A DNA stretch of 41,785 nt. It comes from Venenivibrio stagnispumantis. Lineage in GTDB: Bacteria; Aquificota; Aquificia; Aquificales; Hydrogenothermaceae. The stretch's first letter is position 1, and each line of letters begins with the position of its first letter. The position numbers and the translations under genes were made by a program. Below are positions 1 through 41,785 of this stretch, one piece after another. The stretch spans positions 1 through 41,785 of the forward strand of contig NZ_FXTX01000015.1 of the NCBI RefSeq assembly GCF_900182795.1, read 5' to 3'. The notes below the pieces were generated by a model. That model was not told where the DNA came from, made no database searches, and worked only from the letters and a program-made list of their open reading frames with translations.

Positions 1-69
1 TTATCAGAAAACCATCTTAAGAGTTTAACTTTTTATCCTTATATTAAGGAGGCTTTTAATGTGATATAA
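1..69 (+). CDS. C-terminal tail of an unidentified protein, cut by the window edge
   Basis: Reading frame 1 is open from the first base to a TAA at 67-69 and encodes 22 residues, ending LKSLTFYPYIKEAFNVI. I do not recognise the family. The reason to call it coding is that the minus strand at the other window edge (41711-41785) encodes a clearly similar tail (LKNLTFFPYIKNALLG), and both tails are followed at a similar distance by the same 12-base sequence. Two diverged copies of one gene at the two edges suggest a repeated gene, possibly a transposase of an insertion sequence, but that is inference. The rest of the gene lies outside the window. Confidence 0.6.
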   Translation, partial: LSENHLKSLTFYPYIKEAFNVI

Positions 70-160
70 TTATCATTCCTTTTCGGTTTTGGTATATTTT
101 GTATCCCCTGCCGAGATAAATAAAGCCTTTTTCAAACTTATGCTTTGGTATTACTCTCAT
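56..160 (-). CDS. possible small ORF, 34 residues, unknown function
   Basis: ATG at 160-158 is preceded by a strong Shine-Dalgarno sequence, AAGGAG at 173-168, with a 7-base spacer. The 34-residue product begins MRVIPKHKFEKGFIYLGRGY and is basic. It ends antisense to the tail of the gene at 1-69 and runs across the 12-mer shared with the right window edge. No family is recognised. The ribosome binding site is the only positive evidence; the overlap with a repeat-like region makes chance or a gene remnant quite possible. Confidence 0.27.
   Translation of the reverse strand: MRVIPKHKFEKGFIYLGRGYKIYQNRKGMIIISH
85..96 (+). repeat. 12-base sequence shared downstream of both edge gene tails
   Basis: GGTTTTGGTATA lies 15 bases after the stop codon of the tail at 1-69. 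The identical 12-mer occurs on the minus strand at 41701-41690, 9 bases after the stop of the homologous tail at the right edge. Conservation past the stop codon fits a repeated element whose noncoding end is also conserved, such as an insertion sequence end, but no terminal inverted repeat can be defined here. Confidence 0.5.
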
Positions 161-240
161 CTTAAAACTCCTTGAAAAGTTCCTTTATAATCAATACGTA
201 AAATTAAGTTTGAATAAAAATTCTATCCCGTTTTTGATAT

Positions 241-280
241 GCAGATTTCAAATTGGTATCAAATCCTGCCCCCGCAACCA
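241..280 (+). pseudogene. 3' remnant of an initiator tRNA (tRNA-fMet) gene, T-arm disrupted
   Basis: Positions 265-280 read CCTGC, CCCCGCA, A, CCA, exactly the spacing of a tRNA 3' T-stem strand, acceptor strand, discriminator and CCA end. CCCCGCAACCA is the known 3' end of bacterial initiator tRNA, and TTCAAAT at 247-253 is its T-loop. GCAG at 241-244 would be the other T-stem strand. Between loop and 3' stem there is an 11-base insertion (254-264) that partly repeats the loop (TCAAAT). Upstream bases (about 226-240) match an anticodon arm poorly, so no intact tRNA is present. Such 3' tRNA fragments often mark attachment sites of integrated elements. The initiator identity is from memory of the family consensus. 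Confidence 0.6.
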
Positions 281-417
281 ATAATAAATTTCATTTATTG
301 TAAATAAATTTAATTCTAAATCTTGCAAGCTATCACAAATTCAATTAAAGTACAAGAATAAAGACAATAAAGATGGAAACAATAAAAATTTATAAAATTA
401 ATAATTTTCTTATAAAG

Positions 418-441
418 AAAAACCTTCCGTGATAGGAAGGC
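418..441 (-). terminator. Rho-independent terminator of rpsO-pnp
   Basis: On the minus strand, shortly after the pnp stop codon, a stem of six G-C-rich pairs (CCTTCC/GGAAGG, 440-435 with 428-423) with a six-base loop is followed directly by TTTTTC. It is a textbook intrinsic terminator. The remaining bases between 161 and 417 hold no gene I can support apart from the tRNA remnant. Confidence 0.88.
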
Positions 442-453
442 TTATTTGATTTT

Positions 454-2559
454 TTATTCTATTAATTTATTTTTTGGTTCGTCAGATTCTTTTACATCTT
501 TGGCAGATACTTTTATTCTACCTTGATCATCTATTTCTGTAACTTTTACTTTTATAATATCTCCAACTTTAACTGCATCTTTTGCAGATTTTAATCTTTT
601 ATCACTAATTTGAGAAACATGTAATAAAGATAATTTACCAGGTAAAAGCTCTAAAAATGCTCCGTAATCTTCTACCCTTGTAACTTTTCCAAGATAAACT
701 TCCCCTACTTCTATATCCATAGTAAGCTCATTTATCATTTCTATTGCTTTTTCTGCATTTGCTTTATGAACTGAGTATATTTTTATTAATCCATCCGGTT
801 CTATATCTATTTTTACGCCGGTTTCTTCTATTATTTTCTTAATATTCTTACCTGCTGGACCTATTATTACAGGTATTTTTTCAGGTAAAACTCTAAGTTT
901 AACAACAGAAGGAGCATAAGGAGATAACTCTTTTCTTGGCTCAGGAATAGCTTGATACATTAAATCTAAAATATATAATCTTCCTTCTCTTGCTTTTTTT
1001 AGAGCTTCTTCTAAAATTTCTCTTGTTAAGCCTTTTATTTTTATATCCATCTGAATAGAAGTAACACCATCTCTTGTGCCTGCTACTTTAAAATCCATAT
1101 CTCCAAGATGGTCTTCATCGCCGAGTATGTCTGTAAGAATTACGAAACTATCTTCTTCTTTTAATAATCCCATTGCTATACCGGCTACATGTTTCTTCAT
1201 AGGTACACCGGCATCAAATAATGCAAGGGAACCACCACAAACGGTAGCCATAGATGTAGAACCATTTGATTCAAGAATATCTGACACAACTCTTATAACA
1301 TAAGGAAATTCTTCTTCAGAAGGTATTAAAGGTTCTAAAGCTCTTTCTGCTAAATTCCCGTGTCCAATTTCCCTTCTTGAAGGTGGTCTCATTGGCTTAG
1401 CTTCACCGGTGCTAAATGGTGGAAAGTTATAATGGAGCATAAATCTTTTAGTTACTTCTCCAAGCTCTATACTTTCTTCTATCTGTTCTTCCCCAGGAGC
1501 TCCAAGTGTAACTGCTACAAATGCCTGTGTTTGTCCTCTTGTAAAGATCGCAGAACCATGAATTCTTGGGAATACTCCGGTTTTTATCCAAATTGGTCTT
1601 ATTTCATCAGGTTTTCTTCCATCTATACGAATTTTTTCTTTTGCAACTTTTTCTCTCATTACATTACTTACAATCTCTTTATAGAACAATGAAGCTCTTT
1701 TTTTCTTTTCTTCTGGAATTTGTAGAACTATTATAGCTTCTTCAAAAATTTCTGAAATTCTTTTGTTTCTTTCTTTTTTATCTAATATATTAAATGCTTC
1801 TTTTAATTTTTCATAAGTTGCTTTTTTTAATTTTTCTTTTATATCTAAATCTTCTTCTACTGCAATTTTTATTTTTTCTTTACCGCATTTTGCTTTTAAT
1901 TCTTCTTGAATATCTATTAATTTTTTAAGTTCATTATGTCCAAACATTATTGCTTCTAATATTTCTTCTTCCGGAACTTCTTTTGCTCCACCTTCTACCA
2001 TTACTATTGCATCTTTTGTTCCGGCCATCACAATTTCTAAATCAGACTGGGCAATTTCTCTATATGTTGGATTTACTATAAATTGTCCATTTACTCTACA
2101 TACTCTAACTGCTCCAATAGGTCCTTCAAAAGGAGCTTCTGAAATTGTTAAAGCAGCAGAAGCCCCAACCATTGCTAAAACATCTGGGTCAAATTGGTCA
2201 TCTGCAGATAATGTGATTGCAGAAATTATTACATCATTATAAAAGCCTTTTGGAAATAATGGTCTGATAGGTCTATCTATATTTCTTGATATTAATATCT
2301 CCCTATCTGTTGGTTTTCCTTCTCTTTTTACAAATCCACCTGGTATTCTACCATAAGCATAACTTCTTTCTCTATAATCAACGGTAAGTGGTAAAAAATC
2401 TATATCCGCTATTGCTTCTTCAGAAATTACAGCAGTTACTAAAACTGCTGTGTCCCCTTGCCTTACTATTACTGCACCATTTGCTTGTTTTGCAAAATAT
2501 CCGGTTTCAATAATATAAGGAGCATTATTTATAATGGTTTCTACTTTAAATCCTTCCAT
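454..2559 (-). CDS. pnp: polyribonucleotide nucleotidyltransferase (PNPase)
   Basis: Encodes a 701-residue 3'-5' phosphorolytic exoribonuclease, a core part of RNA turnover that acts as a trimer. Two RNase PH-like domains are visible with a helical linker between them, then a KH domain (VIIGPAGKNIKK from residue 564) and an S1 domain (about 619-688). The catalytic-core motif TDILGDEDHLGDMDFKVAGT with its aspartates is intact. Length is typical of the family. The ATG overlaps the rpsO TAA by one base (TAATG), so the two genes are translationally coupled in the widespread rpsO-pnp pair. An intrinsic terminator follows. Confidence 0.98.
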   Translation of the reverse strand: MEGFKVETIINNAPYIIETGYFAKQANGAVIVRQGDTAVLVTAVISEEAIADIDFLPLTVDYRERSYAYGRIPGGFVKREGKPTDREILISRNIDRPIRPLFPKGFYNDVIISAITLSADDQFDPDVLAMVGASAALTISEAPFEGPIGAVRVCRVNGQFIVNPTYREIAQSDLEIVMAGTKDAIVMVEGGAKEVPEEEILEAIMFGHNELKKLIDIQEELKAKCGKEKIKIAVEEDLDIKEKLKKATYEKLKEAFNILDKKERNKRISEIFEEAIIVLQIPEEKKKRASLFYKEIVSNVMREKVAKEKIRIDGRKPDEIRPIWIKTGVFPRIHGSAIFTRGQTQAFVAVTLGAPGEEQIEESIELGEVTKRFMLHYNFPPFSTGEAKPMRPPSRREIGHGNLAERALEPLIPSEEEFPYVIRVVSDILESNGSTSMATVCGGSLALFDAGVPMKKHVAGIAMGLLKEEDSFVILTDILGDEDHLGDMDFKVAGTRDGVTSIQMDIKIKGLTREILEEALKKAREGRLYILDLMYQAIPEPRKELSPYAPSVVKLRVLPEKIPVIIGPAGKNIKKIIEETGVKIDIEPDGLIKIYSVHKANAEKAIEMINELTMDIEVGEVYLGKVTRVEDYGAFLELLPGKLSLLHVSQISDKRLKSAKDAVKVGDIIKVKVTEIDDQGRIKVSAKDVKESDEPKNKLIE

Positions 2560-2843
2560 TATTTGCTCCCAGCTGATTCTCTTAATCCAAGTTCCTCTAC
2601 TATCTTTTTATATCTTTCTTCACTTTCTCTTTTTAAATAATTTAAAAGTTTTCTTCTTTTATTAACAAGACCTATTAATCCTCTTCTTGAATGAAGGTCT
2701 TTTTTATTTGCTTTGATATGCTCTGTTAAATTATTAATTCTTTCTGTTAAAATTGCAATTTGTACTTCTGGAGAACCAGTATCTTTCTCATGTAATGCAA
2801 ATTTTTTAATTAATTCCTGTTTTTTTTCTACAGTTATTGACAT
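2559..2843 (-). CDS. rpsO: 30S ribosomal protein S15
   Basis: A 94-residue S15 with the family core ([40 protein letters not shown]), slightly longer at the C-terminus than the usual 88-89 residues. S15 binds 16S rRNA early in 30S platform assembly. The ATG at 2843 has AGGAGG at 2857-2852 with an 8-base spacer. It heads the rpsO-pnp operon. In other bacteria S15 represses its own mRNA through a leader structure; the leader here is short and no such structure was identified. Confidence 0.98.
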
Positions 2844-2881
2844 ACAATAAGCCTCCTACAAAAATTTTTCTTCAAAAGAAT

Positions 2882-2910
2882 ATTATATCACAGATTTTAG
2901 GAAGATGTGA
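2882..2910 (-). promoter_or_regulatory. candidate promoter of rpsO-pnp
   Basis: On the minus strand a perfect TATAAT -10 box (2887-2882) lies about 40 bases before the S15 start. The hexamer 17 bases upstream is TCACAT (2910-2905), a poor -35, so strength is uncertain. It lies between tRNA-Leu and rpsO and would allow rpsO transcription independent of the tRNA and the efflux operon. Confidence 0.45.
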
Positions 2911-2920
2911 GATTTTTATA

Positions 2921-3007
2921 TGGTGGGAAAGGAGGGAATCGAACCCTCACGGGGTTGCCCCCAAGGGATTTTAAGTCCCTCGCGTCTGCCAGTTCCGCCA
3001 CTTTCCC
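2921..3007 (-). tRNA. tRNA-Leu, anticodon TAA
   Basis: An 87-base class II tRNA. The acceptor GGGAAAG pairs with CTTTCCC, followed by discriminator A and an encoded CCA (2923-2921). The anticodon loop in GGGACTTAAAATCCC places TAA as anticodon, and a long variable arm (about TTGGGGGCAACCCCGT) is present as expected for leucine. The T-arm reads GAGGGTTCGATTCCCTC. It lies between the end of the RND gene and rpsO on the same strand. Confidence 0.97.
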
Positions 3008-3037
3008 AAGAGAGATATATATTATAAATAATTTTTT

Positions 3038-6000
3038 TTAAAATTGCAACTTTCTTTTTAAGTAATGAAAAAATAAAGGAATAATATATAAATTGACAAT
3101 AATTGCAAATATTAAACCACCAATCATTGCTATTGCTAAATTTTGAATTATTTGAGTTCCTGTTCCAATAGCTAAGGCAATAGGTAACATAGCAAAAGAG
3201 TTTGATAACATAGTCATCATTATAGGTCTAAATCTTACAGATATTGCATTTAAAATTTTTTCTGTTTCAGTTATATTGTTTTGCTGGTTTTTCTCATAAA
3301 AATCAAATATAAGAATATTATTATTAATAACAATGCTTAAAACTATTAACATTCCCATTAAAGCTGTTATATCAATAGGTTTTTTAGTTAAAAATAAGCC
3401 TATAAAAACTCCTAAAAGAGTTAAAATAAGAGCCAATAGTATTGAGATTGATATATTAAGATTTTTAAATTGAAACATTAATGCTATTAAGATGACAATT
3501 ATAGAAATTATTATAACTATAAACATCTCTTTGAATGATTTTTGTTGTTCTTTGTAAAATCCGGATATAATAGGCGAAATATCCCGTGGAATTTGAGCTT
3601 TTCTTAAGGTTTCCTTCACTTCTTGAATGGCTTTTGACATATCGTTTCCTTTAAATCTTACGGTTATTATTGCAACAGGAGAAAGATTATAATGGGTTAC
3701 TTCAGCTTCTTTATCTTTTATTTTTATATCGGCAACATAAGAGATAGGTATTAATTTACCTAATTTGTTAGAATATATTTTTAAATCATTGATTTCAAAA
3801 AAATCCTTTTTTTGTGTAGTTAAAATCCGAATATTAAATATTTTTTCTCCCTGCATTATATTTCCTATAACATTTCCCCAATATATGTTATAAATTTGGT
3901 TGTAAATATCATTTATGGTTATACCGTAAATAGCTTCTGCATCCGGTTTTAAAGTTATTTTAATAGAAGGAGAAACATAATTTGTTTTAAGGTTTACTTC
4001 TTCTAAAATTGGTTGTTGTCTTAACATATTTTCTATTGATTGTCCTGTTTTTATAAGTTTTTCTGGGTCAGAACCATATAAAATTACGGAAATTGGAGCT
4101 TCTTCTCCCATTATATCCGCCAGTCTATCTTCTAAAACCTGAGGCAAATCAAACTCTTCTAAATTAGGAAATCTAGAATTTATTTTTTCTCTTAACTCTT
4201 CTTTTATTTGAAAAATATCCCTTTGTCTATCATTTTTTAAAACAACAAGGAAATCTCCGATATTAGGTTGAGTGATTATATTTCCTAAGGATGTTCCTAT
4301 TCTTAATGTCCAGCTTTCAACTTCCGGAATGCTATTTATAATTTCCCCAATATTCATAGCTTCTTTATAACTTTCTTCTAAGGATGTTCCGGTTGGAAAT
4401 TTAAAATCTAATACTAAATTTCCTTCATCCCATTTTGGTAAAAATGTTGAAGGTAATGTTTTATAAAGAAAAAAAGTTGTTATCATTCCTATAATAATAA
4501 TTGGAACAGAAATATAATCATACTTAAAAGATTTCTTTAAAAAATTGATATATTTTTCTTTAAATTTATCTATAATATCAATTTTTTTCTCTTCTTTTTG
4601 TGGTAAAAGTATATAAGCAACAACAGGAACAAAAAATATAGCTAAAAGTTGTGATATTAGATATGTTGCAACTAAAACTAATGCTAATTGTTTAAAGAAA
4701 ACTCCAACAATTCCGGAAACCAAAAGTAAAGGTATAAAGACAATAATAGATATAAAAGTAGCTATACTCATTAAAGGAATTATCTCTTTTGAGCCATCAA
4801 TTACTGCATTTAATTTATCTTTTCCTTGTCTTAGATGTCTTTCTATATTTTCTATAACTATAATTATATGGTCTATTAATCCACCTATTGCAGCTGCTAA
4901 TCCTCCAAGAGAAAATAAGTTAAAATCTAAATTGGTGATTTTAATACCTATAATTGTTATAAAAAATATTACCGGAATAATAAACAAAGTTATTAATGAT
5001 AATTTTATTTTTCTTAAAAATAGAAATATAATAAATACAGCAATTACACTTCCAAGTATTATTGCATCTTTAACACTTTTTATTGCCATTTCTACAAAAG
5101 CAGTTGAATCATAGGATTTTTTTATTATTATTCCTTGTGTTTTCAATTTCTGATTTATATTTTCAATAGTATCATCAACATTTTTTACTACTTCAACGGC
5201 ATTTGCATTTGGTTGTCGTAAGAGATTAAATACTACTGCATTTTCATAACCGGAAAATCCAGATATTGATTTTATTGGATTTGTAGAACTAACAATTATA
5301 GCTATATCTGAAAGGCTGATAAATCTTCCATTTGAAACAGGAATTTTTAGCTGCAAAAATTTATAAATATCTGTTGGTTTTTGATATAAAGATATAATAT
5401 ATTGTTTATGGAAAGAGTCTAACTGACCGATAAAATCAATTTTTGTCTGTTCTTTCAAATATGAAATGAGATTATTTATATCAACATTATAATTTTCAAT
5501 TTTGTTTAAATCTAAAATGATATGATATTCTTGCCATTGAGGAGCTTTTAACTCTATATCGTAAACTCCATTTACAGATAAAAGAATTGGTTTTATTTGA
5601 TAATAAAGAATTTCTGTCAATTTCTCTTTTGGTACAGAATTTGAACATATTCCATATATTGCTATTGGATACATACTTGGAGTTGCCTGTCTTACTACAA
5701 TATTTGAATTTGATGGTAATCTATTTTTTAATTCTGCAACTCTTGCCTGAACAAATTGTAAAGCTAAATATGGGTCAATATTCCAATCAAAATACATATT
5801 AATATCAGTAGAACCAACAGATGTTGATGATACTATTTTTTCTACATTCTGTATCGTTTTTAAAGATTCTTCAGCAGGTTTTGTAACTTCTAAAAGCATT
5901 TGTTCTACTGGTGCAAAACCATTTTCAATTGATACTTCTATCCTTGGAAAAAAAACATTCGGGAAAACATCTCTTGGAATATCCTTAGAAGAGATATAAC

Positions 6001-6082
6001 CAATATAAGAAAGTAATAATAAAGCTAATAAGATTGCAAATTTTCTTTGGATTAAAAATAAGAAAAAATTTTTTCCATTCAT
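3038..6082 (-). CDS. RND-family efflux transporter, inner membrane subunit
   Basis: A 1014-residue AcrB/CusA-superfamily proton-driven pump. It has the RND layout: one N-terminal helix, a large periplasmic loop (about 35-330), a block of helices (about 335-500), a second helix and loop, and a C-terminal helix block (about 855-1010). The TM4 segment carries a single aspartate (GGLIDHIIIVIENIERHL) instead of the Asp-Asp pair of AcrB, while the TM10 region reads GMLIVLSIVINNNILIF, resembling drug-type pumps. The substrate therefore cannot be assigned. The start overlaps the adaptor gene by 4 bases, and with the adaptor and TolC-like protein it completes a tripartite exporter. Confidence 0.93.
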   Translation of the reverse strand: MNGKNFFLFLIQRKFAILLALLLLSYIGYISSKDIPRDVFPNVFFPRIEVSIENGFAPVEQMLLEVTKPAEESLKTIQNVEKIVSSTSVGSTDINMYFDWNIDPYLALQFVQARVAELKNRLPSNSNIVVRQATPSMYPIAIYGICSNSVPKEKLTEILYYQIKPILLSVNGVYDIELKAPQWQEYHIILDLNKIENYNVDINNLISYLKEQTKIDFIGQLDSFHKQYIISLYQKPTDIYKFLQLKIPVSNGRFISLSDIAIIVSSTNPIKSISGFSGYENAVVFNLLRQPNANAVEVVKNVDDTIENINQKLKTQGIIIKKSYDSTAFVEMAIKSVKDAIILGSVIAVFIIFLFLRKIKLSLITLFIIPVIFFITIIGIKITNLDFNLFSLGGLAAAIGGLIDHIIIVIENIERHLRQGKDKLNAVIDGSKEIIPLMSIATFISIIVFIPLLLVSGIVGVFFKQLALVLVATYLISQLLAIFFVPVVAYILLPQKEEKKIDIIDKFKEKYINFLKKSFKYDYISVPIIIIGMITTFFLYKTLPSTFLPKWDEGNLVLDFKFPTGTSLEESYKEAMNIGEIINSIPEVESWTLRIGTSLGNIITQPNIGDFLVVLKNDRQRDIFQIKEELREKINSRFPNLEEFDLPQVLEDRLADIMGEEAPISVILYGSDPEKLIKTGQSIENMLRQQPILEEVNLKTNYVSPSIKITLKPDAEAIYGITINDIYNQIYNIYWGNVIGNIMQGEKIFNIRILTTQKKDFFEINDLKIYSNKLGKLIPISYVADIKIKDKEAEVTHYNLSPVAIITVRFKGNDMSKAIQEVKETLRKAQIPRDISPIISGFYKEQQKSFKEMFIVIIISIIVILIALMFQFKNLNISISILLALILTLLGVFIGLFLTKKPIDITALMGMLIVLSIVINNNILIFDFYEKNQQNNITETEKILNAISVRFRPIMMTMLSNSFAMLPIALAIGTGTQIIQNLAIAMIGGLIFAIIVNLYIIPLFFHYLKRKLQF

Positions 6083-7110
6083 TTTATTATTACCTCTGTT
6101 CCATCTTCAAGCCTGTAAGCATTTTGAATAATTATTTGGTCGTTAAGAGATAAATTTCCTGAAACTAACACTTCATTGCCTAAATCTTTTAAAATATTTA
6201 CCGGTCTAATTTTTGCTTTATTTCCTACTACAACAAAGATAAAAGGTTTATTATCTTTTATTATTATTGCTTCTTTTGGAATAGAAAATCCCTTTGTTTC
6301 ATTTATTTCTACCTGTGCAGTAAATTTATAATTTAATGGTAATGAAAAATCATTAACAGGATAGACTTTTACTTCTATTAAATTTGCTTCGGAGACAGGA
6401 ATAATTTCCTTAATTTTAGCAGTATACCATTTTTGTAAAACTTTTATTTTTATATTTTGGTTTACTTTCATTTGGGTAAGATATTCAATTGGAATGTATA
6501 AAGATAAAAAATTTTTCTTAGGATTGTATACTTTTGCTATTTGTGAACCAAGCTGAATATATGATTGATTTGGAATTATTTCTACTATGTATCCTTCACA
6601 TGTTGACAATATTTTTGAATTAACTTCCTGTATTTTTGAAAGTTTTAATTGATTTTTTAAATTTTCAAGTTCTAAATTTTTTGCAATAACTGTGTTTTTT
6701 AAATCTGATAAATCATTTTTTGATAATAGACCTAACTTGTATAATTCTTCATAATTTTTTAACTTTTTGTTTAGATTATTTAATTCTTCTTCCGAAAGAT
6801 TTATTTTATTCTTTAATGAGGCTATATTTGTTTTTAAAAACTCATTTTTAACTTCGGCAATTTTCATTCCTTTTTTTACAAAATCTCCTCTACCTATTAA
6901 AGTTGTTATATATCCTTCTGTTTTAGAATTTATTGTGCAAAAATTATCAATATTTACAACTGCCGGAACTTCTATTGTTAAATAGGAAATTTTTTCCATA
7001 GGTTTAGAAATTTTCACAGGAACAGCAACTTTATCTGTTTTATTTTCAAAATCTTCTGCGTAAATGTTAGATATAATAAAAAATAAAAATATATAGATTA
7101 AACTTCTCAT
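6079..7110 (-). CDS. RND periplasmic adaptor (membrane fusion protein)
   Basis: A 343-residue secreted adaptor. The N-terminal hydrophobic stretch (MRSLIYIFLFFIISNIYA) is a likely signal peptide. A lipoyl-like half (CTINSKTEGYITTLIGRGDF), a Lys/Leu-rich alpha-helical hairpin (about 110-155), the second lipoyl half (CEGYIVEIIPNQSYIQLGSQ) and beta-barrel and membrane-proximal domains follow in order. It would bridge the inner-membrane pump and the outer-membrane channel. It overlaps both neighbours by 4 bases, so the three genes form one operon. Confidence 0.9.
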   Translation of the reverse strand: MRSLIYIFLFFIISNIYAEDFENKTDKVAVPVKISKPMEKISYLTIEVPAVVNIDNFCTINSKTEGYITTLIGRGDFVKKGMKIAEVKNEFLKTNIASLKNKINLSEEELNNLNKKLKNYEELYKLGLLSKNDLSDLKNTVIAKNLELENLKNQLKLSKIQEVNSKILSTCEGYIVEIIPNQSYIQLGSQIAKVYNPKKNFLSLYIPIEYLTQMKVNQNIKIKVLQKWYTAKIKEIIPVSEANLIEVKVYPVNDFSLPLNYKFTAQVEINETKGFSIPKEAIIIKDNKPFIFVVVGNKAKIRPVNILKDLGNEVLVSGNLSLNDQIIIQNAYRLEDGTEVIIK

Positions 7111-8330
7111 TTGTAAATTTCCCCCGTTGCTAAATATTTAAGTAATTGATAATTGGAGTATATCTTAAATTGAGTTTGAATATAATTTTCCTTCGCTGAA
7201 AGATAATCTTTATAATAGTTATCAAGCATTATAAAATCAACAAGTCTCATCTGGTATGCTTTTTGATATTTATCAAGTATTTCTTTTAAGATTGAATATT
7301 TTTGCTGAATTAAAGGAAGTCTTTTTAATCCATCTGATAAAGAGCTATATATAGAGTTTATTTCTTGAATTATTCTTAACTTTTCTCTTTGTTGTAATAT
7401 ATCTATACTTTTTTCTTTTGTTTTTATGCTTAGTAAATTATATTTTGTTGCACCGTTTAATATTTTAAAGTTAATGGATGTTCCTATAAGGTTTTGATTG
7501 CCATTTCCGGTAGGGTCTTTATTTATTTGGTATTCATAAAAAATAGATAGGTTTGGATACCAATAATTCTTTTCTTTTTGGTAATCTGTTTCCAAGATAA
7601 ATTTATCTAAATTTAAAATTTTTAAATCCGGATATCTTTCTAAAATTTTATTTTGTATATTTTCCAAATCTTCTATCTTTTCCGGAATATTTATTTCTTC
7701 TAATTTAATATCGTTAACTCCGGTTAAAATTTTGAGATTTTTTTCAATTAAATCTTTATTTTCCTTATAATTAATAAGTTTTTCTTCTTCTGTTAAAAGT
7801 TTTGATTTCCATTTATCTTCTTCTACAGGAGGGAATAATTCATGTTGAATTGCATCTTTTGTAAATTTTAAATTTTTTTGTATCCATTCAATATTTTCTT
7901 GTTGTAGATTTATCAACTGATTATACAGCAATAAAGATGTGTATAAATCCAATATATTTTTAAAAAGCTGTTGTTGTTCTTTTTGTATTAAAAATTCGGC
8001 TTTTTCTTTTTCAAATTCATTTATTTTCAAATCGTATTTTGTTTTATTAAAAATATCAATATTATTTGATATATTTATTGTTGATATATCATAAAAATTT
8101 TGTAATTTTGTAGCTTTTATTCTTGAATAAGAAATATTAGAATTTAAATCTAAAAATCTACTTTTTCTTAGAGCCTCATCTTTTTGATTATAATATTCCT
8201 GATTTAGATAAATATTTTCTTGAAATTGTAGATTTTTTTTAGCTTTTTCAAATAGATTAAAAACCTCATCACCTTTGCTATTTTGTATATAACAAATTAA
8301 AATCAAGGTAAGAATAAATATTTTTTTCAA
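7107..8330 (-). CDS. TolC-family outer membrane efflux protein
   Basis: A 407-residue protein with an N-terminal signal peptide (MKKIFILTLILICYIQNSKG) and two long helical repeats separated by short beta segments, the pattern of TolC/CusC channels. The start codon is TTG at 8330-8328: GAGGG at 8342-8338 lies 7 bases upstream, and the nearby ATG at 8334 is out of frame. It is the first gene of the efflux operon. Its ribosome binding site sits inside the tail of a degraded hydrolase gene (8334-8444). Confidence 0.88.
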   Translation of the reverse strand: MKKIFILTLILICYIQNSKGDEVFNLFEKAKKNLQFQENIYLNQEYYNQKDEALRKSRFLDLNSNISYSRIKATKLQNFYDISTINISNNIDIFNKTKYDLKINEFEKEKAEFLIQKEQQQLFKNILDLYTSLLLYNQLINLQQENIEWIQKNLKFTKDAIQHELFPPVEEDKWKSKLLTEEEKLINYKENKDLIEKNLKILTGVNDIKLEEINIPEKIEDLENIQNKILERYPDLKILNLDKFILETDYQKEKNYWYPNLSIFYEYQINKDPTGNGNQNLIGTSINFKILNGATKYNLLSIKTKEKSIDILQQREKLRIIQEINSIYSSLSDGLKRLPLIQQKYSILKEILDKYQKAYQMRLVDFIMLDNYYKDYLSAKENYIQTQFKIYSNYQLLKYLATGEIYK

Positions 8331-8333
8331 ACA

Positions 8334-8444
8334 TTATCCCTCTACAATAACTTCTTTAAAAAACTCAATAACCTTCTTGATTGCTTTTTCTCTATCATTA
8401 TCCATAATTATAACATGATAAGAATTGTCTAATAAATTAATCAA
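8334..8444 (-). pseudogene. C-terminal remnant of an alpha/beta-hydrolase (Est30/monoacylglycerol lipase type)
   Basis: The minus strand between the D,D-carboxypeptidase and the TolC-like gene keeps a 36-residue open frame. It contains NSYHVIIMDNDREKAIKKV and ends at a TAA at 8336-8334. This resembles the C-terminal catalytic-histidine segment of carboxylesterases such as Est30 (pattern S-x-H-V-I-T-x-D-x-E). Two in-frame TAA codons sit immediately upstream (8450-8445), and no nucleophile elbow or core is present, so the gene is dead. Its end abuts and overlaps the stop of the upstream gene by 4 bases, as expected after a deletion. The family match is from recalled motifs. Confidence 0.62.
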
Positions 8445-9346
8445 TTATTAATTTCTATCTTTTTATCAATTTGAGCAAAACTATTTATATCATTAAGTAT
8501 TTTTTCTGCTACATTCCACCTATCTTTTGAGTTAAGTAGGACTACTAATATATCTTTACCTTCTTTTTTTGCTTTTAGTATAAGACATTTACCGGCTTGG
8601 GGAGTATATCCTGTTTTTACACCATAAACATCTTCATCTTTTCTTAGCATTTCATTTGTGTTTTTTAATGTTATTATTCTTTTTCCATCCATGGTTTCTA
8701 TTTGGGTTTCTTTTATTCTTACTATATTTCTAAATACCTCGTTTTTCATTGCTATTTCTGTTAATTTTGCTAAATCTTCTGCAGTAGAGTAATGCATATC
8801 ATCATGATGTCCACAAGGATTTGTAAAATGTGTATTTTTTAATCCGAGTTCTCTTGCTTTTTTATTCATCATTCTGACAAAATTTTCTTCTGTTCCTCCG
8901 GTATATTCTGCAATAGCATAGCATGCATCATTTCCGGAAGATATAAGAGCAGCTTTAAGTAAATCATACACTTTATAAATTTCTCCTTCTTTTATATCAA
9001 CCCTATGTCCTGTTTCATTTGCTGCATTTTTTGATACGATTAAAAATTCTTCTGGTTTTATTTTTTCTAAAACGATTAATGCAGTCATTATTTTAGTTAA
9101 ACTTGCCATAGGAAGAGGTTCATCTGCATTTTTTTCTAAAATAACTTTTCCATTCACCTTAACTAAATATGCTTTTGTCTTATATATATCAAAATCTTCA
9201 TAATCAGCAGACACTTTTTTTATCTTTTTTTTGGTTGTTTTTTTATATACATTATGATTTTTTGTTATTTTTTTATGATTTTTTATCTCTTTTGCTTGTA
9301 TAAAAAATGGTATTAATATCATTATCAATATTATTATTTTTTTCAT
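8441..9346 (-). CDS. D-alanyl-D-alanine carboxypeptidase (PBP5/6 family)
   Basis: A 301-residue penicillin-binding serine carboxypeptidase that trims peptidoglycan stem peptides in the periplasm. It has a signal peptide (MKKIIILIMILIPFFIQA), a very Lys-rich linker (21-45) and all three active-site motifs: SLTK (82-85), SGN (137-139) and KTG (244-246). It ends right after the catalytic domain, so the C-terminal beta domain and amphipathic membrane anchor of PBP5 are absent. The ATG at 9346 is preceded by AAGGAG and lies inside the 3' part of tadA (74-base overlap). Confidence 0.94.
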   Translation of the reverse strand: MKKIIILIMILIPFFIQAKEIKNHKKITKNHNVYKKTTKKKIKKVSADYEDFDIYKTKAYLVKVNGKVILEKNADEPLPMASLTKIMTALIVLEKIKPEEFLIVSKNAANETGHRVDIKEGEIYKVYDLLKAALISSGNDACYAIAEYTGGTEENFVRMMNKKARELGLKNTHFTNPCGHHDDMHYSTAEDLAKLTEIAMKNEVFRNIVRIKETQIETMDGKRIITLKNTNEMLRKDEDVYGVKTGYTPQAGKCLILKAKKEGKDILVVLLNSKDRWNVAEKILNDINSFAQIDKKIEINN

Positions 9347-9803
9347 TTCTCTTCTCCTTGAAAAAATTCTTTAATATATTAATAGCTTTTTCGTCGGAAA
9401 TAAAACTATATTCTATTTTAAATGGTAAATTTTTTTCGTCAAATACTTTAAAATTGTTTAATACTACACCTGCTTTTTTATCTTCTGCTGAAAATATTAC
9501 TTTTTTTATCCTTGATTGCATTATTACACCGGCACACATTAAGCAAGGTTCAAGGGTAATATATAAAATACAATCATCTAATCGCCAAGATTTTAATTTT
9601 TTTGATGCTTTTTGAATTGCTAATATTTCGGCATGATATAAAGGATTTTTTTTCGTTTGTCTTAAATTATGAGCTTTTGATATAACTTTTCCATTGCAAA
9701 CAACAACTGCTCCTACCGGCACTTCTCCTTTTTTATATGCTTTTTCTGCTTCTTTATAGGCTAAATCAAGAAAATATTTATCATTTTTTAACTTCTTTCC
9801 CAA
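9273..9803 (-). CDS. tadA: tRNA(adenine34) deaminase TadA
   Basis: A 176-residue member of the cytidine deaminase-like fold that converts A34 to inosine in tRNA-Arg. The zinc site is intact: HAE at 58-60 and PCLMC with Cys87 and Cys90. The start is TTG at 9803, inside the last codons of the preceding gene (23-base overlap); there is no ATG before the conserved GEVPVGAVVV segment. After FFKEKR, where most TadA proteins end, the frame runs about 25 residues further, overlapping the next gene by 74 bases. This extra tail is low-complexity (Asn/Asp/Lys) and unlikely to be functional. Confidence 0.94.
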   Translation of the reverse strand: MGKKLKNDKYFLDLAYKEAEKAYKKGEVPVGAVVVCNGKVISKAHNLRQTKKNPLYHAEILAIQKASKKLKSWRLDDCILYITLEPCLMCAGVIMQSRIKKVIFSAEDKKAGVVLNNFKVFDEKNLPFKIEYSFISDEKAINILKNFFKEKRNEKNNNIDNDINTIFYTSKRDKKS

Positions 9804-10095
9804 TATTTCTCTCTACCGATTCTATCTTTTGTTTTAATCTGTTATCTTTGCCTTTTCTTATATCAAATTTAACAACAGAATAAACTCTGTTGCAATCCGG
9901 TTCAAGAAGTTTATAAGCTTTGTTTATTATTTCAAGGGCTTCTTCCATTGTTGCCACTTCAAAAGTTGTTCCCATAGGAGATAATTTATAATCTATACCA
10001 CTTTCATCAATCATTTTTATAATTCTACTTACATAAGGGCTAACGCTTTCTCCTTTATCTGTTGGAAACATACTAAAATCAACCAATACTGACAT
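9781..10095 (-). CDS. thiamine-binding-like protein (MTH1187/YkoF family)
   Basis: A 104-residue single-domain protein with the hallmark features of the MTH1187 family: an N-terminal strand (VLVDFSMFPTDKGESVSPYV), the segment YKLSPMGTTFEV, and a C-terminal helix predicted to assemble into ferredoxin-like tetramers. Members bind thiamine or related ligands, but their physiological role is poorly known. It follows the mazG fusion gene by 5 bases and overlaps tadA, so it is in the middle of an operon. A link to thiamine metabolism is not visible in the neighbours. Confidence 0.85.
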   Translation of the reverse strand: MSVLVDFSMFPTDKGESVSPYVSRIIKMIDESGIDYKLSPMGTTFEVATMEEALEIINKAYKLLEPDCNRVYSVVKFDIRKGKDNRLKQKIESVERNIGKEVKK

Positions 10096-10100
10096 CTTTT

Positions 10101-11471
10101 TTACCTCCTCTTGGCTATTACCATAAATACCGGATAACTTTTAGTCATACCATCTTTTTCTTTATCAATATTATAAATTATATCAAGAAATTTTATTTCA
10201 AATTCATTTTCATCAAACCATTTTATAACTTCATCCCTGCTAAATCCAAAATGTTTAACATCTGTATTATCTGAATGGAAAGAGCCATCTTCTTTATCTA
10301 AATCAACAATAACAAGATAACCGCCTTTTTTTAGATAATTTTTTAGAAAATTGATTGCTTCTTTTGGATTGTCTAAATGATGAAAAGCCATTGTGCTTAT
10401 AATCATATCAAAATCTTTTTCTTCAAAATCTCCCTGGAATATATCTTTTTTGTAAATTCTTATATTTTGAATATTATTTTTTTCAATTTTTTCCTTAAAT
10501 ACAGAAAGCATTCCTTCGGATAAATCAAAAGCTACTATCTCTTTAACATAAGGTGATAAATATATATCTGTTGTTCCTGTGCCGGCTCCAAGGTCTAAAA
10601 CTTTCCAATCTTTTGTTACCGGTATGAGAGATAATATTTTTTCAACAAAAATTCTTGACCTTTCTTCTTTATCCGGTGTGTCATATTTATTTGCAACCAT
10701 ATCAAATCTTTTTGCCATTTCTTCTTTTTGTTTTGCTTCATTCCAATACATATCCATCTCCTTTAAGCTCATTTCTTCAACTTTTTTATTTTGTTCTTTT
10801 GCTTTTTGTTCTATATAAGAAAATCTGTTAATTGTTCTATCTATTGATAGATGTAGGGCTTCTTCCGGGTCAATATTCATAAATCTTGCTAAATTAGTAA
10901 TTGCTATAAGCAAATCTCCAAGCTCATGTTTTTTTTCTTCATCGGTTTTTGCTTCTTTTAATTCATTTAGTTCTTCTTCTACTTTTTTCCATACTTCATC
11001 TATACTTTCCCATTCAAAACCAACTTTTGCCATTCTGTTTTGAACTTTTACTGCTCTTATCAATGCCGGCATTCTTTTTGGTATTCCTTCAAGGATAGAA
11101 TTTTTTTCTTCCTGTTTTATTTGATGCCATTGTTTTAAAACTTCTTCTGCTGTTTTTGCCATAGAATCGCCAAAAACATGTGGATGTCTCTTTATTAATT
11201 TATTTTTTAAATTTACCAAAACATCATTTATATCAAATTTTCCTTCATCTTTTTTAATCTGTGAATGAAAAACCACTTGAAGCAAAACATCTCCAAGCTC
11301 TTCTATCATTTTTTTATCATCATTTTCTTCTATTGCTTCAAAAAGTTCATAAGCTTCTTCTATAAGATTATTTTTTATAGATTGGTTTGTTTGTTCTCTA
11401 TCCCAAGGGCATTCTTTTCTAAGTTTTGCTACTATATCAACAACTTCTTGAAAATTTTTTCCTTCTTCCAT
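10101..11471 (-). CDS. mazG: MazG nucleotide pyrophosphohydrolase fused to a SAM-dependent methyltransferase
   Basis: A 456-residue two-part protein. Residues 1-250 are a complete tandem MazG: the first domain has EEAYELFEAIEE and EELGD, the second has KVEEELNELKEA and HELGD, the Mg-binding E/D sets that hydrolyse NTPs to NMP and pyrophosphate. Residues 252-456 form a class I methyltransferase with motif I VLDLGAGTGTTDIYL (about 291) and MIISTMAFHHLDNP. The junction reads WNEAKQKEEMAKRFD, and Met252 (ATG 10718-10716) would be a natural start for a free methyltransferase, so the fusion probably arose by loss of the mazG stop codon. Internal initiation at Met252 remains possible. The methylation substrate is unknown. 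Confidence 0.93.
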   Translation of the reverse strand: MEEGKNFQEVVDIVAKLRKECPWDREQTNQSIKNNLIEEAYELFEAIEENDDKKMIEELGDVLLQVVFHSQIKKDEGKFDINDVLVNLKNKLIKRHPHVFGDSMAKTAEEVLKQWHQIKQEEKNSILEGIPKRMPALIRAVKVQNRMAKVGFEWESIDEVWKKVEEELNELKEAKTDEEKKHELGDLLIAITNLARFMNIDPEEALHLSIDRTINRFSYIEQKAKEQNKKVEEMSLKEMDMYWNEAKQKEEMAKRFDMVANKYDTPDKEERSRIFVEKILSLIPVTKDWKVLDLGAGTGTTDIYLSPYVKEIVAFDLSEGMLSVFKEKIEKNNIQNIRIYKKDIFQGDFEEKDFDMIISTMAFHHLDNPKEAINFLKNYLKKGGYLVIVDLDKEDGSFHSDNTDVKHFGFSRDEVIKWFDENEFEIKFLDIIYNIDKEKDGMTKSYPVFMVIAKRR

Positions 11472-11533
11472 CTTTTCACCTTTTTATTTTTTTAATATTC
11501 TAAATATTTTAAGCAAAAAATCCTATGATTAAT

Positions 11534-12646
11534 TTAATATTTTCTTCCCTTAATATAAAATAAAAAACCTATAATCGGAAAAATAATCATAAGAAAAGCA
11601 GATAATTTATAATTATCATTTGTTATAAATAAAAATAAAGACCAAGTTAATAAACCGGTAGTAGAAGCAATTCTTTCTGTTAAAGATAAAAAAGATAATC
11701 TTACAGAAGATTGGGATGGTGGAAAATTTTCTAAAATAAATATACGGGAAACACTCCAAAGATGTGCAAGAGAAAATCCTGCAAGAAATCCAACCATTAA
11801 AACAAAATAATTTGGAGTTATAGGTAAAATAACTAAAAATAAACTCCATAATATAAATCCAATAGGAAAAACCTTTTTTGCAGAAAATCTATCTGTTATA
11901 TATCCCCAAAAAATGCCACCTATAATACCACCAATAGCTGATAAGCCTATCACTTTATATATAAATATATCTTCAAAGTTATAAACTTTTTTAAGATATA
12001 TACTCATCATTGCAATTAGAGTATTTGCTACTTCTGTTAAAGATAAAATAGATACGATTGTAAAAATAAAATATTTATCTTTAAAAATATCTTTTAAATT
12101 TATCTTTTCTTTAAAATCCGGATTTTTTAAAAATAAGAAAGAAGGTAATGAAAGAATTAAAAAAATAAAAGCTACAAAAATATATGCTTCAGGGAGTTTT
12201 AGATATTTAGCAAGGAAAATTAAAGCAATAGCAGAGCCTATATAACCAAAAGATACACCAAGACCGGAAACAAATCCTTTACTTTCAAAATTTAAAAGTA
12301 AAGAGTTATAAAACACGAAAGCTTGCTGATGAAAAATAGCCATTAATAAAAAAATTACTAAAGATAAAAAAGGAAATGGATAACTAAAGAATAAAAAAAA
12401 TGTAGATAAAGCTGTTAAAATAGTAAATAAAATAAAAAATTGTTTTCTTAAACCTTTACTATCAGCAAATTTCCCAAGGATTATAGCAAAAAAGAAAGAT
12501 ATTAAAAATGCAAAGGCATAACTAATGCTATAAATTTTTGTATCTATAAATTTTGTGATATACAAAGGAAAAAATGTTGAATAAATTAAAGCACTTAATA
12601 TTGTTTCGCCTGTATCAAATAATGCAAAAGATAAAAATTTTTTCAT
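11534..12646 (-). CDS. MFS permease, UMF1/Atg22-like
   Basis: A 370-residue polytopic membrane protein with about 11-12 hydrophobic segments. The N-terminus FALFDTGETILSALIYSTFF resembles the ALYDxANSAF signature of the UMF1 (Atg22-like) branch of the major facilitator superfamily, and GKFADSKGLRKQF and GYITDRFSAKKVF are the usual cytoplasmic MFS loops 2-3 and 8-9. It is somewhat shorter than typical relatives (about 420). The substrate is unknown. Its start overlaps the pseudouridine synthase gene by 4 bases, so it is co-transcribed with it. Confidence 0.82.
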   Translation of the reverse strand: MKKFLSFALFDTGETILSALIYSTFFPLYITKFIDTKIYSISYAFAFLISFFFAIILGKFADSKGLRKQFFILFTILTALSTFFLFFSYPFPFLSLVIFLLMAIFHQQAFVFYNSLLLNFESKGFVSGLGVSFGYIGSAIALIFLAKYLKLPEAYIFVAFIFLILSLPSFLFLKNPDFKEKINLKDIFKDKYFIFTIVSILSLTEVANTLIAMMSIYLKKVYNFEDIFIYKVIGLSAIGGIIGGIFWGYITDRFSAKKVFPIGFILWSLFLVILPITPNYFVLMVGFLAGFSLAHLWSVSRIFILENFPPSQSSVRLSFLSLTERIASTTGLLTWSLFLFITNDNYKLSAFLMIIFPIIGFLFYIKGRKY

Positions 12647-13359
12647 TCTTTTATGGAAACAAGAGATTTTAAGGATTTTATCTCTTCTTCTGTTAGTTCT
12701 CTAAATTCACCGGTAGATAGATTTTCATCTAATTTTAAATTGCCTATTCTTATTCTTTTAAGATATTTAACAGGATGGGATAATGTTTCCATTATTCTTT
12801 TTACTATATGATATTTTCCTTCTGTTATTGTGATTAATATTTCAGACTCGGATAAAACTTTGATTTCAAATGGTTTTGTTTGATAACCATCTTTTAATTT
12901 AATTCCTTTTTTTATCTTTTCTGTATCTATATCAAAGGCATTACCTTCAACAACTGCATAATATTCTTTTTCTATCTTCCATTTTGGATGGGCTAATCTG
13001 TGTGCCAATAATCCATCTGTTGTAATTATTAATAATCCTTCTGTATCAATATCAAGCCTTCCAACCGGAAATAATTTATCAGAAAAATGGTAATCTGAAA
13101 AATAATCCATCACAGTAGGAAAATTTTCATCGTAAGTTGCAGTTATACATCCTGCCGGTTTATTAAACATAAAATAATAATCTTTCTTAAAAGATAAAAT
13201 TTCCCCTTCAAATTCTACTATATCTTTTTCTAAATCTATATGTGTAGCCGGATTTTTTATTATTTCTCCGTTTAATGAAACTAAACCTTTTTTTATTAAT
13301 TTTTGAACTTCTGACCTTGAACCAAGTCCTATAGATGATAAGAATTTATCTAATCTAAT
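12643..13359 (-). CDS. RsuA/RluB-family 16S or 23S rRNA pseudouridine synthase, apparent ATT start
   Basis: The first ATG in this frame (13170) would give only 175 residues and cut off the S4 RNA-binding domain. The frame is open 63 codons further upstream and encodes an intact S4 domain (RLDKFLSSIGLGSRSEVQKL). An in-frame TAA at 13374-13372 closes it. Between that stop and the S4 domain there is no ATG, GTG or TTG. ATT at 13359-13357 is in the expected place, 6 bases after AGGAG (13370-13366), giving 238 residues, the usual family length. The catalytic motif GRLDIDTEGLLIITTDG is intact. The enzyme isomerises one uridine in ribosomal RNA. The exact target site cannot be decided. Confidence 0.9.
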   Translation of the reverse strand: MRLDKFLSSIGLGSRSEVQKLIKKGLVSLNGEIIKNPATHIDLEKDIVEFEGEILSFKKDYYFMFNKPAGCITATYDENFPTVMDYFSDYHFSDKLFPVGRLDIDTEGLLIITTDGLLAHRLAHPKWKIEKEYYAVVEGNAFDIDTEKIKKGIKLKDGYQTKPFEIKVLSESEILITITEGKYHIVKRIMETLSHPVKYLKRIRIGNLKLDENLSTGEFRELTEEEIKSLKSLVSIKE

Positions 13360-13381
13360 ATTTATCTCCTTTTAAAAGATA

Positions 13382-13396
13382 GGGGGAAAGCCCCCC
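13382..13396 (-). terminator. hairpin after HU, just upstream of the pseudouridine synthase
   Basis: On the minus strand, 12 bases after the HU stop, GGGGGG-CTTT-CCCCC forms a strong stem followed by TATCTTTTAAAAGGAG. The U-tract is short, so it may be a leaky terminator or a processing site. The Shine-Dalgarno sequence of the next gene starts 12 bases after the stem, so that gene must be reached by read-through unless it has its own promoter, which I do not see. Confidence 0.65.
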
Positions 13397-13407
13397 TTCT
13401 TAGCAAA

Positions 13408-13695
13408 TTATTCCTTTTTGCTTTGGTTTAATGCATCTTTCAAAGATTTAGCAGCAGAGAATACAACAGCTTTTCTTGCAGGAATTGTAATCTCTTTTCC
13501 TGTTCTTGGGTTTCTTCCTTTTCTTGCTTTTCTTTCTCTAACATGGAAAACACCAAGACCAGGAAGAGCTACTCTCTCGCCTTTTGCAAGAGCTTCTGCA
13601 AGAGCTTTGATACCTGCATTAACAGCTCTTTCAGCTGCTGCTTTTGTAAGTCCTGCCTCTGCAGCAACTTTTGAAACGAGTTCTGCTTTTGTCAT
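13408..13695 (-). CDS. HU-family DNA-binding protein
   Basis: A 95-residue nucleoid protein with the complete HU signature: MTKAELVSKVAAEAGLTKAA at the N-terminus, the GLGVFHVRERKARKGRNPRTG arm with the intercalating proline, and the closing VVFSAAKSLKDALNQ. It bends and packages DNA as a dimer. The gene is richer in GC and in preferred codons than its neighbours, as expected for a highly expressed protein. It has a near-consensus promoter, a leader hairpin and AGGAGGG before the ATG. Confidence 0.96.
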   Translation of the reverse strand: MTKAELVSKVAAEAGLTKAAAERAVNAGIKALAEALAKGERVALPGLGVFHVRERKARKGRNPRTGKEITIPARKAVVFSAAKSLKDALNQSKKE

Positions 13696-13724
13696 AATGA
13701 ACCCTCCTATAAAAATTAGTTTTT

Positions 13725-13751
13725 ATCAACTTCCCATAGAAGAAAGTTGAT
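13725..13751 (-). promoter_or_regulatory. hairpin in the HU mRNA leader
   Basis: ATCAACTT (13751-13744) and AAGTTGAT (13732-13725) form a perfect eight-pair stem around an 11-base loop. It starts near the predicted 5' end of the HU transcript and ends about 17 bases before the Shine-Dalgarno sequence. A 5' stem of this kind could protect the mRNA from degradation or act in regulation; which is unknown. Confidence 0.5.
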
Positions 13752-13759
13752 ATTCTTAA

Positions 13760-13787
13760 TTTATATCAGAAAATATGATTTTGTCAA
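13760..13787 (-). promoter_or_regulatory. promoter of the HU gene
   Basis: TTGACA (13787-13782), a perfect -35 box, is separated by 16 bases from TATAAA (13765-13760). This is the best sigma-70-type promoter in the window and fits the high expression expected for HU. Confidence 0.8.
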
Positions 13788-13816
13788 GGGGTTTTTGCAA
13801 TTTTTAACCAAAAGCT

Positions 13817-13837
13817 GAGATTAAAATTTTAAATCTC
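13817..13837 (-). terminator. possible terminator of bioA
   Basis: GAGATT and AATCTC form a six-pair stem with an AT-rich inner part, extendable to TTAAAATTTTAA, that spans the bioA stop codon. It is followed by AGCTTTTGG rather than a clean U-run. It may end bioA transcription before the HU promoter, but the evidence is modest. Confidence 0.4.
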
Positions 13838-15184
13838 GTTTATTGAATCTTTTAAAGAATCTATAAAGTAATCAAGTTCTTCAGCTGTGATGGATAAAGG
13901 AGGCATAATAACCATTACATCACCTAAGGGTCTTACCCAAATACCTCTTTTTAGCATATTTTTTGCTACTTTGAAACCGGTTCTTTCTCCATATGGAAAA
14001 GGCTCTTTTGTTTTTTTATCTTTTACAAGTTCAACTCCTGCCATTAATCCGTAATTTCTTACATCTCCTACATATTTTAGCTGTAGGAATTCCGGCAATC
14101 TGCTTTCAAGTTGTTTTATTCTTTCTTTTACATTTTTTAGTCTTTTTTCTTCATCAAATAGCTCTATATTGGCTAATGCTACATTACAGGCTAATGGATT
14201 TCCTGTATAAGTATGTCCGTGATAAAAATGTTTTGCTTCTCCAAACTCTCCCCAAAATGCATCAAATATCTCTTTTGTTGTTAATGTTGCTGCAAGTGGC
14301 AAGTATCCTCCTGTAATACCTTTACCAAGGGCTAAAATATCTGGCTCAATTCCTTCTTTCTCTGATGCAAACATATAACCGGTTCTACCAAATCCTACTG
14401 CTACTTCATCAACGATTAATAATATGTTATATTCTGTGCATATTCTTCTTATTTCTTTTAAATATCCTTTTGGAAAAGGTAATATTCCTGCCGCTCCCTG
14501 AACCCCACCTTCAACAACAAATCCGGCTATCCTTTGATGGTTCTGGAATATAAATTCTTCAACTTCCTCTATTAATTTTTTTGTAGTTTCTTCTTCCAAT
14601 GCTTTTTCCCTTCCGGCTATCTGAATAGCTTTTAAATAAGGAGATGGAAGTTTATAAACATCAAATAGAAGAGGTTTATATTTTTCATGGAATATATTTA
14701 TACCACCTACACTCACACTTCCGAGGGTGTCTCCGTGATAGGCTTCATTTAAAGTAACGAATTTTGTTTTTTCTTTTTCTCCGATATTGTGCCAATAATG
14801 ATATGCTATTTTTATAGCTATTTCCATTGCTTCTGAGCCATCTTCACTATAAAATACCTTTTCAAGTTTTGAAGGTGTTATCTCAACCAATTTTTTTGCA
14901 AGAAGTATAGCCGGAATATTAGAAGCTCCAAGAGTAGTAAAATGTGCAATCTTATTAAGTTGGTCTATAATGGCTTTGTTTAATTTTGGATGATTATGTC
15001 CATGGACATTGCACCATAAAGAAGCAACACCATCTAAATATTTATTTCCATATATATCATATATATAATTGCCTTCTCCTCTTTCTACTATAACATTATC
15101 TTCTTCTGCATATACTTTCATCTGTGTAAATGGATGCCAAAAATATTCTTTATCCCATTTTTCCAATAGTTTTTTATCTATCAT
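13829..15184 (-). CDS. bioA: adenosylmethionine-8-amino-7-oxononanoate aminotransferase
   Basis: A 451-residue PLP-dependent class III aminotransferase making 7,8-diaminopelargonate in biotin synthesis. The N-terminus WHPFTQMKVY and the SLWCNVHGHNHP segment are BioA-specific, the PLP lysine is in LALGKGITGGYLP, and VDEVAVGFGRTG carries the cofactor-contacting aspartate. Length is normal. It is monocistronic here, with no other bio gene in the window. AGGT lies 9 bases before the ATG. It is divergent from the FAD oxidoreductase gene. Confidence 0.95.
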   Translation of the reverse strand: MIDKKLLEKWDKEYFWHPFTQMKVYAEEDNVIVERGEGNYIYDIYGNKYLDGVASLWCNVHGHNHPKLNKAIIDQLNKIAHFTTLGASNIPAILLAKKLVEITPSKLEKVFYSEDGSEAMEIAIKIAYHYWHNIGEKEKTKFVTLNEAYHGDTLGSVSVGGINIFHEKYKPLLFDVYKLPSPYLKAIQIAGREKALEEETTKKLIEEVEEFIFQNHQRIAGFVVEGGVQGAAGILPFPKGYLKEIRRICTEYNILLIVDEVAVGFGRTGYMFASEKEGIEPDILALGKGITGGYLPLAATLTTKEIFDAFWGEFGEAKHFYHGHTYTGNPLACNVALANIELFDEEKRLKNVKERIKQLESRLPEFLQLKYVGDVRNYGLMAGVELVKDKKTKEPFPYGERTGFKVAKNMLKRGIWVRPLGDVMVIMPPLSITAEELDYFIDSLKDSINEI

Positions 15185-15267
15185 TTGTTATGACCTCTAT
15201 CATAAATTTGATTATGTCTATTCCTTTATAATATTATTATACAAAATCTTGTTAAAGAGGTGTGTTG

Positions 15268-15876
15268 ATGAAGTATGATGTTTTAATTGTTGGTGGAGGT
15301 GTTTCAGGTTTGTCCTGTGCTTTAACTTTGGTATCTGCAAAAGGTAAATTTGATTGGGCTAACGGAAGAAGATATTTGGTAATTGACAATCAAAGCTCTG
15401 ATTTGTTAAAAGCTATGCTTAATAATGTTCCGGGAGTAAAACAAGGAACTCTTGGAAAAAATCTTCTTGAAGATATTAGAAATCAGATAAGAAGTTATGG
15501 CGATGATGTGGAATTTAAAAATGGTAGAGTTGTAAAAATAGAAGGTGAAAAAGGCAACTTTAAAGTTTATCTTGAAGATAATACCTATTATGAAGCTGAT
15601 ATTGTAGTGTTAGCTACCGGATTTCATGAATTTAATATTCAGGTTGATGGTGTTGAAGTTGTAGAAAATAAAAAATCTCCAAGACCCGGCAAAATTATGA
15701 TAAAGACAGATGAAGACCAAAAAGTAAAAGATGGTTTATATGTAGCAGGATTAGTTGCAGGAGTTAGCACTATGTTTGCTTGTGCTGCCGGTTCAGGAGT
15801 TCAGGTCGCTTGTAATATACAGGCATTATGGGCTGGCAAAAATGTTGTTGTTCATGATGTTCCTTCTGAAAATTAA
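15268..15876 (+). CDS. short FAD-dependent oxidoreductase, thioredoxin reductase-like
   Basis: A 202-residue flavoprotein. The N-terminus holds a Rossmann FAD motif (DVLIVGGGVSGLSCALTL), and VVLATGFHEFN and DGLYVAGLVAGVSTMFACAA are the later FAD-binding motifs of thioredoxin reductase-like enzymes. The central NAD(P)H domain with its CxxC redox pair is absent: the two FAD halves are joined directly, so it is a single-domain form and not a frameshifted gene. Start choice: GTG 15262 and TTG 15265 precede ATG 15268 in frame, and GAGGTG at 15257-15262 favours the ATG. The electron donor and substrate are unknown. Confidence 0.8.
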   Translation: MKYDVLIVGGGVSGLSCALTLVSAKGKFDWANGRRYLVIDNQSSDLLKAMLNNVPGVKQGTLGKNLLEDIRNQIRSYGDDVEFKNGRVVKIEGEKGNFKVYLEDNTYYEADIVVLATGFHEFNIQVDGVEVVENKKSPRPGKIMIKTDEDQKVKDGLYVAGLVAGVSTMFACAAGSGVQVACNIQALWAGKNVVVHDVPSEN

Positions 15877-15887
15877 TTAAAAATATG

Positions 15888-15907
15888 ACGGGAGCTTAAG
15901 CTCCCGT
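15888..15907. terminator. bidirectional terminator between the FAD oxidoreductase and pepA
   Basis: A perfect 20-base palindrome (ACGGGAGCTT and its complement) sits between two convergent genes. It is followed by T-rich sequence on the minus side (CATATTTTTAATT) and a weaker one on the plus side (GATTTAAATTATTT), so it likely serves both. Confidence 0.75.
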
Positions 15908-15915
15908 GATTTAAA

Positions 15916-17412
15916 TTATTTAGATTCTTCTAATATCAAATTAACAATTGTTCTAACAGGAAATCCTGTTGCACCTTTTGGATGATAATACCATCCGGCT
16001 GTGTTATGGGCAGGTCCTGCAATATCTATATGAACCCAAGGAATTTTTGGGTCAACAAATTTTTCTAAGAATAATCCGGCTGTTATTGCCCCACCATATC
16101 TTGATGTAGAAATATTATAAACATCTGCATGGGGAGCTTTTATCTGTTCTCTCAATTTATCATTAAATGGAAGTTGCCACATCCATTCACCGGTATATTT
16201 TGATATTCTTAATACTTTATCTATTGCTTTTTGGTTATTTCCCATCACTCCTGCTGTAAATTCTCCAAGGGCTACTACACATGCTCCGGTTAATGTAGCC
16301 ATATCTATTATCATATCAGGTTTTAATTCGCAGGCATAAGATAATGCATCTGCAAGGGTAAGTCTTCCTTCTGCATCTGTATTTCCTACTTCTATTGTAA
16401 CACCATTTTTAGCTTTTAATATATCATCCGGTCTGTATGCTTTACCGCTTGGCATATTTTCTGCTGCTGCAACAATACCATGGACAGTTATATCAGGTTT
16501 TAATTCCCCAATGGCTTTAAATATACCTAAAACTGCACAGGCACCGGATTTATCAGATTTCATCCATCTCATAAAATCACCTGTTTTGATATTAAGACCA
16601 CCACTATCAAACATTAAACCTTTTCCAACAAGGGCAATTTCACCTTTTGAGTTTTTAGGTCTATATGTTAAATGGATAAATCTTGGTGGGTTCTCACTTC
16701 CTTTTGCAACTGCAAGATAGGCACCCATCCCCATTTTTTCTATCTCGTTTTCATCATATATTTTTATTTCAAATCCATACTCTTTTGCTAAATCTTCTGC
16801 TATTTTTGCAAATTGGATTGTGTTTATAACATTTGCCGGTTCATTTACCAAATCCCTTGTAAAGTTTTGGGCTTCTGCAAGAATTTTTCCTACCCTTACT
16901 GCTTCTTCCGCTTCTTTTAGATATTTTCTTTCAACATTTATCTGTATCTCTTCTACTTCAAATTTTTCTTTCTTTGTGAAATATTTATCAAAAGAATAAT
17001 CTCCAAGGATTATACCTTCTACTAAAGCCTGTGCCATATAGCTTTGTTCAAATTCATCAAGTATAACTTCCTTTAAATCAATAGTTAAACTTTTTATCTT
17101 TAACTCTTTTGCTTTTCTTATTATGTAGGCTCCGGCTCTTCTTATTGTGTCAAGTTCTGCTTTTTTCTTTGAGCCAAGACCGGTTAATATCACAAAATCT
17201 GATTTAATCTCTCCGAAAGTTGGCACCACCAAGAAGCTATTTTCTTCTGCTGAAAATTTTTGAGATTTATAAAGCTTTCTTATCTTATCTTTTAAAGCTT
17301 CATTTAACTGCTCTACACTTTCAGGGAAGTTTTTATCTTCTTTGTATAAAAAGCTAACTACTGCATTGGTTTTTGCTTTTTCTAATTTTCCGCTACTTAC
17401 CTTTATTTTCAT
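15916..17412 (-). CDS. pepA: leucyl aminopeptidase (M17 family)
   Basis: A 498-residue two-metal aminopeptidase. The signature NTDAEGRLTLADAL is intact, and the metal/catalytic lysine region LVGKGLMFDSGGLNIK and the MKSDKSGA segment are present. The N-terminal macro-like domain (1-165) is followed by the C-terminal catalytic domain, as in PepA. It releases N-terminal residues from peptides in the cytoplasm. In E. coli PepA also binds DNA, but nothing here shows that. The start overlaps the upstream gene by 4 bases; it is the last gene of ileS-IHF-like-pepA. Confidence 0.96.
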   Translation of the reverse strand: MKIKVSSGKLEKAKTNAVVSFLYKEDKNFPESVEQLNEALKDKIRKLYKSQKFSAEENSFLVVPTFGEIKSDFVILTGLGSKKKAELDTIRRAGAYIIRKAKELKIKSLTIDLKEVILDEFEQSYMAQALVEGIILGDYSFDKYFTKKEKFEVEEIQINVERKYLKEAEEAVRVGKILAEAQNFTRDLVNEPANVINTIQFAKIAEDLAKEYGFEIKIYDENEIEKMGMGAYLAVAKGSENPPRFIHLTYRPKNSKGEIALVGKGLMFDSGGLNIKTGDFMRWMKSDKSGACAVLGIFKAIGELKPDITVHGIVAAAENMPSGKAYRPDDILKAKNGVTIEVGNTDAEGRLTLADALSYACELKPDMIIDMATLTGACVVALGEFTAGVMGNNQKAIDKVLRISKYTGEWMWQLPFNDKLREQIKAPHADVYNISTSRYGGAITAGLFLEKFVDPKIPWVHIDIAGPAHNTAGWYYHPKGATGFPVRTIVNLILEESK

Positions 17413-17699
17413 CTTGTCTCTCCTTTTTCAGAAATTTCTCTATAAATTCTTTTTAATACCTTACTCGGTCTAAATAATATAAATTTTGTTTTTTCATTAT
17501 TTTTTGTTTTCTTAAATGGCTCTATTTTCTTTCTTTCTTTTACTTTAAAGCTTCCAATTTCTCTAATCTCTATATTCTCTCCTCTTGCCAATGCATCAAT
17601 CATTACATTAAATATCTCATCTACTACTTTTTTTATTTCCGGTTTTTCAATATCTGGAAATTTTCTTTTTAATTTTAAAACAATGTCAGATTTTCTCAT
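17409..17699 (-). CDS. IHF/HU-like DNA-binding protein, divergent arm
   Basis: A 96-residue member of the IHF/HU fold: helical N-terminus ([20 protein letters not shown]), the [16 protein letters not shown] core and the closing [14 protein letters not shown]. The beta arm normally reads about GRNPxTG; here it is replaced by [16 protein letters not shown], so the standard intercalating proline context is not conserved. It overlaps ileS and pepA by 4 bases each. It is clearly distinct from the HU at 13408-13695 and may be a specific rather than general DNA bender. Confidence 0.88.
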
Positions 17700-20506
17700 C
17701 TTATCACTCCTTCATAATTTTTTAATTGTTCTTTACATCTATCACATATTTCCTGACCATTTTTTCCAACAGATATATCATAAATCCAGCATCTCGGGCA
17801 TTTTTCGCCTTCTGCTTTTTTTACTCCAATGATAGAACCTTTTACAGTCTCTCCTTCTATCACCACATCTGCTTCCACATTATTACTCAACTCTACCTGA
17901 CTAACCGTAAAGAAATATTTTATCCAATCTATTCTATCATTTACAAGATTTTTTTCTTCATTTGGTAAATTTAAAATAACTTTTGCTTCATAAGGATGTC
18001 TTATTAAATCTTTTTTTCTTGCTTCTTCAAGGGCTTTTAATACATCATCTCTTACATTTAATAATTTTTGATAGATATTTTCAAGCTCTTTATTTATCCA
18101 TTCAGATTTTGGTTTTGGCATAATTTCAAGATGAATACTTTCTTTTAAAGAGTTATCTATTTTTTTAGTATATTCCCAAACTTCTTCTGTTGTAAAAGAT
18201 AATATAGGTGCAAATAATTTTGTTAGAGATACTAAAAGCTCCCATAAAACTGTTTGGGCAGAGCGTCTTTCTACTGATTTAGGTGCATAGACATAAAGTC
18301 TATCTTTTAGAATATCAAGATATATTGCTGATAAATCAACAATAAAGAAATTTTTAACGGTGTGATATATTCTGTGAAATTTATATTCAGAATATGCTTT
18401 TAATGATATATCTATAATATTTTGAAGCTTAGAAAGCATCCATCTGTCTATTTCAAGTAGTTGCTTGTATGGAACATAATCTGTGCTTGGATTAAAATCA
18501 TATAGATTTCCAAGGAAATATCTGAATGTATTTCTTATTTTTCTGTAATCTTCGGCTATTCTTTTTATTAAGTTAAATCCTATTTTTATATCTTCTGTAT
18601 AATCTTCTGAAACAACCCAAAGCCTTAAAATATCAGCTCCGTATTCATTTATAACTTTTTCCGGTGGAACTACATTTCCGGCGGATTTTGACATTTTTCT
18701 GCCTTTTTCATCAAGGGTAAATCCATGGGTAAGAACAGCATTGTAAGGTGCTCTATCATAGCTTGCTACACTTTCAAGTAAAGAAGATTGGAACCATCCT
18801 CTATGCTGGTCTGAACCTTCAAGATACATATCTGCCGGCCATCTTAACTCTTCCCAAAATCCTGTTTTTAATACTGCAGCATGGGATACTCCGGAATCAA
18901 ACCAAACATCTAATATATCTTCCTCTTTTTTAAACTCTGTGCTACCACATTTTTTACATTTATATCCTTCCGGAAGAAGTTCTTTTGCAGATTTTTCAAA
19001 CCAAATATCAGCTCCGTATTCATTATTTTCTATTAGATTTGCAATATGTTCAAAAACTTCTTCATCTTTTACTATTTCTCCGCATTTTTCACAATAAAAT
19101 ACTGCTATCGGGACCCCCCAGCTTCTTTGTCTTGATATACACCAATCCGGTCTATTTTCTACCATACTTTTTATTCTGTTTATACCATAAGAAGGTATCC
19201 ATTTTACCCTTTCTATCTCTTTAATTGCTTCTCCTCTTAAAGTATTGCCATTTGATAAGATGGCATCCATTGAGATAAACCATTGGGGAGTTGCTCTGAA
19301 TATAACCGGATTTTTACATCTCCAACAATGTGGATAAGAGTGGGAAATAATCTCTTTATGAAGTAAAGCTCCTACTTCTTCAAGTTTATTTATAATCAGC
19401 TCATTTGCATCAAAAACTCTGATACCTCTGAGCCACTCCGGTGCTTCTTCTGTAAATCTTCCTTCATCATCTACCGGTGCAAATGCTTCAACTCCATATC
19501 TTTGTCCTATTATATAGTCTTCCTGTCCGTGTCCCGGTGCCATGTGAACAAGTCCTGTTCCGGTTCCAAGTTCTACAAATTCAGAAAGATATATTTTTGA
19601 AACCCTATCTATGAAAGGATGATAATATTCTTTAAATTCAACTTCTCTTCCTTTTACCTGCTTTATTATCTCTCCATTTAGCTTAGTTTTTTCTTTAAAC
19701 TCTTCCAAAAGTTCTTTTGCTATTATTAATATTCCTTTTTCTGTTTTAAAGTATACATAATCAAACTCCGGATTGACCATTATTCCAAGGTTTGCCGGAA
19801 GTGTCCAAGGAGTAGTTGTCCATATAACTGCATATGTATTTTCTTCATCTAATAATTTAAATTTTACATAGATAGAAGGGTCTTTTTTGTCTGCATACTC
19901 TACTTCTGCCTCTGCTTCGGCAGTTTTATCATAAATACACCAATAAACTGGTTTTTTCCCTCTATATGCTACTCCTTTTTGAAAAATTCTTCCAAGCTCT
20001 CTTACTTCCTGTGCCTGATAAGATGGTCTCATTGTAAGATAAGGTTTATCCCAATTTCCAATAATTCCAAGTCTTTTAAACTCCTCAGCTTGGATATTTA
20101 CAAATTTTTGGGCATATTCTCTGCATAATTTCCTAAATTCAGATTTAGACAAATCCTCTTTTCTTATCTTTTTTTCTTTTAACTCTTTTTCTACTTGTTG
20201 TTCTATTGGAAGTCCATGACAATCCCATCCGGGAACAAATGGAGCATCTTTTCCTTGCATAGATTCAAATTTAACAAGAATATCTTTTAATATTTTGTTT
20301 AAAGCATGTCCTATATGGATATGCCCATTTGCATAAGGTGGCCCATCGTGAAGAATATATTTTTCTTTTCTTTTCCTTTCTTCTCTCAATTTATGATAAA
20401 TATTTAACTCTTCCCATTTTTTAAGTATTTGTGGCTCTTTTTGTGGCAGATTACCTTTCATCGGAAAATCTGTCTGTGGTAAATTTAAAGTATCCTTATA
20501 ATCCAA
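17696..20506 (-). CDS. ileS: isoleucyl-tRNA synthetase
   Basis: A 936-residue class I synthetase. The motifs HIGHALNK and KMSKSAGN mark the ATP site, the CP1 editing domain contains [13 protein letters not shown], and [14 protein letters not shown] is typical of IleRS. The C-terminus has a zinc finger (CPRCW and CDRCK), as in bacterial-type enzymes. Length is normal. It heads the ileS-IHF-like-pepA operon. No T-box leader is visible in the 182-base region upstream. Confidence 0.98.
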
Positions 20507-20610
20507 AAGTTACTACCTCCGATATTCTTAGAATTTTTGGTAAGATTATTATAAATCATTAAAAAATATAAAACAAGAAAAGAAAAAATCAATTTAAACA
20601 AAATTTTATA

Positions 20611-20638
20611 TTGCAAAATTTCCAAAATTGAGTATATT
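20611..20638 (+). promoter_or_regulatory. candidate promoter of the bifunctional-nuclease-family gene
   Basis: TTGCAA (20611-20616), 16 bases, TATATT (20633-20638), about 50 bases before the ATG at 20689. It lies in the divergent region between ileS and this gene. Confidence 0.5.
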
Positions 20639-20688
20639 TATATTAAGAAACTTAACACTAATGATATAAAATTTTTGAGAGGTGTGCT

Positions 20689-21264
20689 ATGATACAGGTA
20701 AAAGTTAAAAATATAGCAATAGACCCATTAACAGGAGCTTCTATAGTATTACTTGAAGATATAAATGATGAGAAAGCTATTTATCCAATATGGATAGGAA
20801 CAGCAGAAGCAGAGGGAATAGTAATAAATCAAGCCGGTATAAAAACACCAAGACCATTAACTTATGATTTGATGAAAAATATAATATTGGAACTTGGTGG
20901 TGTTGTAAAAGAGGTAGCAATTATAGATATGGTAGAGAATGCATATATAGCAAGGGTTTATATAGAGCAAAATGGAAAAATCTTAGAGATAGATTCAAGA
21001 CCAAGCGATGCTATTAATTTGGCTTTAAGATTTGGTGCTCCTATATATCTAAATGAGGAAGTAGTCAAAAAAATAGAACCGGAAGAATTAAAACAACCAG
21101 AAAAAGTTGAAGAAAATAAACAACCGGAAGAAGTTAAACAAGAACAACCTAAGGTAGAAACACAAACTGCCACAGTAAATGAAAGCTTAGAAGATGAAGA
21201 GATGAAAAAATTAAAAGAATTCTTAGAAAAAGTAAAGCCTGAAGATTTTATGTTAAATGGTTAA
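20689..21264 (+). CDS. bifunctional nuclease (DUF151/BFN) family protein
   Basis: A 191-residue protein. Residues 1-130 form the BFN domain (VLLEDINDEKAIYPIWIGTA, RPLTYDLMKNIILELGG, SRPSDAINLALRFGAPIYL), found in bacterial proteins of mostly unknown role; a plant homolog has DNase and RNase activity. Residues 130-165 are a Glu/Pro/Gln/Lys-rich repeat-like linker (EELKQPEKVEENKQPEEVKQ) that is probably disordered. A short C-terminal UVR-like helix (EDEEMKKLKEFLEKVKPEDF) follows. GAGAGGTG precedes the ATG. Its 3' end overlaps the convergent LysR gene by 17 bases. Confidence 0.9.
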   Translation: MIQVKVKNIAIDPLTGASIVLLEDINDEKAIYPIWIGTAEAEGIVINQAGIKTPRPLTYDLMKNIILELGGVVKEVAIIDMVENAYIARVYIEQNGKILEIDSRPSDAINLALRFGAPIYLNEEVVKKIEPEELKQPEKVEENKQPEEVKQEQPKVETQTATVNESLEDEEMKKLKEFLEKVKPEDFMLNG

Positions 21265-22129
21265 TATTGTTTTTCAAAAAAGATATAAATCTATTTTCAA
21301 TGGAAGATAATCTAATATCTTTTTGGGTTATAAGAGAAAAAGGGCGGGATATTTTTATCCCGTCTATATCTATTATTTTAATCCTATCAATAAATTCCAT
21401 GGCTATTAATTTTGACACAAAAGCTAAATAATCAGAATTTGCCACAATATCTATAATTGCTTTACTACTTGATATCTCCATAACCGGTTTAAATAAAATA
21501 TCAAGTGATTTTTCTATAACTTTTCTCGTTCCGGAGCCACATTCCCTTAAAATTATTTTCTGACTAAGAAGAAAAGATTTATCTATTTTTGATTTTATCG
21601 GATTATTTTTTGAAGCAATAAGCACAATTTCATCTTCATATATTTTTTTGTTAAATAATTTATTAGAGTCAGCTTCTTCTTCTATTATGCCGATATTAAA
21701 TATCTTAGACATAATGGAATCTATAACCTCTTTTGAATTACCTACAAAAAGATTAATCTTAATCTCTGGATTTTCTCTGCTAAATTTTGCTATTATCTGA
21801 GGAAGTAAATAATCTCCTATGGTGCTACTTGCCCCGATTATAAGAAAATTTCCTTTATAATTTTTCAATATATTTATATCATTTTCCATATTTGCATAAT
21901 CTTCTAAAATTTTTTGGGCATATTTATATAAAATTTCACCTTCCGGTGTCAGTTTTACTTTATTTTTTTCTCTGATAAATAAAGTTGTTCCAAGATAATT
22001 TTCAATTTTTTTTATTTGAAGTGTGATTGTAGGCTGGGATAGAAATAAGACTGTGGCTGCTTTTGAAAAACTTTCAAGGTCTGCAACTGTTTTAAAAATT
22101 TTTAATTTATGATAATCTAAAACTTCCAA
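21248..22129 (-). CDS. LysR-family transcriptional regulator
   Basis: A 293-residue regulator with the N-terminal winged helix (LKIFKTVADLESFSKAATVL, QPTITLQIKKIENYLG) and a periplasmic-binding-like effector domain from about 90. The start is TTG at 22129, 9 bases after AAGGAG, 1 base after the tlyA stop. It is last in the gcvH-ACT-def-tlyA operon and lies convergent to the BFN gene, so the usual clue of a divergent target is missing. The effector is unknown; CbbR- and CysB-like regulators share this layout. Confidence 0.93.
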   Translation of the reverse strand: MEVLDYHKLKIFKTVADLESFSKAATVLFLSQPTITLQIKKIENYLGTTLFIREKNKVKLTPEGEILYKYAQKILEDYANMENDINILKNYKGNFLIIGASSTIGDYLLPQIIAKFSRENPEIKINLFVGNSKEVIDSIMSKIFNIGIIEEEADSNKLFNKKIYEDEIVLIASKNNPIKSKIDKSFLLSQKIILRECGSGTRKVIEKSLDILFKPVMEISSSKAIIDIVANSDYLAFVSKLIAMEFIDRIKIIDIDGIKISRPFSLITQKDIRLSSIENRFISFLKNNINHLT

Positions 22130-22130
22130 T

Positions 22131-22934
22131 CTATTTTTCTCCTTTTTTCTTATGGGCTTCTTCTACTACTTTTATAATTTTTTCCATATCTATCTCTTTA
22201 CAACTATCTTTTTTCTTTTCTACCAATGATAGGAACTCTATATTACCTTCAGGTCCCCAAGTTTCTGAAAAATCTATATCTAATACACAATAACAGCTTT
22301 CATTTAATCCTTCAATTACCTTTTTTATAGCTTTAATATGTAAATTCTTATCTTTAACTACTCCTCCTTTTACCTCTTCTTTTGACAGCTCAAATTGTGG
22401 TTTAATCAGTATTACACCTTTTGCTTCATCTTTAAGGAGATTACATATATTGGGAAATATTTTTAAAACAGATATAAAAGATACATCACAGACAAATATA
22501 TCTATTTTTTCAGGTATTTCTTTTTCTGAAAGGTATTTAGCATTAAATTGTTCTATGGAAATAACCCTTGGGTCATTTCTTAATTTTTCGTGTAGTTGGT
22601 GGGTTCCTACATCTACTGCATAAACCTTTTTTGCTCCATATTGTAATAAGCAATCTGTAAATCCACCGGTAGATGCTCCTATATCAAGACAGATTTTATC
22701 TTTTACATCAAGATTAAAAACCTGTAGTGCTTTTTGTAGTTTAAATCCTCCTCTTGATACATACGGCATTTTTTCTTTTATGTAGATGTTGGCATCTATC
22801 GGAACTTTTGTTCCGGCTTTTGTTATTTTCTGGTTATTTACAAAAACAACCCCGCTCATTATGAGAGCTTGGGCTTTTTCTCTTGTTTCTACTATTTTCC
22901 TATCTACAAGTAATTTATCAAGCCTTTCTTTCAT
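22131..22934 (-). CDS. tlyA: TlyA-family rRNA (cytidine-2'-O)-methyltransferase
   Basis: A 267-residue protein with an N-terminal S4 RNA-binding domain (MKERLDKLLVDRKIVETREK) and an FtsJ-like methyltransferase domain with CLDIGASTGGFTDCLLQYGA as SAM motif. Family members methylate rRNA ribose. Once called hemolysin, but the domain order fits an rRNA enzyme. It overlaps def by 4 bases and is followed after 1 base by the LysR gene. Confidence 0.94.
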   Translation of the reverse strand: MKERLDKLLVDRKIVETREKAQALIMSGVVFVNNQKITKAGTKVPIDANIYIKEKMPYVSRGGFKLQKALQVFNLDVKDKICLDIGASTGGFTDCLLQYGAKKVYAVDVGTHQLHEKLRNDPRVISIEQFNAKYLSEKEIPEKIDIFVCDVSFISVLKIFPNICNLLKDEAKGVILIKPQFELSKEEVKGGVVKDKNLHIKAIKKVIEGLNESCYCVLDIDFSETWGPEGNIEFLSLVEKKKDSCKEIDMEKIIKVVEEAHKKKGEK

Positions 22935-23437
22935 TTATAAACTTTTCTTTTAAATAAGTCTTTAGGAGATATTATTCTTTCTAAGAATACCTTTCCTTCA
23001 AGATGGTCTAATTCGTGCTGGATAACAACTGCTTCAAATCCTTCTGTATCAAATGTTATTAGATTTCCATTTATATCCTGAGCTTCTACCTTTATCCAGT
23101 AAGCTCTTTTTACATTTCCGGTATAATCCGGAACACTCATACATCCTTCTCTTATAATAATTTCTCCATCTTTGGCTATTATCTTTGGATTAGAAAGAAC
23201 CATAAGTCCATGGGATATTTTATTTTCTTTATGGGTAGATTTAGAACTATCTATAATTATTGTTTTTATATGTTTATTTACCTGTGGTGCTGCTATTCCT
23301 ACTCCACCGGGAGAGTTATACATTGTATAAATTAATTTATCTACAAATTCTTTAAATTCTTTTCCAAAATCCACAACTTCAATAGATGGTATCTTTAATC
23401 TTTCATCAGGATATTTTAATATCTCTAATTTTTCCAT
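22931..23437 (-). CDS. def: peptide deformylase
   Basis: A 168-residue metalloenzyme that removes the formyl group from new N-termini. All three motifs are present: GVGIAAPQV, EGCMSVPDY (metal Cys) and QHELDHLEG (metal His pair). Length is normal. It abuts the ACT-domain gene and overlaps tlyA by 4 bases. The fmt gene, often adjacent, is not in this window. Confidence 0.97.
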   Translation of the reverse strand: MEKLEILKYPDERLKIPSIEVVDFGKEFKEFVDKLIYTMYNSPGGVGIAAPQVNKHIKTIIIDSSKSTHKENKISHGLMVLSNPKIIAKDGEIIIREGCMSVPDYTGNVKRAYWIKVEAQDINGNLITFDTEGFEAVVIQHELDHLEGKVFLERIISPKDLFKRKVYK

Positions 23438-23962
23438 TTATAACTCTGCCGGTTCTTCTACTTTTTCTAAGGAGATATCTATATTCATATCTTTTGAAAC
23501 CTTTTTTATAGCATTTTCCAAATCTTCCTGATTTGTAGATGATGGGACTTCTGCCTGTATAAACATAAGATATAAATCATTATTTTTTTCTGTTCTTAAA
23601 TCTGATATATTTACATTATGGTCTGCCAATATTTTGGATACATTAAATACTATTCCGGGTTTATCAGCTCCAAAAACTATAATGTTATACAAAGAAGCTA
23701 CTTCTTTCTTTTTATTTATAACATCTTCCGGAATTTGTTTTATCCAGATTGATAAATCCTTATCTTTTATAGATGAAAAACTATCCTCTATCTCTTTTTC
23801 CCCTTTTTCTCCTTTTACTACAAGCATTATGCAAAACTCATTATTTAATCTTGTCATTGTTGAATCTTCTATATTAAATCCATTTTCATATAATATTTTT
23901 GTTACTTTTGCAACTATTCCCGGTTTATCTTCCCCTACTGCTGTTATAACAAAATAATTCAT
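23438..23962 (-). CDS. tandem ACT-domain protein (GcvR-like)
   Basis: A 174-residue protein made of two ACT domains (1-80, VITAVGEDKPGIVAKVTKIL; 90-165, IIVFGADKPGIVFNVSKILA). ACT domains bind amino acids; this two-domain form resembles the glycine cleavage regulator GcvR, which suits its place right after gcvH (4-base overlap). GcvR in E. coli acts by binding GcvA, a LysR protein, and a LysR gene lies three genes downstream in this operon. A glycine-responsive module is a reasonable inference but is not shown by the sequence. Confidence 0.85.
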   Translation of the reverse strand: MNYFVITAVGEDKPGIVAKVTKILYENGFNIEDSTMTRLNNEFCIMLVVKGEKGEKEIEDSFSSIKDKDLSIWIKQIPEDVINKKKEVASLYNIIVFGADKPGIVFNVSKILADHNVNISDLRTEKNNDLYLMFIQAEVPSSTNQEDLENAIKKVSKDMNIDISLEKVEEPAEL

Positions 23963-24372
23963 AACTCCTCTTCCTCTTTTTCTATCTCCTCTAAGTATGC
24001 TTTATAATCTTCGTCTGTCATCAGGTCTTCTATTTCGGTAGGGTCTGACATTTTTATTTGGGCTATCCATCCATCTCCATAAGGGTCTCTATTTATTAAT
24101 CCGGGGTCATTATTAAGCTCTTCATTAACTTCTATTATTTTACCGGTTAATGGAGAATATACCTCTGAAACTGCTTTAACAGATTCTACAGAAGCTATAA
24201 CATCTCCGGATTCTACATCTGCATCTTTTTCCGGTAAATCAACAAATACAATATCTCCAAGTTGATGCTGTCCATAATCTGTTATTCCTATGGTTGCTAA
24301 ATCATCTTCTATTTTTACCCATACATGCTCTTTTGTGTAATATAAACCTTCTACTACATTGTATTCTTGCAT
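23959..24372 (-). CDS. gcvH: glycine cleavage system H protein (lipoyl carrier)
   Basis: A 137-residue H protein. YYTKEHVWVKIEDDLATIGI and DYGQHQLGDIVFVDLPE are family hallmarks, and the lipoylated lysine is in ESVKAVSEVYSPLTG. It shuttles the aminomethyl group between P, T and L proteins. In Aquificota several H-like lipoate proteins exist and some serve the sHdr sulfur oxidation pathway; without gcvP or gcvT in the window the role is not settled. It heads the operon and has a structured leader. Confidence 0.94.
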   Translation of the reverse strand: MQEYNVVEGLYYTKEHVWVKIEDDLATIGITDYGQHQLGDIVFVDLPEKDADVESGDVIASVESVKAVSEVYSPLTGKIIEVNEELNNDPGLINRDPYGDGWIAQIKMSDPTEIEDLMTDEDYKAYLEEIEKEEEEL

Positions 24373-24426
24373 TCTTCTTTAGCCTCCTTGACAGTGTTTG
24401 TAAACTTTTCTAAAATCTATTATGGT

Positions 24427-24515
24427 ATGCAGAAATATATATTTCTGCATTTAAACCACTACAATAACTACTAATCCCTGTCAGCATAGATAGTTTTTCT
24501 ATGCAGAGCAGGTTT
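24427..24515 (-). ncRNA. structured leader element upstream of gcvH, class unknown
   Basis: Read on the minus strand: AAACC (24515-24511) can pair with GGTTT (24457-24453). Inside, CCTG/CAGG encloses the hairpin GCATAG/CTATGC (24504-24499 with 24489-24484). Between the inner hairpin and GGTTT is an unpaired, purine- and T-rich stretch (about GATTAGTAGTTATTGTAGT). Just downstream, 24427-24450 is a perfect 24-base palindrome ending about 55 bases before the gcvH start. The outer AAACC pairing and the CCTG/CAGG stem share bases, so the folds are mutually exclusive, as in a switch. I do not recognise a known riboswitch; the glycine aptamer consensus is absent. Confidence 0.4.
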
Positions 24516-24559
24516 GCTTATTAAAAATAACTTTTACAATTATTTGCTTTAATAAAATC

Positions 24560-24589
24560 TTGCAATTGGCTTTACATTAACAATATAAT
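24560..24589 (+). promoter_or_regulatory. promoter of the YggS gene
   Basis: TTGCAA (24560-24565), 18 bases, then a perfect TATAAT (24584-24589), about 50 bases before the ATG. No equally good promoter for gcvH was found on the other strand, although the same TTGCAA is self-complementary. Confidence 0.65.
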
Positions 24590-24638
24590 TATTAATTAAT
24601 AACTTTTAAATGTCAAGTTTTTGTAAGGAGATTTTTGT

Positions 24639-25325
24639 ATGATAAAAGAGAATGTTTTAAAAATATTTGAAAAAGTAAAAATATCTGCTGAAAAATCCGG
24701 AAGAAAATTTGAAGATATTATAATTTTAGCAGCATCTAAAACTCAGCCAATAGAAAAGATATTAAAGGCTTATGAAGCTGGTATAAGATATTTTGGAGAA
24801 AATAAAGTTCAAGAAGGAATATCTAAAATAGAAGCTTTAAAAGATATAAAAGATATTCATTGGCATTTGATAGGTGGACTTCAAACAAATAAAGCAAAAT
24901 ATGCAGTTAAATATTTTGAGATGATTCATTCTGTTGATAGAAAAGAGTTATCAGATGAGCTTGATAAAAGGGCAAAAAAAGAAAATAAAATTATGCCGGT
25001 TTTAATAGAAGTAAATGTTGGAGAAGAAGAAACAAAATATGGCGTTAAACCAAAAGATTTATTTAATCTTTATGAATACTGTTTAACAAAAGAAAATCTT
25101 GATATTCAAGGTCTGATGTGTATTCCTCCTTATTCTGAAAATCCGGAAGATTCAAGAAAATATTTTATTATGTTAAGACAGTTAAAAGAAGAGTTAGAAA
25201 ATAAATTTAATAAAAAACTAAAACATCTTTCAATGGGAATGTCCCATGATTTTGAAGTTGCAATAGAAGAAGGTGCTACTATTGTTAGAATAGGTACTGC
25301 TATATTCGGAAAGAGAAATTATTAG
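24639..25325 (+). CDS. YggS/PLPBP-family PLP homeostasis protein
   Basis: A 228-residue PLP-binding TIM-barrel protein of the alanine racemase-like fold. The PLP lysine is in IILAASKTQP, and FGENKVQEG, HWHLIGGLQTNK and LSMGMSHDFEVAIEEGATIVR are the family's signatures. It buffers pyridoxal phosphate and affects amino acid pools. AAGGAG lies 8 bases before the ATG. It is a single gene closed by a terminator whose stem begins at the stop codon. Confidence 0.95.
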   Translation: MIKENVLKIFEKVKISAEKSGRKFEDIIILAASKTQPIEKILKAYEAGIRYFGENKVQEGISKIEALKDIKDIHWHLIGGLQTNKAKYAVKYFEMIHSVDRKELSDELDKRAKKENKIMPVLIEVNVGEEETKYGVKPKDLFNLYEYCLTKENLDIQGLMCIPPYSENPEDSRKYFIMLRQLKEELENKFNKKLKHLSMGMSHDFEVAIEEGATIVRIGTAIFGKRNY

Positions 25326-25356
25326 CCCCCACCATTTTGGGTGAGGGCTTTTTTTA
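25324..25356 (+). terminator. Rho-independent terminator of the YggS gene
   Basis: AGCCCCCACC and GGGTGAGGGCT form a stem of nine pairs with one mismatch and a short ATTTT-centred loop, then TTTTTTT. The stem begins in the stop codon. The minus-strand side lacks a good U-run, so it serves the convergent peroxiredoxin operon less well. Confidence 0.85.
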
Positions 25357-25358
25357 TA

Positions 25359-25964
25359 TTACTCTTTTAAAGCTTCGTAAACGTATCCTACAAGTTCTTC
25401 AGAAGGTTTTAATGTTTTCTTTCCTGGTTCCCATTTAGCAGGGCAAGCTTCATCAGGGTGAGACATTAAGTATGCATTGGCTTTCATTTTTCTAACAAGC
25501 TCATCAGCATTTCTTCCTACATTGTAGAAATTAACTTCTGAAGAAACAAGTTTTCCTTCAGGATTAATTATAAATGTTCCTCTTAATGCAAGTCCTGTGT
25601 TGCAGTCATAAACTCCAAACATTCTTGAAATTTTTCCTGTTGGGTCTGCACCCATTGGATAGTTTACATTTTCAAGAAGTTTTTCATCTCTTTGCCATGC
25701 AAGATGGACAAATTTGGTATCAGTAGATACAGATATAACCTCTGCTCCGAGGTTTTTAAGTTCTTCGTATTTTTCTGCCAAATCAGCTAATTCTGTTGGA
25801 CATACAAATGTGAAGTCTGCCGGATAGAAGAATAAAATTGTCCATTTTCCTTCTTTTTTAGCATCTGCTAATGAAAACTTTCCAAATTTTCCTGTTGATG
25901 GGTCGTAAGTTTCCATTTCAAAATCAGGAACTTGCTGACCAACTAAGATTACTTTTTCTTCCAT
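25359..25964 (-). CDS. 2-Cys peroxiredoxin (AhpC/Prx1 type)
   Basis: A 201-residue peroxidase reducing H2O2 and organic peroxides. The peroxidatic Cys55 is in ADFTFVCPTE and the resolving Cys174 in EACPAKW near the C-terminus. An extra Cys121 lies in VYDCNTGLALRG. The reductant (AhpF, thioredoxin or other) is not encoded nearby. It follows the second peroxiredoxin by 37 bases on the same strand, so both are probably co-transcribed. Codon use is more GC-rich than in neighbours, suggesting high expression. Confidence 0.95.
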   Translation of the reverse strand: MEEKVILVGQQVPDFEMETYDPSTGKFGKFSLADAKKEGKWTILFFYPADFTFVCPTELADLAEKYEELKNLGAEVISVSTDTKFVHLAWQRDEKLLENVNYPMGADPTGKISRMFGVYDCNTGLALRGTFIINPEGKLVSSEVNFYNVGRNADELVRKMKANAYLMSHPDEACPAKWEPGKKTLKPSEELVGYVYEALKE

Positions 25965-26001
25965 TTTTACTACCTCCTTGATAGATTTATTTTAAATATT
26001 A

Positions 26002-26685
26002 TTATTTAATTGGCTTTTTACAGAAATACCAATCAATGCATTCATATCCTTCTTGGAGTCTTTTTAATGCATCTTCATAAGTTGCTGGAGGAGGCACTAT
26101 TACCTTAGTATTTTCTTCGGTAAATTCCCAAGTTTGTGGCTCAGGTACCCAGTTTGCAGGAGTTGCAACCCCATGCTTGTCAGTTGTTTGTAATGCATCA
26201 ACTAATCTTAAAATTTCACGCATATTTCTTCCATTGCTTAAAGGATAATAAATTATAGCTCTAATTTTTCCTTCAGGGTCAATGATAAAAACTGCTCTAA
26301 CTGTAGCAGTAGAGCTTGCATTAGGATGAAGCATTCCGTATAATTTTGCAACTTTTCCATCTGCATCTGCAACAATTGGGAAAGAAATATCTACTCCCGT
26401 TTTTTCTTTTAAATTCATTACCCAAGCAATATGTGAAAAATTGCTATCAATACTTAGTCCAAGAAGTTGAACATTTCTTTTGTCAAATTCATCTTTTAAT
26501 TTTGCAAAGGCAAGAAACTCTGTGCTGCAAACCGGAGTAAAATCAGCAGGATGAGAGAAAAACACTATCCATTTACCTTTAAAATCATCAGGAAAAGAAA
26601 TAGGCCCGAAAGTGGTCATTGCTTGAAAAGATGGAGCTTGGTCTCCAATTCTTGGTAAACTTTGAAGCTCTTTTACTTCTTCCAT
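26002..26685 (-). CDS. peroxiredoxin, Prx6-like/archaeal thioredoxin peroxidase type
   Basis: A 227-residue peroxiredoxin with peroxidatic Cys53 in [13 protein letters not shown] and a long C-terminal arm bearing CIDWYFC (Cys216 and Cys222). This arm with two cysteines is the pattern of the Aeropyrum pernix thioredoxin peroxidase, common in hyperthermophiles. It is the first gene of a two-gene peroxide-defence operon. AAGGAGGT precedes the ATG, with an inverted repeat in the promoter region that may be an operator. Confidence 0.95.
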
Positions 26686-26743
26686 TTTTACTACCTCCTT
26701 AATAAATTTATTTACAACTTAATAATAACGATTCTTAATATTA

Positions 26744-26760
26744 ATAAAAATGATTTTTAT
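26744..26760 (-). promoter_or_regulatory. candidate Fur/PerR-type operator upstream of the peroxiredoxin operon
   Basis: ATAAAAA-TGA-TTTTTAT is a perfect 7-3-7 inverted repeat overlapping a second dyad (TGAT, ATCA), about 60 bases before the start of the first peroxiredoxin gene. AT-rich dyads like this are typical of Fur-superfamily peroxide or iron regulators, but such sequences also arise by chance at this GC content. No regulator gene is adjacent. Confidence 0.35.
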
Positions 26761-26826
26761 CATATAATGTAATATTAAATAGTGAAAAAAATTTTTCAAG
26801 CATAAATTATTAAAAAGGAGATTTTT

Positions 26827-27909
26827 ATGGTTGAAGGATTATATATTCATATTCCTTTTTGTAGTATAAAATGCCCGTATTGTGATTTTACATCTATAAC
26901 AATATTAGATGAAGATATACATAAAAGATATATTGATAGATTGTTTGAAGAGTTAAACCTTTACAAAGATTTAGACTGGAATTTAAAGACGGTTTATTTT
27001 GGTGGTGGGACCCCTTCTGTTTTAAATCCAAAATATATAGTAAAGCTGATTGAATTTGTAAAAAATAATCATAAAAATATAGAAGAGATAACAATTGAAG
27101 TAAATCCAAAAACTTATAAATATGAAGAGTTTAAAATATTAAAAGATATTGGTGTCAATAGGGTAAGCATAGGCAACCAATCATTTCTACAAAAAAATCT
27201 GAAAATACTTGGGAGAAATCATTCTCCGGAAGATACATATAAAACCATAGAATCGGCATTAAAAGCCGGAATAAATAATATCAATCTTGATTTGATTTAT
27301 GGAATTTCTTCCCAAACAATAAAAGATTTAGAGGAAGATTTAAAAATATACACATCTTTGCCTATTTTACATATATCTGCTTATATGCTTACGGTTTATG
27401 AAGGAACAGCTCTTGCAAATCTTGTAAATGAAAACAAATATAATGAAATTTCCGAAGATTTAGCTACTAAAATGTTCTATATAATTGATGAATATTTAGA
27501 GAATAAAGGATTTTTAAGATATGAATTGTCAAACTGGGCAAAAGAAGGGGCTGAGTCTAAGCATAATCTTTTATATTGGCAAAGAAAAGAGTATATAGGA
27601 ATAGGTGTTTCTGCTTGGTCGTTTGTCGGAAATAGAAGATTTGGAAATACAAAAAATTTAAATGAATATATTGAAGGAAAAGGAATAGGAAAATATGAAG
27701 AAATTTTAGATGAAGAAAAGATAAAAGAAGAAGAAATTTTTCTTGGTTTTAGGCTTAAAGAAGGTGTTAGCTTGGATATTTTAAAAGATAAAATGGAGAT
27801 ACTAAAAGATTTAGAAAAAGAGAATTTACTTTATATAAAAAATAATAGGGCTATTTTGACAAGAAAGGGTCTAATGGTTATAAATTATATTGTTTCAAAA
27901 TTAATCTGA
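26827..27909 (+). CDS. hemW: HemW-like radical SAM protein (heme chaperone family)
   Basis: A 360-residue radical SAM enzyme. The cluster motif is C12xxxC16xxC19 followed by Asp-Phe (CPYCDF), the HemW version, rather than the CxC ending of the true coproporphyrinogen dehydrogenase HemN. VYFGGGTPSVL and ISAYMLTVYEGTAL are family signatures and a C-terminal winged helix is present. HemW binds and transfers heme. It has AAGGAG upstream. Its 3' end overlaps proC tail to tail by 9 bases. Confidence 0.93.
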   Translation: MVEGLYIHIPFCSIKCPYCDFTSITILDEDIHKRYIDRLFEELNLYKDLDWNLKTVYFGGGTPSVLNPKYIVKLIEFVKNNHKNIEEITIEVNPKTYKYEEFKILKDIGVNRVSIGNQSFLQKNLKILGRNHSPEDTYKTIESALKAGINNINLDLIYGISSQTIKDLEEDLKIYTSLPILHISAYMLTVYEGTALANLVNENKYNEISEDLATKMFYIIDEYLENKGFLRYELSNWAKEGAESKHNLLYWQRKEYIGIGVSAWSFVGNRRFGNTKNLNEYIEGKGIGKYEEILDEEKIKEEEIFLGFRLKEGVSLDILKDKMEILKDLEKENLLYIKNNRAILTRKGLMVINYIVSKLI

Positions 27910-28704
27910 AAGCTCTTTGCTTCGTTTGGTAGCATTTTCTACTGCTTTTATAACAGCATTTCTAAATCCTTCTTCTTCAAGGGTAGCTATTCCGTAAATT
28001 GTTGTCCCTGCCGGAGATGTGACTTTATCCCTTGCTACCATCGGATGAAGCCCTGTTTCTTTTAATAATTTTGCCGAACCTATAACTGTCTGTATAGCCA
28101 TTTGTAAAGCTTCTTCATAAGATAATCCCATTTTTACACCACCCTGTGCAAGGGCATCAATAAATATATAAACATAAGCAGGACCACTTCCGGCAAGTCC
28201 GGTAATTATATCCATATAATTTTCATCTTTTATAAATACTTCTCCCATTATGGAAAATAGCTCTGTAATAAATAATTTTTTATCATCTTTAATAATATCA
28301 TCAAAGGATATTCCTATGGTTCCTTCTCCTATTAATGCCGGTGTATTTGGCATAATTCTAACAACTGGTATATTTTTTGCTAAAATCTCTTTAATTTTTG
28401 CTATTTTTACTCCGGCTAATATAGATATAATAACTTTATCTTCATTAAATAAATCTTTTAAAGGTTGTAGGGTTTCTTTTAAATCTTTTGGTTTTACTGC
28501 TAATATTATATATTCAGAAAGTTTTACAACTTTTTTACTATCTGATGCACCGGCTATGTTGTATTTATCTACTATAGAATCTAACTTTTCTTTATTTATA
28601 TCATAGGCTATTATTTGGGTGCTTTTTATATCTGTTTTTTCAATTATACCTTTAATAAGTGCTTCTCCCATATTTCCGGTGCCTATTATCCCTACTCTAA
28701 ACAT
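27901..28704 (-). CDS. proC: pyrroline-5-carboxylate reductase
   Basis: A 267-residue enzyme for the last step of proline synthesis. The NAD(P) fold GIIGTGNMGEALIKGI, VRIMPNTPALIGEG and the signature SPAGTTIYGIATLEEEG are all present. Length is normal. Its start overlaps the exonuclease gene by 8 bases. Confidence 0.97.
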   Translation of the reverse strand: MFRVGIIGTGNMGEALIKGIIEKTDIKSTQIIAYDINKEKLDSIVDKYNIAGASDSKKVVKLSEYIILAVKPKDLKETLQPLKDLFNEDKVIISILAGVKIAKIKEILAKNIPVVRIMPNTPALIGEGTIGISFDDIIKDDKKLFITELFSIMGEVFIKDENYMDIITGLAGSGPAYVYIFIDALAQGGVKMGLSYEEALQMAIQTVIGSAKLLKETGLHPMVARDKVTSPAGTTIYGIATLEEEGFRNAVIKAVENATKRSKELSD

Positions 28705-29314
28705 ATCTTCTCCTTTTATTTATAAGGTTTATCTCTTTTCCATTAGCAAGTTTTATTATATCTAAAACTTTATTTATTTTATAATCTTGTAAAATATCAA
28801 TTATTCTTTTAAATATCTCATAAGTGGCATAAGCATCTGATAATGCTCTGTGTCTTTGTTGAAAAGATAAATTAAAATGGTATGCTAAATTTGATAAAGA
28901 TTTGCTTTGAAGTTCCGGAAATATTCTCCTTGCAAGTTTTAATGTGCAGATTGTAGGATTTTGTATATTTTTTCCATATAATCTGTTATTTACAAGATTT
29001 AGAAAAGATAAATCAAAAGAAGCATTGTGGGCTACGATAATTGAATCTCCTATAAAATCCATATATTTATCAAAAATTTCTTCTATTTTTGGTTTATCTA
29101 TTACCATAGCAGTTGTTATGCCTGTTAGCTGGGTTATATGTGGTGGTATGATTTGTATATCGGGTTTTACAAGTGAAGAAAATTTGGAAGTTATAACTCC
29201 ACCTTCTACCTTTATTGCGGCAACTTCTATTATCTCTCCGGTAGTTGGTTTTAATCCGGTTGTCTCTATATCTATAACTGCAAAACTAACTTCATCAATA
29301 GATAGATTATACAC
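28697..29314 (-). CDS. DnaQ-family 3'-5' exonuclease
   Basis: A 205-residue DEDDh exonuclease: VIDIETTGL (Asp, Glu), VAHNASFDLSFL (Asp) and HRALSDAYATYE (His, Asp) supply all catalytic residues. It could be the proofreading epsilon subunit or a stand-alone PolC-like exonuclease; the sequence does not decide. The start is GTG at 29314 with AAGGAAAG upstream. A good promoter lies about 35 bases before it. Confidence 0.93.
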   Translation of the reverse strand: MYNLSIDEVSFAVIDIETTGLKPTTGEIIEVAAIKVEGGVITSKFSSLVKPDIQIIPPHITQLTGITTAMVIDKPKIEEIFDKYMDFIGDSIIVAHNASFDLSFLNLVNNRLYGKNIQNPTICTLKLARRIFPELQSKSLSNLAYHFNLSFQQRHRALSDAYATYEIFKRIIDILQDYKINKVLDIIKLANGKEINLINKRRRYV

Positions 29315-29347
29315 TATGCTTTCCTTTATTTTTTAAGAGTTAAAAAT

Positions 29348-29376
29348 AGTATATATCCGGTGAATAAATTTATCAA
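29348..29376 (-). promoter_or_regulatory. promoter of the exonuclease-proC operon
   Basis: TTGATA (29376-29371), exactly 17 bases, then TATACT (29353-29348), near-consensus for a sigma-70-type promoter. It is located about 35 bases before the GTG start. Confidence 0.7.
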
Positions 29377-29492
29377 TGCTTTGTAAAGGCTGTTTAAAAA
29401 CCTGCTAATACTTGATATATAAATAGTTGCTTAAAGGCTTTTAAGAAAAAATTATAGTTTCAATAATGTCAAATATTCCAACAAATTTCTTA

Positions 29493-29521
29493 TTGCAAAA
29501 AGTTATAAAATTATATATCAT
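29493..29521 (+). promoter_or_regulatory. candidate promoter of the sulfur-transfer operon
   Basis: TTGCAA (29493-29498), 17 bases, TATCAT (29516-29521), about 33 bases before the ThiF/MoeB start. The surrounding sequence is very AT-rich, so other -10 choices exist. Confidence 0.45.
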
Positions 29522-29553
29522 ATATTTTTAATATTTTCTTTGAGAGGTGAGTG

Positions 29554-30372
29554 ATGTCTTTTCAATTTACAGAAGAACAGATTAAAAGATACAGTAGACA
29601 TATAATTCTACCGGAAGTTGGTGGAGTAGGACAACAAAAATTATTAAATGCTAAGGTTTTAGTTATAGGAGCCGGTGGGCTTGGCTCTCCTTCATTATAT
29701 TATCTTGCTGCTGCCGGTGTAGGAACTATCGGAATAGTTGATTTTGATGTCGTTGATTATTCTAACTTACAAAGACAGATTTTACATAACACTTCAAGGG
29801 TTGGTGTTCCAAAAGTAGAATCTGCAAAAATGACTATTGAAGCATTAAATCCGGATGTTAAAGTTATAACCTACAACCAAAAAATAGATAAATCAAATGT
29901 TTTAGATATAATAAAAGATTATGATATTGTTTTAGATGGTTCTGATAATTTCCCTACAAGATTTTTAATTAATGATGCATGCTTTATGCTCGGAAAACCT
30001 CTTGTATCTGCAGCAATACTTAGATTTGAAGGGCAGTTAACAACATTTGATTACAGAAATAAAGAAAATTCACCTTGTTATAGATGTTTATTTCCTGAAC
30101 CGCCACCACCGGGACTTGTCCCAAGCTGTCAAGAAGCCGGATTACTCGGTGTAGTAGGTGGTATAATGGGAACATTACAGGCAAATGAAGCTTTAAAACT
30201 TATTCTTGATATAGGAGAGCCACTTGTTGGTAAATTGCTCGTTTTTGATGCACTTACTACAGAATTTAGAACCGTAAAATTAAGAAAAGATAAAAAATGT
30301 AATCTCTGTGGAGAAAATCCAACAATTAAAGAGCTTATAGAATACGAACAATCCTGTGAGGTGCATTTCTAA
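29554..30372 (+). CDS. ThiF/MoeB/HesA-family sulfur-carrier adenylyltransferase
   Basis: A 272-residue E1-like enzyme. RYSRHIILPEVGGVGQQKL and the nucleotide site VIGAGGLGSPSLYYLAAAGV are family signatures, and the zinc site is complete (CYRC and CNLC). Catalytic cysteine candidates lie in SCQEAGLLGVVGG. There is no C-terminal rhodanese domain. It adenylates the C-terminal Gly-Gly of a ThiS/MoaD-like carrier, for thiamine, molybdopterin or another thiocarboxylate. No ThiS or MoaD is in the window. Start: ATG at 29554 is preferred over the GTG 3 bases earlier, with GAGAGGTGA upstream. The stop overlaps tusA (TAATG). Confidence 0.94.
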   Translation: MSFQFTEEQIKRYSRHIILPEVGGVGQQKLLNAKVLVIGAGGLGSPSLYYLAAAGVGTIGIVDFDVVDYSNLQRQILHNTSRVGVPKVESAKMTIEALNPDVKVITYNQKIDKSNVLDIIKDYDIVLDGSDNFPTRFLINDACFMLGKPLVSAAILRFEGQLTTFDYRNKENSPCYRCLFPEPPPPGLVPSCQEAGLLGVVGGIMGTLQANEALKLILDIGEPLVGKLLVFDALTTEFRTVKLRKDKKCNLCGENPTIKELIEYEQSCEVHF

Positions 30373-30605
30373 TGGAAATAACAAGAGAACTTGATTTAAA
30401 AGGAGAAGTTTGTCCATTTACATTTGTAAAAAGTAAATTAATTTTAGAACAGATGAATAAAGGAGAAATATTAAAAATAATCCTTGATTATAAACCATCT
30501 GTTGATAATGTGCCAAAAAGTATGAAAGAAGAAGGACAGGAAGTTATAGCTGTAAATCAGTTAGATAACAATCTTTGGGAAGTTATAGTGAGAAAAGTAA
30601 AATGA
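30372..30605 (+). CDS. TusA-family sulfur carrier
   Basis: A 77-residue TusA/SirA-fold protein that carries persulfide sulfur on Cys14 in LKGEVCPFTFVKSKL. The usual motif is CPxP; here the second proline is threonine (CPFT). It overlaps the ThiF/MoeB gene by 1 base and the DsrE-like gene by 4 bases. In this context it probably exchanges sulfur with the DsrE/F/H-like proteins encoded next. Confidence 0.9.
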   Translation: MEITRELDLKGEVCPFTFVKSKLILEQMNKGEILKIILDYKPSVDNVPKSMKEEGQEVIAVNQLDNNLWEVIVRKVK

Positions 30606-30904
30606 AATTATTGATATTAATGTCAAGTAATCCTTACTCTGCGGATTTTAATACATTGATAAAATTATCAAATACAGCGTTGGAGAAAAATCATAAATTA
30701 TCAATATTTTTTATGTCAAATGGAGAATGGTGCTTATTAAGAGATGAAATTAAACAATTGGCAGAGAAAGGAGCCAAAATATATTATTGTGCCCATAATG
30801 CAGAGCAAAGAAAGATAAAAGTTGAAAGCTGGGCAGAAAGTAGCAGTATGTATGGATTATCTAAGCTGATAGCAGAAGCAGATAAAGTTATATCTTTAAC
30901 ATAA
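30602..30904 (+). CDS. DsrE/TusD-family sulfurtransferase
   Basis: A 100-residue protein of the DsrE fold (KLLILMSSNPYSADFNTLIK). Cys63, in KIYYCAHNAEQRKI, is at the position of the sulfur-accepting cysteine of TusD/DsrE; Cys44 is additional. A longer reading from 30575 is in frame, but the ATG at 30602, overlapping the tusA stop as ATGA, is the natural start. It is the presumed active subunit of a DsrEFH/TusBCD-like complex. Confidence 0.87.
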   Translation: MKLLILMSSNPYSADFNTLIKLSNTALEKNHKLSIFFMSNGEWCLLRDEIKQLAEKGAKIYYCAHNAEQRKIKVESWAESSSMYGLSKLIAEADKVISLT

Positions 30905-30913
30905 GGAAGAAAA

Positions 30914-31264
30914 ATGGCAAAGAAAAATGTAGTTTCTATCATAAAATCATCAGCATTTAGCTGGAAAACATTTGAAGCTTTAAGACAAGCTGTCGGAATG
31001 GCTATGGACCATAAGGTAACTGTTATCTTTATAAAAGATGCTGTTTATCTTTTTACAGAAAATAATCTTCCAATGATTGGAATTCCTTCTTCAGATAAAT
31101 CCATAGAAGCCCTTGGCATGCTTGAAGCAAAAATAGTAGTGGAAGAAGAATCTGTAAGAGAAAGAGGAATTATATTAAAACAACTTCCTACAAAAATTTT
31201 CATTGAGCCAAAAGAAAAGATTTCGGAAATTATATCCAATGCAGAGGTTGTAATTACATGGTAA
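30914..31264 (+). CDS. DsrF/TusC-like protein
   Basis: A 116-residue DsrE-fold protein (SSAFSWKTFEALRQAVGMAM, VTVIFIKDAVYLF) without any cysteine, so it is a structural partner, not a sulfur acceptor. Its position between DsrE- and DsrH-like genes matches the dsrEFH/tusDCB order. AAGGAAG precedes the ATG, and the 3' end overlaps the next gene by 7 bases. Confidence 0.82.
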   Translation: MAKKNVVSIIKSSAFSWKTFEALRQAVGMAMDHKVTVIFIKDAVYLFTENNLPMIGIPSSDKSIEALGMLEAKIVVEEESVRERGIILKQLPTKIFIEPKEKISEIISNAEVVITW

Positions 31265-31500
31265 ATACAGTATGGATAGTGAGAAAACCGGCAGATTTTC
31301 CGGCAGCAGATTTAATAAATGAAAATGATATTATTATTCTTATTCAAGATGGGATTTTAAGACAGCCATCTACATACAAATGGTATGCCTGCAAAGAAGA
31401 TGTAATAGCAAGAGGAATAAAAATCCCCAAAGATAAACTAATAGATTACTCGGATATTATTGATATTATAGAAAAAGCAAACAAAGTAGTTGTATGGTAA
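31258..31500 (+). CDS. DsrH/TusB-like protein
   Basis: An 80-residue protein with the DsrH/TusB pattern: a Cys (Cys45) in [12 protein letters not shown], where relatives have the conserved sequence before Asp-x-x-Ala-Arg-Gly, and a terminal Trp (KVVVW). It completes the three-component DsrE/F/H set. It overlaps dsrF- and pdxA-type neighbours by 7 bases each, so all are translationally coupled. Confidence 0.82.
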
Positions 31501-32456
31501 AGATAGGTATTTCCCACGGGGATTTAGCCGGTATATCTTCAGAAATTTTAGTTAAATCTGTAAAAAAATTACCAAAAGCTATATATATAATTTACGGTTC
31601 ATCAAAAGCTATCCAAAAAGCCCAAACTCTTTTAAATGAAAAGTTTGATTTAATTCAGATAAATAAACCGGAAGAAGCAAAAAAAGAAGGATTTTATATA
31701 ATAGACCTTTTTGATGAAGATATCCAGTTTGGAAAACCATCTGTTAAATCCGGTAAAGCTTCTGTTTTATTTTTACAAAATGCAGTAAGAGATATTTTAG
31801 ATAAAAAGCTGAATGCATTGGTAACTATGCCTATATCAAAAGAATGGATAATGAAAGCAGGATTTAAATATGCCGGTCATACAGATTATTTAGCAGATGT
31901 ATCAAATATAAAAGAATATGCAATGATTTTATTTTGTAATAAATTAAAGGTAGGATTGATAACAACCCATATTCCTCTTAAAGATGTTCCAAAAAACATA
32001 TCAAAAGAAAAAATTATATCAAAAATAAGATTGATAAATGAAGAATTAAAACAGAAATTTTGTATAAAAAATCCAAAAATTGCAGTTCTTGGACTTAATC
32101 CTCATGCTTCCGATAACTCAAATATAGGAGATGAAGAAGAAAAAATTATAATACCGGCTATAAATCAGTTAAAAAATGAAGGAATAAATCTGATAGGTCC
32201 TTTATCTCCGGATACTGCATTTATAAATAGAAAAGATTTTGATATATATATTGCGATGTATCATGACCAGGGATTAATACCTTTGAAAATGCTTTGTTTT
32301 AGAAAAGCTGTAAATATGACCTTTGGACTTCCATTTATAAGAACATCTCCTGACCACGGCACCGGATATGATATTGCAGGAAAAGGCATAGCAGATGAAT
32401 CTTCTTTTTTATATGCTGTAAAAATTGCAAAAAGATTAATAAATAAGAGCTGTTAA
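31494..32456 (+). CDS. pdxA: 4-hydroxythreonine-4-phosphate dehydrogenase
   Basis: A 320-residue PdxA of the DXP-dependent pyridoxal phosphate route. Motifs [57 protein letters not shown] and [15 protein letters not shown] hold the metal and substrate residues. It is the last gene of the sulfur-transfer operon; cysteine desulfurases that feed such systems use PLP, which may explain the pairing. Its end overlaps the convergent MlaE gene by 21 bases. Confidence 0.96.
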
Positions 32457-33188
32457 GAAATAATCAAGAATTAATATTGTAACAGAAGCAACAACAACGG
32501 CAGTAGTTGTAGCTCTGCCAACTCCTTCAGCCCCACCCTTTGCATGATAACCAAAATAAGAAGCAATTAATACTAATATAACACCAAAAACCGAAGCTTT
32601 AAAAAGCCCTCCATAAATATCTTTTAGCTCTGTAAGAGTTACCATTTTTTGCCAGAAAAGATACGGATTTATATGATATAGATAAACACCTACAACATAT
32701 CCTCCTATAATACCGGCAATTATAGATAATACGGTCAATGCCGGAACCATTATTAAAGCTGCGATAATACGGGGTGCTACAAGATACCCAAGTGGATTTA
32801 CTGCCATAACTTCAAGAGCATCTATCTGCTCCGTTATTCTCATTGTCCCGATATTTGCTGCTATAGCAGAGCCAGACCTTGCAGTTACAAGCAAAGCTAC
32901 AAGAACTGGAGATAACTCTCTTGTTAAAGATAAGGAAACAAGAGCACCAATCAAAAATTCTGCATTAAATTTATGAAATGTAGGATATGTTTCAACAACA
33001 AGAACACCACCGGTAAAAAATCCGGTTAAAATAATAAGTAAAGCAGCGTTTACACCAATATCTTCCATATTTTTAAAGATATATTTCAGCTTCGGCGGCT
33101 TTTTTAAGATAGAAAGCAATGTATTGAAAAAGAATAATGTTATATTACCTACATGATATATAAAATTTATAAAGCCATTAAGTATCAA
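32436..33188 (-). CDS. mlaE: MlaE-family ABC transporter permease
   Basis: A 250-residue inner-membrane permease with five or six hydrophobic helices and the MlaE signature region [43 protein letters not shown]. It transports phospholipid between inner and outer membrane with an MlaF ATPase and MlaD substrate-binding protein; neither is in this window. It overlaps dnaB by 11 bases and is the last gene of the long minus operon. Its presence supports a diderm envelope. Confidence 0.94.
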
Positions 33189-34581
33189 CGTTATCTTCCC
33201 CTAAATATTCTAATTCTTCCTCTTCTTCAACGAATGTATCTATATTATCATAATTTTGAGCTAAATTTTCAAATTTTGTAATCTCTTTTACAAATGCAAG
33301 ATTAATTGTTCCGGTTGGTCCGTTTCTTTGTTTTGCTATTATAATTTCTGCTATGCCTTCTTCTTGAGGAGCCGGATTTTTTTTGTAATATTCAGGTCTA
33401 TGGATAAATATTACTGTATCTGCATCTTGCTCAATACTACCACTTTCTCTCAAATCTGCAAGTTGTGGTCTTTTATCTGCCCTCATTTCTGCCTGTCTTG
33501 ATAACTGTGCTAATGCAATTATTGGAATATTTAGCTCTTTTGCAAGAGCTTTTAAACCCCTTGATATTTCTGCTACTTCCTGTTGTCTATTTTCTCTTTT
33601 TCCATCTGTTGTAAGAAGTTGAAGATAATCTATAACTAAAACTTCTATCTCTTTTTCTTTTTTTAATTTTCTTGCTTTTGCTTTTAAATCAAGCATTTTT
33701 AAAGATGCTGTATCATCTATATATAAAGGAGCTTTCATCATTTTTATTGCACTATCTGCTATCAATCCCAGTTCATCTGAATTTAAAAATCCACTTCTTA
33801 TTTTTTTTAGTGGTATTCTGGTATCTTCACATAATAATCTCATTGCTATCTGTTCCTTTGACATCTCTAAGGAGAAAAAGGCAGAAGGTCTATTTTCTAT
33901 CATAGATATATGATATAGTATAGATAAGGCAAAACTGGTTTTACCCATTCCAGGTCTTGCTGCAACAATTACCAAATCTCCTTTATGAAATCCTGTTGTT
34001 AATCTATCAAGGTCATAAAATCCGGTAGGTAAACCGGTAACAACATGTTCTTTTTTTGCAAGCTCATTTATAATGTTTAATGTTTCTTTTAAAACTTCCC
34101 CAATAGAATAATAACTGCTTATTTGTCTTGTCTCTGCAATTTTAAATATGGCAGACTCTACTTCTTCAAGAAGGATATTTATATTTTTTGTTGTTTTTGC
34201 TTTTTGTATAATCTCATTTGCAGTTAATACAAGTTCCCTGATAAGTGCTTTCTCTTTCAGGGAATTTGCCATAGATAAGGCTGTAGATGGCGGTGTAGCA
34301 TCGGCTATTATAAGATTTATATAGCTTTTACCACCTACTTTTTCTAAGACTGAATGTTTATCAAGATAATCTACAAATAGATTTGGGTCTAATACTTCCG
34401 CTTCATCATTATATTTTATAAGATATTCATAGATGATTTTATGTCTTGGATTAAAAAAATCTTGTGGTTTTAGGATATTAAGTATGCTATCAAAAATTGA
34501 TTCTTCTAAGAATATTGAACCAAGTAAAGCCCTCTCCATCTCATCGTCGTGAGGGAGAGGGAGATTGTCTAAGGATTCCAT
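33178..34581 (-). CDS. dnaB: replicative DNA helicase DnaB
   Basis: A 467-residue hexameric helicase. The N-terminal DnaG-interacting domain (PHDDEMERALLGSIFLEE) is followed by a RecA-like domain with Walker A ARPGMGKTSFAL and Walker B VLVIDYLQLL. DLRESGSIEQDADTVIFIHR is also typical. There is no intein. The C-terminus is acidic. It follows rplI by 1 base in the rpsF-ssb-rpsR-rplI-dnaB block known from many bacteria. Confidence 0.98.
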   Translation of the reverse strand: MESLDNLPLPHDDEMERALLGSIFLEESIFDSILNILKPQDFFNPRHKIIYEYLIKYNDEAEVLDPNLFVDYLDKHSVLEKVGGKSYINLIIADATPPSTALSMANSLKEKALIRELVLTANEIIQKAKTTKNINILLEEVESAIFKIAETRQISSYYSIGEVLKETLNIINELAKKEHVVTGLPTGFYDLDRLTTGFHKGDLVIVAARPGMGKTSFALSILYHISMIENRPSAFFSLEMSKEQIAMRLLCEDTRIPLKKIRSGFLNSDELGLIADSAIKMMKAPLYIDDTASLKMLDLKAKARKLKKEKEIEVLVIDYLQLLTTDGKRENRQQEVAEISRGLKALAKELNIPIIALAQLSRQAEMRADKRPQLADLRESGSIEQDADTVIFIHRPEYYKKNPAPQEEGIAEIIIAKQRNGPTGTINLAFVKEITKFENLAQNYDNIDTFVEEEEELEYLGEDNVDT

Positions 34582-34582
34582 T

Positions 34583-35032
34583 TTAAGATAATTTTGGTTT
34601 TACATGTAACTTAATAGAAGAGCTTACCTGTGGATGTAATTTAATATTTATTGTAAATGTTCCTATATCTTTTATTGGACTTCTGAGCATTATTTTCTTT
34701 CTATCTATTTCTATTCCTTTTTCTTTTAATGCATTTGCAATATCAGAAGTCGTTACAGAACCAAATAATTTTCCTGTTGTTCCAACTTCTTTTTCAAGTT
34801 CTATCTCAACACCTTCTAATTTTTTAGCAAGTTCCAATGCTTTTTGTTTTTCCCTTTCAAGTTTTCTTGCTTTTTGGTTTAATATATCCTGAATATGTTT
34901 TATATTTTCTTCTGTTGCTTCGTAAGCAAGTCCTCTTGGAATAAGATAATTTCTTGCAAATCCTCTTTTTACTTCTATAATATCACCTATTGTTCCCCAA
35001 CCTTCTACATCCTTAGCTAAAATAACCTTCAT
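34583..35032 (-). CDS. rplI: 50S ribosomal protein L9
   Basis: A 149-residue L9 with the N-terminal signature MKVILAKDVEGWGTIGDIIE and KRGFARNYLIPRGLA, the long connecting helix (about 40-75) and the C-terminal rRNA-binding domain. AGGTAAGA lies before the ATG. It is in the conserved S18-L9-DnaB order. Confidence 0.98.
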   Translation of the reverse strand: MKVILAKDVEGWGTIGDIIEVKRGFARNYLIPRGLAYEATEENIKHIQDILNQKARKLEREKQKALELAKKLEGVEIELEKEVGTTGKLFGSVTTSDIANALKEKGIEIDRKKIMLRSPIKDIGTFTINIKLHPQVSSSIKLHVKPKLS

Positions 35033-35049
35033 TCTGTCTTACCTCCTGA

Positions 35050-35295
35050 TTACATTATTACATACGGAAGAAGTGCTAACTGTCTTGCTCTCTTTATAGC
35101 AACAGTTAATTTTCTTTGGTGTCTTGCACAGGTTCCGGATATTCTTCTTGGAATTATTTTACCTCTTTCTGAGATAAACTCTTTTAATGTTTCTACATCT
35201 TTATAATCCGGTTCTTTCTTCTCAGCACAGAATTTGCAATATTTTTTTCTTTTTTGAACAAAAAATTTTTGCTGTTGTTGATTTGCCAATTTCAT
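35050..35295 (-). CDS. rpsR: 30S ribosomal protein S18, zinc-binding form
   Basis: An 81-residue S18. YCKFC and the later C in [12 protein letters not shown] are the cysteines of the zinc-binding (C+) type, which many bacteria have lost. [20 protein letters not shown] is the family signature. It lies between ssb and rplI on the same strand with short gaps. Confidence 0.97.
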
Positions 35296-35310
35296 TACCT
35301 CCTTTTTAAA

Positions 35311-35721
35311 TTAAAGTGGAACATCATCATCAGAAGAAAAATCTTCTATTGGTTCTTCTACGGATTCTTCCATACTGGAAGATTCTTCTTTTTTAGCCAC
35401 CTTAGAAAGAATAGATATTCTGTCGGCTACTATTTTGATTCTTGACCTTTTTTCTCCGGCAGAATTTTCCCATTTATCTTGCCTTAAAGAACCCTCTATC
35501 AGTATCTGGGTACCTTTTTCAAGTTGTCTTCCAACCCTTTCAGCAAGTGCTCCGAATGTCTCAATATCAAAAAAATAGCTATCTTCTTTCCAGTTTCCAT
35601 CTCTATCTTTATATCTTCTATTATTTGCAATTGTAAATGAAGTAATCTGCATTCCGGAAGGAAGAAATCTTATATCAGGCTCCCTTGTTAATCTACCGAT
35701 AATAAAAACTTTATTAAGCAT
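35311..35721 (-). CDS. ssb: single-stranded DNA-binding protein, C-terminal Phe replaced by Leu
   Basis: A 136-residue SSB. The OB fold (MLNKVFIIGRLTREPDIRF, FDIETFGALAERVGRQL) spans about 1-110, then an acidic tail ends SSDDDVPL. In most bacteria the tail ends in Pro-Phe and the terminal Phe docks partner proteins; here the last codon is CTT (Leu), one base from TTT (Phe). Located between rpsF and rpsR as usual. Confidence 0.96.
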   Translation of the reverse strand: MLNKVFIIGRLTREPDIRFLPSGMQITSFTIANNRRYKDRDGNWKEDSYFFDIETFGALAERVGRQLEKGTQILIEGSLRQDKWENSAGEKRSRIKIVADRISILSKVAKKEESSSMEESVEEPIEDFSSDDDVPL

Positions 35722-35723
35722 AA

Positions 35724-36044
35724 TTACTCACCTTCCGTAACATTGGCCGGTTCTTTTACATGAATTTTACTATTTAAAAATCTAATTACAGATTCATCAA
35801 TTCTTAAGTTATACTCAACTTTTGCCGGAAGTGATGAATTTTCTGTTTTGTAATTGAGAATGAAATAATAACCGGAATTGAACTTTTGGATAGGATAGGC
35901 AAGCTCTCTTCTTCCCCATTTTGTTTCTTTATAAATTTCTCCGCCGTTTTGAGTAATGAGATTTTTAACGGCTTCCACTTTTGAAGAGATTTCCTCTTCA
36001 GAAAGAGTTGGCTTTAAAACAAATACAAGCTCATAATGTCTCAT
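35724..36044 (-). CDS. rpsF: 30S ribosomal protein S6
   Basis: A 106-residue S6 (MRHYELVFVLKPTLSEEEIS, KWGRRELAYPIQKFNSGYYF). The frame extends 19 codons further upstream to an ATG at 36101, but AGGAGGT at 36057-36051 and the family N-terminus fix the start at 36044. S6 pairs with S18, whose gene is two genes downstream. Confidence 0.97.
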   Translation of the reverse strand: MRHYELVFVLKPTLSEEEISSKVEAVKNLITQNGGEIYKETKWGRRELAYPIQKFNSGYYFILNYKTENSSLPAKVEYNLRIDESVIRFLNSKIHVKEPANVTEGE

Positions 36045-36104
36045 ACAGATACCTCCTTTTGGCTTTTTTATAATAGCCTCTTGGATATTACCAAGAAGCA
36101 AGGA

Positions 36105-36674
36105 TTAAACTATATTCCTATTGCAAAAATTTAAAGATTTTTCTATACCATATTTTAACACATTTAATATACATTCTGTTGAATGGGCTATCACCTTTTC
36201 AATTAATAATTTTTCATCCTTAGAAAAAGGTGATAAAACATAATCAGCAACTTCTTCTTTTCTTTCCGGTCTTCCTATTCCTATTCTTAATCTTGGAAAT
36301 TCTTCAGTTTTTATATAATTAATAATAGATTGTATTCCTTTATGTCCACCGCTGGAGCCTTTTGTTCTCAGTTTTACAACTCCCGGTGCCAAATCTAAAT
36401 CATCATAAACTACAAGAATTTCATTATTTTTAATATTATAATCTTCCATTATATTTTTTACAGCTATTCCGCTGTTATTCATATATGTTTGAGGTTTTGC
36501 TATAATTAAATCATAATCTTCACATTCATAAATATGTGAAAATGCCCTTTCTTTATATTTTTTATTACATTTTAAAGCTGATGCAACAGCATCAGCCACC
36601 ATAAATCCTATGTTATGCCTTGTATTTTTATATTTTTCTCCTGGATTACCCAGTCCTATCAAAGCTTTTATCAT
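36105..36674 (-). CDS. pth: peptidyl-tRNA hydrolase
   Basis: A 189-residue Pth that recycles peptidyl-tRNA. GLGNPGEKYKNTRHNIGFMV contains the catalytic His, and KPQTYMNNSG and VVYDDLDLAPG and GGHKGIQSII are the other conserved blocks. It is 3 bases after rplY, following the prs-rplY-pth order known in many bacteria. Confidence 0.97.
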   Translation of the reverse strand: MIKALIGLGNPGEKYKNTRHNIGFMVADAVASALKCNKKYKERAFSHIYECEDYDLIIAKPQTYMNNSGIAVKNIMEDYNIKNNEILVVYDDLDLAPGVVKLRTKGSSGGHKGIQSIINYIKTEEFPRLRIGIGRPERKEEVADYVLSPFSKDEKLLIEKVIAHSTECILNVLKYGIEKSLNFCNRNIV

Positions 36675-36677
36675 TTA

Positions 36678-37262
36678 TTATGCAGCTGTTTCTTCTTCTG
36701 CTACTTCTTCTACTTCAGGTTCAGATATAACAACAACAACTTCATCTGCAGGTGTTAATATTTTTACACCTTCTGGTACAGGTATATCTCTTACGTGTAA
36801 AACATCCCCAACATCAAGATTAGATATATCAACTTCTATTTTTTCAGGTATATTTCTTGGAACAGTTCTAACCATTATTGTATGTAAATGATGCTCTAAT
36901 AATCCACCTTTTTCTAAACCTACAGGTCTTCCGATTAAATCTATTGGAACTTCAACATCAAGCTCAACACCCATAGAAACTTCATATAAATCTACATGTA
37001 TAGGTTCATCTCCAAGATAGTTATATTGGATATCTTTTAAAACACATATTTTGGGTTCTTGCTCACCTTCTATAACTAAATTAATAAGGAAGTTTCCGTG
37101 AGGTCTTGATAATAATAATTTTTTTGGAATATAAACATGGATATTTTCATGTCCTTTTCCATAAACTTCTGTTGGAAGATAACCTTTTTTTCTAAATTCT
37201 TTTACTTCACTTTTTTTACCTATTGTTCTTGGAATAGCTTTCCACTCTATTGTCTGAATCAT
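36678..37262 (-). CDS. rplY: 50S ribosomal protein L25, Ctc (TL5) form
   Basis: A 194-residue two-domain L25: the 5S rRNA-binding N-terminal domain (about 1-90) and the Ctc/TL5 C-terminal domain (VELDVEVPIDLIGRPVGLEKGG, EKIEVDISNLDVGDVLHVRD), ending in an acidic Glu/Ala tail. The ATG has AGGAGGTTGTG upstream. It lies 41 bases after prs. Confidence 0.95.
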   Translation of the reverse strand: MIQTIEWKAIPRTIGKKSEVKEFRKKGYLPTEVYGKGHENIHVYIPKKLLLSRPHGNFLINLVIEGEQEPKICVLKDIQYNYLGDEPIHVDLYEVSMGVELDVEVPIDLIGRPVGLEKGGLLEHHLHTIMVRTVPRNIPEKIEVDISNLDVGDVLHVRDIPVPEGVKILTPADEVVVVISEPEVEEVAEEETAA

Positions 37263-37303
37263 CTTTCACACAACCTCCTACAATTTTAGAAACAATAATT
37301 ATA

Positions 37304-38239
37304 TCATAAAAATAGAGAACTTACTGAACTTTCTATATTTATTCTTTTTATCGCTTCTCCGAGTAAATCTGCTATTGATAATACGGTTAATTTTTCAAAC
37401 TCTTTTCCTTCTGTAGGAATAGTGTTTGTTACTATTACTTCTTCTATCTCTGAATTTTTTAATCTTTCTACTGCCGGTCCTGATAATATCGGATGGGTGC
37501 AGGCTGCTATTACAGATTTTGCTCCTTTTGATTTAAGCATCTGGGCAGCAGCCACTATTGTTCCTGCTGTATCTATAATATCATCTATTATTATTGCATT
37601 TTTCCCTTCTATATTTCCTATAACATCTAAGGTTTCTACAACATTAGGAGCAGGTCTTTTTTTATAAACAATACCTATTCCACAGCCGAGTCTATTTGCA
37701 AGCATTCTTGCCCTTTCAACACCACCTGCATCAGGAGATACTATAACTAAATCTTCTATATTTTTAGCTTTTATATACTCATAAATTACCGGTAATGCAT
37801 AAATATTATCAACAGGACAATCAAAAAAACCTTGTATTTGGGCAGAATGTAAATCAACCGTTAAAACCCTATTTGCACCGGCTTTTTGAATTATATCTGC
37901 CAATAATTTTGCACTTATAGGAACTCTCGGTTTATCTTTTCTATCCTGTCTTGCATAAGCAAAGTAAGGAATTACGGCTGTTATTCTATGGGTAGAAGAA
38001 CGTTTTAATGCATCTAATAAAAGTAATAATTCCATTATATTATCATTTACCGGAGAAGTTAATGATTGAATTACAAATACATCTGCTCCTCTTACATTTT
38101 CATTTATCTGAACTCTTACTTCTCCATCACTAAATCTTGTAACTAAGGTATCAACTAAAGGCACTTGAAGATATTCTGCAATTTCCTTAGAAAGAGATGG
38201 ATTTGCATTTCCGCTGATAATTTTAAGATGTTTAGCCAC
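37304..38239 (-). CDS. prs: ribose-phosphate pyrophosphokinase
   Basis: A 311-residue PRPP synthetase. The motifs SDGEVRVQINENVRG, YFAYARQDRKDKPRVPISAK, VDLHSAQIQGFF and IIDDIIDTAGT (PRPP loop) are intact. It supplies PRPP for nucleotides, His and Trp. It lies 40 bases after tRNA-Gln, so transcription probably comes through the tRNA. A ribosome binding site (GGAGGT) precedes the ATG. Confidence 0.98.
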   Translation of the reverse strand: MAKHLKIISGNANPSLSKEIAEYLQVPLVDTLVTRFSDGEVRVQINENVRGADVFVIQSLTSPVNDNIMELLLLLDALKRSSTHRITAVIPYFAYARQDRKDKPRVPISAKLLADIIQKAGANRVLTVDLHSAQIQGFFDCPVDNIYALPVIYEYIKAKNIEDLVIVSPDAGGVERARMLANRLGCGIGIVYKKRPAPNVVETLDVIGNIEGKNAIIIDDIIDTAGTIVAAAQMLKSKGAKSVIAACTHPILSGPAVERLKNSEIEEVIVTNTIPTEGKEFEKLTVLSIADLLGEAIKRINIESSVSSLFL

Positions 38240-38279
38240 TTGAGAAACCTCCGGATTAAGAAAAAAGTTTTGATATTAG

Positions 38280-38352
38280 CTGGGGAGGGAGGACTCGAAC
38301 CTCCGACACTCGGTTCCAAAGACCGATGTTCTGCCAGCTGAACTACTCCCCA
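38280..38352 (-). tRNA. tRNA-Gln, anticodon TTG
   Basis: A 73-base tRNA. The acceptor TGGGGAG pairs with CTCCCCA, discriminator G is at 38280, and CCA is not encoded (the next bases are CTA). The anticodon arm TCGGT-CTTTGGA-ACCGA gives TTG. The T-arm GGAGGTTCGAGTCCTCC is complete. It is inside the operon between ispE and prs, an order also known in Proteobacteria, and its first ten bases overlap the end of ispE. Confidence 0.97.
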
Positions 38353-39179
38353 GTGTTAGAGAGCTTTGTTTTTATTAATTTCCAATTTTTTAATTTACAA
38401 ATTGTTTCAACCTTTTCAGAAGGCTGTCCTATTGCCACAACAGCACTTCCAGAGCCAGTTACAAAAGCTTTATATCCTAAATAATTTAATGTATTCTTAA
38501 CTTCTTTTATCTGAGGATAAAGCTCCTCAGCTATATCTCCCAGCTTATTCTGGATATTATCAATTAATTTATCAAAATCCCTTAACAGATTAAATATTAT
38601 ATCCAGCTCTTCATATTTTGTCAAGTCTCTGTCGGTTACTCTGCTATAGATTTCTTTGGTAGAAACATTTATATTTGGGTAGATGATAAATATATCTCTA
38701 TCAAAAGAAATATCTAAATAATTTACTTTTTCACCTTTTCCTTCTACTACTGCAAAACCACCTTTTAAAAAGAAAACGGTATCAGAACCAATCTTGGATA
38801 ATATCTCTATCATTTTTTCTTCAGATAAAGGATAAGAATACTCTTTATTTAAAAATTTAAGTATTGTAGCAGCATTGGAACTACCACCACCAAGACCTGC
38901 TCCTACCGGTATATTTTTTTCAATATAAATATCATAATTAACTTCTATATCTGTGTAATCTTCAAACAATTTAATAGTTTTATATACAATATTGTCTTCC
39001 TGTTTTATAAAAGGATTGCTACTGCTAACTTTTAATACAGCAGATGGTTTTATATAAATCCTATCATATAAATCTATTGTATGCATAAGAGTAAATATAT
39101 TGTGATACCCATCAATCCTTTTATTTATGACCCATAAACCCAAATTTATTTTTGCCGGAGATTTTAAAATTTTTTCCAT
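38343..39179 (-). CDS. ispE: 4-diphosphocytidyl-2-C-methyl-D-erythritol kinase
   Basis: A 278-residue GHMP kinase of the MEP isoprenoid pathway. KSPAKINLGLWVINKRIDGYHNI is the substrate-binding N-terminus and IPVGAGLGGGSSNAATIL the ATP loop; AFVTGSGSAVVAI is GHMP motif 3. Its last codons, GGG GAG TAG, lie within the 5' end of the tRNA-Gln gene, and the TAG is tRNA bases 8-10. It starts 1 base after the diguanylate cyclase stop. Confidence 0.96.
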   Translation of the reverse strand: MEKILKSPAKINLGLWVINKRIDGYHNIFTLMHTIDLYDRIYIKPSAVLKVSSSNPFIKQEDNIVYKTIKLFEDYTDIEVNYDIYIEKNIPVGAGLGGGSSNAATILKFLNKEYSYPLSEEKMIEILSKIGSDTVFFLKGGFAVVEGKGEKVNYLDISFDRDIFIIYPNINVSTKEIYSRVTDRDLTKYEELDIIFNLLRDFDKLIDNIQNKLGDIAEELYPQIKEVKNTLNYLGYKAFVTGSGSAVVAIGQPSEKVETICKLKNWKLIKTKLSNTGE

Positions 39180-39180
39180 A

Positions 39181-40476
39181 TTATATATTATAAACCATAT
39201 ACCTATCTTTTCCTGCTCTTTTAGCCTGATATAAAGCTATGTCAGCTTTATCTATATCTTGCCATGGATTTTCATAATTTTCTAATTTTGCAATACCTAT
39301 ACTTGCTGTAATTTTTAGATTTGGAATAGAAGAAATATTTATTTCCCTTATTTTATTTAAAATTTTTTCTGCTACAATTTTTGCTTTTTCTATATCAATA
39401 TATGGAAGTAAAATAAGAATTTCTTCACCACCATATCTAAATATATAATCCGACTCTCTTAATATGGATTTTATAGCTTTTGCAACCTCTTTTAAAACTA
39501 TATCACCTACAAGATGTCCGTAAGTATCATTAATTTTTTTAAAATCATCTATATCAAGCATTAAGATAGAGTAATCTATTGCATATCTTTGGGCTTTTTT
39601 TATTTCTTTTTCTAATATAATATTAAGAAATGTTCTATTTAGTATTTCTGTAAGGCTGTCTAACATCATCATTTTTGTAGATATATCAGATATTATTTTA
39701 TCTATTGTATTGATAAGCTGTAGAGAATCCAGTTTTAAATCTTTTATTGCAAGATAAAAATCAATACTATCTGTGTTGTTCTTTATATCTATCAAAGCAT
39801 TTATTTTATTATGAAAATCATTATGCATCTCTTCTATTAAATTAAAATTTTCACCTAAGATATTCTTTTCTTCCAAATAAAGCCATTTCCCAAATGAACA
39901 TTCTTCCGGATTTATCTTTTTAATGTACCCTTTTTCTATTAAATCCCTTATAACAGAAGATGTAAATTTTATATGTTCATCTCTTGCTTCCTTTAAGGAA
40001 TTTATTATTGATGTTTTTGAGTACTCTGAAAATTTAAGTTTAGACATTTCATCTTTTATCATAAAATCTATATAATGTTTCATTAAAACAAGAAAATAAA
40101 AATCTAATTTTTTTAAAAATAAATGATTTTCATCTTTAAAAATAGAATATAGCTCGTATTTTATATCTTTATATAAATTTGCTATAAAAATATCCGGTAT
40201 TTTTTCATAAAAAAATCTTCCACCGGTTAAATGAACAAATCTTGTAGATGCAGGAGTTATAGGATTTACCATTATTTTTATAAATAAATTTTTTATATTT
40301 TCTTTCAGATTTTCTTTTATTTTAACTTTGTTAGCATACTTTTCTAATATTTTATCTATTATCTTTTCCAAATGCTTTATTTTTTCTTCATCTACTTTAA
40401 AATGATTTATCCGGTCTATTTCCTCATCTGAAAAATAATTTTTTAGTAGTGCCTCAATTAATATTTTGCCTCTCAT
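39181..40476 (-). CDS. diguanylate cyclase with zinc-sensing CZB domain
   Basis: A 431-residue predicted cytoplasmic protein. Residues 1-155 are helical and of a type I cannot name. Residues about 165-225 match the CZB zinc-binding domain: His168, Cys193 (in ECSFGKWLY), His218 and His222 (MHNDFH). Residues 270-431 are a GGDEF domain with LDIDDFKKINDTYGH, the active site GGEEI (349-353, Ile where Phe is usual) and an intact inhibitory RxxD site (RESD, 340-343). It would make cyclic di-GMP under zinc or redox control, as in E. coli DgcZ. It heads the long ispE-dnaB operon and is divergent from dprA. Confidence 0.88.
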   Translation of the reverse strand: MRGKILIEALLKNYFSDEEIDRINHFKVDEEKIKHLEKIIDKILEKYANKVKIKENLKENIKNLFIKIMVNPITPASTRFVHLTGGRFFYEKIPDIFIANLYKDIKYELYSIFKDENHLFLKKLDFYFLVLMKHYIDFMIKDEMSKLKFSEYSKTSIINSLKEARDEHIKFTSSVIRDLIEKGYIKKINPEECSFGKWLYLEEKNILGENFNLIEEMHNDFHNKINALIDIKNNTDSIDFYLAIKDLKLDSLQLINTIDKIISDISTKMMMLDSLTEILNRTFLNIILEKEIKKAQRYAIDYSILMLDIDDFKKINDTYGHLVGDIVLKEVAKAIKSILRESDYIFRYGGEEILILLPYIDIEKAKIVAEKILNKIREINISSIPNLKITASIGIAKLENYENPWQDIDKADIALYQAKRAGKDRYMVYNI

Positions 40477-40505
40477 GATTTTTTACCTCAAAGTAACTGA
40501 AAATA

Positions 40506-40534
40506 TTATTTTATCATAAATTTTAGTTTATAAT
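40506..40534 (+). promoter_or_regulatory. dprA promoter, possibly giving a leaderless mRNA
   Basis: A perfect TATAAT (40529-40534) ends only 7 bases before the dprA ATG, with a weak -35 (TTATTT, 40506-40511) at a 17-base spacing. No Shine-Dalgarno sequence precedes the ATG. The diguanylate cyclase gene, on the other strand, has a TATGAT at 40518-40513 in the same 65-base region, so the two promoters overlap. Confidence 0.5.
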
Positions 40535-40541
40535 ATTTTTT

Positions 40542-41615
40542 ATGGATATTGTAGATTTTATCATTCTTTCAAAGATTAAAGGCATTGGAAATATAAGGGC
40601 AAGAGAGATTATTCAAAAATATGAAAATATAACTTATTTATTTGAAAGCTCTTATAACGAGATAGTAGATAAATTTGGTAAAGTAGTAGCAGATAATATT
40701 ATAAATTCTGATTTTAAGTTGTTGAAAGAAGAGGCTGAAAAAGAGGTTGGAAAAGCAGATAAGAATAAAATAAATATTATTCCTATTACCGATGATAGAT
40801 ATCCGAGAAATTTAAAAGAGATACCGGATGCTCCTTTATATATATATCATAAAGGCATATTGCCTATTCCGGAAAATGCAGTAGCAGTAGTAGGAACAAG
40901 AAAATATTCCCAATATGGCAAATTTGTGGCAGAACATTTTTGTAAATATCTTGCAGAAAATGGTATCAATATAGTTTCAGGAATGGCTACCGGTATAGAT
41001 ACGATAGCCCATAAAGTTTGTATTGAAAATGGAGGTTTTACTACTGCAGTTCTCGGTAATGGTTTAGATATTATATTTCCTCCGGAAAATAGAAATCTCT
41101 TTTTTAAAATTATTGAAAATGGAGCAGTTATATCCGAATTTCCACTTGGAACAAAACCAACTAAATATACATTTCCTCAAAGAAATAGATTAATTGCAGG
41201 TTTATCTATGGCTGTTTTTGTAGTAGAAGCTCCTTCTAAATCAGGGAGTTTAATAACTGCTGGATATGCAAATGATTATGGAAGAGTAGTTTTAACAGTT
41301 CCGGCTAATATTAATAATCCTTCATCTGTTGGAAATAATGAGCTTATTAAAGAAGGTGCTTCTATATTATTATCTCCGAAGGATTTCAAAGAGCATATAC
41401 CATTTTTATTTTCCGGTTATAAGAATATTGATTTTACCGATTTATCAGATAAAGAGAAAAAGATTTTAGATATTATAAAAAATCCTATGCATATTGAAGA
41501 GATAGTCCAAAAGGCAGAAATTCCTTATGAAGAAGTTATGCAGATTTTATTTATGCTAACACTAAAAGGTATTCTTTCTGAGGAAAATGGCTTTTATCAA
41601 AGAAATATTCTTTAA
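40542..41615 (+). CDS. dprA: DNA-processing protein DprA
   Basis: A 357-residue DprA/Smf protein. An N-terminal helix-hairpin-helix segment (SKIKGIGNIRAREIIQKY) is followed by the Rossmann-like domain (VVGTRKYSQYGK, GMATGIDTIAHK, SEFPLGTKPTKYTFPQRNRLI) and a C-terminal winged helix (IEEIVQKAEIPYEEVMQILF). It loads RecA on incoming single strands in natural transformation. No competence gene is adjacent. The ATG lacks an evident ribosome binding site. Confidence 0.96.
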   Translation: MDIVDFIILSKIKGIGNIRAREIIQKYENITYLFESSYNEIVDKFGKVVADNIINSDFKLLKEEAEKEVGKADKNKINIIPITDDRYPRNLKEIPDAPLYIYHKGILPIPENAVAVVGTRKYSQYGKFVAEHFCKYLAENGINIVSGMATGIDTIAHKVCIENGGFTTAVLGNGLDIIFPPENRNLFFKIIENGAVISEFPLGTKPTKYTFPQRNRLIAGLSMAVFVVEAPSKSGSLITAGYANDYGRVVLTVPANINNPSSVGNNELIKEGASILLSPKDFKEHIPFLFSGYKNIDFTDLSDKEKKILDIIKNPMHIEEIVQKAEIPYEEVMQILFMLTLKGILSEENGFYQRNIL

Positions 41616-41689
41616 ATTAGTAATTACTAACTTTGTGATTTAATAAAATTAAAAACCTTTATAGGTGATAAGAATGGAAGTAATTATCT

Positions 41690-41701
41690 TATACCAAAAC
41701 C
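41690..41701 (-). repeat. right-hand copy of the 12-base sequence shared at both edges
   Basis: On the minus strand GGTTTTGGTATA lies 9 bases beyond the stop of the gene tail at 41711-41785, matching the copy at 85-96. The bases from 41616 to 41689 hold only a 14-base palindrome (TTAGTAATTACTAA, 41617-41630) just after the dprA stop. Confidence 0.5.
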
Positions 41702-41710
41702 ATTATAAAA

Positions 41711-41785
41711 TTACCCCAATAAAGCATTTTTAATATAAGGGAAAAATGTAAGATTTTTTAACTTTTCCATAGAAAATGTGTTCAA
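41711..41785 (-). CDS. C-terminal tail of an unidentified protein, homologous to the one at 1-69
   Basis: The minus strand is open from the window edge to a TAA at 41713-41711 and encodes 24 residues ending KLKNLTFFPYIKNALLG. It aligns without gaps over about 14 residues with the tail at the left edge (L-K-x-L-T-F-x-P-Y-I-K-x-A shared). The DNA is only partly alike, so these are diverged homologs, not copies of one recent insertion. Both tails point into the window. The family is not recognised; a repeated mobile-element gene is one possibility. Confidence 0.6.
   Translation of the reverse strand: MNTFSMEKLKNLTFFPYIKNALLG

Follow-up and report, generated by a model that had tools for sequence, protein, structure and literature searches.

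An RsuA-type pseudouridine synthase gene of Venenivibrio stagnispumantis probably starts at AUU behind a strong Shine-Dalgarno site

Where does translation begin when a conserved protein domain lies wholly ahead of the first conventional start codon? A pseudouridine synthase gene of Venenivibrio stagnispumantis raises this question in the 41,785-nucleotide stretch analysed here (the window), contig 15 of a 41-contig draft assembly totalling 1.56 Mb (Table 1). After the TAA at 13374–13372 the synthase frame reads AAG GAG ATA AAT ATT AGA TTA GAT, and it holds no ATG, GTG or TTG between that stop and the ATG at 13170–13168. A preliminary description had reported exactly this, a frame closed by TAA with no usual start codon up to the internal Met, and the sequence agrees. 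The same description had placed the gene at 12643–13374; the gene is the same one, but that span takes in the upstream stop, and the gene proper is 12643–13359. We propose, with a probability of roughly 0.8, that the synthase is translated from the AUU at 13359–13357, that a strong Shine-Dalgarno (SD) site offsets the poor start codon, and that initiation there would be inefficient and prone to rejection by IF3.

Table 1. Features of the synthase locus in window coordinates.
Feature	Position	Strand	Basis
MFS transporter gene, ATG overlapping the synthase stop (ATGA)	11534..12646	-	sequence, ORF list, MFS_1
RsuA-type rRNA pseudouridine synthase CDS (probable), ATT start, 238 codons + TGA	12643..13359	-	frame, translation, Pfam, PDB matches
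First in-frame ATG, codon 64 (ATT = 1), internal Met ahead of NKP motif	13168..13170	-	Met column in 30/30 orthologs
ATT, probable start codon of synthase	13357..13359	-	slot is ATT/ATA/ATC in 13/30 orthologs, each with SD 6–8 nt upstream
Shine-Dalgarno AAAGGAG, 6 nt ahead of ATT	13366..13372	-	sequence; anti-SD on contig C34; SD in 13/13 ATH orthologs vs 1/17 others
TAA in frame, closing the synthase frame upstream	13372..13374	-	sequence
Hairpin, G-run/C-run with T-rich tail, intrinsic terminator-like, HU gene	13381..13397	-	sequence; fold
HU-family DNA-binding protein gene, upstream of synthase	13408..13695	-	Pfam PF00216

The reading frame encodes a two-domain RsuA-like enzyme. Pfam assigns residues 2–45 to S4 (PF01479) and residues 61–191 to PseudoU_synth_2 (PF00849), both above cut-off. 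Because the first ATG is codon 64, S4 lies entirely upstream of it, which bears out what had been described. The best PDB matches, 1vio and 1ksk, are both RsuA and align over residues 1 to 230. The GRLDxDTEGLL motif with its catalytic Asp appears as GRLDIDTEGLL and is conserved across 30 orthologs, with DVEGLL in a single one. Among NCBIfam models RsuA ranks first (185.3 bits, vs 111 for RluB), and by these matches the enzyme is RsuA-type, nearer RsuA than RluB, RluF or RluE. The score nevertheless falls below the curated cut-off of 275 for the RsuA (Psi516) equivalog NF008097, so the exact RNA target can only be inferred; the best match makes Psi516 of 16S rRNA likely. The paralog encoded on contig C2 instead resembles RluF/RluB more closely and begins at a conventional ATG. 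Across the 30 orthologs, seven residues within positions 2–61 are invariant, while substitutions per codon position over codons 2–63 come close to saturation and carry little information.

The ATT follows a strong and well-spaced SD site. AGGAG occupies 13370–13366 and is separated from the ATT by exactly 6 nt, the spacing noted earlier. The 3' end of the 16S rRNA from the same genome reads GGATCACCTCCTTTA and contains the anti-SD CCTCCTTT, which matches AAAGGAG.

Comparison among relatives strongly supports the Ile codon as the start. We read 30 orthologs at this position, window included. The preliminary description had suggested looking for the ATT in relatives, and 13 of the 30 (the window and 12 relatives) carry an Ile codon in the same slot: nine ATT, three ATA and one ATC, spread over six genera (g1, g2, g3, g7, g8 and g9). 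Every one of these 13 has an SD match of 4–7 nt lying 6–8 nt upstream, AAAGGAG in nine cases. ATG or TTG serves as the start in the remaining 17, whether in the slot itself or just upstream as ATG/TTG-Lys-Lys, and 16 of them lack an SD. This co-variation between SD and Ile codon (13/13 vs 1/17) is the strongest evidence for the start, with a Fisher p of about 1e-7 when orthologs are counted as independent despite their kinship. On the ortholog tree the ATH label requires at least three changes, gains and losses being indistinguishable.

The slot also behaves as a start codon would. Where it is internal, after ATG/TTG-Lys-Lys, 6 of 11 orthologs have Val or Leu codons and the rest Ile; behind an SD the slot never departs from ATT, ATC or ATA (p about 0.003 for the contrast). 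A slot that varies when internal and is Ile-only after an SD is what one would predict for a codon that itself serves as the start. Orthologs with ordinary ATG or TTG starts share the N-terminus of the ATT-started synthase, as the preliminary description had implied in placing the ATT where homologs begin. One ortholog (G002) has a CTG two codons upstream that competes with its ATA.

A blind survey recovers the synthase and a known AUU gene from the whole genome. Across all 41 contigs (1,560,808 bases), 1142 gene-like ORFs were screened for coding signal ahead of their first ATG, GTG or TTG. The synthase ORF ranked 4th, and the recovery of infC, a known AUU gene, serves as a positive control that the screen works. 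Apart from these and the candidate Ile-codon starts described below, top matches resemble broken or frameshifted genes. Applied to half of another genome of the comparison, G025, the same screen returned the synthase as its top match. An AGAAGG-type SD precedes the ATT start of infC (C3:51646 region) in the window's genome; the same ATT (GTC ATT CAG GAG) recurs in most of the family genomes read, and two have ATC GTA GCA.

Several other genes appear to lack a conventional start. An MsbA-like ABC transporter gene, C2:132180-133907(+), has no usable ATG, GTG or TTG and an ATC 7 nt past AGGAG; an SD followed by ATT or ATA also occurs in its g9 orthologs and in one from g7. An MBL-fold hydrolase gene, C10:23088-23858(-), has an apparent ATT start that follows GGAGG and overlaps the preceding gene's end, and the same layout, ATT included, recurs in G025. 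For ruvX, C9:27813-28280(-), only ATC or ATA could serve as a start close to the conserved N-terminus; since TTG or ATG prevails among relatives, this Ile-codon start is local. Weaker ATT/ATC/ATA candidates, named by eye, are CorC-like C14:9419-10702(-), PHP-like C14:14108-15226(-), DUF58-like C4:65244-66164(-) and thymidylate kinase-like C16:37498-38148(-). A RimO-like ORF (by eye), G025:C1:549829-551142(-), has GGAGG-AGAAA-CTG before a conserved N-terminus with no ATG, GTG or TTG, a possible CTG start. The N-terminus of a glycosyltransferase-like ORF, C16:29350-30375(+), lies in another frame across a long A run, from either a frameshifted gene or a sequencing slip.

Does the AUU start regulate the synthase, or is it merely tolerated? 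The second alternative accepts the AUU as the true start and holds that the strong SD suffices, with no IF3-mediated or other regulatory role; we give it slightly less than even odds. It draws on the apparent Ile-codon starts that this genome also has in genes of unrelated function and on the ATG or TTG used by about half of the orthologs, from which it follows that an Ile-codon start is not essential to enzyme function. Against it, ATT is a single base change from ATG, yet the slot stays confined to ATT, ATC or ATA in six genera, and infC, whose regulation is well known, keeps its ATT in the same genomes. The unrelated genes bear on a narrower claim as well. The preliminary description had favoured control particular to an rRNA-modifying enzyme, and this idea is weakened, since the MsbA-like, MBL-fold and RuvX genes also appear to be Ile-started. 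Such starts look more like a habit of the lineage than like a device serving one enzyme.

Entry into the frame from further upstream is very unlikely. One version would start at the ATA at 13365–13363, an upstream Ile codon that is in frame and, like other Ile codons, a permissible near-cognate; it abuts AGGAG with zero spacer, and relatives carry other codons there. Another version would enter by frameshift or readthrough from HU, whose stop shares the synthase frame, but the second in-frame TAA at 13374 blocks that path and rules it out.

Initiation at the internal Met of 13170 is still harder to credit. It would yield an S4-less enzyme and leave the upstream stretch untranslated. An ATG does stand there, and the Met is invariant, so that poor conservation cannot be used as an argument against it. 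E. coli RluE is an S4-less relative, and its PDB chains match the synthase only from residue 63. However, we saw no SD ahead of this ATG, the S4 domain upstream of it shows conservation and can be aligned with solved RsuA from end to end, and orthologs with normal ATG or TTG starts have the same N-terminus. The Met adjoins the conserved NKP motif and occurs equally in orthologs that have an ATG or TTG start of their own, which marks it as a structural residue.

A sequencing error, or an ATG recently lost by mutation, is conceivable in a 41-contig draft but has almost no chance of being right; as an error it is refuted, because an Ile codon fills the slot in independent relatives. ATT stands in the same place in independent genomes from this genus and from others in the family, two of them single-contig (G008 and G025).

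The hairpin upstream of the synthase is best read as the HU terminator. The preliminary description had recognized a terminator-like hairpin before the synthase, which stands, although the distance to AGGAG is 10 nt rather than 12. It had further proposed that the hairpin adds a second layer of limitation, and this part is not supported. The hairpin directly follows the HU gene, and its folding energy is no better than that of shuffles (z -0.5). In 27 of 30 orthologs HU lies upstream of the synthase, and most of these have a similar hairpin regardless of start codon, ATG- and TTG-started ones included; G008 and G028 have neither HU nor hairpin, yet keep ATT and SD. We therefore rejected a regulatory role of the hairpin in the start. 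As a terminator it should limit readthrough into the synthase gene. Rfam found two tRNAs in the window and no leader or riboswitch family. At the other end of the gene, the synthase stop and the MFS transporter ATG overlap at 12643–12646, an arrangement that may couple transporter translation to that of the AUU-started synthase.

Together, these observations suggest how the preferred AUU start could work. The SD would compensate for the weak start codon, and initiator fMet-tRNA would decode AUU as Met. From known biology, such initiation would be inefficient and subject to rejection by IF3. The gene for IF3 itself begins at AUU in the same genomes, which makes IF3-sensitive translation of the synthase plausible. 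The start would then be one of a small lineage set of AUU, AUC and AUA starts and not unique to this enzyme. More tentatively, and on balance doubtfully, part of the Hydrogenothermaceae may keep a small IF3-responsive set of such genes comprising infC, rsuA, the MsbA-like ABC transporter, the MBL-fold hydrolase, ruvX in some genomes, and others. If so, IF3 and the 30S subunit, through their level or state, would tune an rRNA-modifying enzyme jointly with a few other genes.

The locus matters for annotation and for the study of initiation. Gene callers limited to ATG, GTG and TTG would drop 63 residues of the synthase, the whole S4 domain included. The orthologs offer a natural comparison of SD plus AUH with AUG or UUG without SD, suited to asking how SD strength makes up for a weak start codon and whether IF3 has targets besides infC. 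Our literature search found no paper reporting the ATT start of this synthase. A re-annotation of the Aquificales weighed ATT starts in general, and the passages found in it make no mention of the synthase gene.

Start codons of this kind are already known from infC, pcnB, ccpN and sigR, and the synthase is a new, well-supported case. E. coli infC starts at AUU and encodes IF3, which rejects its own start codon. Both infC and the synthase combine an AUU start, an SD and a translation-related product; in infC the product feeds back on its own start, whereas no product feedback is evident for the synthase. In E. coli pcnB an AUU start limits translation (Binns and Masters 2002, as cited in PMC13009471). 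It shares with the synthase an AUU start and an RNA-acting enzyme as product, but the enzyme is a different one, and the limitation is experimental in pcnB and inferred for the synthase. Staphylococcus aureus cvfC1 (AUU) and ccpN (AUA) have weak starts with long SDs and reduced yield, as established by ribosome profiling and reporters (PMC13009471). They pair a conserved Ile-codon start with a strong or extended SD, as the synthase does, whereas the synthase start is supported by sequence comparison. Streptomyces sigR, a non-infC gene with a GTC start, is demonstrably repressed by IF3 (PMC5472188). Like the synthase it has a rare start outside infC that ordinary gene calling misses; it differs in using GTC rather than AUU and in its demonstrated IF3 repression. 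As an enzyme, the synthase resembles RsuA, the 16S rRNA Psi516 synthase (1ksk, 1vio), in domain order and near full-length alignment, and departs from it in scoring below the strict NCBIfam cut-off and in its probable AUU start.
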